Source: a virus. Taken from it: 64,000 nucleotides of DNA. Numbering within the stretch: the first letter of the stretch is position 1; each line of letters starts with the position of its first letter. The notes under the pieces are model-generated. The model saw nothing but the letters and a program-made list of their open reading frames with translations, searched no databases and was not told the origin of the DNA. The DNA is taken from the IMG/VR virus record IMGVR_UViG_3300031952_000004, positions 1-64,000 of that record. One strand, given 5' to 3'. The position numbers and the translations under genes were made by a program. This document shows, in pieces, positions 1-64,000 of this stretch.

Positions 1-334
1 CTTTATCTGTAGCAATAGATTTTGTTGCTCCTTTTTTATTACAAGTGTAACAAGTTTTATATTTATTATCTTTTAATTCTTTTCCGCAAGCTTCACAAGC
101 AAATCCTGTAGATGTTGTTTCTTTTTTAGGTTCTACTACTGCATTTGCTCCAGTTAATTTTGAAACATAACGACTTACTCCTTTTTTCTCGTAAGTTACA
201 ATTATTTCATCACCTTTACTTAATTTTTCCAAATAAGGAACTACATTATCATTCAAATTATACCAGTTGTCATCCGATAATTTAAATGCTTTATTATCAC
301 CTTTTTTTGCTAATATTTTCCCCTTAATTTCCAT
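1..334 (-). CDS. Zinc-ribbon protein, C-terminus cut by window edge
   Basis: The reading frame starts at the ATG ending at 334, preceded by a strong GGGAGGAA site, and runs off the left edge, so at least 111 residues are present. The first 60 residues look like a small beta-rich domain (MEIKGKILAKKGDNKAF start). A CxxC pair (CEACGKEL) and a second CxxC pair (CYTCNKKG) follow near residues 85-105, which is a four-cysteine zinc ribbon. A nucleic-acid-binding role is plausible but only inferred. It is the most downstream gene of the leftward operon visible here. Confidence 0.75.
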   Translation of the reverse strand, partial: MEIKGKILAKKGDNKAFKLSDDNWYNLNDNVVPYLEKLSKGDEIIVTYEKKGVSRYVSKLTGANAVVEPKKETTSTGFACEACGKELKDNKYKTCYTCNKKGATKSIATDK

Positions 335-336
335 TT

Positions 337-489
337 TTATTCCTCCCTTATACTAATAGTTTTAATAAATTGTGTTTTCATTACTATTTGACGCAATTTT
401 TGATGTGCTTCTTTTTCTGTTTCTGCTTTTATTTCTGCTCTTCTAATAAATAATTCGGTATCCCAATAATCTAATGTAAATATAAACAT
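337..489 (-). CDS. Small hypothetical protein (50 aa)
   Basis: A 50-residue frame starting MFIFTLDYWDTELFIRRAEI. It looks like one beta-strand followed by a charged helix (AETEKEAHQKLRQIV). Its last codons contain the ribosome site of the next gene (GAG GAA TAA), which is typical of coupled translation in this operon. I do not recognise the family. Confidence 0.6.
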   Translation of the reverse strand: MFIFTLDYWDTELFIRRAEIKAETEKEAHQKLRQIVMKTQFIKTISIREE

Positions 490-498
490 TATTTTTCC

Positions 499-651
499 TT
501 ATTTATTTTCTTCTACAAATTTTTTAATTTCTTCGATATTTTCTAAAATCAATCTAGCTTTAGTTAATCCAAAAGCAAAACCAAACTTATCATTTTCATC
601 TTTTTTTAATTTTAATATAGGTTTACCTTGATATTCGCTTCTTTCAATCAT
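499..651 (-). CDS. Small hypothetical protein (50 aa)
   Basis: A 50-residue frame beginning MIERSEYQGKPILKLKKDEN, with AAAGGAGA correctly spaced before the ATG. The C-terminal half is a charged helix (ENIEEIKKFVEENK). It resembles small phage proteins that keep a beta-hairpin plus helix. Function is unknown. Confidence 0.65.
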   Translation of the reverse strand: MIERSEYQGKPILKLKKDENDKFGFAFGLTKARLILENIEEIKKFVEENK

Positions 652-663
652 TTTATTTCTCCT

Positions 664-1398
664 TTATAGATTATATAATTTAGAAAGTTCTTCCCTTATA
701 CTATGATAAGGAAGTTTATTTAAATATAAATTTTTTATAGGCAAATTAGATAATATATCTTTCATGGGTTGTTCTATATGTGGTGGTAATTCTAATAAAT
801 TAACTATTCGTTTCCTCCTTTCAAATTCTATTTCCGTCTTAGGTTTTTCTAAAAGATTATCAGAAATATCTCCTTGTATTTTTTCTAATAATACTTTTTC
901 AGGATTTTTTATAATTTTAAATTTTTTAGTGAGTGGAGAATAAATTTTTACGTTAGGAATACTTACTAACATTTCCCAATCTCTATCCGAAGAAACTAAA
1001 ATAATTTCTTTATCTTTATAAAATCTACTTATCATACTCGCCCAATCGTCTGCTTCTAATCCAAATAATCTACAGAAATTCCAATTAATATTAGGTTCTA
1101 ATTTACTATAAAAATCGTCAAAAGTTTTATATATTTCTTTCCACCAATCTTTATCTTCATAAGTTTCTCTAAATTCTTTTCTTTGAGCTTTATAATTAGT
1201 ATCTTCTATTTTACGCCAAGAACGACCGTAATCGCATGCCATTATTACTCTATCTTCTAAAGTTGTTCCTACTTTTTTTAAAGTAGAAATACACATACGC
1301 ATAAAAGTATAAGTAGCAGGCAATTCGGGTCTATTTCTATAACTAAAAATAGCACGATGTTTCAGAAATCCCTCATCTAAAACCACTATTTTATTCAT
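664..1398 (-). CDS. 5'-3' exonuclease / flap endonuclease (FEN/PIN family)
   Basis: This 244-residue protein has the layout of phage 5'-3' exonucleases such as T4 RNase H. An N-terminal VVLDEG acidic strand is followed by ACDYGRSWRK near residue 54, the GLEADD cluster near 113-118 and SSDRDWEML near 136, which supply the metal-binding acidic residues of FEN/PIN nucleases. Family members remove RNA primers and 5' flaps during lagging-strand synthesis. A helix-hairpin-helix region is not obvious, so the C-terminal half may be divergent. The start at 1398 has AGAGGAAA upstream and its ATG touches the stop of the gene before it. No polymerase is in the window. Confidence 0.85.
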   Translation of the reverse strand: MNKIVVLDEGFLKHRAIFSYRNRPELPATYTFMRMCISTLKKVGTTLEDRVIMACDYGRSWRKIEDTNYKAQRKEFRETYEDKDWWKEIYKTFDDFYSKLEPNINWNFCRLFGLEADDWASMISRFYKDKEIILVSSDRDWEMLVSIPNVKIYSPLTKKFKIIKNPEKVLLEKIQGDISDNLLEKPKTEIEFERRKRIVNLLELPPHIEQPMKDILSNLPIKNLYLNKLPYHSIREELSKLYNL

Positions 1399-1845
1399 TT
1401 ATTTTATTTCCTCTTGAGGCTTAAATTTATAGTCTTGAGACCAATTTTTTAATTGTGTTTGTGCTGTAATAATAATTTTCTCAGAAACCGACACGTAGGC
1501 TTCTAAAATATTTCGTACCCTTCTAATTTGAGATACAGATTCGCTTGCTTCTTTATCGAGAGCAGCAACCGTTAGTTTTTCTCCTTTGCTTTCTATTTCT
1601 CTTTTTTTCTCTACAAAGTAATGTAATTCTTCGTTCTCTTTATGAGCGATAGATAAAGAATACAAAGGTTCAAGTGTTCCATAAGCACCTGTTGCTTGAT
1701 TTAATATTTCTTTATATTGGTCTATAGTAGAAACAACTCCTTGTAAAAGTTGTTGAGAAATATCGTCTAATAAATTAAAAATATCTTTATAATCTTCTAA
1801 TAATTTATTTAATCCTTCTACGTTATCGAAATAGTTAAATTTCAT
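1399..1845 (-). CDS. Hypothetical helical protein
   Basis: I chose MKFNYFDNVEG at 1845 (148 residues) over a start six codons upstream because AGGAGG lies eight bases before it. The protein is almost entirely charged and amphipathic helix, with coiled-coil-like stretches at residues 10-75 and 80-135 and no cysteines. It follows a 70-residue protein with an 11-base overlap and precedes the exonuclease, so the three are probably translated together. A structural or accessory replication role would be guesswork. Confidence 0.75.
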   Translation of the reverse strand: MKFNYFDNVEGLNKLLEDYKDIFNLLDDISQQLLQGVVSTIDQYKEILNQATGAYGTLEPLYSLSIAHKENEELHYFVEKKREIESKGEKLTVAALDKEASESVSQIRRVRNILEAYVSVSEKIIITAQTQLKNWSQDYKFKPQEEIK

Positions 1846-2047
1846 TTTCTTCGTCCTCCTCAATATTTAATCCTGTAAAAATTGTATAACTATAAAGTAA
1901 TAAAGTACTAGCAAATTCATTAAGATAATTTTTATCTTCTTTTTTAGAATAATATATTATTATTTTTCCTAAACTCTGTAATATTTGAGTTAAAGTTTGT
2001 TCGTAATTATCTAAATCATCTATTACAGAAACTAACCTCTCTTGCAT
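1835..2047 (-). CDS. Small helical hypothetical protein (70 aa)
   Basis: A 70-residue, mostly helical, acidic-tailed protein (MQERLVSVIDDLDNYEQTLT start, EEDEENEI end). GAGGTG precedes the ATG. Its 3' end overlaps the next start by 11 bases. No family recognised. Confidence 0.7.
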   Translation of the reverse strand: MQERLVSVIDDLDNYEQTLTQILQSLGKIIIYYSKKEDKNYLNEFASTLLLYSYTIFTGLNIEEDEENEI

Positions 2048-2337
2048 TTCTTCACCTCATTAAGTTTATTTCTTATTGCTTTAATTTCTTTATGCCAATA
2101 GCATTTATCAATCTTAATATTTTTTTCTTGTAATTTAATAATATTCAATCCATCTCCCCAATATTTAAAATGATTAAGCCTGTATAATTCCTCTTTGGCA
2201 TAACGTAATCTTGCTTTGAATATTTTTGTTTTATCTTTATCAATCCTACCACAACAATTACATCCTACGCATATTTCTCCATAAGACCAGCCAGTCGCAT
2301 AACAGTTTTTCATAATTCCATAATCTATATTATTCAT
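2032..2337 (-). CDS. Cysteine-rich small phage protein
   Basis: The start MNNIDYGIMKNCYATGWSYG at 2337 is chosen because AAGGAGAG sits right before it; the open frame continues upstream without a better site. A tight CVGCNCCGR cluster is followed by a basic helix (IFKARLRYAKEELYRLNHF). I recognise this start (NNIDYG..KNCYATGWSYGEICVGCNCCGR) as a small protein recurring in environmental phage genomes, function unknown. The cysteines suggest a metal site. Confidence 0.75.
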   Translation of the reverse strand: MNNIDYGIMKNCYATGWSYGEICVGCNCCGRIDKDKTKIFKARLRYAKEELYRLNHFKYWGDGLNIIKLQEKNIKIDKCYWHKEIKAIRNKLNEVKKCKRG

Positions 2338-2353
2338 ACTCTCCTTCAGTCCT

Positions 2354-2737
2354 TTAGTTTTCCTTTCGCAAATAGAGCCATATTTCTCCCAATGCATCAC
2401 AAAGATTATTACTATAGCTAAATGTTTGTAATGCCATTTTATCTACATTATGTCCTACCTGATACCTTACACTATCATTTTCAGGATATTGTTTTATGCT
2501 AACTTCTCTTGGTAACTCCTCTAAAATCTCTGTGGCGAGAGGGGCAGGGTATAGAACCTTGAAATCTACATAGTTTTTAGATAATTCTTTTCTGGAAAAT
2601 ATATCTATGTAGGCAGTCCAAGATTTTGTATTCTCGTGATAATTGCTCCCTTCACAATACCAAAATTCCGTTTCCTTTTTCCACCCTGATTCCTTCAACT
2701 GCTTGGCTATCTCTAAACTTACACAATGCTTATCCAT
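2354..2737 (-). CDS. Conserved phage hypothetical protein (127 aa)
   Basis: The start MDKHCVSLEIAKQLKESGWK and the later PAPLATEILEELP are hallmarks of a hypothetical protein common in phages and prophages. The pattern is an N-terminal helix, then an aromatic-rich region (residues 20-55), then mixed alpha/beta. Its ATG overlaps the stop of the 35-residue gene before it. No biochemical role is known to me. Confidence 0.8.
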   Translation of the reverse strand: MDKHCVSLEIAKQLKESGWKKETEFWYCEGSNYHENTKSWTAYIDIFSRKELSKNYVDFKVLYPAPLATEILEELPREVSIKQYPENDSVRYQVGHNVDKMALQTFSYSNNLCDALGEIWLYLRKEN

Positions 2738-2845
2738 TTAGTTTTCCTTTCGTGGGGTTATTAAGACCTCAAAACTTGAAATATGTATTCTTACCACTTT
2801 TATATCTGGCTTAATATCCATTATATATTTCAATCTCTCTTGCAT
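2738..2845 (-). CDS. Short ORF (35 aa) after the heptad-repeat gene
   Basis: A 35-residue frame starting MQERLKYIMDIKPDIKVVRI, preceded by GCGGGGGTTAAAAT. The same frame stays open far upstream through the repeat of the preceding gene, but that extension is a by-product of the 21-base repeat. I therefore call only the short form. Confidence 0.4.
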   Translation of the reverse strand: MQERLKYIMDIKPDIKVVRIHISSFEVLITPRKEN

Positions 2846-2849
2846 TATT

Positions 2850-3320
2850 TTAACCCCCGCTCTTAAAATTAATACACCCATTCTGATATTCAGAACACCC
2901 ACACCATTTCTTATGCCAGATTTCTTGGCCTTCCTTACACCACTCAGCGCATGCCTTATTCCACTCAGCCCATGTCCTATCCCACTCAGCGCATGCCTTA
3001 TCCAGCTCAGCGCATGCCTTACGCCGCTCAGCGCATGCCTTATCCCACTCAGCGTCTGCCTTACACCACTCAGCGTATGCCTTATCCCGCTCAGTGCATG
3101 TCTTATCCCGCTCAGCCCATGTCCTACGCCAAGCAATCGGTAACTCTTCTATTGCTTCTTTTGGTAAGAGCTTAAACAATCGCAATCTTATTTCTTGTTC
3201 ATTCTGGGGTTTATCTCTTTTTATCGCTTCTACTCTCTCGTCATAATTATAACAATGCTCAATCAAAATATTATGATGACAATGAATAGAAAGACCTGAT
3301 TTAATTATACTCTCTTGCAT
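2850..3320 (-). CDS. Heptad-repeat coiled-coil phage protein
   Basis: This 156-residue protein begins MQESIIKSGLSIHCHHNILI, a start I recognise from many phages where it is followed by tandem A-E-W-D-K-A-C heptads, as here. Residues about 64-130 are roughly nine consecutive seven-residue units (AEWDKAC, AELDKAC, AEWCKEG and so on) that should form a coiled coil with a cysteine at one heptad position. The tail has HKKWCGCSEYQNG, typical of the family. AGGAG precedes the ATG. At DNA level the repeats form a 21-base minisatellite that opens false frames on both strands. Function unknown. Confidence 0.8.
   Translation of the reverse strand: MQESIIKSGLSIHCHHNILIEHCYNYDERVEAIKRDKPQNEQEIRLRLFKLLPKEAIEELPIAWRRTWAERDKTCTERDKAYAEWCKADAEWDKACAERRKACAELDKACAEWDRTWAEWNKACAEWCKEGQEIWHKKWCGCSEYQNGCINFKSGG
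2941..3129 (-). repeat. 21-bp minisatellite, about nine units
   Basis: Nine tandem 21-base units of the type CACTCAGCGCATGCCTTATC (plus strand) encode the heptads of the 2850-3320 protein. Units differ at a few positions (CAGCGC/CAGCCC, CATGCC/CATGTC). The unit is GC-rich compared with its surroundings. Confidence 0.9.
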
Positions 3321-3409
3321 TTATCGCACTCCTTTTCTAAAAATTCTATCATCTTATGCATAGCTATCTTTGGAGAATATCTATATCTTTTATTTAATTT
3401 ATTCTTCAT
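3305..3409 (-). CDS. Possible micro-ORF (34 aa)
   Basis: A 34-residue basic frame (MKNKLNKRYRYSPKIAMHKM start, KECDKCKRV end) that overlaps the start of the heptad-repeat gene by 16 bases. Its ribosome site is weak. It may only be the spacer that carries the AGGAG of the next gene. Confidence 0.3.
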   Translation of the reverse strand: MKNKLNKRYRYSPKIAMHKMIEFLEKECDKCKRV

Positions 3410-3542
3410 TTAATTCTTTAATAAGTTGTTGAATATCTTCATCAGTTAAATTAGAATCATTTATATCACCATCTGGATATTTAGATAAAGAAGGATAAAC
3501 AATCCAAAATAACCATTCTCTAATAATTTTTATTTTATCCAT
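3399..3542 (-). CDS. Small acidic hypothetical protein (47 aa)
   Basis: MDKIKIIREWLFWIVYPSLS start with an acidic C-terminal helix (DEDIQQLIKELNEE). The ATG follows AGGTAGGAT. Size and spacing fit the neighbouring small genes. Function unknown. Confidence 0.6.
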   Translation of the reverse strand: MDKIKIIREWLFWIVYPSLSKYPDGDINDSNLTDEDIQQLIKELNEE

Positions 3543-3543
3543 T

Positions 3544-3702
3544 TTATAATCCTACCTGTAATCTTTCTTCTATTCCAATTTCTTCCTTACCAAGATTTCT
3601 TCTCATATCATCAATACACTCTTCACAAGGTAAATCTGGTTCTGGAGTACAATCTCTTTCGTATTCTTTATTACAAATAGGACAAGTATGAATTAATCTC
3701 AT
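3544..3702 (-). CDS. Small zinc-ribbon protein (52 aa)
   Basis: MRLIHTCPICNKEYERDC start: one CxxC at residues 7-10 and a second CEEC near 26-29 make a four-cysteine zinc ribbon. AAAGGAC precedes the ATG. It ends directly before the next gene. Confidence 0.65.
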   Translation of the reverse strand: MRLIHTCPICNKEYERDCTPEPDLPCEECIDDMRRNLGKEEIGIEERLQVGL

Positions 3703-3857
3703 ATTAGTCCTTTGAGTTTTCTATCAAGATTTTTAGCATCGCTTAATGCTTTTTTGCTTGTTTTTCTATTTTTATCTGTATAATGATTTTCTTTACAGAC
3801 ACCTATCCAATATTTACCTATTTTTAAAGCACAAAAACCTCTTAAAACTTTTATCAT
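3699..3857 (-). CDS. Small basic hypothetical protein (52 aa)
   Basis: MIKVLRGFCALKIGKYWIGV start followed by a lysine-rich tail (KNRKTSKKALSDAKNLDRKL). Four-base ATGA-type overlap with the next gene; AAAGGAC upstream. Possibly nucleic-acid binding by charge alone. Confidence 0.6.
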   Translation of the reverse strand: MIKVLRGFCALKIGKYWIGVCKENHYTDKNRKTSKKALSDAKNLDRKLKGLI

Positions 3858-3872
3858 TCTTAGTCCTTTGGG

Positions 3873-4361
3873 TTAATCCCAGAGATTGAAATAAAATTTC
3901 TTAAAATAATCAAATGCTCTCTCTAATTCATACATATAACCTTCTGATAATTTTTTATTTTTTAAAACTTTCATTTCGAATAATTCGGGTACTAATTCGA
4001 ATCCTCTAATAATTATATCTAATATTGTTTTCCATTCTTTCTTTGCTAATTTATCTTTTTGTTTTTGTGTTAATTTATTATTGATTCTATATTTTTCATA
4101 AATATCACTAGGACAACCATGATGTACTTTTTTTAAATGTTTAATTCCTTCTGTAATGACTTTAGCTAAATAAATATCAAAATCCCAAGTATCTTCGTTT
4201 GACCAACCTCTAAATCCTCGTTGTATAAATGATTTTATTTTTAAGGGTCTATCATATAACCAATTATACCAAATATAAAATCCATAGTATCTAATGTCAT
4301 CTAACCATGTTCTTTTTGAAATATTTTTAATAAATTTAGGTGTAACTAATTCAGTTTTCAT
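3873..4361 (-). CDS. Conserved phage hypothetical protein (162 aa)
   Basis: A helical protein with the aromatic core RGFRGWSNEDTWDFDIYLAK and HLKKVHHGCPSD, a pattern I have seen in phage proteins of about this size with no assigned function. No signal peptide or membrane segment is visible. Its start overlaps the end of the membrane protein before it by 11 bases, suggesting coupled translation. Confidence 0.75.
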   Translation of the reverse strand: MKTELVTPKFIKNISKRTWLDDIRYYGFYIWYNWLYDRPLKIKSFIQRGFRGWSNEDTWDFDIYLAKVITEGIKHLKKVHHGCPSDIYEKYRINNKLTQKQKDKLAKKEWKTILDIIIRGFELVPELFEMKVLKNKKLSEGYMYELERAFDYFKKFYFNLWD

Positions 4362-4536
4362 TTTTTAATTGTTTTATAATTTCTTCATGTAATAATTCAG
4401 ATGCTTGTCCTCTAATTTCATTATCTATTACTTTTTCTAAATTTTTACATAGATAATAAGTCGTTATTTTTGTTATTAAATAAAGACATAGAAAATAAAT
4501 ACAAATTCCTAATATAATTTTAATGATTATTTTCAT
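4351..4536 (-). CDS. Small membrane protein (61 aa)
   Basis: One transmembrane helix at about residues 3-26 (IIIKIILGICIYFLCLYLIT) with a charged C-terminal helix, probably cytoplasmic. AAAGGAGA precedes the ATG, which overlaps the stop of the diphosphohydrolase gene. Could be a superinfection or envelope-modifying peptide, but this is inference. Confidence 0.7.
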   Translation of the reverse strand: MKIIIKIILGICIYFLCLYLITKITTYYLCKNLEKVIDNEIRGQASELLHEEIIKQLKNEN

Positions 4537-4907
4537 TTTTCTCCTTTAAAATAATTGGGTAAATCGCTTAATTCTTTTGGAAGTAATCCTCTTTCGATTA
4601 ATTCTTCTGTATGTATCATTGCTCCAACATTCCAAATCGCAGCAGCTAAATGGTCTTCATCTCTTTGTCCTTCTAAATGTTTATAAAGATGCCTAACTGC
4701 ACTATCAAAATAACGAGATAATGGTTGTCCTTTTTCCCAATTTCTATCACCATACTTAACTGCTCCATTTTCAAAGTGTTTGGCTAATCTCTGAAGCATA
4801 AGAGGGCTGATTAAATCATAACGACCTTTGCCAATGTTCGTATCTCTTACACTGCCCGTTTTAAATTCTTGTCTTTTTCCTGAATCTTTTACTTTATCGT
4901 ATTTCAT
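4533..4907 (-). CDS. MazG-like dATP/dGTP diphosphohydrolase (DUF5664 type)
   Basis: The 124-residue protein has the conserved blocks KGRYDLISP, ENGAVKYGDRNWEKGQ, DSAVRHLYKHLEG and DEDHLAAAIWNVGAM of the phage dATP/dGTP diphosphohydrolase family, an all-alpha MazG-like fold whose acidic E/D residues bind magnesium. Members hydrolyse purine dNTPs to dNMPs. One branch (MazZ) supports genomes carrying 2-aminoadenine, but no PurZ or DatZ is seen here, so I do not infer base modification. It clusters with a nucleoside deoxyribosyltransferase-like gene, so nucleotide-pool management is the likely shared theme. Confidence 0.85.
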   Translation of the reverse strand: MKYDKVKDSGKRQEFKTGSVRDTNIGKGRYDLISPLMLQRLAKHFENGAVKYGDRNWEKGQPLSRYFDSAVRHLYKHLEGQRDEDHLAAAIWNVGAMIHTEELIERGLLPKELSDLPNYFKGEK

Positions 4908-5038
4908 TTTTTATTCCTTATTTCTTCAAGAGCTTCTTCACATTGTTCAATTACTATCTTAATACATTCTTTGCAATATTGACCAAAAAAGGTAGTTGAG
5001 GCTGTATTTTTATTTTTACCACAAAATTCGCATTTCAT
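4904..5038 (-). CDS. Small zinc-ribbon protein (44 aa)
   Basis: MKCEFCGKNKNTASTTFFGQ start; CEFC and CKEC pairs form a four-cysteine ribbon, followed by an acidic helix. Stop and next start overlap as ATGA at 4904-4907. GGAG upstream. Confidence 0.65.
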   Translation of the reverse strand: MKCEFCGKNKNTASTTFFGQYCKECIKIVIEQCEEALEEIRNKK

Positions 5039-5051
5039 TATTATTTCTCCA

Positions 5052-5216
5052 TTATTTCCCGAAAGGTTGAATATAAATAAAAATATAAAGTATAACCAAA
5101 GCTAAATTCATTCCAAAACCCAGATTCCAATCTTTTTGAATAATACCAATTATAGTTAATCCTCCAAAAGAAGTAATAGCAATAATCTGCAAAATAAATT
5201 TAATATAGTTAATCAT
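5052..5216 (-). CDS. Two-helix membrane peptide (54 aa)
   Basis: MINYIKFILQIIAITSFGGL start; two hydrophobic helices at about residues 4-25 and 33-50 separated by KDWN. AGAGGA precedes the ATG, which overlaps the end of the intein-bearing gene. The size and two-helix form resemble small holins, but evidence is insufficient. Confidence 0.6.
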   Translation of the reverse strand: MINYIKFILQIIAITSFGGLTIIGIIQKDWNLGFGMNLALVILYIFIYIQPFGK

Positions 5217-6816
5217 TCTTTTTTTCCTCTTTTATTTCGATTTTGGGTTCTTTTCTTTTAAGTTTATATTTCTTATCAATAAATTCTAAATAATCCTTCA
5301 AGCTATTAAATGCTTCTCCACCACTAACCAAAACACCTTGTAATAAACTTTTAGGTAATTCTTTTTTCAATAAATCGGTAATTAAATAAATAGGAATATT
5401 ATGTTCTAATGCTATTCCACATTCAAAAAAACTGCCACAATTATGTACGATAAATCCATTGGCTATAAAATTTCCTGTTGTTGTTACTATATCATATACG
5501 GGTAATCTATAATACTTTTCCGAAGTAACAAAATTTCTCATTTTATCAATAGTAACTGTTAATTTTTTTCTTTTATATTCTAACTGACTGGGAATTTCAG
5601 CAAAATATAATTTACTTAAACAAATACATACCTCTCTATGAGAATTAACTTTTCTATTTTTTATAAATGAATCTCGTAATTTTCTTATATTCTTAGAATA
5701 ATGTAAATCTAATTCATTACAATATTTTTCAAATATTGCTATTTGTTCTTCATGAATAATGCTCTGAGTATAACGAATAGATTCTTTTTCATAATATCCA
5801 TCGGCATCGATTGCTCCAGCAATCCAACCCTGCTTAAATGAAATAATATTATCGTGAAGATGTTTCCATTCTTTTAATATTTCGTAATCTCGAATAGAAT
5901 AAGTAGCTACTTCAAAATATATATTATTGTTTTTTTTCAATATTCTTTTTTTTGGATTAAATTTAAAATATTTTAATAAATTATATATTTTATCTATCTC
6001 AATCTCTTTATCACTTAATGCAGAAACTCGATGTGCTACTTTAGATTCCCAGAAATTACCATCGTGTTGTAAATATCCCACCAACCATCCCTTTAAAAAT
6101 AAATCATTTTGATAAGCAAATGGCAAACTAAAAACTTCATTTATATCAGAAATAGATTCATATTTACTTCCATGTTTTTTATTTGGTGATAAAAATTTGT
6201 GTTCGGGAGTTGTTATTATTTGATTGTCAAAAGAATCTTTTGTTAATAAAGTATTTTTTTTGCCTTTATAATATTTCTCCATAACAATTGATGTAATTAA
6301 TTTAGATACTCCATTTATTTTAATTATTCCCTTTATTTTATCCCCTATTTCAATTTCTCGAATTGATTTAGATGTCAAATCATCCATAAGAATTTGACTA
6401 TTTTCTTCAATACAAGGTTTATCTCCTTTACTATAAGTAAAAGTTAACCAATTAGACATAGTTACATAATCAATATCTCCTGGAATATGTACTAATTCTT
6501 CTTTTCCATCTATATATTGTTTACCTTTCCAAATCTCTTTGGCTTTTTCTTTGAATAATTCCCAATTACCAGAAGCTACCCAGCCAGACATTTTTTCTTT
6601 TATTTCTCCTGTTCTTAAACCTGTTTTTGATGTTTCTAATTTTACAGGATTAATCGGATATACATTTCTCAATAATAATTCTTTTTCTACAATTTCTCGT
6701 TTTTCTGTGCCGTCGTCTTTTTCGACACAAATTTCCATAGAACCAATAAGATATGTAATATATCTATACTGTTCTTCTATTTGTTCTGGAAGTGGATAAC
6801 CTCTATTTTCTTCCAT
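5209..6816 (-). CDS. Nucleoside 2-deoxyribosyltransferase-like protein interrupted by an intein
   Basis: The 535-residue precursor has an N-extein (1-134), an intein (135-459) and a C-extein (460-535). Joined exteins would give a 210-residue protein with YLIGSME near the N-terminus, PGDIDYVTMSNWL, and the junction motif GDKP-CGSFFECG followed by HNIPIYLITD. This is the layout of phage nucleoside 2-deoxyribosyltransferase-like proteins, where the G-S/T-x-x-E region forms the nucleobase/nucleophile site. Splicing is therefore needed to restore the active site. Next to the dNTP diphosphohydrolase gene, a role in nucleotide salvage is plausible. Residue Cys460 is the +1 nucleophile. Confidence 0.8.
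   Translation of the reverse strand: MEENRGYPLPEQIEEQYRYITYLIGSMEICVEKDDGTEKREIVEKELLLRNVYPINPVKLETSKTGLRTGEIKEKMSGWVASGNWELFKEKAKEIWKGKQYIDGKEELVHIPGDIDYVTMSNWLTFTYSKGDKPCIEENSQILMDDLTSKSIREIEIGDKIKGIIKINGVSKLITSIVMEKYYKGKKNTLLTKDSFDNQIITTPEHKFLSPNKKHGSKYESISDINEVFSLPFAYQNDLFLKGWLVGYLQHDGNFWESKVAHRVSALSDKEIEIDKIYNLLKYFKFNPKKRILKKNNNIYFEVATYSIRDYEILKEWKHLHDNIISFKQGWIAGAIDADGYYEKESIRYTQSIIHEEQIAIFEKYCNELDLHYSKNIRKLRDSFIKNRKVNSHREVCICLSKLYFAEIPSQLEYKRKKLTVTIDKMRNFVTSEKYYRLPVYDIVTTTGNFIANGFIVHNCGSFFECGIALEHNIPIYLITDLLKKELPKSLLQGVLVSGGEAFNSLKDYLEFIDKKYKLKRKEPKIEIKEEKKND
5440..6414 (-). mobile_element. Intein with LAGLIDADG homing endonuclease
   Basis: Residues 135-459 of the precursor. The first residue is Cys in CIEENSQILMDD with the block A continuation IREIEIGDKI; block B is TTPEHKFL (T-x-x-H). 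Two LAGLIDADG helices are present (GWLVGYLQHDG near 243 and GWIAGAIDADG near 330), and the end is NGFIVHN followed by Cys+1. All splice residues needed for a class 1 intein are visible. The endonuclease acidic residues (D252 and D339) are retained, so homing is probably active. Confidence 0.93.
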
Positions 6817-7697
6817 TAATACTTTACTCCTTCAAGAAACGCTTTAATTCTAGGTAAACTAATAGATAAAGCTAGACTAGATTCGGGTACAAAATCTAAA
6901 CCTACTTTATAACCATCTACATTAGAAGGTATTCCTATTAATTCTCCTCTAATATTAAATAAACCTCCACCTGAATTTCCAAATGTACTAGTATTGTCCG
7001 ACATATAAAAATCTTCGTCTTTATTACTTAAAATTCCTTTCGAAATTGTTCTTTCATATCCTAACGGATTACCTATAGAATAAACCGTATCTCCCTTTAT
7101 TGGTTCGTTTTCTGCTATAGGTAATTCTTCTAAATTATCATCTAATACTTTAATTTGAAGTAATGCTAAATCATTATCAGTATCATATTTTTTTATTTCT
7201 GCTTCATATACTATTATACCTCTTACTATATTATTTTCGTCTGATTTACTATACATTACTTTTGCTTTTTCATTTATACCTTGTTCATTTATCCAAATAA
7301 CATCGTCTATAACGTGAGCACAAGTTAATAGGTACATGGAATCTTTTGTCTTTTTAATTATAGTACCAGACCCCATTCCTTCTAATCCTGACACAACAAC
7401 ACTTCCTTTTAGAAGTTTTTCTGTATCTGGAATAATAGGTATAATATCTTTAATTTTAGATATATTATCATTAGTATTTTTTTCTAATTCTTGAACAGTA
7501 GCTAATATTTCTATCATATTATCAAAAGTTTCATTATTCATACTTACTAATTGACTAATTTTTCTATTTATTCTTTTTTCCGACAAAGCGATTTTCATAT
7601 GTAAATTAAAAATATTTAAAATAACAAATACTATCAAAAAAACCTTAAACGTTACTAATAATACTTTTAACGCTACTTTCAAGATTTTTTTAATCAT
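6816..7697 (-). CDS. Membrane-anchored trypsin-like serine protease (HtrA/DegP type)
   Basis: Starting at MIKKILKVALK (7697; GGGGAGGAA upstream), the 293-residue protein has a signal-anchor helix at about 6-30, a coiled-coil-like stalk (35-85) and a chymotrypsin-fold domain (95-290). The triad is visible: His128 in LLTCAHVI, Asp176 in DTDNDLALL, Ser242 in FGNSGGGLF. The tandem GSGTI and SIGNPLGY motifs are typical of HtrA proteases. No PDZ domain follows. Either membrane face is possible; the positive N-terminus suggests a catalytic domain outside the cytoplasm. Phage-encoded HtrA-like enzymes are uncommon. Confidence 0.88.
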   Translation of the reverse strand: MIKKILKVALKVLLVTFKVFLIVFVILNIFNLHMKIALSEKRINRKISQLVSMNNETFDNMIEILATVQELEKNTNDNISKIKDIIPIIPDTEKLLKGSVVVSGLEGMGSGTIIKKTKDSMYLLTCAHVIDDVIWINEQGINEKAKVMYSKSDENNIVRGIIVYEAEIKKYDTDNDLALLQIKVLDDNLEELPIAENEPIKGDTVYSIGNPLGYERTISKGILSNKDEDFYMSDNTSTFGNSGGGLFNIRGELIGIPSNVDGYKVGLDFVPESSLALSISLPRIKAFLEGVKY

Positions 7698-7698
7698 T

Positions 7699-7938
7699 TT
7701 ACTTTTCCTCCCCATAAATAAATCTATCCTCTTTTGGTTTTTGTTTTTTTATTTCTGCTATAATAAATTGAAGTAAACATTCGTATTTATCAAAATGATA
7801 AGTTGTAAAATTTATTATTAATGCAATCGGAGTATCTTGTCCTACAATATAAACATCGCAACTTTTACCGCAAGTATCACATATTTTTTCTTTATAGTGT
7901 AGATTATTACATTCTTTACATTTAATTAACTTATACAT
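7699..7938 (-). CDS. Zinc-ribbon protein (79 aa)
   Basis: MYKLIKCKECNNLHYKEKIC start: CKEC and CDTC pairs, then a beta-rich segment and FDKYECLLQFIIAEIKKQ. It is a clear paralogue of the next gene (7931-8155), which has the same two CxxC pairs and an ECLLEFIRNEIKK block. Tandem duplication is likely. Function unknown. Confidence 0.7.
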   Translation of the reverse strand: MYKLIKCKECNNLHYKEKICDTCGKSCDVYIVGQDTPIALIINFTTYHFDKYECLLQFIIAEIKKQKPKEDRFIYGEEK

Positions 7939-8155
7939 TTTTATTATTCTCCTTTTTAATTTCGTTTCGAATGAACTCTAGCAAACATTCCTTATTACAA
8001 AAATGACATTCCATTCCATCTAAACCACTTCCGTAACCAAAACTAACTGTTATAGATATATAATTTCCTTTTTCTGTAGATTTTTCACAATTGTCACATA
8101 TATATCCTTTGAGAATATTTCTATGGCATTCCGAACAGCCTTCAATATTTTCCAT
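7931..8155 (-). CDS. Zinc-ribbon protein, paralogue of neighbour (74 aa)
   Basis: I place the start at MENIEGCSECHRN (8155) because ATGGAGAAAAAA supplies a well-spaced GGAG; an in-frame start four codons upstream has none. Cysteine pairs CSEC, CDNC and CHFCNKEC suggest two metal sites. Shares the C-terminal ECLLEFIRNEIKK block with its downstream neighbour. Confidence 0.7.
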   Translation of the reverse strand: MENIEGCSECHRNILKGYICDNCEKSTEKGNYISITVSFGYGSGLDGMECHFCNKECLLEFIRNEIKKENNKNV

Positions 8156-8291
8156 TTTTTTCTCCATTTAAAAATAATTTATATAAAAAATTATCTATCT
8201 TTATCTTTATTTTTTCTAATAAAGTTTTTCTGAAAATTCTATTATAATTATCAGAATATCGTTTATTATATCCTACAAATGGTTTATCCAT
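8142..8291 (-). CDS. Small basic ORF (49 aa)
   Basis: MDKPFVGYNKRYSDNYNRIF start, lysine- and aromatic-rich, overlapping the next gene by 14 bases. The ribosome site (AGAAAGAAA) is weak. Function unknown. Confidence 0.45.
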   Translation of the reverse strand: MDKPFVGYNKRYSDNYNRIFRKTLLEKIKIKIDNFLYKLFLNGEKNGKY

Positions 8292-8602
8292 TATTTCTTT
8301 CTTTTATGTGTTTTTCTACGTCTAAATTTTAATCCTTTAGATGAAGCTAATTTTTCTAAATATTTATCAAAAATTAATCCTAAAACGTCTCCCGAAGAAT
8401 AAGATAATGCGTATAAAATTAATAAATTTATATTTTTAATATTTTCTACTATTTGAGAAACTATATATACCCATAAAAATATATTAATAAAAGCAGTTAT
8501 AAAAGATAATAATTTATTACTTTTTTGTCTAAATTTAGAATTTATAGTCGTTCCAAATGCTTCCAATAAACCTATTATAATAACTATTATATATTTAATC
8601 AT
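8291..8602 (-). CDS. Integral membrane protein resembling DUF5698 / UPF0316 N-domain
   Basis: 103 residues with three hydrophobic helices (about 3-22, 32-50, 58-75) and a basic tail (KFRRRKTHKRKK). The pattern EAFGTTINSKFRQKSNKLLSFITAFINIFLWV, then ALSYSSGDVLGLIFDKYLEKLA, matches the N-terminal domain of bacterial YebE/UPF0316 proteins, where ALGFxxGxxxGxxIE occupies the same place. The cytoplasmic DUF2179 domain of the bacterial proteins is missing. Role in phage unknown. Confidence 0.6.
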   Translation of the reverse strand: MIKYIIVIIIGLLEAFGTTINSKFRQKSNKLLSFITAFINIFLWVYIVSQIVENIKNINLLILYALSYSSGDVLGLIFDKYLEKLASSKGLKFRRRKTHKRKK

Positions 8603-8625
8603 TCTCTTTTAATTATAAATAAATT

Positions 8626-8691
8626 TTATCCGTTTTTTATTAACAAATATAAACCTACTAATAATATAATTAAAAAAATAATATTTATCAT
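8626..8691 (-). CDS. Membrane micropeptide (21 aa)
   Basis: MINIIFLIILLVGLYLLIKN: a single hydrophobic helix with a lysine cap. A very good AAAAGGAGAAATAAG site precedes the ATG, which is the main reason to believe it. Confidence 0.45.
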   Translation of the reverse strand: MINIIFLIILLVGLYLLIKNG

Positions 8692-8692
8692 C

Positions 8693-8974
8693 TTATTTCT
8701 CCTTTTGTAATTTTAAAGATAATTTAATTAAATCATGGTCTATATTTTCTATTTCTAAAGCGTCTTTATGAATAAGATTTTTTAATCCTCGAATATCATG
8801 TCTTTCAGAAATTGCTCCTAAATCTCCCGATATAATTTTTAAATCTCTTATTATTTCACCTAATCTCTTTGCATCATTAATCGTCTGATTATAATCAAAA
8901 TTAGGAGAAGAATAATCTATGCCCAATTTCTGACAAACTTCTGCAATAGTTAAACTTATCCTTTTGCCTTCCAT
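8693..8974 (-). CDS. Helical hypothetical protein (93 aa)
   Basis: Start MEGKRISLTIAEVCQKLGID at 8974, after GGAGGAATT. The N-terminus is reminiscent of a short HTH-like segment (LTIAEVCQKLGI), followed by long amphipathic helices (residues 35-93). Possibly a DNA-binding or scaffold protein; not recognised. Confidence 0.65.
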   Translation of the reverse strand: MEGKRISLTIAEVCQKLGIDYSSPNFDYNQTINDAKRLGEIIRDLKIISGDLGAISERHDIRGLKNLIHKDALEIENIDHDLIKLSLKLQKEK

Positions 8975-9153
8975 TATAATTCCTCCACCCAATTACTTTG
9001 ATGTAATAAAAATCTTCTTCCACATACACATTTATTATCTCCATCTTTATATATATCAATCGTTAATTCTTCTTTACAATAAGGACAAATAATACCTGCC
9101 ATTTCCTCATCAATCCAAAGAAAATTTACTCTTATTTTATTAGATTTAATCAT
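8974..9153 (-). CDS. Zinc-ribbon protein (59 aa)
   Basis: MIKSNKIRVNFLWIDEEMAG start; ribbon CPYC...CVCGRRF at residues 23-47. The last codons supply the GGAGG for the following gene. Function unknown. Confidence 0.65.
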   Translation of the reverse strand: MIKSNKIRVNFLWIDEEMAGIICPYCKEELTIDIYKDGDNKCVCGRRFLLHQSNWVEEL

Positions 9154-9296
9154 TTTTTATCTTTTTGATAATTTATACAATGTTCTTCTTCACATATAAA
9201 TTCATCATTATCTGGATGATTACATAAAAAATTTTGTTCACAATCACATAGAGTTCTAAATTCGCATTTCTGAGAAAATTCTTCCCATACGTTCAT
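9150..9296 (-). CDS. Cysteine-rich small protein (48 aa)
   Basis: Start MNVWEEFSQKCEF at 9296, nine bases after GAGGAG. Six cysteines (CEFRTLCDCEQNFLC, then CEEEHC) and one histidine could bind metal. Overlaps the next start as ATGA-like. Confidence 0.6.
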   Translation of the reverse strand: MNVWEEFSQKCEFRTLCDCEQNFLCNHPDNDEFICEEEHCINYQKDKK

Positions 9297-9298
9297 AA

Positions 9299-9379
9299 TT
9301 ACCATCTCCTCACAATAAAAATTACTCCCACTATTACTAATAAAAAAATCCAAATATCAATAATTCCAACAATTATCAT
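9299..9379 (-). CDS. Membrane micropeptide (26 aa)
   Basis: MIIVGIIDIWIFLLVIVGVI plus a VRRW tail: one membrane helix with a positive C-terminus. ACGGAGATGTCG precedes it. Overlaps the start region of the upstream DUF6899-like gene. Confidence 0.45.
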   Translation of the reverse strand: MIIVGIIDIWIFLLVIVGVIFIVRRW

Positions 9380-9639
9380 TCGACATCTCCGTTAGTTTCT
9401 CTTGCTTCATCTTCTCTTTTATCTAAATACCTACGTCTAAATTCATCTGCACAATGTTGAATTGCATAAACACAATCATGAAGGGTGGAATATCTATTTT
9501 CTCTGGTTGACATAAATTTCTTCATAAGGGTAAATACTAAATATTCCAAATCTCCTTTAGTTTCTATTCCAGTAGAAGATTTAATTGCTTTCATTATTAT
9601 ATAATATTTATCTCTTTGAGTTTGATTAATATAAGGCAT
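9376..9639 (-). CDS. DUF6899-like small phage protein (87 aa)
   Basis: MPYINQTQRDKYYIIMKAIK start, RENRYSTLHDCVYAIQHCAD centre and a EFRRRYLDKREDEARETNGD end. This is the pattern of a small phage family (MPYI..R..., EFYRR...YED.K...NGDV) known as DUF6899. All helical, probably a small structural domain. Function unknown despite wide distribution. Confidence 0.75.
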   Translation of the reverse strand: MPYINQTQRDKYYIIMKAIKSSTGIETKGDLEYLVFTLMKKFMSTRENRYSTLHDCVYAIQHCADEFRRRYLDKREDEARETNGDVE

Positions 9640-9640
9640 T

Positions 9641-9751
9641 TTATCTCCTATCTATTAATTCCTTTATCAATTCAATACCTAATGAAAATATTACAAACAT
9701 TCCTACTAACCAAAAAAAACATAACATTATTATAACTATAACTTTTATCAT
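9641..9751 (-). CDS. Membrane micropeptide (36 aa)
   Basis: MIKVIVIIMLCFFWLVGMFV start, one membrane helix with an IKELIDRR tail; its end carries the AGGAGA of the next gene. Confidence 0.45.
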   Translation of the reverse strand: MIKVIVIIMLCFFWLVGMFVIFSLGIELIKELIDRR

Positions 9752-9822
9752 TTTAATTTTTTAGATAATATATATAATAAACTTCCAATAATCATTGCTA
9801 TTAAAATCGCTAAAATTTTCAT
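9748..9822 (-). CDS. Membrane micropeptide (24 aa)
   Basis: MKILAILIAMIIGSLLYILS with a KKLK tail; AAGGGAAG upstream. Overlaps the next start as ATGA. Confidence 0.4.
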   Translation of the reverse strand: MKILAILIAMIIGSLLYILSKKLK

Positions 9823-9823
9823 T

Positions 9824-9994
9824 TTATTCTTCCCTTGCAGATAAAATTAAACCACATTTCGAACAAACTCGATTTAAACCTATTCCTTCGAAAGTATGAT
9901 TTTTAATAATAATCTTAGGATTTTGGCATTTATTTACATCTATTGCTCCCTTTTCTTCTAAAATAATTATTTCGGTATGACATTTTTTATCCAT
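9824..9994 (-). CDS. Small cysteine/histidine protein (56 aa)
   Basis: MDKKCHTEIIILEEKGAIDV start with a C-terminal CSKCGLIL ribbon half; one more Cys at 23 and two His may complete the site. AGGAGAAAAG upstream. Confidence 0.6.
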   Translation of the reverse strand: MDKKCHTEIIILEEKGAIDVNKCQNPKIIIKNHTFEGIGLNRVCSKCGLILSAREE

Positions 9995-10005
9995 TTTCTT
10001 TTCTC

Positions 10006-10389
10006 CTATTTTATTTGATTTATTTCTTTTAAAAGGTCATCAAATACTTCTTTTCTTAAATTACCATTGCTGTAAAAATCACGCCAAAATTGTCTGCGTC
10101 TTTGGCGATTAATTCCTGATTTTTCCATTTTTTCGTCAACGTATTTAAGTATTTTTATACAACGTTGAAGGTCTACTTTTATTTGTTGATATTTATTATA
10201 TTCTTTTTTCTTTTTCTGATATTCAATATCGAAAACTAAAAATAAACTATTATATAATCTTATCAGTTCTCTTAAATAGGCTTTTCCTGTATCTCGGAAC
10301 AGAAAAATAATTTCTTTTAAAGTTTTTTTAATTTTTATTTGAGTATATAAGTACTTTATTAATCCTAAATGTAATCTAACAAATTGCAT
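10006..10389 (-). CDS. Conserved phage helical protein (127 aa)
   Basis: A basic, helical protein with the recognisable block KVDLQRCIKILKYVDEKMEK followed by GINRQRRRQFWRDFYSNG. This block recurs in environmental phage proteins, with no known function. A basic C-terminal half suggests nucleic-acid contact. Confidence 0.75.
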   Translation of the reverse strand: MQFVRLHLGLIKYLYTQIKIKKTLKEIIFLFRDTGKAYLRELIRLYNSLFLVFDIEYQKKKKEYNKYQQIKVDLQRCIKILKYVDEKMEKSGINRQRRRQFWRDFYSNGNLRKEVFDDLLKEINQIK

Positions 10390-10400
10390 TTATTCTCCTT

Positions 10401-11120
10401 TTAGAATTTAATGGTAAATTTTCCTAATACTTTCTCAAAAAATCCTCGTTCTCCTTTATTAAATCCTGTTCCTACACTTACTCCAAATGCTGAATTTTCA
10501 CTTAATTTATACGATATTCCAAACGGATAAAATCCCCCATTCGTTAAACAAACGTCTGCAACCCACTTAAAATATTTTGCGTATCTAATTCCTATTCCAT
10601 ATTCCATTCCTGCTTTTACATTACTGATTCCTAATCCACCAACAACAACAGGTTCTAAAATAAATCCATACGGTTTTAAATATTTTCTCAAATTATCTAA
10701 ATCCTTAACCTTAATATCTTTTAATACTGTTTTTTTATCTTTATCTAATACTTGCATACTTCCGTCTTTTTGGATATGTAAATAATGTTCGTTTAATTTT
10801 ACAAATTCTTCTTTTCCTCTCCAATCTATTACAACAGGTTTTCCTAATTGTCCTTTATAATAACAATAACCCCCCCAAACACCCATTACAATACCTATAA
10901 TTGCCAATCTAATTAACCAAGTTCTAATCGATAATTCTTGACTTACAGTTTTTCCCCATAAATCCGACCTAACAACTGACGTAATTCCTGTTACTAATTT
11001 TTTTGTATCAAATTTTTCATTTTGAATTTTTGCTTTTAATTGTCCAGAAATTAAATTTTTTAAAATCCAAATTATTATTCCTGCCAAGAAACCGCCACTT
11101 AACAATAATATATCTTTCAT
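10401..11120 (-). CDS. Membrane protein with C-terminal beta domain (239 aa)
   Basis: Two hydrophobic helices (residues 3-22 and about 70-88) flank a basic loop; the remaining 150 residues are soluble and beta-rich with glycine turns (GGLGISNVKAGMEYGIGIRY, GISYKLSENSAFGVSVGTGF), ending KVLGKFTIKF. The C-terminal pattern of alternating hydrophobic residues and glycine turns resembles a small beta-barrel or host-envelope domain. Could act in the cell envelope, but I do not recognise the family. AAAGGAGAA precedes its downstream neighbour. Confidence 0.7.
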   Translation of the reverse strand: MKDILLLSGGFLAGIIIWILKNLISGQLKAKIQNEKFDTKKLVTGITSVVRSDLWGKTVSQELSIRTWLIRLAIIGIVMGVWGGYCYYKGQLGKPVVIDWRGKEEFVKLNEHYLHIQKDGSMQVLDKDKKTVLKDIKVKDLDNLRKYLKPYGFILEPVVVGGLGISNVKAGMEYGIGIRYAKYFKWVADVCLTNGGFYPFGISYKLSENSAFGVSVGTGFNKGERGFFEKVLGKFTIKF

Positions 11121-11297
11121 TTATGCTCCCATTGGTTTTTTTAATTTATCTAAAAAATAATCTAACGATTTTAGAGGTTCTTTAGGTTTTCCTTTTCCAT
11201 CTATTTCTTGTCTATGATTAACTATACCATTATACCATTTTGTTATTTCTCTAATCTTATTTTCGTATGTCTTTTGACTTCTTCCTTTTTTTCTCAT
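11121..11297 (-). CDS. Small basic hypothetical protein (58 aa)
   Basis: MRKKGRSQKTYENKIREITK start; strongly basic, helical. AAAAGGAT upstream; overlaps the previous micropeptide stop as ATGA. Confidence 0.65.
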   Translation of the reverse strand: MRKKGRSQKTYENKIREITKWYNGIVNHRQEIDGKGKPKEPLKSLDYFLDKLKKPMGA

Positions 11298-11371
11298 AAT
11301 ATCCTTTTATTGAATATAAATATTAATAAAAAACAAATTATTGCTATAAATAACTCTTTTAATATTTCCAT
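11294..11371 (-). CDS. Possible membrane micropeptide (25 aa)
   Basis: MEILKELFIAIICFLLIFIF then NKRIL. A single membrane helix; weak ribosome site. Confidence 0.35.
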   Translation of the reverse strand: MEILKELFIAIICFLLIFIFNKRIL

Positions 11372-11491
11372 ATTACTTTTTAATTAATAAAGTATTACTA
11401 TTTAGTTATAACTAAGTTAAAATACTTACTATAATAAAGCGTAACAGTTCTTTTTTGATTAATCATTTTATATCTTTGTAATTAAATAAAA

Positions 11492-11566
11492 GGAGAGAAG
11501 ATATTTCCTATTGAATTAACCATTATCCTCATCATTATTTATGGTAGAAAATAGATTCTTCTCTCC
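11492..11566 (-). terminator. Inverted repeat with U-tract after the HNH gene
   Basis: GGAGAGAAGA (11492-11501) and TCTTCTCTCC (11557-11566) are perfect 10-base inverted repeats. Read on the minus strand the second arm is followed by TTTTATTT. The loop contains the last codons of the HNH gene. It may end that transcript. The 11402-11415 stretch downstream is also a perfect palindrome (TTAGTTATAACTAA). Confidence 0.45.
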
Positions 11567-12193
11567 GATTATTATTTTAATCTTTTTTGTATAAAATTCT
11601 TGCCAAAAAGTTCTGTTAAAATTTGCTCTTACATTACATGAATTACATAAAGTAATTAAATTTTCTTCATTGTAATTTATATGATTATAATCAATATGAT
11701 GAACATCCAAAATTCTACCTCTTACTATCAAATGTTCTTCTTCGGTCATACCGCAATTTTGACAAGTATAATTATCTCGTTTGCGAATTAATTCTCTAAG
11801 TTCATCATTAAATTCTACGGGATACGACTCATAACCTTTACCATGAATATAAGCACCAGATAGTATACCTTTTCTTATTCCTGTCCTTTTTGCCCATTTA
11901 TGATAGCATTTTTGACATCTAATTCCATAAAAAGTTATATGAGTACCACAATCCATACATTTATTATTTTTGGTTTTACCATGTTTATAATTGTAATGAT
12001 TTTTACCTGTGATAGTTTTAAAATAACATTCTTGACAATGTTTTACATCTTTAGTTATTTCTTTACCACATTCACAATAATATTTTTTAAAATTTTGTTT
12101 GCGACACAAATCAGAACAATATTTTTTATTAGAACCTTTAAAAGATTTAAATTCTTTATTACACTTTGGATTTTTACAAATTTTGATATTCAT
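11516..12193 (-). CDS. Free-standing HNH homing endonuclease with zinc-finger array
   Basis: 225 residues: four CxxC knuckles in the first 95 residues (CKNPKC, CECGKEI, CMDCGTHI, CQKCYHKW), then the HNH module RKRDNYTCQNC...DVHHIDYNHINYNEENLITLCNSC near 135-190. The HH and N residues of the catalytic motif are intact. Close relatives in this window are 47963-48598 and 36010-36297. It lies between a metallophosphoesterase gene and small genes, with only one base between it and its upstream neighbour. A selfish element rather than a phage function. Confidence 0.9.
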   Translation of the reverse strand: MNIKICKNPKCNKEFKSFKGSNKKYCSDLCRKQNFKKYYCECGKEITKDVKHCQECYFKTITGKNHYNYKHGKTKNNKCMDCGTHITFYGIRCQKCYHKWAKRTGIRKGILSGAYIHGKGYESYPVEFNDELRELIRKRDNYTCQNCGMTEEEHLIVRGRILDVHHIDYNHINYNEENLITLCNSCNVRANFNRTFWQEFYTKKIKIIIGEKNLFSTINNDEDNG

Positions 12194-12194
12194 T

Positions 12195-13367
12195 TTATAG
12201 TTTAAATCCCTTTGATAATTCTATTCCTTTAAAATCTAATTCAAATGCCCAAGTCATAGGTCTGGTCTTATTCGTACCAAAAAACCATTGTTTAGGCTCT
12301 GTATAAATACCATATAATTTACGAGCATAATCATCAAAAGGTATCCATGCCCCGTTAGTTAATAAAACTCCTTTATCTCCTATTGGTTCTTTTTCAAGAG
12401 AATGAAAATGACCCATCATATAGACATCGTACTTTTCTTCTGGTAAGTTTATATAAACATCTTTAGCTTTTCTAATTCGAGTAGTTTTTGCTCCACCACC
12501 GCTTTCATCTCCATGTGTCATAAAAAACATGTGATTATAAACTTTAGTAGAATAATATCTGGATGTAGGGATAGTAACTGTTACTTTATCATTTTTTGCA
12601 GTTTTAAACATTAATTCCAATGTTTTATAAATATGGTATTCTAAATAATTTTCAACTGGCATATCTGCTTTTCGATTACTCGTTGACATCGAATGATTAC
12701 CAACTATACAAAAAACTTCTATTTTTGGAAATAATTTGCATAATTCATTTATTAAAAATGCAAAATCCCTTACAGCATCCCAAATCTGGTTTCCTGCTAT
12801 TTTGGTTATTTTAAATTCTTGCCCTTCAAAAACATAGCCATCTCCTTCTATTAAATCTCCCAATAAAAATATATTTAGTTTTTCAAAACAATATGTATTT
12901 CTTTGCATAGAAATTATCTCTACAATCGAATCTAAATATCTCTGTAACATTATTTTTCTAATACTGTCATTGTAAGTTTCAATTTCTTTTTGTAAAGGAG
13001 GATAATAAACTTTATTCGATTTTCCTATATGCATATCGGAAATAATTGAATTAGCAATTTCAGATTTTTTATTTTTTTTGTAATCTATTAAACATTTTAC
13101 TGGTTTCAATCCACATACATATTTGTCTATTTGACTATTAAAAATTTCAAATATTTGATTATACATTTCACTTCTATTATTTTTGTTTATTATAGATTTA
13201 TCTTCTTTCTCATTTTCAATCATTTTTGGTTTTCCTCTCGTCAAATTTGCTCTGCGGTGCATAACAGATTTATAGGAACGATTAAGTTCTCTCGCTATCT
13301 CTTCCGTAGTTTTGTTCTCTTCTACCATTTCAAGTAATCTTTTTTCTTCTTTATCATTCCATTTCAT
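12195..13367 (-). CDS. Calcineurin-like metallophosphoesterase with N-terminal SANT/HTH domain
   Basis: Start MKWNDKEEKRLLEMVEENKT at 13367 is set by GAGGAGAAA; 390 residues. Residues 2-42 form a Myb/SANT-like helix-turn-helix (TTEEIARELNRSYKSVMHRR). The catalytic domain shows D111-x-H113 (SDMHIGK), G170-D171 (LLGDLIEGDG), GNH at 223-225, H285 (THGDE) and G-H320-x-H322 (MGHFHS), the full dinuclear metal site of Mre11/SbcD-like and related phosphoesterases. DNA repair or end processing is possible; the SANT-like domain suggests DNA targeting. The HNH gene follows directly. Confidence 0.88.
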   Translation of the reverse strand: MKWNDKEEKRLLEMVEENKTTEEIARELNRSYKSVMHRRANLTRGKPKMIENEKEDKSIINKNNRSEMYNQIFEIFNSQIDKYVCGLKPVKCLIDYKKNKKSEIANSIISDMHIGKSNKVYYPPLQKEIETYNDSIRKIMLQRYLDSIVEIISMQRNTYCFEKLNIFLLGDLIEGDGYVFEGQEFKITKIAGNQIWDAVRDFAFLINELCKLFPKIEVFCIVGNHSMSTSNRKADMPVENYLEYHIYKTLELMFKTAKNDKVTVTIPTSRYYSTKVYNHMFFMTHGDESGGGAKTTRIRKAKDVYINLPEEKYDVYMMGHFHSLEKEPIGDKGVLLTNGAWIPFDDYARKLYGIYTEPKQWFFGTNKTRPMTWAFELDFKGIELSKGFKL

Positions 13368-13377
13368 TTTTTTCTCC

Positions 13378-13506
13378 TCAAAAATTATATTTATCAGGAG
13401 CAAAATTATAAATTTCTACTATATAATATCCTATTCTAAAGATACCTATATCTTGTGTAAATAAAATTCCAAAACCTAAATAATCTTTATCTTTATAAAT
13501 CTTCAT
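13378..13506 (-). CDS. Small hypothetical protein (42 aa)
   Basis: MKIYKDKDYLGFGILFTQDI start, beta-rich and aromatic. AATTAGGAGATAAT precedes the ATG. Function unknown. Confidence 0.6.
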   Translation of the reverse strand: MKIYKDKDYLGFGILFTQDIGIFRIGYYIVEIYNFAPDKYNF

Positions 13507-13522
13507 ATTATCTCCTAATTTA

Positions 13523-13807
13523 TTATTTAACTTTAGTTAATATTTTTCCTATATAATATTCTTGCCAATAATTTCGATTGTAATTTGCTCTTGTATTACA
13601 AGGATTGCAAGTAGTTATTAAATTATCTTTTTTACAATCTATACAATAATGTTTTTCGAGAGTAAATCCTGTTTTGAAATTAGGATGATTTTTGGGATTT
13701 TTATATTTTCCTTTTTGAGAACAGTGTCGACATTTTTTAGAATTATTTTGAATTAACTTTCCACAGTCTTTACATTTATTATTATCAGAATAATGATATT
13801 TATTCAT
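13523..13807 (-). pseudogene. Decayed HNH homing endonuclease
   Basis: 94 residues with two zinc knuckles (CKDCGKLI, CRHCSQKG) followed by HYCIDCKK joined straight to DNLITTCNPCNTRANYNRNYWQEYY. The latter is the tail of the HNH module of its relatives (ENLITLCNSCNVRANFNR). The central catalytic segment with the HH pair is missing, so an internal, frame-preserving deletion has removed activity. Still open and with a normal start, so it may be expressed as a DNA-binding remnant. Confidence 0.8.
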
Positions 13808-14102
13808 TTCTAACTCTTTCTTTTAAAAAATTTGTATATGCAGATAATAAAAAATCCTCTATTTTATTTCCGATTGTTTTATTTATCGGATAAACAGAGG
13901 ATATAACTTTTCCATTAGCCAAAGTAATACGAGGATATGAAATATAATACCCTCCAGTTGGCTTTGTATAAATTCTTGCTTCGTTTATTCTTATTAAATT
14001 TTGGAAAGTAAAAGAAATATAGCAAACTAAACCTTTATCGGTTGGCTTGATGGGATAAAATGTTAATTCACTTATTTCTTCCTTTTTTCTTCGATTAGTC
14101 AT
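13800..14102 (-). CDS. SpoVG-like protein
   Basis: 100 residues, with the strand order and motifs of SpoVG: ELTFYPIKPTDKGLVCYISF, INEARIYTKPTGGYYISYPR and ISSVYPINKTIGNKIEDFLL correspond to SpoVG's V-x-V-R / V-x-I-x-L / G-x-F-x-x-M-P / A-H-P-I positions. SpoVG proteins bind RNA and DNA and act as regulators in Firmicutes and spirochetes. Here it directly follows a promoter sharing a 21-base core with the late rightward promoter, so it may be a phage regulator. The decayed HNH gene overlaps its end. Confidence 0.75.
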   Translation of the reverse strand: MTNRRKKEEISELTFYPIKPTDKGLVCYISFTFQNLIRINEARIYTKPTGGYYISYPRITLANGKVISSVYPINKTIGNKIEDFLLSAYTNFLKERVRNE

Positions 14103-14123
14103 CTCTTTATCCTTCTACTTATA

Positions 14124-14152
14124 AGTATACTAAAAAAACTCAAGAATTTAAG
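14124..14152 (-). promoter_or_regulatory. Promoter of SpoVG-like gene (CTTAAA-N17-TATACT)
   Basis: Minus strand CTTAAA (14147-14152), 17-base spacer, TATACT (14124-14129), then TATAAGTAGAAGG as leader and ribosome site. The core AGTATACTTATAAGTAGAAG recurs at 33912-33931 on the plus strand with the same CTTAAA 17 bases upstream of TATACT. It lies inside the last codons of the sigma-like gene. Confidence 0.7.
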
Positions 14153-14850
14153 TAATATTTTAATTTTTTTTCTAATTCTTTACTTATTTGACTAATTCTC
14201 GCACTACTAATTCCAAATCTTTTGGCTATATCTACCTTTTTCAACCCTTTTTCTTTCAATAAGATACGAATATATTTTTTTTCTAAATCAGAACAAGAAA
14301 TTATAAAATCTTTCATATCTATATTTTCTAAAAAATCTTCTTCTTTAGTATCTAAAATTTGTAATTCTTCTAATTCTCCTTCGTTATTTTCCTTATTAAA
14401 AGGTTTATGTGTAATACTTTTTATAAAATCTTTAGTTAAAAACGAGGGAGTCCAATCAAACATACAACTATAAAGATAAGTATAGAAACTTTTAGATATA
14501 TCATAATTTTCTATAATTCTTAATATTTCTAAAATTAAATCTTGTTCTACGTCCATATAGTCGCATAAATTATAACTTCTAAGATTAAAAAATCCTTTAA
14601 TACATTCGCATTTATCACAAGTTTTACATTCCGTTTTATTTTCGATTATACATTGACGACAAAATTTACATTTATGATAAAGAGACAATGGATACCATTT
14701 TCTTTCGTAAATATATTTTGCTTTCTTTCTAATCAAAGGTCTAAAATATATAAGTATTTCTTCTAATAATTTTTTATCTTTTATTTCTTTATATAGTTTT
14801 ATTTTATTTTCTATATCTAATCTATTTTCTTCATTAAGTTTATTATTCAT
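14140..14850 (-). CDS. Sigma-70-like factor with cysteine-cluster insertion
   Basis: 236 residues. An N-terminal LLEEILIYFRPLIRKKAKYI resembles sigma region 2.1/2.2; residues 61-83 then hold seven cysteines (CKFCRQC...CKTCDKCEC), an apparent metal site inserted in the region 2 position; residues 100-130 (DVEQDLILEILRIIENYDIS) continue region 2; and the C-terminus has a clear region 4 helix-turn-helix (KKVDIAKRFGISSARISQIS). It probably redirects host RNA polymerase to phage promoters. The shared CTTAAA/TATACT promoters are candidate targets. The Cys cluster is unusual for this family. Confidence 0.75.
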   Translation of the reverse strand: MNNKLNEENRLDIENKIKLYKEIKDKKLLEEILIYFRPLIRKKAKYIYERKWYPLSLYHKCKFCRQCIIENKTECKTCDKCECIKGFFNLRSYNLCDYMDVEQDLILEILRIIENYDISKSFYTYLYSCMFDWTPSFLTKDFIKSITHKPFNKENNEGELEELQILDTKEEDFLENIDMKDFIISCSDLEKKYIRILLKEKGLKKVDIAKRFGISSARISQISKELEKKLKYYLNS

Positions 14851-15268
14851 TATTTTTTCTCCTTCTTTCTATTTCGTCTAAATTTAAAATTTTATATCCT
14901 TCTTCTCTTAATTCTCCCGTTAATAAATCTTTATCTTTTTCTGTAACTCCTAAAAATTTAATTTTATCTTTTTTCTTATTCATAATTTCTAAAAATTCCT
15001 CGTGCATACTTTCTCCTGCTTTCTTACCATTTTTTAAAGCAAGTTCGCAAATTTCTAAATAATCTGATATGTTCATCATAAAAAGTGCTTGTTTTTTATT
15101 TTTCATTTTAAAATTCTCTGACATAATAATCCGACATTCTTTACAAACGTATAAAGGATAAACTACTTCTCCATCGTCGCTAATATTTATAAATTCTCCT
15201 TTAAAAATATACTTACCACAAAAATCGCATTTCTTTAATCCTAATAACTTTAAAATTTTATTCTTCAT
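14843..15268 (-). CDS. Zinc-ribbon hypothetical protein (141 aa)
   Basis: N-terminal ribbon CDFCGKYI...CKECRII (residues 14-49) in a domain resembling those at the start of several phage regulators, then helices and a GVTEKDKDLLTGELREEGYK segment. Overlaps the sigma-like start by 8 bases, so the two are co-translated; a partner or regulator of the sigma-like factor is a reasonable guess. Confidence 0.7.
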   Translation of the reverse strand: MKNKILKLLGLKKCDFCGKYIFKGEFINISDDGEVVYPLYVCKECRIIMSENFKMKNKKQALFMMNISDYLEICELALKNGKKAGESMHEEFLEIMNKKKDKIKFLGVTEKDKDLLTGELREEGYKILNLDEIERRRKNNE

Positions 15269-15344
15269 CTTCTTTAACCTCTCTCATAAAATCATTTCTT
15301 TCATCAAATCTATAACTATTTTCTAACCATTCTTGTTCTGTCAT
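15258..15344 (-). CDS. Small acidic ORF (28 aa)
   Basis: MTEQEWLENSYRFDERNDFM start, acidic end; AATAGGATAATTAA upstream and an 11-base overlap with the next start. Low certainty because of size. Confidence 0.4.
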   Translation of the reverse strand: MTEQEWLENSYRFDERNDFMREVKEDEE

Positions 15345-15348
15345 TTAA

Positions 15349-16161
15349 TTATCCTATTTGTTTTTTATAAACTTCTTGTGCTAATTTATCGTCGGGATTT
15401 GCATAAATTAGGGTTGTTTGTAAGGAATTATGTCCTAAAATACGTTGTATAACTAATGGACTAATATTTTGTCTCATCATATAAGTAGCGGAAGAATGTC
15501 TAAAAATATGAGTAGATATATTTTTATTTAAATATTTTCCTATTTTCTTCGATAAGTAATTAATTTCTGCTAATGTAATAGAAAAAGCATTATTTAATTC
15601 TTTTTCCGAATTAAAATAATCTGTTAAATCTTTAATAATTATATTAGGAAAATAAACTATTCTTTCAGTCTTATCTTTTTGCCCCCAAATATTTACCGAA
15701 CAATTTATTAAATCTATTTTTTCTCTATTTAAAGAAAGTAATTCTCCTTTTCTAATTCCTGTAAAAAATAAGAATTTTAAGATAGCATTGCATTTAGTAG
15801 AAGACATCCCTGCTTTGCTATAAGTAGAATAATACTTTATTCCTTGTAAAAGTTCTTCAAAAGTAATATATTTAGGTTGTTTTCTTTCTACTTCTAATAA
15901 TTTAATCTTAAACCATTCGTTATTTTCTTTGGCAATATTTAAAAAAGAATAAAATGACCTCCCTGATTTTATAAAATTGTTTTTGCTATTGCTGGAATAA
16001 GAAGAACAATTAAAAAAATCAGTAATATTCTTTTGACTAATATATAAATAATCTATATTTTTTTTATTACAATATTGTAACCATAATTTTATATAATTAT
16101 AATAAACCATTGATTGATTTCTTGCCAATAAATATTCTTTATATCTAATAAGATTTTCCAT
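15349..16161 (-). CDS. Tyrosine recombinase (phage integrase/Xer family)
   Basis: 270 residues with a SAM-like core-binding domain (1-90) and a catalytic domain holding R137 (FTGIRKGELL), a lysine near 162-164, H218-x-x-R221 (THIFRHSSAT), H244 (ILGHNSLQTT) and nucleophile Y253 (TLIYANP). All catalytic residues are present. It could integrate, resolve multimers or invert DNA. No attachment site or excisionase is apparent next to it and no lysogeny repressor is seen, so dimer resolution is as likely as integration. Confidence 0.9.
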   Translation of the reverse strand: MENLIRYKEYLLARNQSMVYYNYIKLWLQYCNKKNIDYLYISQKNITDFFNCSSYSSNSKNNFIKSGRSFYSFLNIAKENNEWFKIKLLEVERKQPKYITFEELLQGIKYYSTYSKAGMSSTKCNAILKFLFFTGIRKGELLSLNREKIDLINCSVNIWGQKDKTERIVYFPNIIIKDLTDYFNSEKELNNAFSITLAEINYLSKKIGKYLNKNISTHIFRHSSATYMMRQNISPLVIQRILGHNSLQTTLIYANPDDKLAQEVYKKQIG

Positions 16162-16825
16162 ATTGCCTTTTTTTATAAATTTTTTGTAGTAATTTACCTA
16201 AAATTATAGTTTCTTTATAATCAAAATAATTACTTTTGATATTACAATTACATCGGCAACACGCCAGAATAATATTATCTAAAGTATATCCTTTATTATT
16301 ATCTTTTCTATCTATCGATAACCTATTTTTATAATATTTGTTAGTTTCTTTTTTATCTTTTTGTAATTGATTTATATTTCTTTTGCAATAATGACATTCT
16401 TTATTCTGTAAATTATACCAATTAATAAAATCTTCTTTTTTAATTGTTACTTTTATATTTTTAGTTTTTGCTCTTGTTTTTAAGCAATTATAAATTCCTT
16501 CTGGAGTTCTATTGTATTTTTTAGCATAAATTAATCTTTTTTGTTTATGTTTTAAATATTGTATTTTATTATATTCTTTAATAATTGACTTATATAACTT
16601 ATATTTCTTTTTATTGTATCTATTCTGATATTTTTTATATTTTAAAGAAGTTTCTCTATATATTTTTAAAACTTTAATGCCCTTTAGAGATTTTATATAT
16701 TTTTTTCTTAAAATTTTTATACATTTTTTACAGTAAGAAGTAATGCCTTCTTTAGAATATTTCCATCTATAAAAATTAGATAGATGTTTTCTTTTTTTGC
16801 ATTTATTACAAATTTTTGTATTCAT
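16145..16825 (-). CDS. Free-standing HNH endonuclease
   Basis: Starting at MNTKICNKCKKRKH (16825), 226 residues: an N-terminal zinc knuckle of the CNKCK..K....F type, a long Lys/Tyr-rich linker, and an HNH module CHYCKRNI...NRLSIDRKDNNKGYTLDNIILACCRCN. Here the first catalytic position is S-I-D rather than H-H, as in the HNH subgroup that reads LSIDRID. The 3' end overlaps the recombinase start by 17 bases, suggesting insertion just upstream of it. Confidence 0.85.
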   Translation of the reverse strand: MNTKICNKCKKRKHLSNFYRWKYSKEGITSYCKKCIKILRKKYIKSLKGIKVLKIYRETSLKYKKYQNRYNKKKYKLYKSIIKEYNKIQYLKHKQKRLIYAKKYNRTPEGIYNCLKTRAKTKNIKVTIKKEDFINWYNLQNKECHYCKRNINQLQKDKKETNKYYKNRLSIDRKDNNKGYTLDNIILACCRCNCNIKSNYFDYKETIILGKLLQKIYKKRQYGKSY

Positions 16826-16864
16826 TTTTACACACATCCCCAACAACAACCTTGTTCAATATTT

Positions 16865-17020
16865 TCATTTCATTATTAAGTTAATATGATATTCTTTTAT
16901 TTTTTCTAAAAATGTTATTACAAATTCTAAAGCGTCTGTTTCGGAACATTCTGCAAATTGTTGAACAAAATTAGAAAGTATTTCCATAAAAATTATTTCT
17001 TTCTCATTCTGCTTTTTCAT
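16865..17020 (-). CDS. Small helical protein (51 aa)
   Basis: MKKQNEKEIIFMEILSNFVQ start, amphipathic helices throughout, overlapping the upstream gene by 17 bases. Function unknown. Confidence 0.55.
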   Translation of the reverse strand: MKKQNEKEIIFMEILSNFVQQFAECSETDALEFVITFLEKIKEYHINLIMK

Positions 17021-17147
17021 TTAATTTTCTTTGTTTATTTTCCCATTGTTTTTGTGTTACGTGTCCTATTACATAACAAATTCTTATACTATCATCTTCT
17101 TCTAACTCTATCATTTCATTACATATTTTGCATTGTTGTTTTTTCAT
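17004..17147 (-). CDS. Small CxxC protein (47 aa)
   Basis: MKKQQCKICNEMIELEEDDS start: one CxxC plus Cys24 and His28 may form a ribbon. ATG overlaps the stop of the RuvB-like gene. Confidence 0.55.
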   Translation of the reverse strand: MKKQQCKICNEMIELEEDDSIRICYVIGHVTQKQWENKQRKLNEKAE

Positions 17148-18175
17148 TATTTTAACCCCTGCAAGAATAATAAACCTTTATTTGTAATAATACGCCCCCT
17201 TGAAGTTCGACTTAACATTCCTTGTCTCAATAGGTAAGGTTCGGTTAATTCTTGATATTCCTGCCTTGTTTGATTAGCAATAATTGATAATGCTTCCATT
17301 CCAATTGCTTTTCCGTTAGTATCTTTAAGATGATTTAAAATTTTTACATCTATATCAGTTAATCCTTCAGATATTATGCGGTTCATTTTCATAACCTTAT
17401 CAATATTTCCATTTGTTGCTATTACAAAATCAAAAAATGAAATAGCCATACGGGGCGTGTAACGCACATTTCTACTTATAATATCATAATCTTCTTCTGG
17501 AACATTTAATTTATGTATTTGTTCATTATATTGTTTTAATAAACATTTGATATTTTCCGCCGAATAATCTTCTAAATAAATTTTACATTGTATCCTATCT
17601 AAAAATGGTTGACATCTTTTTGATAATATCCAAGTATCTGTCGTTGCCCCTATTAAAATAAATTTTCTTAAAATTTTTCCGGCTAATTTAAAATCTTCTA
17701 TAATAGGCAACATATAAGTTAAAACTTTTTTATCTAATTCTGCAATTTCATCAATAAATAAAACATTTGGTAAATCGCTATCTTGATTTTTAACTAAAAA
17801 ATCATTTAAAGTTTCTATTTCAAAATTACTGCCCACATATACATTAAAATTAAATCCTAAATTTTTAGTTATTATACCTGCGAGAGTAGTTTTTCCATAT
17901 CCAGCATTACCCATTAGTAAAAAATGTCGGGGAAAACCTTTTTTAATAAGTTCTATTGTTAATTTTGCTTTATCTTTTGCCTTATCCTGCGATATATATT
18001 GTTCAAAAGTTTCGGGTCTATACATAAATTTGGTAGGAGTGTGCGGTTTTTGTATATAACTTTCTTGTAAAGATTTTTCTTCTGGAGAATTTTCGGTATT
18101 CTTTTTTTTCATACCAAATAATTCCATAGCATAACTTAATCCTGTCGCTTCCCAAATAGTATCAAATATATCCAT
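17147..18175 (-). CDS. RuvB-like Holliday-junction AAA+ motor
   Basis: 342 residues. RPETFEQYISQDKAK matches RuvB RPxxLxxYIGQ; Walker A GNAGYGKT (89-96), Walker B LFIDEIAEL (D142, E143), sensor 1 ILIGATTD (173-180). The C-terminal winged helix (QEYQELTEPYLLRQGMLSRT, then RGRIITNKG) aligns with RuvB EPYLIQQGFLxRTxRGR. RuvB drives branch migration as hexamers together with RuvA; no RuvA is in the window, so it may use host RuvA or act on its own. The upstream leader holds a terminator, so it probably starts its own transcript. Confidence 0.9.
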   Translation of the reverse strand: MDIFDTIWEATGLSYAMELFGMKKKNTENSPEEKSLQESYIQKPHTPTKFMYRPETFEQYISQDKAKDKAKLTIELIKKGFPRHFLLMGNAGYGKTTLAGIITKNLGFNFNVYVGSNFEIETLNDFLVKNQDSDLPNVLFIDEIAELDKKVLTYMLPIIEDFKLAGKILRKFILIGATTDTWILSKRCQPFLDRIQCKIYLEDYSAENIKCLLKQYNEQIHKLNVPEEDYDIISRNVRYTPRMAISFFDFVIATNGNIDKVMKMNRIISEGLTDIDVKILNHLKDTNGKAIGMEALSIIANQTRQEYQELTEPYLLRQGMLSRTSRGRIITNKGLLFLQGLK

Positions 18176-18240
18176 TTTTTATCCGTTGTCCTTATTTTTG
18201 CCTTGATTTCTTGCCATAGTAGCCCTTTCTTGCCCTTATT

Positions 18241-18297
18241 AATAAAAAAGACCTATCTACCCTCTATTGAGCCAATTTCTTGGGTAAAATAGGTCTT
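18241..18297 (-). terminator. Intrinsic terminator of the upstream leftward operon
   Basis: Minus strand: AAGACCTAT-tt-TACCC, 19-base loop, GGGTA-g-ATAGGTCTT, followed by TTTTATT. Arms 18248-18262 and 18282-18297. Strong stem plus U-tract, correctly oriented to end the operon that finishes at 18353. Confidence 0.8.
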
Positions 18298-18302
18298 ATT
18301 CT

Positions 18303-18335
18303 GCCTTAATGAGTTCTTACGAAGTGATTAAGGGC
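18303..18335 (-). other. Stem-loop upstream of the terminator
   Basis: CCTTAAT (18304-18310) and ATTAAGG (18327-18333) pair around the loop containing TTCTTACGAAG. Lies between the stop at 18353 and the terminator hairpin; could stabilise the mRNA end. The rest of the 177-base gap holds GGGCAAGAAAGGGC-type purine repeats and a possible 12-codon ORF before the RuvB-like start. Confidence 0.5.
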
Positions 18336-18352
18336 TTTAATAAATTATTTAT

Positions 18353-18550
18353 TTATAATTCTTTATAAATTTCTTTTTCTGTGTCGGCTTCATACTTTAA
18401 TCTCGGAATTAAGCCACCAGCGATATTATTTTCTTCAATAATAATATGGCTCTCTACGAAATTATCTTCTGTCGCTAAATAACCCTCAATATCTTTCGGA
18501 TTATCTGCTTTTACCAAAAATTCGCAATAAACTCTAAATACTTTTTTCAT
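18353..18550 (-). CDS. Small hypothetical protein (65 aa), paralogue of 21299-21472
   Basis: MKKVFRVYCEFLVKADNPKD start. The F-x-(V/L)-x-(C/S)-x-x-x-L-V-K-A-(D/E)-N pattern followed by an acidic helix and ESHIIIEE is shared with the 57-residue protein at 21299-21472. Ferredoxin-like strand-helix-strand layout, resembling small DpnD/PcfM-type proteins, but assignment is tentative. Confidence 0.65.
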   Translation of the reverse strand: MKKVFRVYCEFLVKADNPKDIEGYLATEDNFVESHIIIEENNIAGGLIPRLKYEADTEKEIYKEL

Positions 18551-18551
18551 C

Positions 18552-18755
18552 TTATTCTCCTTTTTCTAATTTCTCAACTGCCTTGTTAAGTCCTGTTAAA
18601 TGTCGTTTTATTTCTTTTAATCTATCAACTCTTGTTTCTGTTTCATCTAAAATTTCCCCTAATAGATTATGTAACCCGCTTTTTGTATCTTCATCTAAAT
18701 TACTTTCTAATAATGAGTTTATTTGTTTTTGTAATAATTGTTTATCTATAATCAT
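18552..18755 (-). CDS. Small coiled-coil protein (67 aa)
   Basis: MIIDKQLLQKQINSLLESNL start; nearly all amphipathic helix with heptad character (LKEIKRHLTGLNKAVEKLEK). AGGAGGGG upstream. Function unknown. Confidence 0.7.
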   Translation of the reverse strand: MIIDKQLLQKQINSLLESNLDEDTKSGLHNLLGEILDETETRVDRLKEIKRHLTGLNKAVEKLEKGE

Positions 18756-18770
18756 CTTTTACCCCTCCTT

Positions 18771-18908
18771 TCATAATTTATATAATAATTCTCTTATATA
18801 AATACAAATATATTTTAATTCTTTTAATATCAAATGAAGATGTAATAAATCAACTACACAAAAAACTAATAAAACTAAACCTAAAAATAACAATAATATG
18901 TTATTCAT
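18771..18908 (-). CDS. Small membrane protein (45 aa)
   Basis: Start MNNILLLFLGLVLLVFCVVD at 18908, after AGAGGATAAA; the open frame extends 23 codons upstream but without a ribosome site. One membrane helix then an amphipathic helix. Confidence 0.6.
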   Translation of the reverse strand: MNNILLLFLGLVLLVFCVVDLLHLHLILKELKYICIYIRELLYKL

Positions 18909-18916
18909 TTTATCCT

Positions 18917-18991
18917 CTATTTTATCATTATACAAATTAAATTGATTAAACTGCAAATTAAAATAATTATCAAACAAATTGTTTTTATCAT
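18917..18991 (-). CDS. Membrane micropeptide (24 aa)
   Basis: MIKTICLIIILICSLINLIC then IMIK; AAGAGGATTTATAATAA upstream. Overlaps the end of the previous gene as ATGA. Confidence 0.45.
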   Translation of the reverse strand: MIKTICLIIILICSLINLICIMIK

Positions 18992-19296
18992 TTTATTATA
19001 AATCCTCTTTTTTCAAGTTCTCTTTTATAATTTTGATAAACTTTTTCTCCCATTATCTCTTTATTTCTCTGTATTAAACTTAATGTTTCGTCGCCACCTA
19101 TTTCTTTAAACCATTTATTTATATTTTCTTCTGCTTGTTCTTCTAAAGATTTCATAACTATTTCGTCTAAATTTAAGATATGTAATATTTGTCCGCAAAA
19201 TGCACAATGAGTAAAATGTTGTCCACTTTCTATAAGTTCTAATTCGTCTTTTTCAAAATCTGAACAATGATTATCACAAAAGAATTTTATTCGCAT
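18988..19296 (-). CDS. Zinc-ribbon hypothetical protein (102 aa)
   Basis: N-terminal CDNHC and CAFCGQ cysteines (residues 7-34) with two nearby histidines form a metal-binding fold; the rest is charged helix. Start overlaps the preceding stop by one base. Function unknown. Confidence 0.7.
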   Translation of the reverse strand: MRIKFFCDNHCSDFEKDELELIESGQHFTHCAFCGQILHILNLDEIVMKSLEEQAEENINKWFKEIGGDETLSLIQRNKEIMGEKVYQNYKRELEKRGFIIK

Positions 19297-19478
19297 TATT
19301 TTTTACCCTGTTCTGTTTCTATTAATATCCATTTATCATTTATTTTTTCTTCAATTCTAAAATGAGTTATTTGTTCTTCATTTTCAAAAGAAAGTATATA
19401 ATTATCTACCTCATCTCTTGTAGAAAATTGTTTTGCTTCTATTCTTCCTTTATTAGTTACTATTCCGCATTTATACAT
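19296..19478 (-). CDS. Small hypothetical protein (60 aa)
   Basis: MYKCGIVTNKGRIEAKQFST start, predicted beta-beta-alpha-beta; the layout (strand, SxxEVxNYILS helix, strands) resembles small single-domain phage proteins. One-base overlap with the next gene. Confidence 0.65.
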   Translation of the reverse strand: MYKCGIVTNKGRIEAKQFSTRDEVDNYILSFENEEQITHFRIEEKINDKWILIETEQGKK

Positions 19479-19479
19479 T

Positions 19480-19581
19480 TTATTTTATTAATTTAGATAA
19501 TAAATCTATAATTATTGTGAGTTTATTAGAAATTTCTGCTAAACCCATTATTATAAGTATAATTGCTATAAATCTTAACAT
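19480..19581 (-). CDS. Membrane micropeptide (33 aa)
   Basis: MLRFIAIILIIMGLAEISNK then a second hydrophobic stretch. A very strong AAGAAGGAGATATAAAA site supports translation. Confidence 0.55.
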   Translation of the reverse strand: MLRFIAIILIIMGLAEISNKLTIIIDLLSKLIK

Positions 19582-19613
19582 TTTTATATCTCCTTCTTAA
19601 TTAAATTATTTAT

Positions 19614-19856
19614 TTAAAGTTTAAACCCTGTAATTAATTCATCTACTTTAATTCTCGGATAACTAACTGCTCGGTATCTTTCGATATGTCCTACTTCTGC
19701 GTCAGTTATTAAAGTAATATCGGCAATTATTTCATTTTTCTTAATAATAATGTTCTTTGCCTCAACTTCTGTTCCACTTAATTTAGATAATCCGTTAGCC
19801 CTCAATTCAAATAATTCTAATGCGGTTCTTACTTTATTTTTGTATTCTTTATTCAT
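19614..19856 (-). CDS. Small hypothetical protein (80 aa)
   Basis: MNKEYKNKVRTALELFELRA start; one long helix followed by three predicted strands (NIIIKKNEIIADITLITDAE). GGGAGAATAAG upstream. Function unknown. Confidence 0.65.
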   Translation of the reverse strand: MNKEYKNKVRTALELFELRANGLSKLSGTEVEAKNIIIKKNEIIADITLITDAEVGHIERYRAVSYPRIKVDELITGFKL

Positions 19857-19880
19857 CTTATTCTCCCTTTTTGATTAAAA

Positions 19881-20039
19881 TTATAACTCAACTATTTTAT
19901 ATTCAAAAGCACAATTTTCTTTAGCAAATTGAATAGCGTCGTATTCGTTATCAAAGTTTACTATTTCTCCGCTTTCATTTATCATAGCCCCCATAAATCC
20001 CTCTGGTAATAATCCATTCCACTCTAAAATTATATACAT
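19881..20039 (-). CDS. Small hypothetical protein (52 aa)
   Basis: MYIILEWNGLLPEGFMGAMI start, beta-rich with a FDNEYDAIQFAKENC helix. AAAGGAGAAATAAA upstream. Confidence 0.6.
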   Translation of the reverse strand: MYIILEWNGLLPEGFMGAMINESGEIVNFDNEYDAIQFAKENCAFEYKIVEL

Positions 20040-20051
20040 TTTATTTCTCCT

Positions 20052-20189
20052 TTATTTTAACTCTGTATCTATTGCTTCTAAATTACCCGAATATATAACA
20101 CCCTTATCATCTTCTACGGTAACACATAAAATATCCTCGTCGATATATTCGAAACTTCTAATTTCTAATTTAATATTTTTATTTTTCAT
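20052..20189 (-). CDS. Small beta-rich protein (45 aa)
   Basis: MKNKNIKLEIRSFEYIDEDI start with four short strands (ILCVTVEDDKGVIYSG). AGGAGAATTTTAAA is shared with the end of the collagen-like gene. Confidence 0.6.
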   Translation of the reverse strand: MKNKNIKLEIRSFEYIDEDILCVTVEDDKGVIYSGNLEAIDTELK

Positions 20190-20190
20190 T

Positions 20191-21279
<1,089 letters not shown>

Positions 21280-21298
21280 TTTTACCTCTCCTTTTTTA

Positions 21299-21472
21299 TT
21301 ATGTTAAATCTATATCTATTTCTTGATTAAAATGATTATCTTCTAATTCTGTGGTTAAAATATGACATTCAAAAATATCAAAACCAAATTCTTCTTTCGC
21401 CCATTCTTCTGCTTGTTCTAAATTCTCTGCTTTTACTAAAACATCTAAAGAAAACTTAAATAACTTTGACAT
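21299..21472 (-). CDS. Small hypothetical protein (57 aa), paralogue of 18353-18550
   Basis: Start MSKLFKFSLDVLVKAENLEQ at 21472 from AAAGGAGAGATAAAA. Shares the strand, LVKAxN, acidic helix, FxE(C/S)HI layout with the protein at 18353-18550. Acidic C-terminus. Confidence 0.65.
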   Translation of the reverse strand: MSKLFKFSLDVLVKAENLEQAEEWAKEEFGFDIFECHILTTELEDNHFNQEIDIDLT

Positions 21473-21488
21473 TTTTATCTCTCCTTTT

Positions 21489-21701
21489 TTATAATGTATC
21501 ATTTATTTCAATTTCTATTTCCTCAATTTCTTCTTCTGTTAAATTTTCTCTATTTTGTATTTCAATAGTCGCTTCATAATCACTAAATTGAGGGTCTTGT
21601 TTTTCATATCTAAAAGCAATTACTTTTTTACCATTAACTTCTAATTCATATCTTGTTTCAGTTTCAAAAAAAACAAACCTTTCATTTAATATTTTAATCA
21701 T
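21489..21701 (-). CDS. Small beta-rich acidic protein (70 aa)
   Basis: MIKILNERFVFFETETRYEL start; alternating hydrophobic strands and a very acidic C-terminal half (NLTEEEIEEIEIEIND). A GGGGGAAAAC site precedes the ATG. Possibly a DNA-mimic-like or regulatory protein by charge; unproven. Confidence 0.65.
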   Translation of the reverse strand: MIKILNERFVFFETETRYELEVNGKKVIAFRYEKQDPQFSDYEATIEIQNRENLTEEEIEEIEIEINDTL

Positions 21702-21724
21702 TTTTGTTTTCCCCCTTTAATTAA

Positions 21725-21753
21725 AGTATATATTATAATCCATACCAGAGCAA
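21725..21753 (-). promoter_or_regulatory. Possible promoter (TTGCTC-N17-TATACT)
   Basis: Minus strand TTGCTC (21748-21753), 17 bases, TATACT (21725-21730), about 25 bases before the ATG at 21701. The -10 is perfect for the set of promoters seen in this phage; the -35 is only partly canonical. Confidence 0.45.
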
Positions 21754-21757
21754 ATTA

Positions 21758-21892
21758 TTACCAACCATAAGAAAACTCTATTCTCCATAAAAATTTATTT
21801 TTATATACTATTCTTTCAAATTTAAAACAACCTATCCTTAAAGCAAATCCTTTATATTTCTTTCCTATTTTAAATCTGGTAATTTTTATCAT
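21758..21892 (-). CDS. Small basic protein (44 aa)
   Basis: MIKITRFKIGKKYKGFALRI start; strongly basic beta-rich protein, resembling a duplicated strand (IGKKYKGFALRI / IVYKNKFLWRIEF). AAGGAAAAAAAATTAA upstream. Confidence 0.5.
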   Translation of the reverse strand: MIKITRFKIGKKYKGFALRIGCFKFERIVYKNKFLWRIEFSYGW

Positions 21893-21915
21893 TTAATTTT
21901 TTTTCCTTATATATA

Positions 21916-21945
21916 AGTATAAACTATGCTTAATAAGTTCCTCAA
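21916..21945 (-). promoter_or_regulatory. Possible promoter (TTGAGG-N18-TATACT)
   Basis: Minus strand TTGAGG (21940-21945), 18-base spacer, TATACT (21916-21921), followed by TATATATAAGG and the ATG at 21892. Confidence 0.45.
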
Positions 21946-21955
21946 AACAAATAAC

Positions 21956-22120
21956 TTATACTACTTTCTTAAATTGAGTTTTTTCTTTCTTTTCTTCTTG
22001 CAAATCAAGATATTTTCTTATCTTTACTGCATAAGAAATAATATCGGATAGAGTATATTTTTTTCTTTCTCTGATTAACTGCTTCTCTGCAAGTGTAAAA
22101 AGACTACCTGTTTTACGCAT
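21956..22120 (-). CDS. Small basic helical protein (54 aa)
   Basis: MRKTGSLFTLAEKQLIRERK start. The KYTLSDIISYAVKIRKYLDL segment looks like an alpha-helical hairpin, possibly a ribbon-helix-helix-type half; lysine-rich tail. GCGAGGATATT upstream. Confidence 0.55.
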   Translation of the reverse strand: MRKTGSLFTLAEKQLIRERKKYTLSDIISYAVKIRKYLDLQEEKKEKTQFKKVV

Positions 22121-22136
22121 AATATCCTCGCTTTCT

Positions 22137-22331
22137 TTATCCCTTAAAAAATATTGTTCTCGCTAATACTAACGCCTCTAATCTCTGTTCAGTATTTAAA
22201 TTCAAATCTAAACCGTCAATAATTTCGGCTAATACTTCGTTTAGCAAATCTTCTAAATTTTCCATTTTATCATTAATTGCACATTCTATATTTTTTATTA
22301 CTAACCCATTTAATTCTTTAGATATTTTCAT
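22137..22331 (-). CDS. Small helical protein (64 aa)
   Basis: The ATG at 22331 is preferred to the GTG one codon upstream; GAGGAGG lies four bases before it. Begins MKISKELNGLVIKNIECAIN and is helical throughout (ENLEDLLNEVLAEIIDGLDL). Function unknown. Confidence 0.65.
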   Translation of the reverse strand: MKISKELNGLVIKNIECAINDKMENLEDLLNEVLAEIIDGLDLNLNTEQRLEALVLARTIFFKG

Positions 22332-22340
22332 CACTCCTCC

Positions 22341-22535
22341 TCAAATTAAATCTTCAAATCTTGTAAAAGTTTTTTCTAATTTATTCATTATCCTAAATTC
22401 TTCCACCCATTCTGTTAAGTCCTCAACTATGGTCTTACGATAAATATATTCCCCTTCTATTGTCATTAAACTAACCCCTGAATTGATTTCTTGCATTACT
22501 TTTTCTAATACTTTATTATACATTTTTTTTGTCAT
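22341..22535 (-). CDS. Small hypothetical protein (64 aa)
   Basis: MTKKMYNKVLEKVMQEINSG start, with a central beta-hairpin (VSLMTIEGEYIYRKTIV) and a C-terminal helix. AATAAGGAGAAC upstream. Confidence 0.65.
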   Translation of the reverse strand: MTKKMYNKVLEKVMQEINSGVSLMTIEGEYIYRKTIVEDLTEWVEEFRIMNKLEKTFTRFEDLI

Positions 22536-22555
22536 TTTTTGTTCTCCTTATTTGA

Positions 22556-22765
22556 TTAATTATTTAATACAATTCTCGCAACCCAATATTTTAGGTTTTT
22601 TTCACTTTCAGTTAGCATATTATCTAACCACTCGTTTAACAAAGAATAACCTGCGTCAAAATCAAATTCATAATCTCCATCAAATTTTGTTCCATTTATT
22701 ATAGTAGTAAATTCTTGCTGAATATAATATTTTTTAACTTCTTTTTTACATTTGAGGCATTTCAT
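22556..22765 (-). CDS. CxxC-start hypothetical protein (69 aa)
   Basis: MKCLKCKKEVKKYYIQQEFT start: a CLKC knuckle at residue 3 with no second pair, so dimeric or partner-completed metal binding is possible. FDFDAGYSLLNEWLDNMLTE follows. Confidence 0.65.
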   Translation of the reverse strand: MKCLKCKKEVKKYYIQQEFTTIINGTKFDGDYEFDFDAGYSLLNEWLDNMLTESEKNLKYWVARIVLNN

Positions 22766-22769
22766 TTTT

Positions 22770-22913
22770 TTATCTCTTTTTTTTTTCTAAAATTTGTTTA
22801 CTTAAAATTCCGTTCTCTCTTTTCCAACAAGCCTCACATAAATAAGGTTCTACCATAGGATTAACGTGTCCTATATTTTCTTCAATTTTACATTTTGAGC
22901 ATTTATATTTCAT
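22770..22913 (-). CDS. Zinc-ribbon protein (47 aa)
   Basis: MKYKCSKCKIEENIGHVNPM start, CSKC and CEAC pairs (residues 5-8 and 26-29) form a complete ribbon. The TAGG-type site is weak. Confidence 0.6.
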   Translation of the reverse strand: MKYKCSKCKIEENIGHVNPMVEPYLCEACWKRENGILSKQILEKKKR

Positions 22914-22960
22914 AATTTAACCTTCCTAAAATTTAAAAATATTTTTTCCCGGTCAGTCTT

Positions 22961-23209
22961 CTAAAAATCATTTTCTCGCCTTCGGTTCATTTCTTTTACA
23001 AATTCTACACTACCTTCAGTTCCTTTTTGCACTTCAAATCTACTCGGCACATAATTTCCGTAATAATCTCTATATCTTTTTAATCCCAAATAACAATACC
23101 CCTCTTTAATCATATCCATAGCATATCTACCTATGCTACCCTCTAAATGCCAACATATACCACTATTTATCATCTTTTGCACTCTTTTTATTTCTGCCAT
23201 TTTTATCAT
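22961..23209 (-). CDS. Conserved phage small protein (82 aa)
   Basis: MIKMAEIKRVQKMINSGICW start. The block MINSGICWHLEGSIGRYAMDMI and GYCYLGLKRYRDYYGNYVPS is a signature of a family common in phages (SGxCWxLxGSxGR; DYYGNxVPSRxE). The G-x-W-x-L-x-G-x-x-G-R-x-A core recurs in the protein at 29813-30022. GAGGTCAAA supports the first ATG. Function unknown. Confidence 0.75.
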   Translation of the reverse strand: MIKMAEIKRVQKMINSGICWHLEGSIGRYAMDMIKEGYCYLGLKRYRDYYGNYVPSRFEVQKGTEGSVEFVKEMNRRRENDF

Positions 23210-23355
23210 TTTGACCTCTTTTTTATAAGTTATTGTTATTATTAAAGTTATGATTATTCATTCTTGAAAAATTTATTTTCCCGGGCATGGAGACAAAAAT
23301 AAAAATTTTTTTAAGCATCTGACCGGGCACAGAAAAAAATTTAATTTTCCAGAAG

Positions 23356-23511
23356 TTAGTTCTGGTCATTTTTAACCTCTTTTTTCGGTTCGCACTTCTC
23401 ACAAACCCCCTGCCAAACTCCCTTATTAACTTCTACTACCTCTTTAAAGGGTCTTTCTTTACAAATATCACATACAATTATCCTGTTTTCCATTTTAAAT
23501 AGGTTAGTCAT
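23356..23511 (-). CDS. Zinc-ribbon protein (51 aa)
   Basis: Start MTNLFKMENRIIVCDICKER at 23511 from AGAAGGGAAATAAAA. CDIC and CEKC pairs. The 146-base gap downstream, up to 23209, carries no gene but holds two CCGGG-type words (23280, 23323) and A/T-rich stretches. Confidence 0.6.
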   Translation of the reverse strand: MTNLFKMENRIIVCDICKERPFKEVVEVNKGVWQGVCEKCEPKKEVKNDQN

Positions 23512-23513
23512 TT

Positions 23514-23654
23514 TTATTTCCCTTCTAAATAATCGCCTATCCACCATTTAGAAAAATAGTTATTTAATCCAAGAAAAATTTTTAATCCTGTCTTATACCA
23601 TAAATAATTAACTAAACAATGTAATTTATATCCTATTTTTGCTTTAAATTTCAT
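23514..23654 (-). CDS. Small aromatic-rich protein (46 aa)
   Basis: MKFKAKIGYKLHCLVNYLWY start; many Trp/Tyr residues, partly amphipathic. Its ribosome site is CCGGGAGACCGGAAAA, i.e. it contains two CCGG words. Confidence 0.5.
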   Translation of the reverse strand: MKFKAKIGYKLHCLVNYLWYKTGLKIFLGLNNYFSKWWIGDYLEGK

Positions 23655-23685
23655 TTTTCCGGTCTCCCGGTCGGATAAAATAAAA

Positions 23686-23865
23686 TTATCTAATTAAACT
23701 CAATACTGCTGACTTATCTTGTTCACCTAATCCAATTAAAACATCTGCTACTGCGTCAAGTTCAAAATCGTAATACTCGCAATTATCGTATCTTGACAAA
23801 ATATCTGTGGTCAAAACTTCGTTCACTTTCCTTGCCAATAATCTTTTTTTTGCGTCGGTCATCAT
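23686..23865 (-). CDS. Small acidic helical protein (59 aa)
   Basis: MMTDAKKRLLARKVNEVLTT start with two possible ATG starts; AAAAAAGGAGTAAAAG upstream. Higher GC and different codon use than its neighbours. Confidence 0.6.
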   Translation of the reverse strand: MMTDAKKRLLARKVNEVLTTDILSRYDNCEYYDFELDAVADVLIGLGEQDKSAVLSLIR

Positions 23866-23879
23866 CTTTTACTCCTTTT

Positions 23880-24233
23880 TTATGCTACAATTTCAAACAT
23901 TTTACTACATTTACTACACTCTAAATGATAATTTCTTGTAATTAAATCTATTATATCAAACCCATTATTGATAATATTTGCACTACAACATTCACTTTTT
24001 AATTTCTCAATTTCCCATTCGCCATATTGTAATAAATATTCTAATTGTTTTTCTGTGGTATCTATTTTCCAAAATTTAAAATAATCCCATATACTTAATT
24101 CATTATCTTTATCATCTGTTCCTACAAAATCAATATCGTGATAATCTGCTAATTCTTCTACTATATCTTCCAAAGTTTCAAATATCCTATTTTCTTTCGT
24201 GCCTACACCTTGCAAATCAATTATTTTATACAT
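23880..24233 (-). CDS. Hypothetical protein with C-terminal zinc ribbon (117 aa)
   Basis: MYKIIDLQGVGTKENRIFET start, an N-terminal alpha/beta half with VEELADYHDIDF and FEIVA end; CCSANII...CSKCSKMF makes a ribbon near residues 83-112. Overlaps the preceding gene by 13 bases. The LADYH...WDYFKFWKIDTTEKQLEYLLQYGEWEI pattern resembles uncharacterised Firmicutes phage proteins. Confidence 0.7.
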   Translation of the reverse strand: MYKIIDLQGVGTKENRIFETLEDIVEELADYHDIDFVGTDDKDNELSIWDYFKFWKIDTTEKQLEYLLQYGEWEIEKLKSECCSANIINNGFDIIDLITRNYHLECSKCSKMFEIVA

Positions 24234-24406
24234 ATTTTTTCCCCTTTTTTATTGTTAATAAATAAAAAACATATTCCAAAAAATCTATATCCTACTGCAT
24301 TAAATTTTGTCGCTATCCATTTATGATAAAACCAATTACCTGCGGAATGTTTCAGAGAAGTAAAATATATATTTATTTCATAACATAACCACTTAATTAC
24401 TATCAT
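24221..24406 (-). CDS. Small aromatic basic protein (61 aa)
   Basis: Start MIVIKWLCYEINIYFTSLKH at 24406 from AGGGGGATAAA. Rich in Trp, Phe and Tyr; similar in character to the 46-residue protein at 23514 (both have KHxxxNW/Y-x-W/Y motifs), possibly distant paralogues. Confidence 0.55.
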   Translation of the reverse strand: MIVIKWLCYEINIYFTSLKHSAGNWFYHKWIATKFNAVGYRFFGICFLFINNKKGEKICIK

Positions 24407-24439
24407 TTTATCCCCCTTCAATATATTTTATTGCCTTTT

Positions 24440-24544
24440 TTATAATATAACATCTTTTTTATCTTTACCTGCAAAAACTCTAAAACATTTATCTATAAAT
24501 TTTATTTCTTTTTTTGTTAAAGTTTTTAGTTTTGTTTTTTTCAT
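24440..24544 (-). CDS. Small basic ORF (34 aa)
   Basis: MKKTKLKTLTKKEIKFIDKC start; lysine-rich. AAAGGGGGTAATTTAAA upstream, like other genes of this block. Confidence 0.5.
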   Translation of the reverse strand: MKKTKLKTLTKKEIKFIDKCFRVFAGKDKKDVIL

Positions 24545-24559
24545 TTTAAATTACCCCCT

Positions 24560-25150
24560 TTACAATGTTAATATCAATTTCTTTTGTTTAGTTTCGCCTC
24601 TTAAATAATCGGCTAAAAATTGTATGCCAATTTCTGCAATTATCCTATTACCACATTGTATATGTCTTTCTTCTATATCCTCATTCCTTTGACAACCGCC
24701 CTTTTGTCCATTATCTTTAGTTAATTCAAGGTATTCTATATCATCTTTTTGTGTTAAATAGGCAAATATTGTCTTTCCACTTGCCCTTAAATCTAAAAAT
24801 GGTCTCCCGGCCTCGTAAATAATTTTTCGCACTTCGTTATTGTCGGCACAAATAATAATAAAATCATACTCGGCTATCTGTTCGGCTAATTCTATTTTAA
24901 TATTTATTGCTTTATATCCTGTTCTATCTGCCAAAACTTCGGCTTTATTTCTATCTAAATCTTCTATTTCAAAATTTTGGTAAAGTAAATTTTTTTCCTC
25001 TACTTTATCATAATCTATAATATCAATAGCCATAGGATTAACTCTATTAAGCCCGATTAAATCTCTTTTTATCATTTCGGATAAACTTCGGATAAAATAA
25101 CTACCAATACCCCCACACCCTATTACTGCTATTTTTAAATTATCTTTCAT
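24560..25150 (-). CDS. ThiF/E1-like ubiquitin-activating family adenylyltransferase
   Basis: 196 residues from MKDNLKIAVIGCGGIGSYFI (ATG 25150; AAGGAG upstream). The Rossmann glycine loop G11-x-G-G-I-G16, the I-D-Y-D46-48 strand end followed by N54-L and Q58, Lys69 and the C101-A-D-N motif are those of E1/ThiF/MoeB enzymes, which adenylate the C-terminal Gly of a ubiquitin-like partner. Cys153 and Cys166 are candidates for a catalytic or metal role. At under 200 residues it is a minimal adenylation domain with no separate Cys or ubiquitin-fold domain. Two genes upstream lies a 65-residue ubiquitin-like protein ending Gly-Gly. Confidence 0.85.
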   Translation of the reverse strand: MKDNLKIAVIGCGGIGSYFIRSLSEMIKRDLIGLNRVNPMAIDIIDYDKVEEKNLLYQNFEIEDLDRNKAEVLADRTGYKAINIKIELAEQIAEYDFIIICADNNEVRKIIYEAGRPFLDLRASGKTIFAYLTQKDDIEYLELTKDNGQKGGCQRNEDIEERHIQCGNRIIAEIGIQFLADYLRGETKQKKLILTL

Positions 25151-25280
25151 TTTCAAACTCCTTTATCGCTTCTTTTAATAATCTTTCAATTTCAGGAATG
25201 GAGTTTAAATTTTGTTTACCCATTCTAAAAAGTAACCAATTTTTTGCGTATTTATATAATTTTGTTTTTTCTATTTTCAT
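25140..25280 (-). CDS. Small helical protein between Ubl and E1-like genes (46 aa)
   Basis: MKIEKTKLYKYAKNWLLFRM start, basic then acidic helix (IERLLKEAIKEFENER). Overlaps the E1-like gene by 11 bases, so it is translationally coupled to it. Function unknown; a small partner of the E1-like protein is possible. Confidence 0.6.
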   Translation of the reverse strand: MKIEKTKLYKYAKNWLLFRMGKQNLNSIPEIERLLKEAIKEFENER

Positions 25281-25331
25281 TTTTAATTCCTTTAATTTTT
25301 TATGAAGCCAAGAGTGGAGTTTAACTTTTAT

Positions 25332-25371
25332 GGTAACTCCACCCTTTAGGTCAACCTAAATCGGAGTTACC
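25332..25371 (-). other. Nested hairpin over the stop of the ubiquitin-like gene
   Basis: GGTAACTCC (25332-25340) pairs perfectly with GGAGTTACC (25363-25371); inside, TTTAGGT pairs with ACCTAAA around CA. The outer arm includes one base of the TAG stop. No U-tract follows on the minus strand, so it is more likely an mRNA-stability or expression-ratio element than a terminator. Confidence 0.65.
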
Positions 25372-25568
25372 TAACCACCTATCAAACTATCCGTTATTAC
25401 GATTTCTCTCGGCAATTCGGTAATTCCGTCAAGCGTAACTTCATTGACGAATTTTCCGTCTGCAAAAACAAACTTGTCCTTTAACTCCACTTTTGACTTT
25501 AACTCATCAATCGTGGCTACCTCTAATCTTGTATCCCCTGTTTCGTCTAATACGATTACCTTAATCAT
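25371..25568 (-). CDS. Ubiquitin-like protein with C-terminal Gly-Gly
   Basis: 65 residues beginning MIKVIVLDETGDTRLEVATI. The first part follows the ubiquitin pattern: strand, T-G-x-T hairpin, L-E-V strand, then a DELKSKV helix, and the protein ends in LIGG, placing Gly-Gly at the very C-terminus as required for E1 adenylation. A beta-grasp fold is therefore likely. It has its own promoter (25603-25608) and a GGGGGTGTAAAA site, and lies upstream of the ThiF/E1-like gene. GC content is visibly higher than in neighbours. Sulphur-carrier (ThiS/MoaD-like) and conjugated-modifier roles are both possible. Confidence 0.7.
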   Translation of the reverse strand: MIKVIVLDETGDTRLEVATIDELKSKVELKDKFVFADGKFVNEVTLDGITELPREIVITDSLIGG

Positions 25569-25602
25569 TTTTACACCCCCTCTCTTTTACCTCTCTACTA
25601 TA

Positions 25603-25635
25603 AGTATAACACACCTTTTGCTTTCCCGGAAGTCC
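25603..25635 (-). promoter_or_regulatory. Promoter of the ubiquitin-like/E1 operon
   Basis: Minus strand TGTTATACT (extended -10; TATACT at 25603-25608), 35 bases before the ATG. The upstream 27 bases, starting GGACTTCCGGGAAAGCAAAA, are matched at 29 of 33 positions overall by the element at 27788-27820. The -35 region is not TTGACA; the shared CCGG word sits there instead. Confidence 0.65.
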
Positions 25636-25636
25636 T

Positions 25637-25801
25637 TTACTCATCTAACTCGCCCCCGGCTAAAAAGAATAACTGCCTATATGCAATCCTCTCTTGATAA
25701 TTCCCTAACTTCTCAATGTTCAACCATATTGCCCTTGCCCCATACTCGCTTATCTTTTCCGTCATCTCATCAATACTGACAAACCTTTTTCCGTTTTCCA
25801 T
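25637..25801 (-). CDS. Small helical protein upstream of Ubl (54 aa)
   Basis: MENGKRFVSIDEMTEKISEY start, mostly helix, ends FLAGGELDE. AAAAGGGGGTAAAA upstream. GC-rich compared with surroundings, like the ubiquitin-like gene. Its stop lies just before the shared promoter element, so it belongs to the upstream transcription unit. Confidence 0.6.
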   Translation of the reverse strand: MENGKRFVSIDEMTEKISEYGARAIWLNIEKLGNYQERIAYRQLFFLAGGELDE

Positions 25802-25813
25802 TTTTACCCCCTT

Positions 25814-27484
25814 TTAATGTATTGTACTAATTTCTTCTCGGAGATTTCCGTCGTTCATCATAACCATACAAAATTGAAGTAATTTATCGTATTTGCAAAG
25901 ATAACTTCCCTCTTTTGTCTTTTCGTTAATACAAATATAATCATTTCCCGGGAAAGTCCACACACCCACGTCATTATCATTTTTACGTTTTACAATATAG
26001 TTTTTTAATTTTCCCTTTACCACATAACCACCCTCTCTTATAAATACTCTTGTCTTATTTTTCTCTAAAAATTCATTAAATAACTGTTCGGCTCTCGCCT
26101 CTGCTAATCGTCTTTTTTCCACAAATCCCTTTATCTTATCAATTAAAATGTCCTCTAATTCTGCCCCGGCCTGTAAAGTATCACAAATACTACCAATTGC
26201 AGTTAAACCACCCCCACTTAAATATTTAAAACTATCTTTTACAGATTTATAATCTCTTTTTACCCTAAAATTATCTATACTAATTTCCCAATGGTCTTTA
26301 TCCTCTGCTTTTATGTTAAAATGTATAGGTATAGTCGTTCCGTCTAATCTTATTTCTATGGTCTTTCCGGATAATAATTCTAATTGCGTTCCGCTAAATA
26401 ATCTAATTTTCTCTAAATAATTTTCTAAATTTTGTATTCTTTCTCTTAAAACAGTTTCGTCTATGTTGTTATAATATCCACCGCCGATAAACTCAATGGC
26501 TTTATTCATTTTTTGTATCGGCATTTTTACGTCATTTATTTTAAATCTTAATTTACCTTTATCATTATGATTATTTTCTATTTTAATCTCTTTTAAAAAA
26601 GTTTCTACTTTCGTTTCTTTATCATAAGAATAAATCTTAAAATTCAACCATTTTTTATTACAGTTTTCTGTTAATTTCTTATCTATCGGGGTTTCGTATT
26701 TTCCTACTCTATAAACTCCCTCTAATTTCTGTAAAAAACTTCTATAATCTAACTGAATAAATTTATTATTATAGTTATCTTCACTTACTAAATCATCTTT
26801 ATCAAAAAGTTTTACAACCTTATCTTTAAATTCTATCTTTAATCCTTTATTTTTATCAATAAAATAATTATCCTTAATTATTGTATCATTATCCTCTAAT
26901 AAAGTCATTTTATCATATTGATTAACTAATGCTTTAAATCTTTCTCGTTCCTGTATATCTTTTAGTTCCTCTGTTGTCTTTTCTTTATTCTCTAATTCTT
27001 TTCCCTCTACTTCTATCTCGGCTAATCTATTTTTAATTTTATCTAAATCCTCATTAAAAATTAAATAAATTTCTAACAAATCTATCTTGCCTAAAAGTTT
27101 AAAACTTAAATTTTCTTTATCCTCGTATCGTTCAAAATTTTTAATCTGTTTATCGGTTATAAGCATATCGTTATAAATATAAGATACTAAATTGTTATTC
27201 CTATAATAAGTCCTACCACCTTTTATACTAAACACCCGGCCAGTATCAAGATAATTATAAATTCCCTCGTCGCTTGATATAAAATACAAATAATTATCTA
27301 AATAAAATACTCTTGTGTTTCCGTCAAATTGAAATACATTTAATTTATGGCTATCCTCTGTATCGGGTATTTGCCTATTCTCAAAAAATCCCGGTTCTAA
27401 AATCTGTTTACCAAATTCTACCTTTTGCCATATTCTTAAATAAGTTTCGTCATTTTGTTTTTCTATATGGTATCGTTTAAACAT
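25814..27484 (-). CDS. Large hypothetical protein (556 aa)
   Basis: The largest early protein. Residues about 1-150 are beta-rich (repeated strand/turn units such as VFYLDNYLYFISSDEGIYNY); 150-190 is a charged coiled coil (IKNRLAEIEVEGKELENKEK); 200-440 alternates strands and helices; the C-terminal 80 residues (YVVKGKLKNYIVKRKNDNDV, then YICINE and DKLLQFCMVMMND) resemble a C-terminal module that I have seen in other phage hypothetical proteins. No metalloprotease or ATPase motif is visible. It starts within the end of the 97-residue gene and lies upstream of the ubiquitin-like operon, so a functional link is possible but unproven. Confidence 0.75.
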   Translation of the reverse strand: MFKRYHIEKQNDETYLRIWQKVEFGKQILEPGFFENRQIPDTEDSHKLNVFQFDGNTRVFYLDNYLYFISSDEGIYNYLDTGRVFSIKGGRTYYRNNNLVSYIYNDMLITDKQIKNFERYEDKENLSFKLLGKIDLLEIYLIFNEDLDKIKNRLAEIEVEGKELENKEKTTEELKDIQERERFKALVNQYDKMTLLEDNDTIIKDNYFIDKNKGLKIEFKDKVVKLFDKDDLVSEDNYNNKFIQLDYRSFLQKLEGVYRVGKYETPIDKKLTENCNKKWLNFKIYSYDKETKVETFLKEIKIENNHNDKGKLRFKINDVKMPIQKMNKAIEFIGGGYYNNIDETVLRERIQNLENYLEKIRLFSGTQLELLSGKTIEIRLDGTTIPIHFNIKAEDKDHWEISIDNFRVKRDYKSVKDSFKYLSGGGLTAIGSICDTLQAGAELEDILIDKIKGFVEKRRLAEARAEQLFNEFLEKNKTRVFIREGGYVVKGKLKNYIVKRKNDNDVGVWTFPGNDYICINEKTKEGSYLCKYDKLLQFCMVMMNDGNLREEISTIH

Positions 27485-27770
27485 TTTTTATCTCTCTCTT
27501 TCGTTTAATTATATCTATATGTTTTTGAAGTTCTACCTCGCTAAACTTATTAAGATTAACAAGGTCTTTCGGAAAGTCCGGTTCTAATACTAATATCTCG
27601 GCTATTAGTTTTTCCTTACCCGGTTCTATTGTAGTAACTTCGGCTTTTTGCTTTTTAAGGTCTTTAATTTTATGCTCTAAATCTAACCTCTCTACACTTC
27701 CCGGCCTACATTGAAGTTTAAGTTTTCTTAACCGCCTTATCTCTGCTTTAATTTCTTTAGGTTCTGTCAT
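27477..27770 (-). CDS. Basic helical protein (97 aa)
   Basis: MTEPKEIKAEIRRLRKLKLQ start, an N-terminal basic helical hairpin with RPGSVERLDLEHKIKDLKKQ, then a linker and a second helix. The N-terminal half resembles a small conserved phage motif (E...LR..R...RPGS.ER..L..KI..LK). Ends overlapping the large gene by 8 bases; driven by the promoter at 27788. Confidence 0.65.
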   Translation of the reverse strand: MTEPKEIKAEIRRLRKLKLQCRPGSVERLDLEHKIKDLKKQKAEVTTIEPGKEKLIAEILVLEPDFPKDLVNLNKFSEVELQKHIDIIKRKREIKNV

Positions 27771-27787
27771 TTTTGCCTTTCATTATA

Positions 27788-27820
27788 AGTATAACATATC
27801 TTTTGCTTTTCCGGTAGTCC
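27788..27820 (-). promoter_or_regulatory. Promoter element matching 25603-25635
   Basis: Minus strand GGACTACCGGAAAAGCAAAA, then TGTTATACT; TATACT at 27788-27793 is only 18 bases from the ATG, giving a very short leader. Same length and 29/33 identity with the Ubl promoter element. Confidence 0.6.
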
Positions 27821-27997
27821 TTATTTACAATGCTCGGTTATAATTGCCACTTCGTCTTTATGTTCCCGGCCATAGCAACCACAATTTATTTCTGCTTTGT
27901 GTCCGCAATTCTGATATTTTCCGTCTTTTATCCAAACTTGTTTTTCATAATCATAACTTAACTTTGCTTTATCTTTACTATAATAATTCCGGCTCAT
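27821..27997 (-). CDS. Small cysteine/histidine protein (58 aa)
   Basis: Start MSRNYYSKDKAKLSYDYEKQ at 27997 from AAGGGGGTGTAAAA. The CGHKAEINCGCYGREHKDE stretch is a recurring motif of a small phage family (YQNCGHxAxxNCGCYGRxH) and probably binds zinc. Function unknown. Confidence 0.7.
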   Translation of the reverse strand: MSRNYYSKDKAKLSYDYEKQVWIKDGKYQNCGHKAEINCGCYGREHKDEVAIITEHCK

Positions 27998-27998
27998 T

Positions 27999-28319
27999 TT
28001 ACACCCCCTTATTTTCATATCCTTTTTCACCCCACAAGGTATCACCTCTATCATTTTTCAATGCTTTAAGATAAACTTTTTTGTAAATCGGCACTAATCC
28101 AAACCCGGTCAATAAATCTTTTTCTATTCGCTTAAAATTTTCATTATGTCCGTATGTTTTTGTAGTATCATAATTGATAGAATGTCCTAATTCGTGCAAA
28201 ACATAAGCCCTAAAATATTCTATACCCTCTAAATAAGCCCAAATAGGTATGCTAATTTTCCGGTTATCATAATAAGCAAATCCTCTTTGAATATCTTTTA
28301 CTCTAATTTTTATCGGCTC
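27999..28319 (-). CDS. HExxH zinc metallopeptidase-like protein, start out of frame
   Basis: The open frame of 106 codons (from GAG at 28319) reads KIRVKDIQRGFAYYDNRKIS, then YVLHELGHSINYD with the HELGH zinc motif, and continues to WGEKGYENKGV. This matches a phage family of small SprT-like peptidases that begin M-R-x-P-I-K-I. The only ATG with a ribosome site (28323, after GCGAGGTATAAAA) is in another frame and stops after six codons. Restoring one AG in the AGAG run after it would join the two. So either a frameshifted gene, a non-ATG start, or a sequence error. Confidence 0.65.
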   Translation of the reverse strand, partial: EPIKIRVKDIQRGFAYYDNRKISIPIWAYLEGIEYFRAYVLHELGHSINYDTTKTYGHNENFKRIEKDLLTGFGLVPIYKKVYLKALKNDRGDTLWGEKGYENKGV

Positions 28320-28354
28320 TCATTTTTATACCTCGCTTTTTAAATCCTAACTAA

Positions 28355-28383
28355 AGTATAGCACATAAATTACTAATTGTCAA
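28355..28383 (-). promoter_or_regulatory. Strong sigma-70 promoter (TTGACA-N17-TATACT)
   Basis: Minus strand TTGACA at 28378-28383, exactly 17 bases, TATACT at 28355-28360. Near-consensus. It drives the metallopeptidase-like gene and what follows. Confidence 0.9.
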
Positions 28384-28437
28384 ATTATTTATTACTATAT
28401 ATATCAATAACTTACAACATTATTTAAAAATAATTTT

Positions 28438-28527
28438 TTAATTTTTCCCGGTTAGATGCCAAAAATAAATTTCTATTTGCATAAAACAAATTAAAAATCC
28501 TATAACTGTCAATATATAAATAATCAT
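28438..28527 (-). CDS. Membrane micropeptide (29 aa)
   Basis: MIIYILTVIGFLICFMQIEI then a WHLTGKN tail; one membrane helix. Overlaps the upstream gene's stop. The last codons carry a CCGGG word. Confidence 0.4.
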   Translation of the reverse strand: MIIYILTVIGFLICFMQIEIYFWHLTGKN

Positions 28528-28733
28528 TTTAATACCTTTTTTATACAAATAGTTCCAAATTTCGCACAATTATCTATATCTACTTCAAACCAATATAATA
28601 GGGGTAATGTCTTAAAATAATGTCTTTTATTACATAAATCACAAATATAATCTCCCTCAAATATACCTATAAATTTTAAGGGGTAATTATAACCTTTTAT
28701 TTTATAAAAATTCCCCATAACCAACTTAATCAT
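28524..28733 (-). CDS. Small CxxC protein (69 aa)
   Basis: MIKLVMGNFYKIKGYNYPLK start, beta-rich SH3-like layout with CDLCNKRH near residue 33. The ribosome site is inside the CCGGGAA of the upstream gene's last codons (ATGA overlap). Confidence 0.65.
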   Translation of the reverse strand: MIKLVMGNFYKIKGYNYPLKFIGIFEGDYICDLCNKRHYFKTLPLLYWFEVDIDNCAKFGTICIKKVLK

Positions 28734-29110
28734 TTCCCGGCCTCTTGTTGATATAATTCTCGCCTTAATGTTTCGTGTTTATCCTCGCTTGAATTTAAAT
28801 ATATAGTTATAATCTGCTTATTTATTCCAATAACTAAAATTATATCAAGTCCTGTTTTATATGGTATTCTGTAACATATCTTAATCGGTTCGCCTATATC
28901 ATTTAAATAATATTCAAAAATCTGCCCGGCCTGTAAAGTTAATTCTTTAATATATAAGAGTAACCCCTCAAGGTCAATTACTCTAAATTTTAAATGGTCA
29001 AGACAATGCTCTGTATATTGCCAATTAAGGCAATTTAACCTTTCCGTAAATTCCCCCAACCGTTGCCAATGCCCCGGCTCTGTATATACTGCTTTGTGGT
29101 ATCTTAACAT
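28730..29110 (-). CDS. Conserved phage hypothetical protein (126 aa)
   Basis: MLRYHKAVYTEPGHWQRLGE start; HCLDHLKFRVIDLEGLLLYI and IFEYYLND..EPIKICYRIPYKTGLDIILVIG follow the pattern of a phage family that has a DxH.TL motif near the end (here EDKHETLRRELY). The fold looks alpha/beta with a five-strand core. No enzymatic role known. AGGAGTAAAAATTAAA upstream. Confidence 0.7.
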   Translation of the reverse strand: MLRYHKAVYTEPGHWQRLGEFTERLNCLNWQYTEHCLDHLKFRVIDLEGLLLYIKELTLQAGQIFEYYLNDIGEPIKICYRIPYKTGLDIILVIGINKQIITIYLNSSEDKHETLRRELYQQEAGK

Positions 29111-29193
29111 TTTAATTTTTACTCCTATAATATTATACCTTACCTTAAAATCTTTTAACCTTGCCCTTGCTACGCCCGGCTTTTAAATCGCTT

Positions 29194-29313
29194 TTAATTT
29201 TCCCATATCGCTATAACTAATTTTCCTATTCTAATATAAAACCCACCTAAAACTAAATGTTTAAAAAAACCATATCTTGATATTAAGGTTTTACTAATAG
29301 TTAGACTATACAT
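29194..29313 (-). CDS. Small basic hydrophobic ORF (39 aa)
   Basis: MYSLTISKTLISRYGFFKHL start. The AAAGGGGGTGTAAA site is identical in type to neighbouring genes. Between it and the next gene (29111-29193) there is no gene, one CCGGG word and a possible weak TATAAT. Confidence 0.5.
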   Translation of the reverse strand: MYSLTISKTLISRYGFFKHLVLGGFYIRIGKLVIAIWEN

Positions 29314-29338
29314 TTTACACCCCCTTTTTTTTTATTAT

Positions 29339-29521
29339 TTAACTACATACAAACCTATTTCCATATTGATAAACTTTACGCCCGGCCAGTATTTTGTCTG
29401 ATATACCTCTGTGTTTATCTATCCACTTGCGAATTTTAACCGCCCGGCTTAAAATTAATGCTCTTGTCAATTCTTTATTTTCTCTTAATACCTGCAATTC
29501 GGCTAATTTAAATATATTCAT
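29339..29521 (-). CDS. Small basic protein (60 aa)
   Basis: MNIFKLAELQVLRENKELTR start; helix with a GRKVYQYGNRFVCS end, two CCGGG words in LSRAVK and LAGRKV. Possible DNA-binding by charge. Confidence 0.6.
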   Translation of the reverse strand: MNIFKLAELQVLRENKELTRALILSRAVKIRKWIDKHRGISDKILAGRKVYQYGNRFVCS

Positions 29522-29535
29522 ATATCCCCCTTTTG

Positions 29536-29781
29536 TTAGTTTATAGTTTTAATTACTTCTAAAAAATCGACTCTCTCTTGCCCGGAAAAATTATCTTTAA
29601 TAACTTTATTCAATACACTTTCAAATTCAAACCTTTCCCAAGTCCTATTGTAATAACAAACTTTAGTTTTCGCTATACTATACCCGGCTTTGTGCAACGT
29701 TGCTATATGTCTAAAACCGTATCTTGTGCTTTCCGAATTACAAACTATATTATACTCATTATTTAAATTAAATATACGCAT
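29536..29781 (-). CDS. Conserved small protein (81 aa)
   Basis: MRIFNLNNEYNIVCNSESTR start; the pattern NNEY.IVC..E.TR.GF.H.ATL...GY and KVCYYNRTWERFEFESVL matches a small protein family found in many gut and environmental phages and conjugative elements. Function unknown, but the motif is easily recognised. Confidence 0.75.
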   Translation of the reverse strand: MRIFNLNNEYNIVCNSESTRYGFRHIATLHKAGYSIAKTKVCYYNRTWERFEFESVLNKVIKDNFSGQERVDFLEVIKTIN

Positions 29782-29812
29782 TTTACACCCCCTTATTTTT
29801 AAAATTTTTGTT

Positions 29813-30022
29813 TTAATAATTCTTTGCTTTGTCTAATAGTTTCCCTTGCTTTGATATAAACTTATCCTGTATCAAAGCCCAAGCAGTCCGGCCATAACTC
29901 CCCTGTAATTGCCACGCCCGGCCTGTTTTTATCAAGTGACTAAATAGTTTTAATGTTTCCTTATCGTTTAACTCCCCGGCCTCGTATCTAATGATGTAGT
30001 CTAATTCGCTAAATTTTACCAT
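29813..30022 (-). CDS. Conserved small phage protein (69 aa)
   Basis: MVKFSELDYIIRYEAGELND start. LFSHLIKTGRAWQLQGSYGR is the hallmark of a very widespread phage family (F..LI.TG..W.LQG.YGR.A..LI). Shares its core with the protein at 22961-23209. Three CCGG words lie in this gene. Function unknown. Confidence 0.8.
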   Translation of the reverse strand: MVKFSELDYIIRYEAGELNDKETLKLFSHLIKTGRAWQLQGSYGRTAWALIQDKFISKQGKLLDKAKNY

Positions 30023-30038
30023 AACACACCCCCTTTTT

Positions 30039-30683
30039 TTATAACTCTATTTCAGTATCTTCATTTAAATAAATCGCTGTTAATTTTTCCCGGTTATATC
30101 CTAAATTGTAGTCTATTGCTTTCAATAAATCTGCTTCACAATTGCCTATATCTATCCAACAATTAGCCCCCCAACTACCAAACCGGAAATTGCCTCTGGC
30201 GTAACTCTCTATATTCCACCTATGCCTGTCAATTTCAAACTCTATTTTGTATATATCGTAATTTATTATAATCCCGGTCAATTTATTTATTAGGGGATTA
30301 CTTATTTTGTGTTCTTTATATGCTTTTTGTCTAACTTCAAAATAGCACTCCCCACAATACTCGGAATTTTCAAAAGAATGTATATCATCATTGTAAATCA
30401 ATTCGCCACAATTTTCGCAAGAATAAAAATTCTCTGATATACAATTTTCACAGTATAAAGAATTGTCAATATTCTGTAAAATTGTAATTGAAAATTTATC
30501 CCGGCAATTTTCACATTCTTGGAAATATTCCTCATTATATTTTAAATCATTTATAAGAGTTAAAATTTTTATTTCAGTTAACTGTATCTTATTTCCAAAA
30601 CTTAATTGCCCCCTTGCTAACCGCCCGGCCAATTTATTTTCAAATTCGGTTATATTGCCCTTTTTTATTAGTTTATTTAACAT
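30039..30683 (-). CDS. Protein with multiple zinc ribbons (214 aa)
   Basis: Residues 57-125 hold CENCRDKF, CENCISEN, CENCGELI and CGECYFEV, giving two LIM-like or treble-clef metal sites. The C-terminal half (IEFEIDRHRWNIESYARGNF, then NCWIDIGNCEADLL) is a mixed alpha/beta domain. LIM-like tandem ribbons often mediate protein contacts. The neighbouring genes offer no partner clue. Confidence 0.7.
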   Translation of the reverse strand: MLNKLIKKGNITEFENKLAGRLARGQLSFGNKIQLTEIKILTLINDLKYNEEYFQECENCRDKFSITILQNIDNSLYCENCISENFYSCENCGELIYNDDIHSFENSEYCGECYFEVRQKAYKEHKISNPLINKLTGIIINYDIYKIEFEIDRHRWNIESYARGNFRFGSWGANCWIDIGNCEADLLKAIDYNLGYNREKLTAIYLNEDTEIEL

Positions 30684-30694
30684 TTTATCCCCCT

Positions 30695-30874
30695 TTATTT
30701 AACTATTTTTAAACCTAACTCCCGGCCTACATAGTTTATATGTTTTTGTGTAGTTATACTCCACCAACCTAATTGTTTCAATTCCCCTGTTTCATTGTCA
30801 ATAACTGCTACTTTTTTGTTATAGGAATAAACTTCATTCCCTATAACTTTTAAATTTTGCTTATATCTATCCAT
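30695..30874 (-). CDS. Small phage protein (59 aa)
   Basis: Start MDRYKQNLKVIGNEVYSYNK at 30874 from GGGGGTGAAAAAA. VIDNETGELKQLGWWSITTQ KHINYVGREL pattern (W-W-S-x-T-T-x-K-H-I-N-Y) is common in phage small proteins. A CCGGG word encodes GRE. Confidence 0.7.
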   Translation of the reverse strand: MDRYKQNLKVIGNEVYSYNKKVAVIDNETGELKQLGWWSITTQKHINYVGRELGLKIVK

Positions 30875-31091
30875 TTTTTTCACCCCCTTTCTTTTCATTT
30901 AAGATATACCCGGTTAACTGCCAAACCGTTCCCCCCTGCAAACCAAAAACTTGATAAAAATAAATCGGCTCTGAAAAATAATGATAATTATTTATCAATT
31001 CGCTAACTATTCCGTTTATATCATTACTTTTTAAATTTTTTATAACCTTTTTTGCCTGATATAGCATTTTTTTATCTCTTGATATAATCAT
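30867..31091 (-). CDS. Small hypothetical protein (74 aa)
   Basis: MIISRDKKMLYQAKKVIKNL start; helical, ends VFGLQGGTVWQLTGYILNEK, where G-x-x-W-Q-L-x-G is again similar to the LQG.YGR family, possibly a remote relative. AAAAGGGGGGGAATAAAG upstream. Confidence 0.6.
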   Translation of the reverse strand: MIISRDKKMLYQAKKVIKNLKSNDINGIVSELINNYHYFSEPIYFYQVFGLQGGTVWQLTGYILNEKKGGEKNG

Positions 31092-31107
31092 CTTTATTCC
31101 CCCCCTT

Positions 31108-31350
31108 TTATGCTGATAAAACTTTAATTTCCTTTACTAACTGCCCGGCTTTAATTATATTCCTATATAAAAAATTTTCTCTATTACCTTGCTTAAAATA
31201 CTTTGTATTAGTTATAACTTTACAAGCAAAAGCCGGGTATCGCTTACTATTGCCTAAATAATAAAAATCATATATTATTACTTCTCTTGCTTCATTAAAT
31301 CCCTTTACTATAAATCGCTTTCCTATGAATTGTCTTTTTTTGTCTATCAT
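31108..31350 (-). CDS. Small beta-rich protein (80 aa)
   Basis: MIDKKRQFIGKRFIVKGFNE start; five predicted strands, basic. Contains CCGGG words in both orientations (31144 and 31233). AGCGAGGATAGA upstream. Confidence 0.6.
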   Translation of the reverse strand: MIDKKRQFIGKRFIVKGFNEAREVIIYDFYYLGNSKRYPAFACKVITNTKYFKQGNRENFLYRNIIKAGQLVKEIKVLSA

Positions 31351-31389
31351 TCTATCCTCGCTTTTTGTTTATTGTTTTTTAAATTCTAA

Positions 31390-31788
31390 TTAAAGTATAG
31401 CATATATTCCCGGCTTTGTCAATACCTTGCGTTGTTTTATTTTAGACGAATAAAATAAACATATCACTTTATAATTACTCAATGAATATATAACTCCCCT
31501 ATAATGTCTTTTGATATCTTTCAATGCTCTATCAATATCACGCCCGGCCTTGTCAATATACCTTGCTTTGTCTTTAGTTATATCGTATAATCTGCCCTGC
31601 TCAATTCCTATTATATAAATATATTTACTATTATTTAATAAAAATTCTGGCTTTGGCTTTGTATAATAAAAAGCCCTTGCTAATCCGGATATATTTTTAT
31701 CGTTGTTAGTATAATAATTCGTACCAAAAAAACTTGGCTCAATATATCCCTTAAAATCGGTATTACTATAATGATATAGTTTTATCAT
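31390..31788 (-). CDS. Conserved phage protein (132 aa), possible ADP-ribosyltransferase-like fold
   Basis: MIKLYHYSNTDFKGYIEPSF start; LYHYSN.DF.GYI.PSFFG...Y, FYYTKPKPE, LYDITKDKA and YKVICLFYSSKI match a phage family of unassigned function. The YHYS start and later Y-T pattern are reminiscent of ADP-ribosyltransferase-like folds, but the catalytic Glu is not evident, so this is only a suggestion. The last ten codons contain a near-consensus promoter. Confidence 0.65.
   Translation of the reverse strand: MIKLYHYSNTDFKGYIEPSFFGTNYYTNNDKNISGLARAFYYTKPKPEFLLNNSKYIYIIGIEQGRLYDITKDKARYIDKAGRDIDRALKDIKRHYRGVIYSLSNYKVICLFYSSKIKQRKVLTKPGIYAIL
31394..31422 (-). promoter_or_regulatory. Strong promoter inside gene end (TTGACA-N17-TATACT)
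   Basis: Minus strand TTGACA (31417-31422), 17-base spacer that contains GCCGGG, TATACT (31394-31399). It lies wholly within the codons for LTKPGIYAIL and serves the genes from 31350 downward. Confidence 0.88.
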
Positions 31789-31789
31789 T

Positions 31790-32104
31790 TTAATCGCCCT
31801 CTCTTAAAATTCCCTTGCTATAATATAATTGACTTTCCAATTCCCGGCCTTTTAAAAATTCTTTTAATAATATATCATCTAATCTATTACCTATATATTC
31901 CCAGCTATGCTTTAATAAATGTTTATTGTCTATACAGTCTAAAATATATAACTTGCCTTCTAAATATAGCCCAGCCTCTAATATATCAAGCGAATTATAT
32001 CCTTTACATCTTGCTAATTGATTATGATGTAAAACATTACTTTTATAATGCCTTAAAAAGCCCTTGCTATTCTTTATTATAATATACTTTGTTTCCTTAT
32101 TCAT
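31790..32104 (-). CDS. Hypothetical protein (104 aa)
   Basis: MNKETKYIIIKNSKGFLRHY start with KSNVLHHNQLARCKGYNSLDILEAGLYL, a strand-helix-strand pattern. Ends one base before the next gene. AAAGGGTGCTACA upstream. Not recognised. Confidence 0.65.
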   Translation of the reverse strand: MNKETKYIIIKNSKGFLRHYKSNVLHHNQLARCKGYNSLDILEAGLYLEGKLYILDCIDNKHLLKHSWEYIGNRLDDILLKEFLKGRELESQLYYSKGILREGD

Positions 32105-32115
32105 TGTAGCACCCT

Positions 32116-32484
32116 TTATTTATAGTATATCTCAATATAATACTTCCCGGTCTCATTGTATATCGTACAACCGCTAAAATCCCTCAATGCCTCTTTAATA
32201 GTAGTTTTTAAATCTTGCCTTAAAACTTCTTTATATATCCTATTAGGCAATACTTCTATTTGTTTATCAATACCATTATAAACATAACCGCATTTAAATC
32301 TAACATAAAATAAAGCCTCTTGCCTATACTTAGTTTTTAAATCCTCTAAAATCCAAGTATTGAAATTATAAGTATTGGCTATCCTTAAATAATCATAAAA
32401 GATTTTGCCTTCTGTATTACGCCAAAAACCTCTTATAGATGTTTTGGTTCTACCTTTAATCTCTGGTATAAATACTTTAATCAT
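32116..32484 (-). CDS. Conserved phage hypothetical protein (122 aa)
   Basis: MIKVFIPEIKGRTKTSIRGF start, with W.ND/NTEGKI.YDYL.I, FYVRFKCGYVYNGIDKQIEV and a KYYIEIYYK end. The pattern resembles a phage family of unknown function. Alpha/beta. Near the promoter-proximal end of the leftward early transcript. Confidence 0.65.
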   Translation of the reverse strand: MIKVFIPEIKGRTKTSIRGFWRNTEGKIFYDYLRIANTYNFNTWILEDLKTKYRQEALFYVRFKCGYVYNGIDKQIEVLPNRIYKEVLRQDLKTTIKEALRDFSGCTIYNETGKYYIEIYYK

Positions 32485-32492
32485 TTTAGCAC

Positions 32493-32639
32493 CTATTCAT
32501 TTATTTTTAAGTAATTATTTAAATCTAATAACTTATAATCTAATCTATTTAACAAATAAGTCTTTAATGTTTTAATTGCTAAATGAATTTTAAAATCATT
32601 TGCTTTAATCTCATAATCTATTTTGTTTAGTCTGTTCAT
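32493..32639 (-). CDS. Small helical protein (48 aa), first gene of the leftward transcript
   Basis: MNRLNKIDYEIKANDFKIHL start; lysine/leucine-rich helices. AAAAGAGAGGTTAA upstream and a strong promoter 33 bases before the ATG. First gene transcribed, so possibly an early takeover factor. Confidence 0.6.
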   Translation of the reverse strand: MNRLNKIDYEIKANDFKIHLAIKTLKTYLLNRLDYKLLDLNNYLKINE

Positions 32640-32671
32640 TTTAACCTCTCTTTTTGTTTACTTCTATCTAA

Positions 32672-32700
32672 AGTATAACATAATAAAGTCTATTTATCAA
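32672..32700 (-). promoter_or_regulatory. Leftward early promoter (TTGATA-N17-TATACT)
   Basis: Minus strand TTGATA (32695-32700), 17 bases, TATACT (32672-32677). It heads the whole leftward gene block. Confidence 0.88.
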
Positions 32701-32721
32701 GGTTTCAAGGTAAAATAATTA

Positions 32722-32746
32722 TAACTTATTATAATACAATAAGTTA
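32722..32746. repeat. Inverted repeat upstream of the leftward promoter
   Basis: TAACTTATT (32722-32730) and AATAAGTTA (32738-32746), perfect 9-base arms around ATAATAC. Possible operator. The 32,747-33,010 stretch holds further TAACTTA/TAAGTTA variants but no gene. Confidence 0.5.
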
Positions 32747-33017
32747 GGGTATAAAATAATTCTTATTTATCCTAAAATAAATTATTAACTATACTCTAAT
32801 AAAATCTATCTAATAATACAGGGAATAATAAAATGCAATAGCGCACACTCGCCGAAATAACTCATCTTTATTCAATTATAATTAACTATAATAAGTTAAA
32901 TCTAATAAATTATACCCAACCTATTGAAGTATAACAAGATAAGTTATAGGCAGGGTTCATTTTAGCGGATTACAACAGGACACCGAACGATACCCCCACT
33001 ATACCTTTCTTTCGATT

Positions 33018-33582
33018 TTCTACCTTTTTCAACCTCTTTAACTTCAACACATTAAAAATTAAATCCACTCTAAAAATCGTAAAAACACAAATTGGTCGAA
33101 ATATGCCCATAACGGACATTAATATATATAATATCGGAATAGGATTATTGTTATCTTTTTTAGTTATAATTAACTTATTTCTTTTATTTAGGATTAATTA
33201 GCGTTTTTTTTCGGTCTTTTTATAACTTCTACCCTCTTCTACCTTATTGATATTATTATAGTTATATTAATACTAAATTAGTATTTATCAGTATTTTATT
33301 AGTATTTCAAATCTACCTCTTCTACCTTATTGAAAACAAATAACTTACGATTTCTACCTAGTTTCTACCTTTTTAGAAGGTAGAAGATACTAGTTAATTT
33401 TAATACCTATATATATCTACCTATTTCTACTATTCGTTAAATAAACAAGATACGAAAAAATTACAGATAAATGTAATTTTTAAGTACTAAAGGAGGGAGA
33501 AGGAGAAAGTAGTCGTGCTGAAGTTGCCCCCTACCCCCGACTTATTATTAGCTAAGATACTATATTTCTACCCTAATCTACC
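33018..33582. repeat. Array of paired TTCTACC direct repeats (iteron-like)
   Basis: (T)TCTACC occurs at 33018, 33227+33237, 33312+33320, 33352+33363, 33416 (+33424 variant TTCTACT), 33566+33577. The two members of each pair are 8-11 bases apart, about one helical turn, and in three pairs the second is followed by TTATTG. One inverted copy (33379) makes a 9-bp hairpin with 33363. The setting is AT-rich and without a conventional gene. This is the arrangement of initiator or repressor binding arrays. Confidence 0.7.
33456..33481. other. AT-rich hairpin
   Basis: AAAAATTACA, GATAAA loop, TGTAATTTTT: perfect 10-bp stem, symmetrical, so possibly a weak two-way terminator or an unwinding element. 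It is followed by a purine tract AGGAGGGAGAAGGAGAAAG (33491-33509) and a C-rich stretch; a GTG-started 26-codon frame there is not convincing. Confidence 0.4.
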
Positions 33583-33648
33583 TTATTGTAAATAAAGAAG
33601 TTAGAAAAAGAATACAATGGTCGAATATATATAACGAGAATACGGTAA

Positions 33649-33752
33649 GTTAACCTAGCTTTATTAGGTTAACGTATTAGGTCGATAAGACCTAATTAGT
33701 AGACCATAGGGTTCTTCTTTTACGAGTATTTACGTAGTAAATACGAGTAAAA
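33649..33752. repeat. Three consecutive perfect palindromes
   Basis: GTTAACCTA/TAGGTTAAC (33649-33673), ATTAGGTC/GACCTAAT (33676-33696, loop GATAA), and TTTTAC-GA-GTATTTAC/GTAAATAC-GA-GTAAAA (33718-33752, loop GTA). Stems of 9, 8 and 14 pairs placed almost end to end. No U-tracts. Candidate operator or origin secondary structure. Confidence 0.7.
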
Positions 33753-33890
33753 GATAAATTATTACTTTTATCGTATTGTATTGATACTTTATATCATATA
33801 GATTAATATAATATATAAGTATACGTTGGTATAATATTTATACCTTAACTTATTGTAATTATTATAGTTATAAAAATAATAATATATTTA

Positions 33891-33919
33891 CTTAAATAAT
33901 CGGTATTTTCGAGTATACT
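33891..33919 (+). promoter_or_regulatory. Rightward promoter (CTTAAA-N17-TATACT)
   Basis: CTTAAA (33891-33896), 17 bases, TATACT (33914-33919) followed by TATAAGTAGAAGG. Same -35, spacing, -10 and leader as the SpoVG promoter at 14124-14152 on the other strand. It faces the late genes. Confidence 0.75.
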
Positions 33920-33937
33920 TATAAGTAGAAGGTAAAA

Positions 33938-33997
33938 ATGTTCTTTAAAATATATAGACCAATTGAATTGAGTAGAAAGCAGCATAATAACCGATAA
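33938..33997 (+). CDS. Possible leader peptide (19 aa)
   Basis: MFFKIYRPIELSRKQHNNR, with GAAGGTAAAA directly before the ATG and 18 bases downstream of the -10 hexamer. Its site is the same AAGG that serves the SpoVG gene at the other copy of this promoter. May be a regulatory leader. Confidence 0.4.
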   Translation: MFFKIYRPIELSRKQHNNR

Positions 33998-34121
33998 AAC
34001 TCGGTAAAGATACTATTAATAACAAACGTCTATCTCGAATGATAGAAACGCAGTTAAAAGAAACTTATAAATAGGCTGCACAAACAAAACTTTAATTCAT
34101 GGTAAATTGTTGAAGAATATT

Positions 34122-34202
34122 ATGATAACGATAATAGTTTGTATAGTTTGGTTATTTTTTATGTGGCTTTTTGGGCTAACTAAAAATATACCAAGAATTT
34201 GA
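34122..34202 (+). CDS. Possible membrane micropeptide (26 aa) in late leader
   Basis: MITIIVCIVWLFFMWLFGLT then KNIPRI: a clean membrane helix in an otherwise gene-free leader. The ribosome site (TTGAAGAATATT) is moderate. Confidence 0.35.
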   Translation: MITIIVCIVWLFFMWLFGLTKNIPRI

Positions 34203-34299
34203 TTTATTCTCTTTCTGATTTCTTGAGTTGAGATTGGCTAATAGTAAGCAATCGAAAAACAAATTAAGGATTCAGATTCAGAAAGAGTTATTATTGCTT

Positions 34300-34395
34300 G
34301 GAGGGCGTTAAGCTCTGCTTGATAGCTCTCCTTTGCTAGCTTCATACTGTCGATTGACAGATAAATGGGTAGCTACTGATTATCGGGGGCTACCC
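34300..34395 (+). ncRNA. Structured late-operon leader RNA with alternative hairpins
   Basis: Three stems in 96 bases: GGAGGGC/GCTCTCC (34300-34331), CTGTC-GATT-GACAG (34347-34360), GGGTAGC/GCTACCC (34367-34395). The last 3' arm can instead form TCGGG-GGCTA-CCCGA, so two mutually exclusive hairpins share it. An intrinsic terminator follows 15 bases later. This is the architecture of an attenuator or a standalone structured RNA. No known family is recognised by eye. Confidence 0.6.
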
Positions 34396-34410
34396 GACTA
34401 AAAATTAATT

Positions 34411-34471
34411 AAGGCTAAAGATAAAGTTATGGACTGGGAAATCCTGGTCGATTTTGTCTTTAGCCTTTTTT
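34411..34471 (+). terminator. Intrinsic terminator before the late genes
   Basis: AAGGCTAAAGA (34411-34421) and TCTTTAGCCTT (34457-34467) form an 11-bp stem with an inner hairpin (GACTGGG/CCTGGTC), followed by a T-run. It lies between the rightward promoter and the first late gene, so read-through must be controlled or a second promoter must exist. Confidence 0.85.
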
Positions 34472-34477
34472 ATTTGT

Positions 34478-34595
34478 ATCGGGTTAAGGGATTTTTACCT
34501 CTTCCATAAATTGTAAGTTTAAAATGGGAACTTATTAACCCGATTATCACGATGGTGAGAAATACTTCATAGAAAGTTAAAAAGTAATGCTCACC
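34478..34595 (+). other. Two further stem-loops before the first late gene
   Basis: ATCGGGTTAA (34478-34487) with TTAACCCGAT (34535-34544), perfect 10 bp around a 47-base loop; then GGTGAG (34554-34559) with CTCACC (34590-34595). The second ends just upstream of the AGGAG of the first late gene, so it could affect its translation. Confidence 0.6.
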
Positions 34596-34609
34596 CCATA
34601 GGAGAATAA

Positions 34610-35002
34610 ATGATATTAGATTTATATATAACTTATAAAAAAATAGAAGAAATAGATATAATTCAAGACCTCATAATTAAAAAAAGAGATTCTGTAACTT
34701 ATGACTGTTTTTTCTATGACGAAAATAATACTTTAGTTGACATTACAGGAGCCACATTATTTTTTACAATAAAAGAAAAATCATCTGATACAGATGAAAC
34801 TGCAATTCTTAAAAAAACAATTACTTCTTTAACAAATTCTACAGATGGTGAAGCAAAAATCGAATTAAACCCAACTGATACTAATTTAACAGTTGGAAAT
34901 TATATTTATGATATTCAGATTAAACTTTCTACTGGAGAAATATATACTTGTTTAGAAGGAAATATTTGTGTTAAACAAGATATAACAATCAGAACAAGTT
35001 AA
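34610..35002 (+). CDS. BppU-like N-terminal Ig-fold adsorption protein (130 aa)
   Basis: MILDLYITYKKIEEIDIIQD start, then KRDSVTYDCFFYDENNTLVD, ATLFFTIKEK and VGNYIYDIQIKLSTGEIYTC. The strand order and the (G/N)xYxYDIQxxxxxGExxT end are those of the BppU N-terminal domain found in phage baseplate and fibre proteins. Similar domains occur at 57399-57728 and at the start of 61266-62219. Probably a small adsorption-apparatus component. TAGGAGAATAA upstream. Confidence 0.75.
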   Translation: MILDLYITYKKIEEIDIIQDLIIKKRDSVTYDCFFYDENNTLVDITGATLFFTIKEKSSDTDETAILKKTITSLTNSTDGEAKIELNPTDTNLTVGNYIYDIQIKLSTGEIYTCLEGNICVKQDITIRTS

Positions 35003-35003
35003 A

Positions 35004-35747
35004 ATGACTAGAGAATATTATTTAAAACATGGAAAAGAAATTTTAAAATATCATAAAAAATATTTTATAAAAAATAAATGTTTGGATTGTGGAAAAAAAG
35101 TTAGTACAGAACATACTAAAAGATGTAGAAAATGTTATATAATTTTTTCTAAAGGAAAAAATGCGACCAATTATAAAAATGGTCGTTCTTTGATAGAAAA
35201 ATTTTGTATTGATTGTGGTAAAAAAATAGATTGGAAGTCTAAAAATAATTATTGTAAAAATCATGTTGGTAAATATGTATTGCCAAAAGCAGAAAACAGT
35301 TATAATTATATAGATGGAAGATGTTCTAAAAAATATTATTGTATAATTTGTGGAAAAGAAATAAGCCTTTCTTCTGGTTTTTATGGTAATAAAAAATGTA
35401 GTTCATGTCATGCTAAAACAAAGACTCCTACTTTTGGAAAATTGCCTTCTCATGGAAAAAGAATTCATTATAAAAATAATTGCTTTCGTTCTACTTGGGA
35501 ATCAAATTTTGCTAAATGGTTAGATAAAAATAATATAAAATGGTTATATGAATCAAAAACATTTAAATTAGATAATGGAACTTATACACCAGATTTTTAT
35601 TTACCAGAATTTAATTTATGGATAGAAGTAAAAGGCTATTGGCGTGATAATGCTAAAGTTAAATTTGAATTATTTAAACAAAAATACTGCGGCGAAAGAA
35701 TAAAAATTTTAGGAAGACAAGAATTAAAAATATTAAAAATAATTTAA
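35004..35747 (+). CDS. PD-(D/E)XK endonuclease with zinc-finger array (homing type)
   Basis: 247 residues: five cysteine knuckles in residues 28-135 (CLDCGKKV, CRKCYI, CIDCGKKI, CIICGKEI, CSSCHAK), then a catalytic domain CFRSTWESNFAKWLDKN, YTPDFYLPE, WIEVKGYW. D in TPDF and E-x-K in IEVKG are the PD-(D/E)XK residues. Paralogue of 53515-54183, sharing GRCSKKYYC. The zinc arrays resemble those of the HNH genes here. Selfish element inserted between late genes with one base between stop and start. Confidence 0.85.
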   Translation: MTREYYLKHGKEILKYHKKYFIKNKCLDCGKKVSTEHTKRCRKCYIIFSKGKNATNYKNGRSLIEKFCIDCGKKIDWKSKNNYCKNHVGKYVLPKAENSYNYIDGRCSKKYYCIICGKEISLSSGFYGNKKCSSCHAKTKTPTFGKLPSHGKRIHYKNNCFRSTWESNFAKWLDKNNIKWLYESKTFKLDNGTYTPDFYLPEFNLWIEVKGYWRDNAKVKFELFKQKYCGERIKILGRQELKILKII

Positions 35748-35762
35748 GGAGGAAATTAAAAC

Positions 35763-36008
35763 ATGATTGATAAATCATTAAGTTTTGGAATTCAAAATTA
35801 TTTTTTTGTTACTCAAGACGAAACAGACCCAGTTTATGTTTATGTTGGTTATCAAAATAAAAAAGGTTCTACATTACTTGGTCGTTACAAAAAAGACGAT
35901 ACTGAAGGTTTATACTATATCGCTGTCGGAGCATTTGCTGGAATTTGGGCAGGTAGAGTAGGATATAGTTACGCTTTACCAAGTTTGCTTGTTGAACCAG
36001 CGATTTAA
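35763..36008 (+). CDS. Small virion-associated protein (81 aa)
   Basis: MIDKSLSFGIQNYFFVTQDE start; YVYVGYQNKKGSTLLGRYKK, YYIAVGAFAGIWAGRVGYSY ALPSLLV. The pattern YVGYxNKKGSxLLxRYxxDxxxxxYYxA is typical of small proteins found among phage structural genes. AAGGAGGAAATTAAAAC upstream is the strongest ribosome site of the block, consistent with high expression. Confidence 0.7.
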   Translation: MIDKSLSFGIQNYFFVTQDETDPVYVYVGYQNKKGSTLLGRYKKDDTEGLYYIAVGAFAGIWAGRVGYSYALPSLLVEPAI

Positions 36009-36009
36009 T

Positions 36010-36297
36010 ATGAAACATTATTGCATCGATTGTAAAAAAGAATCAATCCGTAAAAGAGATAACTATATCTGTCAAAATTGTTCGATGATTGAAGAAGAAC
36101 ATTTGATAGTAATAGGTACTAATTTACATATTCATCATATTGATTATAATCATATAAATTACAATGAAGAAAATTTAATTACTTTATGTAATTCATGTAA
36201 TGTAAGAGCAAATTTTAACAGAGATTATTGGAAAAATATTTTTCAAAATAAAATTGCCCAACTAAATAAGGAGGCAACCAAAAATGAGTCAATATAA
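36010..36297 (+). CDS. Truncated HNH homing endonuclease
   Basis: Start MKHYCIDCKKESIRKRDNYI at 36010, two bases after the previous stop. One zinc knuckle is joined directly to a complete HNH core (CQNC, LHIHHIDYNHINYNEENLIT, CNSCNVRANFNR). The three upstream knuckles and linker of its relatives (11516, 47963) are missing. Catalytic residues remain, so nicking activity may persist with lower specificity. The last 14 bases overlap the next gene. Confidence 0.8.
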   Translation: MKHYCIDCKKESIRKRDNYICQNCSMIEEEHLIVIGTNLHIHHIDYNHINYNEENLITLCNSCNVRANFNRDYWKNIFQNKIAQLNKEATKNESI

Positions 36298-37510
36298 ATA
36301 CAAATTTAATTGTCGTAGTGGAGTTTTTGATTTAGTACCATCTACGATTATTGTATTCAAGGCATCAGTAGCAAATTATGCTGCACTTCCTGCTGTGGGT
36401 AATACCATCGGAGATGCAAGAATTACTGAAGACACAGACCATTGGTATTCATGGGATGGTTCTGTTTGGAATGACCAGGGGGTTTTTATAGCATCAAATT
36501 GGGAAAATATAAATGGTCGTCCATCTTCTCCAGTTGCGGATATTGATGATGCTGTTACAAAAAGACATACACAAAATACAGATACTTATTTAGATAATAT
36601 AGTTAAAAATGTTTTATATGTTGATGGGAATAGAACAGATGTTTATACTGCGAATGGTTCGATAACAAAACCATTTAAGAAAATACAAGATGCTATAGAT
36701 GCTGTAACTGCTCCTTCTGCAATTAATAAATATCTTATTGAAATTGCACCAGGTGCTTATTATTCTGATGCATTAGCAATAAATAAAGTTTATATTACTT
36801 TTAGAAGTTGTGGAATTCAAGGAGCAAGAATTTCTGGTGCTATAACAGTAACAAATCCTTCTGACCCTACTCCAGAACAAATTACATTTGTTGGTCTTAG
36901 AATAAGTGGCGGACTTACTTGTTTAGCATCTCATATTTGTATAAATGCAGTAGATTGTAATATAACTGGTTCTGATTGGGTAATGAATCCAACAGTTCCT
37001 ACTGACGACGAATACTTACAGGTATTTGGTGGTCTTTATAATGTAACTACTACCCTTACAAATGTATATACTTATTTAATGGGGGGCGGTTATTATTGTA
37101 CTTTTGTTGCTACAAATAAAGAATTTAATATAAATAATGCAGATATAAATGACCCATTCCAAGTTACTTTGAATGGAACAGTTATAGCTTCTGCTTATGG
37201 TGATAGAACAGGTAATTCAAAATTTATTGTAAATGCTGGGGCAACTTTAAATATCGATGCAGACACCGAAGGTGGTTCAGTTTTAACTTTAGACCCAGCA
37301 GCAATATTAAATAGAACTACAATAGCAGCAAATATAAAAAATATTCCAGCAGGTACAATTTCTTCAACTAACGTTCAAGATGCTATTAACGAATTAGATG
37401 GCGAAGTATTAAATGCAATTAAATCTACTGCTGGTGGAGATTGGAAAAAAGTTACAGCAATAGAATACAATCCAGCAACTGGAAATTTAAGAGTTAGTTA
37501 CGAAGAATAA
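36284..37510 (+). CDS. Beta-helix tail fibre/appendage protein (408 aa)
   Basis: Residues 20-90 are a carbohydrate-module-like stretch (AALPAVGNTIGDARITEDTD, HWYSWDGSVW), common at the start of fibre proteins; 115-330 read as pectin-lyase-like rungs (TKPFKKIQDAIDAVTAPSAI, YLIEIAPGAYYSDALAINKV); the end is STAGGDWKKVTAIEYNPATG. That ending is shared with the next two genes. Probable receptor-binding or fibre component. AAGGAGGCAACCAAAA upstream. Confidence 0.75.
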   Translation: MSQYKYKFNCRSGVFDLVPSTIIVFKASVANYAALPAVGNTIGDARITEDTDHWYSWDGSVWNDQGVFIASNWENINGRPSSPVADIDDAVTKRHTQNTDTYLDNIVKNVLYVDGNRTDVYTANGSITKPFKKIQDAIDAVTAPSAINKYLIEIAPGAYYSDALAINKVYITFRSCGIQGARISGAITVTNPSDPTPEQITFVGLRISGGLTCLASHICINAVDCNITGSDWVMNPTVPTDDEYLQVFGGLYNVTTTLTNVYTYLMGGGYYCTFVATNKEFNINNADINDPFQVTLNGTVIASAYGDRTGNSKFIVNAGATLNIDADTEGGSVLTLDPAAILNRTTIAANIKNIPAGTISSTNVQDAINELDGEVLNAIKSTAGGDWKKVTAIEYNPATGNLRVSYEE

Positions 37511-37552
37511 GATAAAAGATAATATACTATTTTTTAAAGAGATGAAATAAAA

Positions 37553-38941
37553 ATGGCAATCAAACAAGAAATTCTTACTAAACAATATATTATTGTAGAT
37601 GGAGTTGCCTACGCTAGAACTTCTACAGGAATTAACGCTGCAATAGACGCTTTAGGAAGTTCAGGCGGAGAAGTTTTTTTAACAAAAGGAGATTATGATA
37701 TTACTTCTTCTATATTAATCGATTATAATAATACTACTATAGAAGGAGTTGGTGATGGAACTAGATTATTAGCTACAAATAGAGCAACTTTTGATGATGC
37801 TACAGGTACTCTTTCCGAAGGAGATACAATAACAGGAGGAGTTAATTCATATACTGCTATAGTCGCTAAAATAACTTATAATACAGCGACAACAGGAATT
37901 ATTTGGTATAGAAGTTTATCAAATATATTAGATTTTGAAGACAATGAAGTTCTTAGTAGTGGAGCTAATAATATTACTTTAAATATAACTCCAACTCAAC
38001 CAAATTTTCTTTGTTTAGATTTTAATGGTAAAAATAATTGTAAAATTTCAAATTTAAGAATTATAGGTGGTAGATTTAATACAGCATCAGTAGGTGCTAT
38101 TGGCGGAGGTTTTTGCGAATACGATGTAATAGATAATATTACAATAGAATATTTATATAACGAGAATACAGCAGCTGCTGTATTAAGTGCTGCTTGGGCT
38201 AATTATTATACTATACAAAATTGTAGAATTAAAAATTGCGAAAGTGTTGCAATAGCAGGTGGGGCAGGTGTAGAGAATAGACTTATAATTATTAATAATA
38301 TTATTACAGGGGGATGTAATTACTATGCTATAGGTGGCTATTTGGAACATTCTATTGTGAAAGGTAATACTATTAGAAATACTACAGGAGTAGGCATTCA
38401 AATAACTTCTCATGAACATAATACAATATCTAATAATAGTATAGAAACTTGCGGAAATATAGGAATTTCTATATGGTCTAATTACAATACAATCGTAGGT
38501 AATACTATTAGCGATACAGCTTCAGGATATGCTGATATAAAAATAATTAATGATTATAACATAATTATAGGCAATAATTGTTATGGAGATGGTACATCGG
38601 ATATAGGTATATGGCTTGACGAAGCTGATTATTGTATTGTAGAAGGTAACTATACTGAAAATCATGATATAGCAGGTATACAAATAGATTCAGATTGCGA
38701 TAATAATTCTATAGCAGGTAATATTTGTAAAGATTCTATTCCATATATAAATAATGGAACGAATGGAAAATTTTTTATTCAAGATTCTCTATCTGATGGT
38801 ACTAATAATGTAAAAATTTCAGAAATGAAATCTATAATCGACGGAGGAATTACTTCTACTGCAGGTGGAGATGAGAAAAAAATAACATCTATGACTTATA
38901 ATCCAACTACAGGAAAAATTTCGGTTAATTATCAAGAATAA
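37553..38941 (+). CDS. Right-handed beta-helix fibre/spike protein (462 aa)
   Basis: Residues 25-70 carry the typical pectate-lyase-like N-cap (AIDALGSSGGEVFLTKGDYD, then TTIEGVGDGTRLLAT). Residues 140-400 have repeated NosD-like rungs of N-x-I-x-x-N type (NTIRNTTGVGIQITS, NSIETCGNIGISIWS, NTISDTASGYADIKI). The C-terminal STAGGDEKKITSMTYNPTTG matches the previous gene. A polysaccharide-binding or depolymerising spike is likely; catalytic residues cannot be named. Confidence 0.82.
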   Translation: MAIKQEILTKQYIIVDGVAYARTSTGINAAIDALGSSGGEVFLTKGDYDITSSILIDYNNTTIEGVGDGTRLLATNRATFDDATGTLSEGDTITGGVNSYTAIVAKITYNTATTGIIWYRSLSNILDFEDNEVLSSGANNITLNITPTQPNFLCLDFNGKNNCKISNLRIIGGRFNTASVGAIGGGFCEYDVIDNITIEYLYNENTAAAVLSAAWANYYTIQNCRIKNCESVAIAGGAGVENRLIIINNIITGGCNYYAIGGYLEHSIVKGNTIRNTTGVGIQITSHEHNTISNNSIETCGNIGISIWSNYNTIVGNTISDTASGYADIKIINDYNIIIGNNCYGDGTSDIGIWLDEADYCIVEGNYTENHDIAGIQIDSDCDNNSIAGNICKDSIPYINNGTNGKFFIQDSLSDGTNNVKISEMKSIIDGGITSTAGGDEKKITSMTYNPTTGKISVNYQE

Positions 38942-39001
38942 TTTTTAAAGATAAAAAGATAAAAGATATTATATAATATCTAAAAATGGAGGAAAATAAA
39001 T

Positions 39002-39574
39002 ATGGCTATTCTAACAATTACATTCAATCCTCTCGATGGTTCTACTGCTATTGTAAATGCTAGTACTGCGGATTCTAAAGCTGTCGTAGCTTTAGCTGAT
39101 GCTTCTACTGGTATTGTGAACGCAAGTACTGCTGATTCTAAAGCGGTTGTAGGTCTTGCCGACGCAAGTACTGCAGAAGTTGATGCTCAAACAGGTATCA
39201 CTAATGCTTCTACTGCAGATAGCAAGGCTGTTGTAGCTTTAGCGGATGCTAGCACTGGTATCGTTAATGCAAGTACAGCAGATTCTAAAGCGGTTGTCGC
39301 TTTAGCTGACGCTTCTACTGCTGAAGTCGATGCACAGACTGGTATTACTAACGCTTCTACAGCAGACTCTAAAGCAGTCGTTGCTTTAGCGGATGCATCT
39401 ACAGCTGTTGTAAATGCTAGTACTGCAGATAGTAAAGCAACAATAGCAAAAGCTGAAGCTGATTCTGCTATCGGTTCTGAACCTTCTGCTGGTCAATATA
39501 TTGTGACCGATATAAAAAGAGACGCAACTGGTTCGATAGTGGTTGATTACAACGATAGTGCCATAGGTTCTTGA
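39002..39574 (+). CDS. Ala/Ser/Thr-rich heptad-repeat protein (190 aa)
   Basis: Six copies of ASTADSKAVV alternate with ALADASTGIVN or ALADASTAEVDAQTGITN; every unit is a multiple of seven residues, so the protein should form a long coiled coil or fibre shaft. The C-terminus (GQYIVTDIKRDATGSIVVDY) is related to the ends of the two preceding fibre genes. Codons for the identical repeats differ from copy to copy. Probably a trimeric shaft of the adsorption apparatus. Confidence 0.75.
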   Translation: MAILTITFNPLDGSTAIVNASTADSKAVVALADASTGIVNASTADSKAVVGLADASTAEVDAQTGITNASTADSKAVVALADASTGIVNASTADSKAVVALADASTAEVDAQTGITNASTADSKAVVALADASTAVVNASTADSKATIAKAEADSAIGSEPSAGQYIVTDIKRDATGSIVVDYNDSAIGS

Positions 39575-39596
39575 TAGACAAGGACTTATGTAAATA

Positions 39597-39620
39597 GAGG
39601 GGAGATTAATTTCTCCCCTC
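39597..39620 (+). other. GC-rich hairpin after the repeat-protein gene
   Basis: GAGGGGAGA (39597-39605), TTAATT loop, TCTCCCCTC (39612-39620). Nine-pair stem without a U-tract; similar hairpins follow the capsid and tail-tube genes, so these may stabilise or partly terminate highly expressed mRNAs. Confidence 0.65.
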
Positions 39621-39631
39621 CCAAAGAAAAA

Positions 39632-40252
39632 ATGATTAAAACAGAATTTAAAGAATATCAGAAAAAATGGGAAGAAGCAAATCAAGAACATCGTAAAGAA
39701 TATTTAAAAAATTATTGTAAAATTAATAAAGAGAAAATTAATGCTCGTAGCAAAAAACATTATCAGGAGCATAAAGAAGAATATCAAGAGAACCATAAAG
39801 AATATTACGAAACACATAAAGAAGAACATTCTAAAAAAGCAAAAGAATATTATTTAAAGAATAAAAATAAAATTAAAGTGCAACATAGAGATTATTATCA
39901 AAATAATAAAGATAAAATTGTTAAACAACGTAATCAAAGACTTAAAGTAGATTTTAAATTTAGAATTAGAAAAAATTTAAATAGAAGATTGCATCATGCT
40001 TTAAAAGGCGAAATTAAATCAATTTCAGTAACAAAGTTAATTGGTTGTTCTTTGAAATTTTTAAAGAATCATTTAGAATTTCAATTCAAATCTGGTATGT
40101 CTTGGTCTAATTACGGTAAATGGCATGTAGACCATATCAGACCTTGTGCTAAATTTGATTTATCCAAGTCCGAAGAACAATGTAAATGTTTTCATTATAC
40201 TAATCTTCAACCTTTGTGGGCTAGAGATAATTTAAGTAAGAATAAATATTAA
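39632..40252 (+). CDS. HNH endonuclease, Lys/Tyr-rich type, copy 1
   Basis: 206 residues: residues 1-115 are a very charged helical array (repeats of HKEEYQENHKEYYETHKEEH type), then FRIRKNLNRRLHHALKGEIK, and the catalytic module KWHVDHIRPCAKFDLSKSEE ending FHYTNLQPLWARDNLSKNK. D-H and the N of NLQPLW form the HNH site. Three near relatives lie at 40848, 42517 and 56438. Free-standing homing endonuclease between late genes. Confidence 0.85.
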   Translation: MIKTEFKEYQKKWEEANQEHRKEYLKNYCKINKEKINARSKKHYQEHKEEYQENHKEYYETHKEEHSKKAKEYYLKNKNKIKVQHRDYYQNNKDKIVKQRNQRLKVDFKFRIRKNLNRRLHHALKGEIKSISVTKLIGCSLKFLKNHLEFQFKSGMSWSNYGKWHVDHIRPCAKFDLSKSEEQCKCFHYTNLQPLWARDNLSKNKY

Positions 40253-40262
40253 AAGAATAAAT

Positions 40263-40832
40263 ATGACCGATTTAAAAAATATAACAATGGTATGTGCACA
40301 TCCTGATGATGAAGTTATTTTTGGTTGGTTGGTATTAAAACAAGCATCTAAAATCATAACAGTTGTTGGTAGTTCTAAATATGATACCTATCATCCGAAA
40401 TGGAGAGATATGGTTTTAGAAGAAATGGGAAAATTTTTAGGCATCGAAGTTATTAATTTACATTATGAAGATTGTATTTGTAGACTTCCAGAGAATGAAA
40501 TAGAAATATTGTTTGAAAAATTAAAAGAAGTAACTAAAGATTCTGAAATTATTTTCACACATAATGAACATGGCGATTATGGGCATCCAGACCATAAACT
40601 TTTATTTCAATTAGTAATGAGATTAAATAAAAGAGTAATGGTAAGTAATATTACTAATTTTACAAAAGATGCAATTAATCATGCATCCGTAAAAGTTACA
40701 GGTAAAGAAATTAAAAAATGTATAAATGATTTAGATTTCTACGAAAAATGTCATAAAATTTACGATAAAAATGCTAGTTGGACTTGGGGGAATCCTCCAA
40801 TAAAAAAAGCAATATTAGTAGAAAAAATCTGA
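40263..40832 (+). CDS. PIG-L/LmbE family deacetylase
   Basis: 189 residues with AHPDDE at 12-17 (VCAHPDDEVIFGW) and a distal HGDYGHPDHK near 105-112, the zinc-binding motifs of the PIG-L/LmbE family. These enzymes remove acetyl groups from GlcNAc-type sugars. The gene after next encodes a glycosyltransferase, so together they may modify a host surface glycan or a virion glycan. An HNH gene sits on each side. Confidence 0.88.
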   Translation: MTDLKNITMVCAHPDDEVIFGWLVLKQASKIITVVGSSKYDTYHPKWRDMVLEEMGKFLGIEVINLHYEDCICRLPENEIEILFEKLKEVTKDSEIIFTHNEHGDYGHPDHKLLFQLVMRLNKRVMVSNITNFTKDAINHASVKVTGKEIKKCINDLDFYEKCHKIYDKNASWTWGNPPIKKAILVEKI

Positions 40833-40847
40833 AAGTAGGGAGAAAAA

Positions 40848-41486
40848 GTGCCTTTAAAAGATTTACAAGCAAGAAAAGAATATAACAGAATGTATCGTAA
40901 GACCCATAGAGAACTACGTAAAAAATGGGCAGAGTCTTATCGTGAAAGGCATAAAGAATACGATAAAAAATATCGTAAAAATAATGTAGAACGAAAACAT
41001 AAATATGATAAGGATTATTATAAAAATAATAAAAAAAGAATTTTAAAAAGAAATAAAATTTATTTTATAAATAACAAAGAAAAAATTAATCAAAATAATC
41101 GAAATTGGTATCAGCTAAATAAAGAAAAAGTAAAGAAATATGTTAGAAAATATAATTATAATAAATATATTATCGATATTAATTATCGAATAAGATGTAA
41201 TTTAAGACATAGGATTTGGGGTGCTTTAAAATATAATTATAAATCTATTTCTACAATGATTTTAATCGGATGTTCTTTGAAAAAATTAAAACAGCATTTA
41301 AAATCTCAATTTTTAGAAGGCATGTCTTGGAACAACTACGGTAAATGGCATATAGACCATATCAGACCTTGTGCTTCGTTTGATTTAAGTAAACCTAAAG
41401 AACAAAAGAAATGTTTTAATTATACAAACTTACAACCTTTATGGGCGAAAGATAATTTAAGAAAGAAGGATAAATATGATAGGTAA
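40848..41486 (+). CDS. HNH endonuclease, Lys/Tyr-rich type, copy 2
   Basis: GTG start after TAGGGAGAAAAA; 212 residues. Charged helical N-terminal half (RHKEYDKKYRKNNVERKHKY), then YRIRCNLRHRIWGALKYNYK, and the module KWHIDHIRPCASFDLSKPKE ending NYTNLQPLWAKDNLRKK. Its last 11 bases overlap the glycosyltransferase start. Confidence 0.85.
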   Translation: MPLKDLQARKEYNRMYRKTHRELRKKWAESYRERHKEYDKKYRKNNVERKHKYDKDYYKNNKKRILKRNKIYFINNKEKINQNNRNWYQLNKEKVKKYVRKYNYNKYIIDINYRIRCNLRHRIWGALKYNYKSISTMILIGCSLKKLKQHLKSQFLEGMSWNNYGKWHIDHIRPCASFDLSKPKEQKKCFNYTNLQPLWAKDNLRKKDKYDR

Positions 41487-42513
41487 AATTACTCATTGGT
41501 CGAATTGGGCTCCTCGTAGGTCTGGGTTATACGAATGTACGAGAGACCAAATTTTTTATGAGAGAAAACAAGGAATTGATTCTCGTCTCGCAATTACAGA
41601 AACTGAGAATCCTCCAGAAACAATGGTTGATGATTGGTTAAGACCGATTTCATGGAAAGAAACTGAAGATTCAATTTTATTCGTAATTCATAGAGGTCTT
41701 CCTAAAGAATTAGAAGATTTAAAAAAGCCAAACATTATGATTATACATGGTAATGTAGAATTTCTTGTTCTTGAAGAAATTTTTAGTCATGCAGAAAAGC
41801 AAGCAATCAATACTCACGTGAATTTAATTTCTGGGTGTAATGCTTCTGTTTCAGTTAATCGACATGACTACGATATATATAAACTTTATGACCCAAAAGA
41901 TAAATTAACTATAATCCATGATGCCATAGATATTGAAAGATATACTGCCGAAGGTAATCAATATCCTTATTTTCATCATCCTCAAATATTGTGGGCAGAT
42001 TCATTAAGACCTACAAAGTTTCCAATGCATATTATTTGGGCTATGAATGAAATTGTTAAACAAATACCAAATGCGAGATTAACAATTGTTGGATTAGATT
42101 TATTAAGTATTTTAACATTTCGAAATTTAATTTTACGTAGTCCTAATCAACATCTTGCAGCCAACATAGAGAATATTCAATTTTTGACAAACGATAATCC
42201 TTCTTATTTTAGAGGAGCCGATATTTTGTTTAATTCTAATATAGCAGGTATTCCGTCAAGAGTCGAACTCGAGGCTATGGCGTGTGGTTGTCAAGTAGTT
42301 GGTTATGGAGATTTTACGAAGTGGACAGCAAAACCCTTTGATATTAAATCAATCGCAGAACAGATAATAAAATGTTGGGAATCTATAAAAGATAGAAAAG
42401 AAGAAGCAAGACAAGAAGCAAGACAATACGTATTAGACAATCACAATATGGAAAAACAAGTAAAAGAGAAATATATTCCTTTATATAATAAGATTCTTTC
42501 GGAGAAAAAATAA
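41476..42513 (+). CDS. Glycosyltransferase, GT-B fold (group 1)
   Basis: 345 residues. N-terminal WSNWAPRRSGLYECTRDQIF is an acceptor-side loop as in GT4 enzymes; the donor side has NARLTIVGLDLLSILTFRNL and GIPSRVELEAMACGCQVVGY near 258-277, where E-x-x-x-x-E-A-x-A-C-G nearly matches the EX7E region. ILWADSLRPTKFPMHIIWAM is the start of the second Rossmann domain. Within a fibre cluster it likely glycosylates virion fibres or host glycans. Overlaps the preceding HNH gene, hinting at recent insertion. Confidence 0.85.
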   Translation: MIGKITHWSNWAPRRSGLYECTRDQIFYERKQGIDSRLAITETENPPETMVDDWLRPISWKETEDSILFVIHRGLPKELEDLKKPNIMIIHGNVEFLVLEEIFSHAEKQAINTHVNLISGCNASVSVNRHDYDIYKLYDPKDKLTIIHDAIDIERYTAEGNQYPYFHHPQILWADSLRPTKFPMHIIWAMNEIVKQIPNARLTIVGLDLLSILTFRNLILRSPNQHLAANIENIQFLTNDNPSYFRGADILFNSNIAGIPSRVELEAMACGCQVVGYGDFTKWTAKPFDIKSIAEQIIKCWESIKDRKEEARQEARQYVLDNHNMEKQVKEKYIPLYNKILSEKK

Positions 42514-42516
42514 AAT

Positions 42517-43140
42517 ATGATTAGAAAAGAGTATAATAAAATTTATTATCAAAAACATAGAAAAAAAATATTAAAAAGATTAAAAAAATATCAAAAAACT
42601 CATAAACAACAATATAAAGAATATTATGAAAAAAATAGAATAAAAATATTGAAACAACATAGACAATATATAAAGAATCATCAAGAACAAAGAAAAGAAT
42701 ATATGAAAGAATATAATCAAGAATACAATTTAAAATATAAATCAAAAAGAAAGAAATATAATAAAAAATATAAAAAATTAAATAGAAAACAAATTAATAA
42801 TAGAGAAAGATTTTTATATAAAACAGATATTAATTATAAATTAGCTAAAAATTTAAGAAATAGATTGGGACAAGTAATAAAAAATAATTCTAAATTTATT
42901 TCTGTTATAAAATTAATTGGTTGCTCTGTTAAATTTTTAAAACAATATTTAGAATTACAATTCGAACCAAGTATGACCTGGAATAATTACGGTAAATGGC
43001 ATGTAGACCATATCAGACCTTGTGCAAGTTTTGATTTAAGTAAAGAATCTGAACAAAAGAAATGTTTTCATTATACCAATCTTCAACCTTTATGGGCTAA
43101 AGAAAATATCAGTAAAGGGAGCAAAGAAAAATGGGAATAA
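42517..43140 (+). CDS. HNH endonuclease, Lys/Tyr-rich type, copy 3
   Basis: 207 residues with the same plan as copies 1 and 2: KHRKKILKRLKKYQKTHKQQ helical half, NYKLAKNLRNRLGQVIKNNS, and KWHVDHIRPCASFDLSKESE ending HYTNLQPLWAKENISKGSK. Extremely A-rich. Overlaps the next fibre gene by 10 bases. Confidence 0.85.
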   Translation: MIRKEYNKIYYQKHRKKILKRLKKYQKTHKQQYKEYYEKNRIKILKQHRQYIKNHQEQRKEYMKEYNQEYNLKYKSKRKKYNKKYKKLNRKQINNRERFLYKTDINYKLAKNLRNRLGQVIKNNSKFISVIKLIGCSVKFLKQYLELQFEPSMTWNNYGKWHVDHIRPCASFDLSKESEQKKCFHYTNLQPLWAKENISKGSKEKWE

Positions 43141-43652
43141 ATACCCAAACATTATATCAATTAAGTACTAATACTTGGAAAAAAATATATGAAACTACTT
43201 TAACAGATGCAGCAACAAGTGTAACTATATCTTCTTTAGATGGAAATACTGATGAAGAATATAGATTAATAATAAGAGCTACAAATTCAAACATATCTGA
43301 TTCGAATATAGGTATAAGACCAAATAACGATTCTGGTAGTAATTATGGTTATCAATATTTATACGGAAATGATACTACAATAGGTGCAGCAAGAACTACA
43401 TTTAATTATTTTAGATTAGGTGCTTATTTTTATAGAAATTTTAGCGATACCTTAATTCACGCTAAAAGCGGTTATGTAAGAACTGCTATTACCACATATC
43501 TTACAAAGGATGAAAGTACTATATTTATAATAGGTACATTCGGTCAAGTATGGAATAATACAGCCGATAATATAACATCAGTGGTTATTGTGTCCGATGC
43601 AACAAATGGTTTAGGAATAGGTACAGTAATAGAATTGTGGAAAAAAATTTAA
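43131..43652 (+). CDS. Single-domain fibre protein (173 aa)
   Basis: One copy of a roughly 150-residue beta domain: WKKIYETTLTDAATSVTISS, LDGNTDEEYRL, GSNYGYQYLYG, HAKSGYVRTAI, GQVWNNTADNITSVVI, ending IELWKKI. Two more copies occur in the next gene. The layout resembles phage tail-fibre or collar-type beta-sandwich domains. Overlaps the HNH gene upstream. Confidence 0.75.
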   Translation: MGINTQTLYQLSTNTWKKIYETTLTDAATSVTISSLDGNTDEEYRLIIRATNSNISDSNIGIRPNNDSGSNYGYQYLYGNDTTIGAARTTFNYFRLGAYFYRNFSDTLIHAKSGYVRTAITTYLTKDESTIFIIGTFGQVWNNTADNITSVVIVSDATNGLGIGTVIELWKKI

Positions 43653-43664
43653 AGAGGAATAATT

Positions 43665-45674
43665 ATGTCTATTCAACAATTAAAAGGCTTCATTAATAAC
43701 GATTATAAAACAATTTATGATAGTGGAGAATTAGTTTTAAAAGAATTAGATTATATGGAGTATTCTTCGGACGCAAATGCTCAGGCTGCGTATGTAAATG
43801 GTACTAAGACTACTAATGTTATAAGCAATGCTGTTACCGAAACAGGTTCTGGAGGATTGGGAGATTGGGATAATCAAGAATATCGTTCTGCCCAGATTTT
43901 CACATTAACTACTCCTACTACAATAATAAGTTTTCAAGTAAGACTATATAATGGTCAAGGGGTAACAGGGAATATAGTAGGTAGGATAGAAACTACAAGT
44001 GGTGGTTTTCCTACTGGAACTTTAGCCAATGCTAATCTGACAAAAGTTATTGTTCCTACTGGGGCATTACAAACTGTTACATTTGATACTCCTGCAACTT
44101 TAGCTGCAGGAACTTATGCCTTAAAAATAAATTGTGATAATCAAGCACAGGGTATACATCTTTCTGTAGCGTGGTCTGGTGATAATATTCCAAATTCAAA
44201 TGCTCAACAATCTGTTGATGGTGTTTGGAATAATTATGCTAACAGCGATTTCTGTATGCTTCTTACGGTTGAAGCCCTGCAATGTTTTTCCGAATCCACT
44301 ATTAAAACTCAAGGTTCTTATTCTCTTGGAGTGAGTGCTTATAAGACGGATAGTTTAAATGAAACTCTTACTCGCACAGTCTCACCAACAATAAATTTAA
44401 CAGGAGTAAATACTCTTAAATTTGATATTTATGCTTTAAGGACTGGAGCAAATATAAAAATAGGTATACATGATTCAGGTGGAACCACTACCGAAAAAAC
44501 CTATACAGTATTAGTGGCAAATACTTGGGAAACTGTAACTTGGGATATATCAGGAGTTAGCGATGCAAATAAAGATGCAATAGATTCTATTATAATTACA
44601 ATAGTAAATGCCGATGCAGCAAATACATTTTATATAGATAATTTTTATATGGATATTGCAGGAACTGTAAGAGGAACATCTTTAACTATTTCAGGATTAG
44701 ATGGAAATACTGATGAAGAATATATTTTAATTTGTCGTTTTATTGACGACGATACCACAGGTGGTTATTATCTTCGTTTTAATAACGATAGCGGAAATAA
44801 TTATGGTTATCAATATATAAAAGGTTCATCTTCTACTGCATCAGCAGTAAGAGATACATCAGAAGCACAAATAGATTTAGGTTATACTAATACAGATGGT
44901 AATATTTGTTTTTCTAAACATTTAATTCATGTTAAAAGTGGTTATGTGAGAACAGTAATAAGTGAATCAGCAGAAGACATAGCAACGACCACAGTAACAA
45001 ACATTAAAGAAATAGGTCAAGTTTGGAATAATACAGTCGATAATATAACATCAATAGTTATTGGTGCATTAAATGATAAAATAAATATTGGTTCAAGAAT
45101 TATTCTTCTAAAAAAAGCAAATATAATTGGTTCTGGTTCTGGAATAAAAAATATAATAGCTGGTACAAGAAAAGGAAGTTGGGAAAGAATTTATTCTACT
45201 ACTTTAACAGAAGCAGCAACAAGTGTAACTATATCTTCTTTAGATGGTAATACAGATATTTTATATAGATTGAGAGTAAGAGGAATAGGAGTTAGACCAG
45301 ATACTAATGTAATTGATGTATTAGCAAATGGAATAACGAGTGCTGTTTATGGTTATCAATATGTGTCAGGAAATAATGATACTGTTGCTTCATCAAGAGG
45401 TACTGGAGAAACAGAGTGGAGGGCAGCTTACTTTTCAGATAATAAACAATGTATGTTTGAAACTTTAATTTATGCTAAATCTGGTTATGTAAGAACTGCT
45501 TTATCTACTTCGATTAGGGATATATCTGGAACTACAATAACTGCAATATATCAGTATGGATTTGTTTGGAATAATACAGTAGATAATCTCACTTCTTTAG
45601 TGTTAATAAGTCCTTATGGTTCTTATATAGGTATAGGTACATATATAATTTTAGAAAAATTAGTTTTATCATAA
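43665..45674 (+). CDS. Multi-domain tail fibre protein (669 aa)
   Basis: Residues about 30-200 are a beta-sandwich resembling choice-of-anchor domains (WDNQEYRSAQIFTLTTPTTI, then LAAGTYALKINCDNQAQGIH); about 210-340 a carbohydrate-binding-like domain (TINLTGVNTLKFDIYALRTG); about 345-490 and 505-669 are two copies of the domain found alone in the previous gene (SGLDGNTDEEY, NYGYQYIKG, VKSGYVRTVI, VWNNTVDNITSIVI). A receptor-binding fibre is the likely role. Confidence 0.8.
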   Translation: MSIQQLKGFINNDYKTIYDSGELVLKELDYMEYSSDANAQAAYVNGTKTTNVISNAVTETGSGGLGDWDNQEYRSAQIFTLTTPTTIISFQVRLYNGQGVTGNIVGRIETTSGGFPTGTLANANLTKVIVPTGALQTVTFDTPATLAAGTYALKINCDNQAQGIHLSVAWSGDNIPNSNAQQSVDGVWNNYANSDFCMLLTVEALQCFSESTIKTQGSYSLGVSAYKTDSLNETLTRTVSPTINLTGVNTLKFDIYALRTGANIKIGIHDSGGTTTEKTYTVLVANTWETVTWDISGVSDANKDAIDSIIITIVNADAANTFYIDNFYMDIAGTVRGTSLTISGLDGNTDEEYILICRFIDDDTTGGYYLRFNNDSGNNYGYQYIKGSSSTASAVRDTSEAQIDLGYTNTDGNICFSKHLIHVKSGYVRTVISESAEDIATTTVTNIKEIGQVWNNTVDNITSIVIGALNDKINIGSRIILLKKANIIGSGSGIKNIIAGTRKGSWERIYSTTLTEAATSVTISSLDGNTDILYRLRVRGIGVRPDTNVIDVLANGITSAVYGYQYVSGNNDTVASSRGTGETEWRAAYFSDNKQCMFETLIYAKSGYVRTALSTSIRDISGTTITAIYQYGFVWNNTVDNLTSLVLISPYGSYIGIGTYIILEKLVLS

Positions 45675-45689
45675 AAAGGAGAAATAAAA

Positions 45690-45989
45690 ATGAGTATTAG
45701 ATTAAATAATTGCAATTGCAATTGCATGTTTGAAGAAATTAAAAATAATGTTGAAGATTCTACTGCTAAAGGTTATGTTTTAGTTTCTGAATGTAACGAT
45801 TGTAAAACTAAAAGAGAAACAAATGCAATCGAATCTGCTAAACAAAATCGTAAACAAGAAATTATAAATGAACTTAATGAATTAGATAAGAAAGTAATTC
45901 GACCTCTTTTAGATGGCGAAATAATAAGAGTTAACGAAATAAAAGCACAAAAAGTAGTATTAAGAGAAGAATTAAATCTCTTAGGATAG
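45690..45989 (+). CDS. Small cysteine-rich hypothetical protein (99 aa)
   Basis: MSIRLNNCNCNCMFEEIKNN start; early CNCNC cluster and CNDC, then a long charged helix (AKQNRKQEIINELNELDKKV). AAAAGGAGAAATAAAA upstream. Lies directly before the portal gene. The helical C-terminal half resembles the small proteins that follow tail fibres. Function unknown. Confidence 0.65.
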   Translation: MSIRLNNCNCNCMFEEIKNNVEDSTAKGYVLVSECNDCKTKRETNAIESAKQNRKQEIINELNELDKKVIRPLLDGEIIRVNEIKAQKVVLREELNLLG

Positions 45990-46004
45990 AAAGGAGTAAA
46001 TATA

Positions 46005-47963
46005 ATGGCTAATTCGGGATTAGGAGACGGACTTTTTTCAGCTTTTATTAATTGGCTTTACACAACTGGTGATATTTCAGTTCCACCTGATTTTCATAGT
46101 CGCTGCGAAAAAATTAAAGGAATGATAGATAACGATATTTCGGGGGTTATAAATACAGTTTTAGATTATTCTATTTCTTCTGCTTCTAATGCACAATATA
46201 AAATAGAATGTAGCGATAATAATTTACAAAAATTATTAAATACTTGGTTACAAAAAATTAATTTAGAACTAAAGGGAGTCCCCACAGGATTACAAGAACT
46301 CTCAAAAGAATATTTTAAAGAAAGATGGCAGGGTTCTTCTTTATGTTTATTAAGAATAAAAGGTTGGGAAACTTTAACTATAGATAAAAATACAATAGAA
46401 GTACCTACTATTATGTGGTATGTTAATGGTTCTTCAGTATATGTAAAAAGAGATGCCGACAGTAATTATAAATTAGGTTCAGATATTTATTATTTAGATA
46501 AAGAACATAAAGTAAAAGTTCCAGAAGGAAATAAAGAAGAGATAATAATGCAAAAACCATTTGATAGGTGGTTTGACCAATATGCTACTCCTTATTTAAT
46601 TCGTAAAGGAGTATATAAAAATTGGTTAACAATGAAAGTTTTACAAGAAAAATCTGACGAAGTTATTTCTAAAATTTTACCTTACTTATTTATAATTAAA
46701 AAAGGAACAGAAAGATTATTTATAGAAGGCGATATTAGTTACGATGACCCAGATTTAAAAAAAGTAGTAGATGGATTAAAAGAACAATTAGAATCTTATA
46801 AAAATCAAAAAAGTAAAACTCCTACAAATGCTACTACATTTGATACTGAATATGACCATTTAATTCCCGATTTAAGAAAAATTTTGACAGAAGACCTTTA
46901 TAAACAGGGTTTTCGTTTAATTTTATCAGGATTGGGATTTGTTGACATGTTAGAAATTGCTTCTTCAAGACAGGAAAGTAGAATAAATCCTAAACCATTT
47001 GTAGCAGAAATAAATAATGGTGTAGAAGGTTTTAAGTCTATGTTACTAGATATAGTTTATAAAATTATAGAACGAAATAAAGAAAAACATCCTAAATTAT
47101 TTAGTAACAATAATAAATTATTAATAGTAAATTCTCCTCTAAAAATAAATGTAGAACAAATTTTAGACCAATTAAGAAGCGGTTATATTTATGGAGCAAG
47201 TTCTATTACTACTTACCAAGAAGTATTAGGATTAGACCCCGAAACAGAAAAAGAAAGACGACAAAAAGAATTAGATGAAGGATTAGAAGATTTATTTTAT
47301 CCACATTTAATTCAGAATAGAGAAGATATACCTGATAGAATAATTCCTTCTAAGCCTAAGACAACTAAAAAAGAAACAGAAAAACAAAAAGAAAAAGAAA
47401 CACTTCCAGAACATATGCAAGAAGCAGTTACTCAAGAAGATTTAATGTATCCCCATATAATTAATAATCAAGAAGAAAAAGGAAAAGATACATTTTCTCC
47501 AGCTAAACCTAAAAAAGAAAAAGAAGAAAATGAAGACCAAAATAAAAAGAAAAATACACCAGAAACAAAAACAAAAACTGCTGAATTAGAAGAGAAGCAA
47601 ATAGCAAAATGTAAAAAATGTGGATACGAATTCGATTATCTTTCTGTTCCAGAAGCAGGAATGGGATATATAAAATGTCCTAAATGCGAAGAAGTAGTTA
47701 CACAAGAAGATTTAATTGATTCTTCTTTAATTGAAGATTTAGAGACCGCTCCTTATAAAAATTTAAATGAATTACCTAAATATATAAAAAAAATGACAAT
47801 TGGATGTCAAGAAGTTTTTATGGCAACATTTAATTCTGTTTATGAAGATACTGGAGACGAAGGCAAAAGTTTTGCCATAGCCAATTCTGCTGCTCGTAGA
47901 TGTATGAAGAAGCAAGGTTATAATTATGATAAAGAAACTAAAACTTGGAAAAAGAAAGAATAA
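46005..47963 (+). CDS. Phage portal protein with zinc-ribbon and ChaB-like C-terminal extension
   Basis: 652 residues. The N-terminal 430 residues show a portal layout: SRCEKIKGMIDNDISGVINT, KEYFKERWQGSSLCLLRIKG, PFDRWFDQYATPYLIRKGVY, ILSGLGFVDMLEIASSRQES and SITTYQEVLGLDPETEKERR, the last being the usual C-terminal feature of DNA-pumping portal subunits. Residues 440-530 are a charged linker; about 535-565 form a ribbon (CKKCGYEFDY, CPKCEE); about 585-650 match a ChaB-like domain (LPKYIKKMTIGCQEVFMATF, then ANSAARRCMKKQGY). The extensions are unusual for portals. First head gene. Confidence 0.85.
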   Translation: MANSGLGDGLFSAFINWLYTTGDISVPPDFHSRCEKIKGMIDNDISGVINTVLDYSISSASNAQYKIECSDNNLQKLLNTWLQKINLELKGVPTGLQELSKEYFKERWQGSSLCLLRIKGWETLTIDKNTIEVPTIMWYVNGSSVYVKRDADSNYKLGSDIYYLDKEHKVKVPEGNKEEIIMQKPFDRWFDQYATPYLIRKGVYKNWLTMKVLQEKSDEVISKILPYLFIIKKGTERLFIEGDISYDDPDLKKVVDGLKEQLESYKNQKSKTPTNATTFDTEYDHLIPDLRKILTEDLYKQGFRLILSGLGFVDMLEIASSRQESRINPKPFVAEINNGVEGFKSMLLDIVYKIIERNKEKHPKLFSNNNKLLIVNSPLKINVEQILDQLRSGYIYGASSITTYQEVLGLDPETEKERRQKELDEGLEDLFYPHLIQNREDIPDRIIPSKPKTTKKETEKQKEKETLPEHMQEAVTQEDLMYPHIINNQEEKGKDTFSPAKPKKEKEENEDQNKKKNTPETKTKTAELEEKQIAKCKKCGYEFDYLSVPEAGMGYIKCPKCEEVVTQEDLIDSSLIEDLETAPYKNLNELPKYIKKMTIGCQEVFMATFNSVYEDTGDEGKSFAIANSAARRCMKKQGYNYDKETKTWKKKE

Positions 47964-48598
47964 TGAAACATAACAAATGTATAGATTGTAACAAAAATTT
48001 GCATCCACTATCAAAATATCAAGGTTCTATACGATGCAAGTCTTGTGCAAGAAAATATCAATATGCTACAAGACCAGAAACAAATCCATTGTTTGATAAA
48101 AAAGGCAAAAATCATTATCAATGGAAGGGTGGCAAAGATTCGAGAAAATGTTATTGTATAGATTGTAATAAAGAATTAAACGAAAGTGCACATTATAGAA
48201 AAGATAAAAGATGCAAATCTTGTTATTATAAAACATTAAAAGGTGAAGGCAATCCGATGTTTGGAATTCATCGATTTGGAGAAAAAGCTCCTACATGGAT
48301 AGATGGTCGTTCTTTTGAACCTTATACAGAAGAATTTAATTCCGAACTTAAAGAATTAATTCGTGATAGAGACAATCATGAGTGCCAGAATTGTAGTATG
48401 ACCGAAGAAGAGCATTTGATAGTTAGAGGCAGAGTTTTAGATATTCATCATATCGATTACGATAAAAAGAATTGTTCAAAAGAAAATTTGATTACTTTAT
48501 GTAATTTTTGTAATATACGAGCCAATTTTAATAGAGATTATTGGCAAGAACTATTTATGAATAAAATGGAGGAATTATGCAAAACGATAAAAAATTAA
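47963..48598 (+). CDS. HNH homing endonuclease with zinc-finger array
   Basis: Start MKHNKCIDCNKNLHPLSKYQ at 47963 (TAATG overlap with the portal stop). 211 residues: knuckles CIDCNKNL, CKSCARKY, CIDCNKEL, CKSCYYKT; then RDRDNHECQNC, DIHHIDYDKKNCSKENLITL, CNFCNIRANFNR. Full HNH core. Overlaps the protease start by 22 bases, i.e. inserted exactly between portal and protease genes. Confidence 0.9.
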   Translation: MKHNKCIDCNKNLHPLSKYQGSIRCKSCARKYQYATRPETNPLFDKKGKNHYQWKGGKDSRKCYCIDCNKELNESAHYRKDKRCKSCYYKTLKGEGNPMFGIHRFGEKAPTWIDGRSFEPYTEEFNSELKELIRDRDNHECQNCSMTEEEHLIVRGRVLDIHHIDYDKKNCSKENLITLCNFCNIRANFNRDYWQELFMNKMEELCKTIKN

Positions 48599-50451
48599 TC
48601 GCAGAAGCCCTTTTAGAAATTGCCAAAAAATCTACGACTGAATTTATAGAAGATTCTAAAATTGATAAAGAAATTAAAGATGCTGCAAAGAAAATTGGGA
48701 TTGAATTACCATCTCCAGATATTAGTATTTTTAAGACAGTATATGCAGAAATTGATAAAGTTAATTTGAATGGTGTAATCCTTCCTCGTAAAGCAGTTGA
48801 AGATGGATTAAAAACATTAATTTCTAAACAAGTAAATTTTGAACATGAAGGAGCAGGTCGTGTATGTGGATATACAATAGATGCAAAAATTAATGAAGAT
48901 AAAATAGAAACAATCAATGTTTTTTTTAAATCTCTATTTTTTGACCAATTTGATGAATTAAAAGAAAAAGTAAAATCTGGAGAAGCTGCGGTATCATTTG
49001 AGATTTGGAATAAAGACCCAGAAACAGGAGAGTCGGTAGTTAAAGAATTAAAAAATGGTTTTAAAGAAATCTCACCAATTATTTTTCATGGTACGGGATT
49101 ACTATTAATTAATTCACCTGCTTGCCCAAAGGCAAAGGTATTTCATCTTGTTGCGAATAAGGAAATTCAAGAAGCAGAAAAAATTGTTAATAAAATATTT
49201 GATGAGAATTTAATTTATGCTTCTTTTGCTATAACAGATTCAAAATGTAAAAACTGTGGTATTTGTATATGCGGAAAAGAAGTAAAAGTAATAATAAAAC
49301 AGATAGAATCTAAAGAATGGATTTGCCCTTATTGTGAAAAAGAAATAGGGGAAAAAGAATTATTTTTGGATGAAAAAACCAATAAATGGTATCATCGACC
49401 TTGTCAAGAAAAGGGAGAAATAATTCTACCAAAAGAAACTGCAAAAGAAAAGGAGGAACAAAAAGTGGAATTAGAAAAATTATATGCTAACGTTACAAAA
49501 GAAGAAGATATTACTTTCGAAATTGCTATGACATTTTATTATTCTACAGAGGAAGAGCAAAAAACATTGACAGAAGATGCTGCAAAATGGACTCGTAAGT
49601 TCATTAATAGCTTACCTGATTCAGCATTTGCTGCAATTGAACCTGCTTATCCTGAAAAATTAGAAGATAAAAATTGTAGACATCTTCCTCATCATAATGG
49701 CGAAGGTGATTTAGGGAAAGACAAATCAAATGCGAATTTAGATTTGCCCCATTATAAAAATGCTTTAGCAAGAGTAAGTCAAATTAAACCAGTTAGTGAT
49801 TCTATTTCTGCCGAAGATTTAATAAATAAAGCAAGTTCTCATTTAGAAAGGCATAAGGATGTTTTAGAAAAATCTTCCGAAGAACCTAAGACTGAAGTTA
49901 AACCAGACGAAACCAAGCCAGTAGATGCTGGTGCTGAAACGAAACCTGTGGAAACTGAAGTCAAAAAAGAAATAGCACAACCTTTAGAAGTTATTGAACC
50001 AAAAATAGTAGTTAAAGTTACTCGTAGTTATACTGATGTTTCTGTAGACACTTATGTCGATGGAACTCCATCTGGAACTTCTCAAGGAAAAACTACTTCA
50101 AAAATTATAACAGAGTATAAAGATGGAACTCAAGATGTGGTTGAATCAGAATCAGAATATAAAAGAAAATATGACCTTGCTGAGCTAGAAGAAGCAGTAA
50201 ATTCTGCCAAAGCCGAAAAGGATACAGAAATTGCTACTTTGAAAGCTGAACAAGATAAAGTTTTACAAGAAAAAGATAAAGAAATTAATACTATCAAAAC
50301 AGAACTTGAGCAGAAGTCTCAAGAGATTGAAAAGGCAAAAGTCGAAGACAAAAAGACGGATGACCTTACTGTAGGTACTGTTGAAGTAAAAGATAATTAT
50401 CAAATCAAAAGAGAAGGTATAGATAATAGAGCTTTTGGAAAAAAGAAATAA
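48577..50451 (+). CDS. Prohead maturation protease / scaffold fusion
   Basis: 624 residues. Residues 50-165 look like a phage prohead protease: LNGVILPRKAVEDGLKTLIS, KQVNFEHEGAGRVCGYTIDA (His near 88) and GEAAVSFEIWNKD (Ser near 141), the H...S layout of T4 gp21/XkdF-type enzymes. About 222-280 has a cysteine-rich LIM-like insert (CKNCGICICGKE, CPYCEKEI, YHRPC). HLPHHNGEGDLGKDKSNANL at about 370 is the helical domain that often follows these proteases, and residues 540-605 are a coiled coil typical of internal scaffold. It lies just before the capsid gene. GGAGGAATT upstream. Confidence 0.8.
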   Translation: MQNDKKLIAEALLEIAKKSTTEFIEDSKIDKEIKDAAKKIGIELPSPDISIFKTVYAEIDKVNLNGVILPRKAVEDGLKTLISKQVNFEHEGAGRVCGYTIDAKINEDKIETINVFFKSLFFDQFDELKEKVKSGEAAVSFEIWNKDPETGESVVKELKNGFKEISPIIFHGTGLLLINSPACPKAKVFHLVANKEIQEAEKIVNKIFDENLIYASFAITDSKCKNCGICICGKEVKVIIKQIESKEWICPYCEKEIGEKELFLDEKTNKWYHRPCQEKGEIILPKETAKEKEEQKVELEKLYANVTKEEDITFEIAMTFYYSTEEEQKTLTEDAAKWTRKFINSLPDSAFAAIEPAYPEKLEDKNCRHLPHHNGEGDLGKDKSNANLDLPHYKNALARVSQIKPVSDSISAEDLINKASSHLERHKDVLEKSSEEPKTEVKPDETKPVDAGAETKPVETEVKKEIAQPLEVIEPKIVVKVTRSYTDVSVDTYVDGTPSGTSQGKTTSKIITEYKDGTQDVVESESEYKRKYDLAELEEAVNSAKAEKDTEIATLKAEQDKVLQEKDKEINTIKTELEQKSQEIEKAKVEDKKTDDLTVGTVEVKDNYQIKREGIDNRAFGKKK

Positions 50452-50531
50452 AAAAAGCAAAAGACATAAGTCTAGCTTAAAAGATAGTAACAAAAAACGA
50501 AACAATCGATAAAAAAATAGGAGAAATAAAA

Positions 50532-51440
50532 ATGAGTGATAAAAGAGTGGATTTAGAAATAGCAAGATTAATCGGGCAACCTATTAATCCAAATCTGCCT
50601 TCGCCATTGGCGTTGACAGAGGCTTGTAACGTCGAAGCAGCAGCTCCTGGAGAAGAAATTAAAGCATTTACAGGTGATACTAGTGATATAGATGACATTT
50701 ATACTGCAGACGCAGATGGTAAATTAACGATTCATAAATGTACTCCAGTTACACCCGCTGCAGTTACTTGGGTTGGTTTACAGTCATTGTTAGAGTATGT
50801 ATTAATTAATGATGTACTTCCTAGCGAAGACCAGGGTGCATTAGCAAGAAAGAAAGCTGGAATTACTAGAGCTATGGATAAACAAGAAGTAAAATTAGTT
50901 TGTGATGCCGCATTAGGAGTAGTTTCTCAGAGAGTAACAGCAGAAGCTGGTAAAGATGTTCTTCATCGTATTATACAATTAAAGCAAAAAGTTGGAGTTT
51001 ATGGTGATAATTTTGTACTTTTAGTTGGCACAGACATTGCAGATGCAATCGATACTTATGACATTGATTATGTTACTACACATGAATATAAAATAGGTAT
51101 TAAAGATGTATTAGCTAATTTGGGAATTACAGTTATAAAAATAGTTGGCGAAGTTAATGGTGCAGTAATTTTAGGTGCTAAGAAAGGTATTTTAGTAGCT
51201 AGAAATTCTATGTTAGCTGAAGGTAGACCTATTTATTTTCTTAGACGTTCAATTAGTCCTGAAATTGCAGCTCAGATGGGAATCGAAAGTGGCGTGAGAT
51301 TAATTTCCGTTGCTCAAGTTCCTACAATTATAGATACTAAGAATACATTAGGTTATGGATGTTTTGGTTATGAAAGTTTTATGTTAGTTATAACAAACTA
51401 TAGAGCAATTGCTACTATGGTAGACTTATTAGCTGCATAA
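50532..51440 (+). CDS. Major capsid protein (HK97 fold)
   Basis: 302 residues placed directly after the protease/scaffold gene. AALGVVSQRVTAEAGKDVLH RIIQLKQKVG, FVLLVGTDIADAIDTYDIDY, GITVIKIVGEVNGAVILGAKK and RPIYFLRRSISPEIAAQMGI fit the P- and A-domain elements of HK97-type capsids of this size. TAGGAGAAATAAAA upstream. Codon use is richer in G/C than in neighbours, as expected for the most abundant protein. A GC hairpin follows the gene. Confidence 0.82.
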   Translation: MSDKRVDLEIARLIGQPINPNLPSPLALTEACNVEAAAPGEEIKAFTGDTSDIDDIYTADADGKLTIHKCTPVTPAAVTWVGLQSLLEYVLINDVLPSEDQGALARKKAGITRAMDKQEVKLVCDAALGVVSQRVTAEAGKDVLHRIIQLKQKVGVYGDNFVLLVGTDIADAIDTYDIDYVTTHEYKIGIKDVLANLGITVIKIVGEVNGAVILGAKKGILVARNSMLAEGRPIYFLRRSISPEIAAQMGIESGVRLISVAQVPTIIDTKNTLGYGCFGYESFMLVITNYRAIATMVDLLAA

Positions 51441-51455
51441 TCTTTAGATAAAAAA

Positions 51456-51483
51456 GAGGGGGATAGGTAAAACCTTCTCCCTC
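51456..51483 (+). other. Hairpin after the capsid gene
   Basis: GAGGGGGATAGGT and ACCTTCTCCCTC pair with two mismatches around AAA. No clear U-tract. Likely partial terminator or 3' stabiliser. Confidence 0.6.
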
Positions 51484-51506
51484 CCATAAAATTACTAAAG
51501 AAAAAA

Positions 51507-51998
51507 ATGATTAAGAAATTAAATAAAACTAATATACAAGATATTTATGAATTTGTTTCTAAAGTTAAAGATAAAGAAGAAGATTTTTATATTACAGAAA
51601 ATAAACAAAGAAAATTTCTAAAAGAAAATTTTAAGTTAATAGAAAAAATTTTAAAGTATCAAGAAGTATATGGTAAAATAGAAAAAGATAATATAAAAGC
51701 AATTTTTATTATATATAAAGAAAAAGGATTTAGACCTTATTTAAAAATTTTAGGCGAAACTACGGAAGATAGTTTAGATTTAATTAAATTTATAAAATGG
51801 AATTTTTCAGAATTGGAAGTATATTGTAAATTAAAAAAATATAATCCATTAACACAAAAATTACAAAGAGAAGGATTTTTTCCTATCGGAAGCAGAGGAA
51901 AAGAAATATTATTAATTAAAAAAAGTTATAAGACTAATAAAATAGTAGCAAAGGATAAAGGAGAAGAAGATGGATACCATAATAGAAAAGATTCGTAA
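51507..51998 (+). CDS. GNAT-like protein in head operon (163 aa)
   Basis: MIKKLNKTNIQDIYEFVSKV start, NIKAIFIIYKEKGFRPYLKI, ELEVYCKLKKYNPLTQKLQR EGFFPIGSRGKE. The final region (K-x-x-P-L-x-x-K-L-Q-R-x-G-F) resembles the end of GNAT acetyltransferase folds found between capsid and connector genes in several phages. The acetyl-CoA loop is degenerate, so it may be a structural use of the fold. The ribosome site is weak. Confidence 0.55.
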   Translation: MIKKLNKTNIQDIYEFVSKVKDKEEDFYITENKQRKFLKENFKLIEKILKYQEVYGKIEKDNIKAIFIIYKEKGFRPYLKILGETTEDSLDLIKFIKWNFSELEVYCKLKKYNPLTQKLQREGFFPIGSRGKEILLIKKSYKTNKIVAKDKGEEDGYHNRKDS

Positions 51999-52575
51999 TC
52001 TCATTGAAGATATATTAATAACTACTGGAAGAGATGTGTTTCAATACGAATCTATAACTTCATCAAAGATTTTTACATTAACAGAAAGTAATATCTCTGT
52101 TTCTACAATAATAGTTTATAAAAATGGAATAGTTTGGGCAGGAACTAATTATTCTTATTCAACCACTACAGGAAAATTAACAGTAACGGGTACTTTAGTG
52201 GTAGGAGATTCATTAGAGATTATTTACTCATATTATGCTAAATATTCGGATAACGAATTAAGAGGATGGATTAGAGCAACATTATCTTATATTTCTGTAG
52301 AAAAATATAGAACATTTGTAGCAAAAAGTGATAATATAATTTTTCCTACTCCATCTGAACCTGAATCTAATTTAATAGCAGTTATTGCTGCAATTTTAAT
52401 AAAAGGAGATATAAGACAATATCGTACACCTGAAATAACTATTAATTTTGAACCTTCGGAATCTAAAGAAAAAAAGATTAGAAGAGCAGTTAGACAATTT
52501 AAAACTAGTTATGGAATTTTAGATTATGTTCAAATGGATAAAAAAATAGTAGAAGTAGTTGACCAAGATATTTAA
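51970..52575 (+). CDS. Head-tail adaptor (201 aa)
   Basis: AAAGGAGAAGAAG upstream; overlaps the previous gene by 29 bases. MDTIIEKIRNLIEDILITTG start, a beta-insertion (FTLTESNISVSTIIVYKNGI, VVGDSLEIIYSYYAKYSDNE) and helices with LIAVIAAILIKGDIRQYRTP. Position and helical-bundle-plus-hairpin layout fit a gp6/gp15-like adaptor that binds the portal. Confidence 0.65.
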   Translation: MDTIIEKIRNLIEDILITTGRDVFQYESITSSKIFTLTESNISVSTIIVYKNGIVWAGTNYSYSTTTGKLTVTGTLVVGDSLEIIYSYYAKYSDNELRGWIRATLSYISVEKYRTFVAKSDNIIFPTPSEPESNLIAVIAAILIKGDIRQYRTPEITINFEPSESKEKKIRRAVRQFKTSYGILDYVQMDKKIVEVVDQDI

Positions 52576-52590
52576 TTAAGAAGGATTGCA

Positions 52591-52968
52591 ATGAATAAAA
52601 GAATAAATTTATTTGGTATTTTAAAAAATGAAAACAAACTCTCTACTTTACTAGTCTATTCTGCTCAGGAAGTAACATTAGACCCGTACGAACGAAACAC
52701 AGAAAAGAAATTTAACAATCCTTTACCAATTAAAGCATTGGTAAGGCAAATTTCTCAAGAATCTTTACGTTGGAAGTATTATGGTATGATTCCTTCAAAA
52801 TCGATTGAGGTCATAGCAGAATTAAAATATGAAACTTTATTTAAAACAGCAGATAAAATTAAATATAATGAAGAATATTATAAATGTTGGAAAGATGATA
52901 GTCAAAATTTTATGATAACTAAAAGAAACGATTACATTTTAGTTATATTAGGAATAAAAAATGATTAG
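52591..52968 (+). CDS. Head closure / stopper protein (125 aa)
   Basis: MNKRINLFGILKNENKLSTL start; beta-barrel pattern with PLPIKALVRQISQESLRWKY, GMIPSKSIEVIAELKY and ILVILGIKND. Position after the adaptor and the strand pattern fit head-closure (SPP1 gp16-like) proteins. Confidence 0.65.
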   Translation: MNKRINLFGILKNENKLSTLLVYSAQEVTLDPYERNTEKKFNNPLPIKALVRQISQESLRWKYYGMIPSKSIEVIAELKYETLFKTADKIKYNEEYYKCWKDDSQNFMITKRNDYILVILGIKND

Positions 52969-53518
52969 AATAAGTATAGATTGGAAAGATGGTAAAAAAT
53001 TCGATAACTTAATTCGTTATATCGAGAATAATTTTCTTTATGCTCAAGCACAAGAAGGAATTAGAGTTTTAGGTCATCATACTGCAGATAAAATGAGACA
53101 AGTTATCGATTCTGAAAGAAAAAGACCAGATAAAGGAACTCATAAATTAGAAAATTCAATCACCGCAGAAACTTTAACTACTACAGGTGGAGTAGAAATA
53201 GGAATAGGTAGAATTTCTAAAATGACTGAAGAAGCACCTTATTGGGAAGTTTTAGATAGGGGCGGATATGTTCCAAATTATGGTAATTTAGTTCCTTTAG
53301 GAGCTTTTATTCCTGGAGAACCCATACCCAATCCAAAAAATTTTAGACAAGGAAATTGGGAAGTAGGAGAAGGAAAATATACTTTTAGAGCAACCAGACC
53401 AATCGAAGGAATTGATTATGTAGGAAAATCGATTCGCCATTTAGATTCTGAACTAAAAGAAATGATGTCTAAATTGGGTGCTAAGTTTATTGGTGATATG
53501 GAGAAATCTTCAAAATGA
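52961..53518 (+). CDS. HK97 gp10-like tail completion protein (185 aa)
   Basis: MIRISIDWKDGKKFDNLIRY start; ILGHHTADKMRQVIDSERKR-type helix followed by HKLENSITAETLTTTGGVEI GIG is the HK97 gp10 pattern (helix, then L-xxSI strand). YWEVLDRGGYVPNYG also fits (the aromatic Y-x-x-x-x-x-x-G segment). Overlaps the previous gene by 8 bases and the endonuclease gene by four. Confidence 0.75.
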   Translation: MIRISIDWKDGKKFDNLIRYIENNFLYAQAQEGIRVLGHHTADKMRQVIDSERKRPDKGTHKLENSITAETLTTTGGVEIGIGRISKMTEEAPYWEVLDRGGYVPNYGNLVPLGAFIPGEPIPNPKNFRQGNWEVGEGKYTFRATRPIEGIDYVGKSIRHLDSELKEMMSKLGAKFIGDMEKSSK

Positions 53519-54183
53519 AAACTTGTATAGATTGTGGAAAACAAATTTATCAATATAAAAATACTGAGAGATGTCGGTCTTGTTCTAAAAAAGGCAAAAG
53601 AAATATAAATTATATACATGGTAAAAGTTCAGAAAAGAATTATTGTATAGATTGTAATATTGAGATAAATTGGAAAAGTAAAAGATGTGCTTCTTGTGCA
53701 CAAAAAGGAGTATTACATTCTCATTATATAGATGGTAGATGTTCTAAAAAATATTATTGTAAAAATTGTAACTCATTAATAAATTATAAAACATTTAAAT
53801 ATGGTAAGCAAATGTGTTTATCTTGTGCAATTAAAGAAAGATTCAAGAATCCAAGAAATAATCCTAGATTTGGTAAACCAATTGCTAATGGAAAGAGAAT
53901 TTATTATAAAAATATTTGTTTCCGTTCTTCATGGGAAGTTGTTTATGCTAAGTATTTAGATAAACAAGGTATTAAATGGCAATACGAACCAAAAGCATTT
54001 GATTTAGGAAATTGTACATACAGACCAGATTTTTATTTATCAGAAACTGATACTTATATAGAAATAAAAGGTTTTTGGAGAAAAGATGCTTTAAAGAAAT
54101 TTAGATTATTTCAAAAACTATGCTCTAACATTAAAATAAAAGTATTAATGCAAAAAGATTTAATACGATTAGGAGTATTATAA
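53515..54183 (+). CDS. PD-(D/E)XK endonuclease with zinc-finger array, copy 2
   Basis: 222 residues: knuckles CIDCGKQI, CRSCSKKG, CIDCNIEI, CASCAQKG, CKNCNSLI, CLSCAIKE, then CFRSSWEVVYAKYLDKQGIK, YRPDFYLSE and YIEIKGFW. D and E-x-K are intact. Close paralogue of 35004-35747. It overlaps the upstream gene (ATGA) and the downstream gene (TAATG), a precise fit between two tail genes. Confidence 0.87.
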   Translation: MKTCIDCGKQIYQYKNTERCRSCSKKGKRNINYIHGKSSEKNYCIDCNIEINWKSKRCASCAQKGVLHSHYIDGRCSKKYYCKNCNSLINYKTFKYGKQMCLSCAIKERFKNPRNNPRFGKPIANGKRIYYKNICFRSSWEVVYAKYLDKQGIKWQYEPKAFDLGNCTYRPDFYLSETDTYIEIKGFWRKDALKKFRLFQKLCSNIKIKVLMQKDLIRLGVL

Positions 54184-54650
54184 TGAGTTATCGTATAAGT
54201 CGTAATCTTGAAGCCAGCTTAATTGATTGGCTCACAGAAGAACTTGAAGATGCTGGCTGGACGGGCATCCGTATAGAGAAGGCTTTTGCAGAAATTTATC
54301 GTGGTACTTTACCAGCTATCTGTATTAATGTAATAGATATTTCTCCTGAAAAATTAGAAATAGGAAGTAAAACTAATCTTAAATATTTTACAGTAAATAT
54401 TAGAATTTTCGCTTTGAATGATGGACAAAGACTTGACCTTTCCGATTGGTTACTTGATTTATTAGAGGATGATATAAATTATTATTCTTATGTTATTACC
54501 AATGGTCAAGTTGCTTCTAAAGATTTAACAGGAAAAATAGTTATAAGAACAATTACAAGAATGGAAAAAGAATTAACCAATACTGAAGGATTAGCTAAAG
54601 AAGATAAATATAGACATCTTATTGAATTTATTTGTTTTGTAGCTAAATAG
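54183..54650 (+). CDS. Tail terminator protein (155 aa)
   Basis: MSYRISRNLEASLIDWLTEE start, TGIRIEKAFAEIYRGTLPAI CINV, LKYFTVNIRIFALNDGQRLD, SDWLLDLLEDDINYYSYVIT. The helix, strand and acidic-loop order fits a tail-terminator (gpU-like) protein, consistent with its place before the tail tube. GC content is somewhat higher at the 5' end than in the endonuclease gene. Confidence 0.7.
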   Translation: MSYRISRNLEASLIDWLTEELEDAGWTGIRIEKAFAEIYRGTLPAICINVIDISPEKLEIGSKTNLKYFTVNIRIFALNDGQRLDLSDWLLDLLEDDINYYSYVITNGQVASKDLTGKIVIRTITRMEKELTNTEGLAKEDKYRHLIEFICFVAK

Positions 54651-54659
54651 GAGAATAAT

Positions 54660-54863
54660 ATGAATTGGTTAGCTAATTTAGGAATAGGATTTTCTATTAT
54701 TACAGCTATTATTAACGTTTCAGTTTTAATAGCAATGAAATTTAACGACTTACATCACGTTCAAAAAGATTTAGATGAAATAAAAGAAGATTTAAAATGT
54801 TTTAGAGATAAATTTATAAAATTAGATGAAAGAGTTGCTCATATTGAAGGAAAATTAGAATAA
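54660..54863 (+). CDS. Membrane-coiled-coil protein, XhlA-like (67 aa)
   Basis: MNWLANLGIGFSIITAIINV start: one membrane helix at residues 5-27, then a long heptad helix (HHVQKDLDEIKEDLKCFRDK FIKLDERVAHIEGKLE). This is the layout of haemolysin XhlA-type holin partners, though XhlA has the helix at the C-terminus. Position between tail terminator and tail tube is odd for lysis. AGGAGAATAAT upstream. Confidence 0.6.
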   Translation: MNWLANLGIGFSIITAIINVSVLIAMKFNDLHHVQKDLDEIKEDLKCFRDKFIKLDERVAHIEGKLE

Positions 54864-54921
54864 ATTAAAATAAAAAGATAAGTTTTTGTGAGGAAAATAG
54901 TAATAGTAAGTTGAGTAACAA

Positions 54922-54942
54922 ATTCTGTAAAGAAGACAGAAT
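54922..54942 (+). other. Short hairpin before tail-tube gene
   Basis: ATTCTGT, AAAGAAG loop, ACAGAAT. Seven-pair stem in the 118-base gap; the remainder of the gap shows only the AAAGGAGGATTTAAAAG ribosome site of the next gene. Confidence 0.45.
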
Positions 54943-54981
54943 GAAACCAAATCATTAACAAATCAAAGGAGGATTTAAAAG

Positions 54982-56202
54982 ATGATACCCAGTAAATTTT
55001 GTAAACCTAGAATATTCCCTGCAAATTCGGCAAGAGTGCCAGAACAGGTGGATAGGCTCCAGGACATCGGAATGGATTTAACGCTTAATAGAGAAAAACA
55101 GCATGAAATCGGTAGAGTTGGTATTTTAGCTTATAAGGAAGGAACTCCAGCATTAGCTTATTCGATGAGGCAATTTGAATTTGGCGATATGGCTCTTTGG
55201 TATGCTATGGCTAATAAAGCAGGAACTCCTAATTATGTTAGTTTAGATGATTTTAAAACCAATACTTTTGACATTGCTGCATTTTTAACAGATGATAACG
55301 ATACATTTAGAGGAACAATAGTTCTTCCTAAATTAAGAGTTAATGGATTTTCTATTAATATCGGAGACCCAGATGCTATAGTTGAAAGAAATTTTGATTT
55401 AGTTGGCGAAGATAAAAAATTATTAGACGAAAAATATTATGCTTATGATTCGTTAGCAGTAATAGATGCAGACCCAATACAAACATTAACATTAGACCCA
55501 GTAGCTGTGGAATATGCAACTGGAAAATTTGTTTCTAAAGTTTTAAGAGTAAGAGCAGGAGCAGTTAGTGAATTGGAAGAAGATGCTACTTCTACCTATG
55601 ATGCAAATACTTGGAGATACTCTGCAGGTGCTGTAATTGTTCAAACATGTGAAAATAGTGATTTAATAAAAGTTTATTATGTTTCTTCAACTGCTTATGA
55701 TACACTTTGGACAGACCATAATGAACCAAGTTATTCTAACTTTTTATTGGCAGATTCTTGTACAATTCTTATGAAAGTAGGTGTTGGAGATGCTGCAAAA
55801 ATTTACCGTTTACAATCTGTAGGAACGGATATTGCTTTTGAAAGAGCTGATTATAAAGAAATAGGTAATAGTGAAATAGTTCTTCGTGGTTCTAAAACAG
55901 AAACTGTAATAATCGCATTAAATAAATTTGCTGAAGATTTAACTCTTGAAAGAATCTTAGCAGGCGGTGGTACAGATGTTTTAATCGACCCTAGAGATTT
56001 TGTTGACACTATTCAACTTAGAATAGAAGTTTATGAAGATAAAACAAAAGAAACATTTAAAATTGGTTATTTAATGACAGGACTTACCCCCACTACATTA
56101 GGTACAACTCAGGCGGTAGAAGATTATCAAGTAAGAACAACTAATTTGGAAGGGGCTAACTGTAAAATATCTCATTTAATAGCTCAATTAGCCTGGTTAT
56201 AA
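54982..56202 (+). CDS. Major tail tube protein (406 aa)
   Basis: MIPSKFCKPRIFPANSARVP start, then QDIGMDLTLNREKQHEIGRV, GTPALAYSMRQFEFGDMALW, TFRGTIVLPKLRVNGFSINI GD and YLMTGLTPTTLG. The N- and C-terminal regions have the beta-barrel subunit pattern of siphovirus tube proteins, with a large insertion (about 150-300) that may be a surface domain. Very strong AAAGGAGGATTT site. The gene lies after the terminator protein and is followed by hairpins and an intrinsic terminator, as expected for an abundant product. Confidence 0.75.
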   Translation: MIPSKFCKPRIFPANSARVPEQVDRLQDIGMDLTLNREKQHEIGRVGILAYKEGTPALAYSMRQFEFGDMALWYAMANKAGTPNYVSLDDFKTNTFDIAAFLTDDNDTFRGTIVLPKLRVNGFSINIGDPDAIVERNFDLVGEDKKLLDEKYYAYDSLAVIDADPIQTLTLDPVAVEYATGKFVSKVLRVRAGAVSELEEDATSTYDANTWRYSAGAVIVQTCENSDLIKVYYVSSTAYDTLWTDHNEPSYSNFLLADSCTILMKVGVGDAAKIYRLQSVGTDIAFERADYKEIGNSEIVLRGSKTETVIIALNKFAEDLTLERILAGGGTDVLIDPRDFVDTIQLRIEVYEDKTKETFKIGYLMTGLTPTTLGTTQAVEDYQVRTTNLEGANCKISHLIAQLAWL

Positions 56203-56212
56203 AATAAATAAA

Positions 56213-56243
56213 GAAGGGAGGAGTCAATTTGCCTTCTCCCTTC
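56213..56243 (+). other. Hairpin after the tail-tube gene
   Basis: GAAGGGAG (56213-56220) with CTCCCTTC (56236-56243). Same type as those after the repeat-protein and capsid genes. Confidence 0.65.
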
Positions 56244-56282
56244 CCAAAATACTTATCAAAGGTAGGTATTCTACAAAGGCTT

Positions 56283-56313
56283 TTCTCATTGAGCCAATAT
56301 TAATCAATGAGAA
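56283..56313 (+). other. Ten-pair hairpin
   Basis: TTCTCATTGA (56283-56292) and TCAATGAGAA (56304-56313), perfect arms. Not followed by a U-tract. Part of the 235-base gap after the tail-tube gene. Confidence 0.6.
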
Positions 56314-56372
56314 TGTAAGGTAAGAGATAATGGATATAAAAGTAAGTAAAAAATTAATTATAATACACGCAG

Positions 56373-56421
56373 AGAGGAAACTAACGCCTATCGTATATGA
56401 AAGGTCTGTTTCCTCTTTTTT
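56373..56421 (+). terminator. Intrinsic terminator after the tail-tube gene
   Basis: AGAGGAAAC (56373-56381) and GTTTCCTCT (56408-56416) followed by TTTTT. Likely ends or attenuates the head/tube transcript. Confidence 0.8.
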
Positions 56422-56437
56422 GCTTTATGGAGAATAG

Positions 56438-57166
56438 ATGCAATTTAAATTTTGCTCAGAATGTAAAACGAGAAAATCTATAAATCAATTTCATAAATGT
56501 ATTAGAGATGGAATATCTAGTTGGTGTAAAGAATGTTATAAAGAATATTATATATTGCATAAAGAAGAAATAAAGAAATATAAAGTGAAACATTATCAAA
56601 TTCATAAAGAAGAAATTAGAGAAAAACACAAAGAATATCAAAGGATTCATATAAAAGAAATTAAACAAAAGCACCACGACTATTGGTTAATAAACAAAAA
56701 ACAATTAAGACAAAAACAAATAAATTACAACATAACTAATCGAGATAAAATTAAGCAGTATCAACATAATTGGTATATAAAACATAAAGAAAAAATAATA
56801 AAACGACAAATCGATAATGAGAAAAGCAAATATAAAACAGATATTTGCTTTAGAATTTTAAAAAATTTAAGAGTCCGAATAAGATTGGCATTAAAAGGCA
56901 ATCTCAAATCCGAAATTACTATGAAGTTATTGGGTTGTAGTATTAAATTTTTTAGAAATTATTATGAATCTAAATTTACCAAAGGTATGTCTTGGACAAA
57001 AGTAATGAATGGAGAAATCCACTGCGACCATATCAAACCCTGTGCTTCGTTTGATTTATCTAAACCAAGCGAGCAAAAGAAATGTTTTAATTACACTAAT
57101 CTTCAACCTCTATGGGCAATTGATAATTTAAGAAAAAATAAGAAGGAATTTATATGCAGCCAATAA
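56438..57166 (+). CDS. HNH endonuclease, Lys/Tyr-rich type, copy 4
   Basis: 242 residues. N-terminal zinc knuckle FCSECKTRKSINQFHKC, WCKECYKEYY, long HKEEIREKHKEYQRIH array, CFRILKNLRVRIRLALKGNL, and HCDHIKPCASFDLSKPSEQK ending YTNLQPLWAIDNLRKN. It keeps the zinc knuckle that copies 1-3 lack, so may represent the fuller form. Overlaps the next gene by 13 bases. Confidence 0.85.
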   Translation: MQFKFCSECKTRKSINQFHKCIRDGISSWCKECYKEYYILHKEEIKKYKVKHYQIHKEEIREKHKEYQRIHIKEIKQKHHDYWLINKKQLRQKQINYNITNRDKIKQYQHNWYIKHKEKIIKRQIDNEKSKYKTDICFRILKNLRVRIRLALKGNLKSEITMKLLGCSIKFFRNYYESKFTKGMSWTKVMNGEIHCDHIKPCASFDLSKPSEQKKCFNYTNLQPLWAIDNLRKNKKEFICSQ

Positions 57167-57387
57167 GTTTATTAACGAAGGGTTTAATTTCTCAAAAAGG
57201 AGAAATAATAAATAATTATTTCTTCCCATTTCAAATTTCTATAGATTATGGTGAAAAAATAATTAATGTGGAAGTCGAAGATAACGAATTATTTGTATTA
57301 ATAGAACAACCAGTATTAACAGTTCAGGCAGGACAAGAAAATATAGAAGTAACTTTAGACCAACCAGATATAACAGTAAAAGATTAA
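57154..57387 (+). CDS. Small beta-rich tail protein (77 aa)
   Basis: MQPISLLTKGLISQKGEIIN start, then strands such as VLTVQAGQENIEVTLDQPDI. The repeated V/I-x-V-x-x-(D/E)-Q-P pattern suggests a beta-solenoid-like or linker role. Precedes a BppU-like gene. GAAGGAATTTAT upstream. Confidence 0.6.
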   Translation: MQPISLLTKGLISQKGEIINNYFFPFQISIDYGEKIINVEVEDNELFVLIEQPVLTVQAGQENIEVTLDQPDITVKD

Positions 57388-57398
57388 GGAGAAAAATA

Positions 57399-57728
57399 AT
57401 GAGAAATGATATTACTTTAAAGACAAAAGAGCAGAAGGTTCTGAGCTTCACTTACAAAGATAGTTCGGGAACAATTATTCCACTTACGGGATGCACATTT
57501 TCATTAGTAGTTGAGGATGCTGATGGAGTTGAAAAAATCACAAAAACTGATGCTTCATTTGATAAATCTCAAGTTGGAGTGGGTATTGTAAAGGTAACAT
57601 TTACTGTTACAGATTTAACTTTACCAGCAGGAGTATATACCTTAGAAATCAAAACTACGTTTACTACAGGGGAAATCGATAAATCGGTTTCCTTCGCAAT
57701 GAATTTGGTGCAAGCATTAACCGAATAA
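57399..57728 (+). CDS. BppU-like Ig-fold protein (109 aa)
   Basis: MRNDITLKTKEQKVLSFTYK start, TIIPLTGCTFSLVVEDADGV, VKVTFTVTDLTLPAGVYTLE. The D-(L/I)-xxxG-x-Y-x-x-x-I/L ending is the same as in 34610-35002. Probable adsorption-apparatus building block. AAGGAGAAAAATA upstream. Confidence 0.72.
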   Translation: MRNDITLKTKEQKVLSFTYKDSSGTIIPLTGCTFSLVVEDADGVEKITKTDASFDKSQVGVGIVKVTFTVTDLTLPAGVYTLEIKTTFTTGEIDKSVSFAMNLVQALTE

Positions 57729-57740
57729 AGAGGAGCAATC

Positions 57741-60053
57741 GTGATTCTTAAAAAAATACCTATAATTCTTGAGATTCCAGAGAATACTTGTCAAGTTAGT
57801 CCTAATTATACCGACAATATTCTTACTAAACAATTTTCAACTATTCAGGCTGCTATAGATTATGCAGTTAGCCAAAATCCATCTGAAAACGATGAGTGGA
57901 CAGTTTTAGTTGAAAATGGGATTTATAATGAACAAGTTATTATGGCAGAATATGTTGCTCTTAAAGGAAGAAATAAAGAAACATGTATAGTAGAAAGGGG
58001 TACTTTACCTCTTGTTTATAATGTAGATAATACAGTTATTAATACTATAACTTTTAGAGTTACAGATACAGATGGTAAATTTGCTTCTATAGATGGCGGT
58101 GGGTCTCAAATAGAAATACAAATCTATGATTGCTTTTTACAAGGTACAGGCGATGATAGGAATGTTTTAGAATTAGCAAATAATGTTAAGGCTTATTTAT
58201 ATGAAACAGAAGGAGATAATTGTGGTAGCGGTGATATAGGAAAAAAGATTATAACTTCTTTAGCAAGTGGTTCAAATATAGAACTTTATTTAGAAGCAGC
58301 ATACATCTGCGGTGGAATAACATGGGGTGGTGGAAATCTAATTATTTTTAACATAGAACTTTTAGACGATGCAACTCTGGACATTAATGGTGGCGATGTT
58401 AGATTAGATTATTTATGGATAGAAAATACAAGTACTTATGCTATAAAATTTAATACAACTGGAGAAGTGATATGTAAAAATCTTATTTTAGAAAGTGGTG
58501 GAGCCGAAAATACAATTCAATTTACTGCAGTTCCAAGTTATACTGAATTTACTTCTTGTTCAATTCAAAGTTCAGGACTTTATTCTATTTATGCTTTTAC
58601 TCTTATTTCTGAAGTAGTATTAGAGGCTTCATATTTAGAAAAACCAACTTATAATATTCAAACTCGAAATGTCTTTTTATATAGTCTAACCAAATTAGAA
58701 GCAGGAGATAGTGAAACTTTTACACATTCATCAGATAGTAAATATGCAAGATTAGTTCAGATTAGTAGAATTGGTTCTGCAAATTATACAGACATAGATT
58801 TTGATGAAGCAGATGAATCTTTATTTATTCAAGAAGATGCTACTAAAACTAATTTTATTGGTGGACAAGTACAATTAGCAGGAGATGCTACTTTTGTTTT
58901 GGATTCATCTGGTAATGGAAGAAATGGAGTTACTGTAAATAATCCATTATGGGTTGTAGGAAAATTAAATAATTGTTTACAATTTAATGGAACCAATCAA
59001 CAGGTAAATTGCGGAGATATAGCAAATTTTGAAAGAACACAACCATGTTCTTATGAATTTTGGTTTAATACTACTTCAGTAGATACAAGACTATTTCTTT
59101 CAAATATGGAAATGCCTACTCCTAAAGGTATGAGAATAGCTATGATGTCTGGAAATATTGACATTGGATTCTATAATTCTGGTAGTAATATTCTTAAAGT
59201 TCATACAAATTTAACCTTTAATAATGGTATATTTCATCATTGTATTATAACTTATAATGGTTCTTCTCTTGCTTCTGGTATAAAAATTTATGTGGATAAT
59301 GTTTTACAATCTATAATAATCGATAATAACAATTTAACTGCTACAATTTTGAATACTGCAACTTTTCGTATTGCAGGTAGAAGTGATTTGATTTATTTCT
59401 TTAATGGTAAAATAGACGAAGTAATAATTTATGATAGAGAATTAGATTCAGTCGAAGTTGCTAATAGATATAATGGTGGAACAGGAACAGAAACTTTATT
59501 TGGAACTGCTTATGCTCAGTATCATTTAAATGGTTCGGGTTACGATACTACTAAAGGTTGGTATGTAAGAACAAATATAAATCAAATAGATACATCTACT
59601 TGGTATACTATAGGACATATTAATATAACAGCAACAGTACCCACAAATACAAATATAAAATATTTAATTAGTGTAGACAATAAAGTAACATGGAAAAAAT
59701 GGACTGGAACAAATTGGGTTACAGTTTCTTTGGTAAATATAGATACACAAGGAAATACAGAAGCAGAAATAGAAGTATTAACAGATAGTGAATATGGATT
59801 ATTATTTGTTGCTGGAACTTTAGACATTGTAGCAAGTTTAAAAACAACAGATGCAACAGCAACTCCATCATTAAGTCAAATAGATGTTAATTATTTAGTA
59901 GGAAGTAGACATTTATGTTTTGATAATGATTTAATAATTGAATTTTTAGATGCTACCCATACAAAAATAACGAATACAATCAATCCCCCCGAAACTCTCT
60001 TTGGATTAAAAGTAAATATCTTCTTATGGGGGGGGGGCTATAGCGTAATATGA
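57741..60053 (+). CDS. Tail fibre with beta-helix and LamG-like domains (770 aa)
   Basis: GTG start after AGAGGAGCAATC. Residues 25-330 are pectin-lyase-like (KQFSTIQAAIDYAVSQNPSE, EWTVLVENGIYNEQVIMAEY, then repeated rungs); about 385-590 are a LamG/concanavalin-like lectin domain (LDSSGNGRNGVTVNNPLWVV, CSYEFWFNTTSVDTRLFLSN, NGKIDEVIIYDRELDSVEVA); 620-760 is a further beta domain. A carbohydrate-binding adsorption protein. Nine G in a row (60029-60037) lie in the last codons and may also serve the next gene as ribosome site. Confidence 0.82.
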   Translation: MILKKIPIILEIPENTCQVSPNYTDNILTKQFSTIQAAIDYAVSQNPSENDEWTVLVENGIYNEQVIMAEYVALKGRNKETCIVERGTLPLVYNVDNTVINTITFRVTDTDGKFASIDGGGSQIEIQIYDCFLQGTGDDRNVLELANNVKAYLYETEGDNCGSGDIGKKIITSLASGSNIELYLEAAYICGGITWGGGNLIIFNIELLDDATLDINGGDVRLDYLWIENTSTYAIKFNTTGEVICKNLILESGGAENTIQFTAVPSYTEFTSCSIQSSGLYSIYAFTLISEVVLEASYLEKPTYNIQTRNVFLYSLTKLEAGDSETFTHSSDSKYARLVQISRIGSANYTDIDFDEADESLFIQEDATKTNFIGGQVQLAGDATFVLDSSGNGRNGVTVNNPLWVVGKLNNCLQFNGTNQQVNCGDIANFERTQPCSYEFWFNTTSVDTRLFLSNMEMPTPKGMRIAMMSGNIDIGFYNSGSNILKVHTNLTFNNGIFHHCIITYNGSSLASGIKIYVDNVLQSIIIDNNNLTATILNTATFRIAGRSDLIYFFNGKIDEVIIYDRELDSVEVANRYNGGTGTETLFGTAYAQYHLNGSGYDTTKGWYVRTNINQIDTSTWYTIGHINITATVPTNTNIKYLISVDNKVTWKKWTGTNWVTVSLVNIDTQGNTEAEIEVLTDSEYGLLFVAGTLDIVASLKTTDATATPSLSQIDVNYLVGSRHLCFDNDLIIEFLDATHTKITNTINPPETLFGLKVNIFLWGGGYSVI

Positions 60054-60526
60054 AAATACTTGTAAATAAAATAACTAATAAAATTATTGATTATGGAAAT
60101 GATGTTAGTCCATCTTCTGATAATGAATACGTTACAAATATTGCGTCCGACCTTTCAATATGGCAGGGTAGTAAAATTTTTTATAATTCTGTAAGAAGAA
60201 CTTTTGAAAAAGGAGATGGATTTCAAAGTTGGAATAATACTACTAGAATAGAACATCCAGTTGAAGATTTAATTGGTTACAATACAGAAAAAAATAGAAT
60301 AGAATTTTATATAAAAGAATTAGATAAATGGCTTTATTTATGGAGTGAATTTATTGCAATAACAGAAATACCTACTATACCTTATTTCTTAGAAGATTTT
60401 GAAACAGGATGGTTAGTAGAAGGTACATTTAATAATATATTTGATGAATTATTCGAAACAGAATGGTTTATAGATAATTTTTTTACAGGATTATTTGCTG
60501 AAAATTTTCAGGGAATAGATTGGTAA
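60050..60526 (+). CDS. Hypothetical tail protein (158 aa)
   Basis: MKILVNKITNKIIDYGNDVS start; aromatic acidic C-terminal part with repeated EDFETGWLVEGTF / ELFETEWFIDNFF / GLFAENFQGIDW units. The ATG overlaps the fibre stop and follows the G9 tract by 12 bases. Probably a small fibre or chaperone component. Confidence 0.65.
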   Translation: MKILVNKITNKIIDYGNDVSPSSDNEYVTNIASDLSIWQGSKIFYNSVRRTFEKGDGFQSWNNTTRIEHPVEDLIGYNTEKNRIEFYIKELDKWLYLWSEFIAITEIPTIPYFLEDFETGWLVEGTFNNIFDELFETEWFIDNFFTGLFAENFQGIDW

Positions 60527-60546
60527 ATTAAAAAAGGAGATTAAAA

Positions 60547-61068
60547 ATGAAATCAGATTGGACTATTACAGGAACAGGTGGTCAAGCAGTAATTGATGAA
60601 GGTGGTTCTAAAAGATGTCAATTGACTGCACAAAAAACGATGTTATGGAATGGTAGAAATAATTTACTTAATGCAGAAATAATTGGGCAAATTAAAGTTG
60701 GTAGTAATGCTAATTATGCTGGGGGTTTTCTTTTAAGATGTGATAGTTCATGCAATAATGCTTATAATTTAAGAGTTTCTGCAAATGGTTCGGTAAAAAT
60801 TTATTATATATATCGAATATTAAATGGAGTATGGACATCCTTAGCAATTTCAAATTCGTCTGAACAATATGGAGTATATACCAAAGTAAGATTTAGAGTA
60901 GATGGAAATCAAATTTCAGTAGAAGAATGGATTACTGGAGTATGGAATTTAATACAGTTAGTTACAGATAATTATGTAACCGTTGCTGGATATGCAGGAT
61001 TAAGAGGAGATAGTTCAGCAGGTTATAGTGTACAATTTGATAATATTGAGGTTAATGAGAAGGCATAA
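60547..61068 (+). CDS. Jelly-roll lectin-like protein (173 aa)
   Basis: MKSDWTITGTGGQAVIDEGG start; AEIIGQIKVGSNANYAGGFL LRCDSS, KVRFRVDGNQISVEEWITGV WNL and GYAGLRGDSSAGYSVQFDNI EV form the sandwich pattern of LamG/DUF1080-like domains (G-x-x-G-L-R...V-x-F-D-N/D-I). Likely carbohydrate binding. AAAAGGAGATTAAAA upstream. Confidence 0.75.
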   Translation: MKSDWTITGTGGQAVIDEGGSKRCQLTAQKTMLWNGRNNLLNAEIIGQIKVGSNANYAGGFLLRCDSSCNNAYNLRVSANGSVKIYYIYRILNGVWTSLAISNSSEQYGVYTKVRFRVDGNQISVEEWITGVWNLIQLVTDNYVTVAGYAGLRGDSSAGYSVQFDNIEVNEKA

Positions 61069-61069
61069 A

Positions 61070-61264
61070 ATGGAAAAAATATATTGTTCGATACATAATC
61101 TTAATATTAATATTTATTCAAAAGAAGAAGAGGATTTATTTGTAGATGATAATGAACAGGAATCAGTTATTTTTGATAATGGAATTAATAAATATTTAAA
61201 AAGATTTACCATAAATCTTTGTGATGAAAATTGTTTAACCATAAGACAGATTTTAGAAGAATAA
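61070..61264 (+). CDS. Small hypothetical protein (64 aa)
   Basis: Start MEKIYCSIHNLNINIYSKEE at 61070 (just after the previous stop). Acidic middle, NLCDENCLTIRQILEE end. GAGAAGG from the previous gene's last codons is the likely ribosome site. Confidence 0.6.
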   Translation: MEKIYCSIHNLNINIYSKEEEDLFVDDNEQESVIFDNGINKYLKRFTINLCDENCLTIRQILEE

Positions 61265-61265
61265 A

Positions 61266-62219
61266 ATGATAACTCTATATAAAAATATAGCATATAAACT
61301 TGAATTAGTGGTGCTAGATAACGATGGTAAATTTACTCCTGGACTTACTGTAACATATGAGATTAGAAAATGTTCAGATGATTCTTTATTTGCTTCAGGA
61401 ACAATGTCTGAGACATCTTCAGTTTATTATGTAGATGTTACTTTTACAGTAAATGCAGAATATAAAGTTAAATATGTTACTCCTGTTGGTTATGAAAATG
61501 GATTTGAGGAAATTTTAGTAGAAAATAATTTAGCCAATCAAGTTTGGGATGCATTAACCGCAGAACATACTTTATCTAATACTTTTGGGTACATGTTCAT
61601 TCACATAAATTCTACAGTTGCAGCAATAAATAGTTTATTAGAAAGTGTTTCTAGTACATTAAATACTGTAGAATATTATTGTGAAAATATGGCAGACATT
61701 ATTTGGAGTAATTCAACAAGAACATTAACTTCATTTGGAACATTAGTTGCAAGTATTTGGTCATATGGAACTCGTACTTTGACATCTTATGGAACTTTAG
61801 TTAGCGACATTTCTACAGCAGTTTGGGGAGCAACAACAAGAACACTTACATCTTTTGGTACGTTAATTGCAGACATTTGGAATTATGTTACTCGTACAAT
61901 AACTTCTGGAGGAATAACTGCTGCGGAAGTTTGGACATATATTACTAGAACTTTAACCGCAGGAACCAAAGATTCAGAAATAGATGCAATAAAAACTCAA
62001 ACTGATAAAATTCCTAGAATTTTAGGATTATCTATGGAGAATCACAGAATTTTTTCTCCAGTTTATGATAGTAATAATTGTTTAACTTCTGCGACAATAA
62101 AAATTTATCCTACTAAGGCAGATGTTTTAGCTGACACAAATTCAATAGCAATCTATGCGATGGTAGCAACGTTTGACGTAGATGGAAAATGTTTAACCTA
62201 CAGAATGACGAAGGAATAA
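61266..62219 (+). CDS. Tail fibre with BppU-like N-domain and RTLT repeats (317 aa)
   Basis: Residues 1-85 are a BppU-type Ig domain (NIAYKLELVVLDNDGKFTPG, TVNAEYKVKYVTPVGYENGF). Residues 150-235 carry five repeats of (I/V)W-x-x-x-T-R-T-(L/I)-T-(S/A) with SFGTLVAS or SYGTLVSD between them, a motif common in phage fibres. The last 70 residues (MENHRIFSPVYDSNNCLTSA) are a beta tail. Probable virion fibre. Confidence 0.78.
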   Translation: MITLYKNIAYKLELVVLDNDGKFTPGLTVTYEIRKCSDDSLFASGTMSETSSVYYVDVTFTVNAEYKVKYVTPVGYENGFEEILVENNLANQVWDALTAEHTLSNTFGYMFIHINSTVAAINSLLESVSSTLNTVEYYCENMADIIWSNSTRTLTSFGTLVASIWSYGTRTLTSYGTLVSDISTAVWGATTRTLTSFGTLIADIWNYVTRTITSGGITAAEVWTYITRTLTAGTKDSEIDAIKTQTDKIPRILGLSMENHRIFSPVYDSNNCLTSATIKIYPTKADVLADTNSIAIYAMVATFDVDGKCLTYRMTKE

Positions 62220-62222
62220 AAA

Positions 62223-62498
62223 ATGGATGAATTTAAATCGATTATAGATTATATTGTTCAACAAGAATCAAGAAAAACAGTTGGCATCCTCTTAAAAAGA
62301 ATAGAATTATCAGTAGAATTAGCTAAAAAAGAAAATAGAGATTATCTAACTTTTCAAGAAGTTGAAGGATTAAAATCTCAAATAAAAGAGGCGACCTATG
62401 AGGCATATAGGAATATAAGAGATTTTTTAAATACTGGTAAAATTATACTTGTAAATGCAAATGAACAAAAACGTAAGGAAAACCTAAAAAAGGAGTAA
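62223..62498 (+). CDS. Helical hypothetical protein (91 aa)
   Basis: MDEFKSIIDYIVQQESRKTV start, all helical. Lies between fibre and probable chaperone genes. Possibly a tail-assembly accessory. Confidence 0.6.
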   Translation: MDEFKSIIDYIVQQESRKTVGILLKRIELSVELAKKENRDYLTFQEVEGLKSQIKEATYEAYRNIRDFLNTGKIILVNANEQKRKENLKKE

Positions 62499-62501
62499 GG
62501 A

Positions 62502-63134
62502 ATGGAAGATAATCATATGGAAGAAGCAAAAAAAATAGTCGAAGAAATGGATAAAGATATAAATTTAAAAAGAGCAGAAGAACTTATTAGAGATAATAAG
62601 ATTCAATTTGAATATAAAGATAAACAATATAGAGTTCGTATGCTTAATTTAAAAGAAAAGGAAGAATTAGATATGCTTCGTAGAAAAAAATTTGGACAAC
62701 TTATTCAGGATAAAGATATTCTTCTCGAAAAAGACCTTATTAAAGTACTTAAAACAAGAGATATAGATGTAGATAAAATTAATGACGATATAAAAAAATT
62801 AGAAGTTGGAGAATTAGATTTACAAATAAAATTAGGAGAAGCTATTTCTAAAAACGAAAATGAAACTATTTTAAAAAGATATAAAGAGCAAATCGAAGAA
62901 ATAAGATTAAAAATAGCAATATTAAATACTCAAAAAACTTTAATATTAGAATTTAGTTTAGAAAATCAACTTTTAAATTATATTTCGCAAATAATTACTT
63001 ATTTGAGTGCAGATATTTTAGAAGATGGAATTTGGAGAAGGATGTTTAATTCTTTGGTAGAATTTCAAAGTTATTCAGACGAATCTTTAATTAATAGAGC
63101 AGGGCAAATGAGTATGATTTTGCAGTATATTTAA
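62502..63134 (+). CDS. Probable tail assembly chaperone (210 aa)
   Basis: MEDNHMEEAKKIVEEMDKDI start. KIQFEYKDKQYRVRMLNLKE KEELD is typical of the first tail-assembly chaperone (a strand pair then helices); the C-terminal half is helical. Followed at four bases by a 112-residue gene and then the tape measure, the usual gpG / gpT / tape order. No slippery frameshift site is obvious between them, so the second gene may be separately started. Confidence 0.6.
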   Translation: MEDNHMEEAKKIVEEMDKDINLKRAEELIRDNKIQFEYKDKQYRVRMLNLKEKEELDMLRRKKFGQLIQDKDILLEKDLIKVLKTRDIDVDKINDDIKKLEVGELDLQIKLGEAISKNENETILKRYKEQIEEIRLKIAILNTQKTLILEFSLENQLLNYISQIITYLSADILEDGIWRRMFNSLVEFQSYSDESLINRAGQMSMILQYI

Positions 63135-63138
63135 AAAT

Positions 63139-63477
63139 ATGAATATATGGTATAATATCAGGTTATTAGCTAAGAGTATAAAGGCTCAAAATTTATTTGC
63201 AGCAGCAAAAGAAATTTCAAGTATTAAATTATTTAAAAATAATTTTAATTTTTCTAAAATACAAGAATTATATCTTAACTATTTATATATGTACGATGCT
63301 ATTTTAAAAGATATAATTACCGAAAATATTAGTAAACATGTAATAGACAATGAAATTTATGAAGATGCTTATATGTTATGGCGAAAAGAAAATAGATACA
63401 AAAAACAAAAATCACAAGATAAAAATAAAGGCATTCATTTGGTTGCTGGAAACAAAATAAAATTTAAAGAGGGATAA
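63139..63477 (+). CDS. Probable second tail-assembly protein (112 aa)
   Basis: MNIWYNIRLLAKSIKAQNLF start, helical; ends YMLWRKENRYKKQKSQDKNK. The position directly upstream of the tape measure and the 'M-x-W-R-K-E-N-x-Y' end resemble the small chaperone-like proteins of siphoviruses. Confidence 0.6.
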   Translation: MNIWYNIRLLAKSIKAQNLFAAAKEISSIKLFKNNFNFSKIQELYLNYLYMYDAILKDIITENISKHVIDNEIYEDAYMLWRKENRYKKQKSQDKNKGIHLVAGNKIKFKEG

Positions 63478-63481
63478 TACT

Positions 63482-64000
63482 ATGCCAAGTGGAGATTTTC
63501 TCGCACGTATAAAATTAGCATTGGAAGGAAAAGAAAAAGTCGTAAGTGGGTTATCAGAAACACAACGTGCTGCTCAACAACTTGCCAAGACTAAAGTAAC
63601 TACTACCTTCGATAAAGAAGGTCTAGCTACAGGTAAACAAATAGAAGAAACTTTTAAAAATATAACTCCAGCAGCATCGAAAGCCTCTGGTATGATGAAC
63701 GATTTTACCAAAGCATTATCTAGAGTTATAATAGTAGCTCCTATTTGGATGGCTTTTAGAGCTGTTATACAGAGTACGTTTGCTTTACTTAGTGAAGGAT
63801 TTAAAACATGGGAGGATTTTGATAGACAATTAATAAAATCTAAAGCTGTTATTCACGATTATTCTGGAACTACTGACCAAGCTATGGTTGTCTTAGAAGA
63901 TAGAATTAGAACTTTTTCTAAAGAATCAGGAATAGCTTTAGACCAACTAACTTCTTCTTTTTATAGATTCGGAACTGTAGGAATAGCTTTCGAAGATGCT
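63482..64000 (+). CDS. Tape measure protein, N-terminal part (cut by window edge)
   Basis: Starts MPSGDFLARIKLALEGKEKV; AGAGGGATAATACT upstream. At least 173 residues: LSETQRAAQQLAKTKVTTTF, a membrane-compatible segment RVIIVAPIWMAFRAVIQSTF, then GFKTWEDFDRQLIKSKAVIH and FSKESGIALDQLTSSFYRFG. This is the standard N-terminal layout of phage tape measure proteins (fibre-forming helices plus TP901-type core). It determines tail length. The rest is outside the window. Confidence 0.85.
   Translation, partial: MPSGDFLARIKLALEGKEKVVSGLSETQRAAQQLAKTKVTTTFDKEGLATGKQIEETFKNITPAASKASGMMNDFTKALSRVIIVAPIWMAFRAVIQSTFALLSEGFKTWEDFDRQLIKSKAVIHDYSGTTDQAMVVLEDRIRTFSKESGIALDQLTSSFYRFGTVGIAFEDA

Follow-up and report, generated by a model that had tools for sequence, protein, structure and literature searches.

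Gene content of the cassette

The window, a stretch of 64,000 nucleotides that forms part of a virus record of 109,585 bases, carries on its minus strand a gene for a ubiquitin-like protein (Ubl), a gene for its predicted activating enzyme (E1) and several associated reading frames. In the direction of transcription these are a 97-aa ORF (27477-27770), the gene of a 556-aa protein (25814-27484), a 54-aa ORF (25637-25801), the 65-codon Ubl gene (25371-25568), a 46-aa ORF (25140-25280) that overlaps the start of the next gene, and the gene of a minimal, 196-aa adenylating enzyme of the E1/ThiF type (24560-25150), which starts at an ATG with a TTG alternative two codons upstream. The Ubl reads MIKVIVLDETGDTRLEVATI...SLIGG, in agreement with the LIGG ending given for it in the preliminary description, and stops at its Gly-Gly pair (codons 25374-25379) with no tail after it.

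The closest virus first found (L001/L007) encodes an E1 64% identical to that of the window; a second close virus (L008, E1 60% identical) was found with a two-sequence profile, which also retrieved ~35 more distant minimal E1s of 183–224 aa. Both close relatives have the gene order of the window (97 aa, or 96 aa in L008, then 552/553 aa, ~50 aa, Ubl and E1), with the counterpart of the 556-aa protein in the same place relative to Ubl and E1. The 54-aa ORF, kept in this clade only, corresponds to 53 aa in L007 and 49 aa in L008, with 53–68% amino acid identity. Across the three viruses of this clade, every cassette gene has a dN/dS far below 1, and purifying selection on the Ubl is strong (dN 0.10–0.18, dS above 1).

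Two details of the preliminary description did not hold up equally well. The 46-aa ORF does exist, but as a component it is doubtful, being absent from both close relatives, where Ubl and E1 are separated by a gap of 88–92 bp; it is probably not part of the Ubl-E1 system. A promoter of its own had also been assigned to the unit. We dropped this proposal, as the 20 sigma-70-like sites in 24400-27900 are not above the shuffle expectation (16.6±4.1), and in the same scanned interval no such site lies just upstream of the Ubl on the minus strand.

The 65-aa protein is predicted to have a ubiquitin-type fold

By sequence, the Ubl has no family match in Pfam, PHROGs, NCBIfam, PADLOC or PDB, and its family alignment has none in PDB and Pfam either. 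An AlphaFold2 (AF2) model built on a 24-sequence family alignment (pLDDT 77, pTM 0.59) places strands at residues 2–8, 11–17, 32–36, 39–41 and 55–60 and helices at 20–26 and 43–46, giving the order strand-strand-helix-strand-strand-short helix-strand, as in ubiquitin. Nearly all of the 50 matches listed by Foldseek against the PDB are ubiquitin or Ubl proteins, among them ubiquitin itself, ISG15, FAT10 and Hub1 (prob up to 0.99, TM ~0.5, with moderate E-values, the best being 2.4e-3). A beta-grasp fold of the ubiquitin type, as proposed from the sequence, is thus what the model predicts, at moderate model confidence.

Four columns of the family are invariant over its 24 sequences (G11, T13, G64 and G65). 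While the Gly-Gly pair is kept in 24/24, what follows it varies in number (0–10 residues) and kind, with tails such as SL, NQ, GY or SCTIDDDDY in relatives. The protein ends exactly at the pair in the window, in L007 and L008 (64 and 65 aa, both ending LIGG), and in L040, L162 and L172. Such an ending is beyond chance, because GG ends just 3 of the 1040 ORFs of 40–110 aa that lie on the same strand in related loci; three Ubl homologues (L007, L008 and L040) end in exactly these two residues. An invariant Gly-Gly before a variable tail is the signature expected of a modifier that is processed by trimming.

A minimal E1 with an invariant cysteine

The window's enzyme had been described as a minimal ThiF/E1-like protein with an intact glycine loop and a C-A-D-N motif, and this is borne out by the motifs GCGGIG and CADN and by a match to Pfam ThiF (E = 3.7e-12). 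The residues of ThiF/E1 adenylation (GxGGxG, D-x-D, N, K and D(N)) are present. Its nearest NCBIfam model is PRTRC_ThiF (6.9e-15), matched with 55 bits, below the cut-off of 144.75; scores against the ThiF and MoeB equivalogs (36 and 14 bits) also fall below the respective cut-offs of 159 and 266, and the NCBIfam model of SAMP-activating E1s scores 13 bits. In a search of the PDB with the E1 profile, NEDD8 E1, MccB and UBA5 came out on top, with SUMO E1, Cap2, MoeB and ThiF below them.

Over 18 minimal E1s, and excepting the loop of L007, residues G11, G14-G16, D46, D48, E51-N54, K69, D103 and N104 are invariant, as are R108, D120-R122 (DLR motif), C153 and Q154. Cysteine 153 (codon 24692-24694) is found in 40/40 aligned E1s, including those of the PRTRC type with SCA[DE], and since it is common to all of them we regard it as the best candidate for a thioester cysteine. 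The L007 enzyme lacks one of the loop glycines (GLNGIG) and carries AVDN in place of CxDN. Throughout the minimal-E1 clade, the arginine of the NLxRQ motif (MoeB/ThiF type) is replaced by tyrosine, while the PRTRC-type phage E1s have the ordinary arginine. This substitution, together with the glycine loss in L007, might mean that catalysis differs or is reduced.

In a maximum-likelihood tree, the E1 of the window groups with those of L007 and L008 (support 100/97). This trio next joins the Aenigmatarchaeota and Methanoperedens-type E1s (99/94), and the resulting group is sister to the archaeal-virus E1s. The minimal E1s as a whole (93/89) form a clade separate from the PRTRC-type E1s. Directly after the minimal E1, the Aenigmatarchaeota and Methanoperedens loci encode a 79- or 166-aa protein ending SATxTxKxKGG (L081:10612-10851, L082:10676-11176 and L083:10677-11177). 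Homology of these GG-ended proteins to the Ubl was not detected, and they are possibly a different modifier.

Ubl and E1 occur together in related viruses

Thirty of 38 minimal-E1 loci contain a Ubl homologue recognised by HMM. The other eight span just 0.3–4.8 kb upstream of the E1 and, with Ubl genes lying up to 6.1 kb upstream, hold too little DNA to count as counter-examples. Among E1-fetched IMG/VR loci with enough upstream DNA the Ubl is therefore present in 30/30. The reverse search with the Ubl only yielded 33 further loci (28 on contigs new to the analysis, near-identical contigs being left in), 31 of which have an E1; in the two without it, less than 4 kb of sequence follows the Ubl. 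The co-occurrence of the two genes in related phages, which the proposed pairing implies, is thus seen from both directions.

A JAMM-motif protein (HTHPFGxA[YF][FL]S[GS]xD) of 169–206 aa, matched weakly by Pfam Prok-JAB, is encoded 0.5–2.6 kb downstream of the E1 in 34/38 minimal-E1 loci, which include every archaeal-type locus that extends far enough downstream (34/34). It is missing from four loci, two of them from the window's close relatives and two cut off shortly after the E1. Neither Prok-JAB nor the JAMM motif was found in the whole records of the window (G000) and of L007 and L008 (G001, G002); H-x-H matches in G001 and G002 were rejected on inspection as metallophosphoesterases. Prok-E2_B was likewise not found in the window's record, in a search with a weak control, and a UQ_con search for a canonical E2 had no positive control and is uninformative. 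The earlier statement that the system lacks a visible E2 or JAB agrees with these searches of the 109.6-kb record. The archaeal-virus relatives combine a Ubl, a single E1 and a JAMM protein with no E2, and the window's clade has the same set without the JAMM protein. Tail-less Ubls and JAB absence do not always coincide, as in L040, L162 and L172 the Ubl ends at Gly-Gly and yet a JAB is present.

The 556-aa protein as a third partner

The preliminary description envisaged a system of two or three components. A third partner is indeed suggested by the data, but it is the 556-aa protein, with the 54-aa gene beside it, and not the product of the 46-aa ORF. In the archaeal-virus loci, a 361–460-aa protein encoded between Ubl and E1 is homologous to the C-terminal region of the 556-aa protein (hhalign P 8e-5); the same region is shared by a ~700-aa protein whose gene, in archaeal elements, immediately precedes the E1. 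Over 21 rows of the family alignment, G491, C518, I519 and D533 are invariant, with C518 (codon 25931-25933) and D533 lying near the C-terminus.

The AF2 model of this protein is poor (pLDDT 57.7). Foldseek found no match to the PDB under 0.001, the weak and non-significant matches being to RWD-type kinetochore proteins (E 0.04, prob 0.41) and acetyltransferases. A W-T-F-P..N...C-I motif raised the idea that the protein is an E2, which was abandoned when hhalign against phage E2s gave no match. As judged from its invariant cysteine and its linkage to the Ubl and E1 genes, the protein could be a ligase, although this is a guess.

Viruses that carry the module

In the archaeal-type relatives (L009 to L042, L056 and L059) a TFIIB-like gene adjoins the E1; in the one locus tested it matches the Pfam models Zn_Ribbon_TF (1.5e-7) and TFIIB (1e-5). 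These look like viruses of marine archaea, and most relatives can be labelled TFIIB-encoding, magrovirus-like archaeal virus contigs, a name based on TFIIB, on contig size and on the genes nearby. One copy, found in an ‘Altibacter’ MAG, probably comes from a virus binned with it. The record of the window encodes a sigma-70-like protein (weak match), RuvB, ClpP and peptide deformylase, and its virus, like the three-virus clade to which it belongs, is probably a bacterial virus.

Several other features of this virus deserve mention. Genes for proteolysis and N-terminal processing are unusually many at L068:12695-17347 (-), where ClpP-like proteins, an MFS/BT1-type transporter, a site-2-protease-like protein and the peptide deformylase are encoded. 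A gene for a SprT-like metalloprotease with an HELGH motif (28002-28340, minus strand) is intact in L001 (6861-7253, 131 aa), but in the window its N-terminal portion is either absent or in another frame. Intein/LAGLIDADG insertions occur in a protein of the window (5209-6816, minus strand) and in the family B DNA polymerase (L069:9655-12939 (-)), with Pfam Intein_splicing matches of 2.7e-9 and 2.3e-10, respectively. A 362-aa protein (20191-21279, minus strand) combines a signal-like start with a long collagen-like Gly-X-Y stretch.

Proposed mechanism and alternative readings

We suggest that the cassette is a putative virus-encoded Ubl-conjugation module that works without an E2, a reading to which we assign a probability of roughly 60%. 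The fold of the Ubl, the intact E1 residues, the linkage of the two genes, the selection acting on them and the linkage to a JAMM protein are established by computation, and the recurrence of the gene pair in dozens of relatives suggests that these viruses tag proteins of the infected cell with a ubiquitin-like label. In such a pathway, the E1 would bind the 65-aa Ubl and adenylate its C-terminal Gly65 at the expense of ATP, and the activated Ubl would then pass into a thioester with Cys153 of the E1, a step that the invariance of this cysteine brings to mind. From there it could end up on lysines of host or viral proteins, with transfer being direct, as in archaeal SAMPs, or running via the 556-aa protein and its Cys518. 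In most relatives the Ubl would first appear as a precursor whose Gly-Gly is followed by a variable tail, and the JAMM protease encoded nearby would trim this tail and also reverse the tagging; in the window's clade the mature Ubl would be made directly, the protease having been lost or never present.

The preliminary description left two functions side by side, tagging of proteins and supply of sulphur, of which we favour the former because no rhodanese was found in the 11 records searched. A sulphur-carrier pair of the ThiS/ThiF, MoaD/MoeB or TtuB/Urm1-like kind, in which a thiocarboxylated Ubl would give sulphur to cofactor, tRNA or nucleotide modification, is in keeping with the homology of ThiF and MoeB to the E1 and with two adjacent PAPS-reductase-like ATP-pyrophosphatase genes, located at L069:6943-8597 (-) in the window's record and also found in G001. 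However, the rhodanese expected of a sulphur relay was found in none of 11 records (control positive in 13 of 14), and the PAPS-reductase-like genes, present in only 2 of 11 records, are absent from G002 and from all archaeal-type records. Thiamine or Moco genes were not noticed near the cassette, relatives have a JAMM protease and tailed precursors, and JAB/E1 pairings have been predicted to act unlike classical ThiF or MoeB (PMC1779556). We therefore consider sulphur supply unlikely.

Antiphage defence is one role of bacterial Ubl and E1 systems (PMC10097602), and a viral copy could serve as a decoy that intercepts or poisons a host pathway of the Bil, CBASS Cap2 or SAMP type. The E1-E2 (Cap2-like) models of PADLOC do match the E1, albeit weakly and through the E1 part of the profile only. 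Family-wide retention of the E1 catalytic residues and strong purifying selection on the Ubl speak against a decoy, and a conserved gene order with 100% mutual linkage, where enough DNA is available, fits a core function better than a variable anti-defence gene, which makes this explanation quite improbable.

MccB is among the nearest solved structures, and the E1 might accordingly be read as an adenylyltransferase acting on a peptide or other substrate, with the 65-aa protein as a beta-grasp adaptor in place of a transferable modifier; as this leaves the invariant Gly-Gly with its variable tails and the JAMM partner unexplained, we hold it to be very improbable. Scarcely credible is a degenerate E1 in the window's clade that forms only a non-covalent scaffold with the Ubl, for although L007 shows GLNGIG for GxGGIG and AVDN for CxDN and the clade is without JAB, the window and L008 retain GxGGIG, K69, D103, N104 and C153, and the Gly-Gly of the Ubl is kept in all three.

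Returning to Ubl conjugation, a broader version of this reading would make it a core process of a widespread archaeal-virus lineage and its bacterial-virus relatives, in which the ligase would be an enzyme of a novel type, the co-inherited 360–720-aa protein with its invariant Cys-Ile...Asp close to the C-terminus replacing E2 and E3, giving a minimal three-gene system outside all Ubl pathways known so far. This extension seems doubtful to us. Prokaryotic Ubl systems have mostly been studied as cellular housekeeping or antiviral defence, and here it is the viruses that own both modifier and activating enzyme. Dozens of marine-type virus contigs offer a natural contrast between a tailed precursor with a protease and a tail-less modifier without one, and with only two or three small proteins involved, E2-less tagging, its role and the minimal machinery for it become directly testable with purified proteins.

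Comparison with known systems

We found no report of this Ubl-E1 module in the literature searched, and an earlier mention of E1 or JAB genes in the magrovirus literature is possible. Virus-borne Ubl sets as such are already known, namely the lambda tail assembly protein I (TAPI) with its JAB (PMC1779556) and the PRTRC-type sets. In the former, a virus-encoded Ubl-like domain with a conserved Gly is linked to the JAB of TAPK (PMC1779556), but TAPI is a tail-assembly protein without an E1, whereas the pair in the window lies outside tail genes and has its own E1.

The PRTRC-type sets (Ubl, Prok-E2, JAB and ThiF, as in Salmonella phage Arash) resemble the module described here in that Ubl and E1 are virus-borne, with a JAB as in the archaeal relatives. 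They differ in having an E2, of which none was found here (a PRTRC-type E2 profile gave no match to the linked 556-aa family), in a Ubl that ends in GTKG and not in LIGG/AIVGG, and in an E1 of ~350 aa with NLxRQ, DxGN and SCA[DE], compared with ~190 aa, NLxYQ, DLRxxG and SCQ here. In phage Arash itself, a 66-aa Ubl-like ORF ending TGTKG (L003:107-307) overlaps the annotated first CDS (102-320) in another frame and completes, together with gp246-248, a full Ubl-E2-JAB-E1 set labelled as hypothetical or structural. Vibrio phage D69 encodes a 263-aa protein (L004:1385-2176) of three Ubl-like repeats, each ending near TGTKG, next to JAB, E2-like and E1 fragments. Among Crassvirales, the phages cr106_1, PhiCrAssBcn2 and DAC15 (L138, L139 and L141) have a ThiF/E1-like gene whose annotation reads thiamine biosynthesis protein; the gene preceding it in cr106_1 is noted to have a metalloprotease domain. 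Crassvirales with this gene include phages cultured on Bacteroides, and the locus may represent a related Ubl system amenable to genetics.

The Bil/Bub systems contain E2 domains and have a defensive role in the cell. Together with type II CBASS Cap2 they share with the module described here the conjugation of a Ubl or Ubl-like protein with an E1 and a JAB, and the Cap2 and BubCD E1s are distant homologues of the window's enzyme. Cap2 systems likewise have an E2 domain and a role in cellular defence (PMC10097602); Bil and Cap2 are thus cellular, while the module here is virus-encoded with no E2 found. In Caldiarchaeum subterraneum, an operon encodes pro-ubiquitin, E1, E2, a RING protein and Rpn11/JAMM, the last of which cuts the 9-residue tail of pro-ubiquitin before E1 activation (PMC5654768). 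The tailed precursor is as in the archaeal-virus relatives; the E2, the RING E3 and the cellular genome set it apart.

The SAMP system operates with one E1 and no dedicated E2. It is a cellular, housekeeping system, and its E1 is larger and MoeB-like. With GG-ended Ubls and a JAMM protease, the SAMP-UbaA-HvJAMM1 set of Haloferax (PMC4443979) is nevertheless the closest working analogue of the archaeal-virus version. The window's module falls outside the PRTRC, Bil/Cap2 and sulphur-carrier groups, having an E1 clade, a Ubl family and a partner protein of its own, and by analogy it would act most like SAMP.
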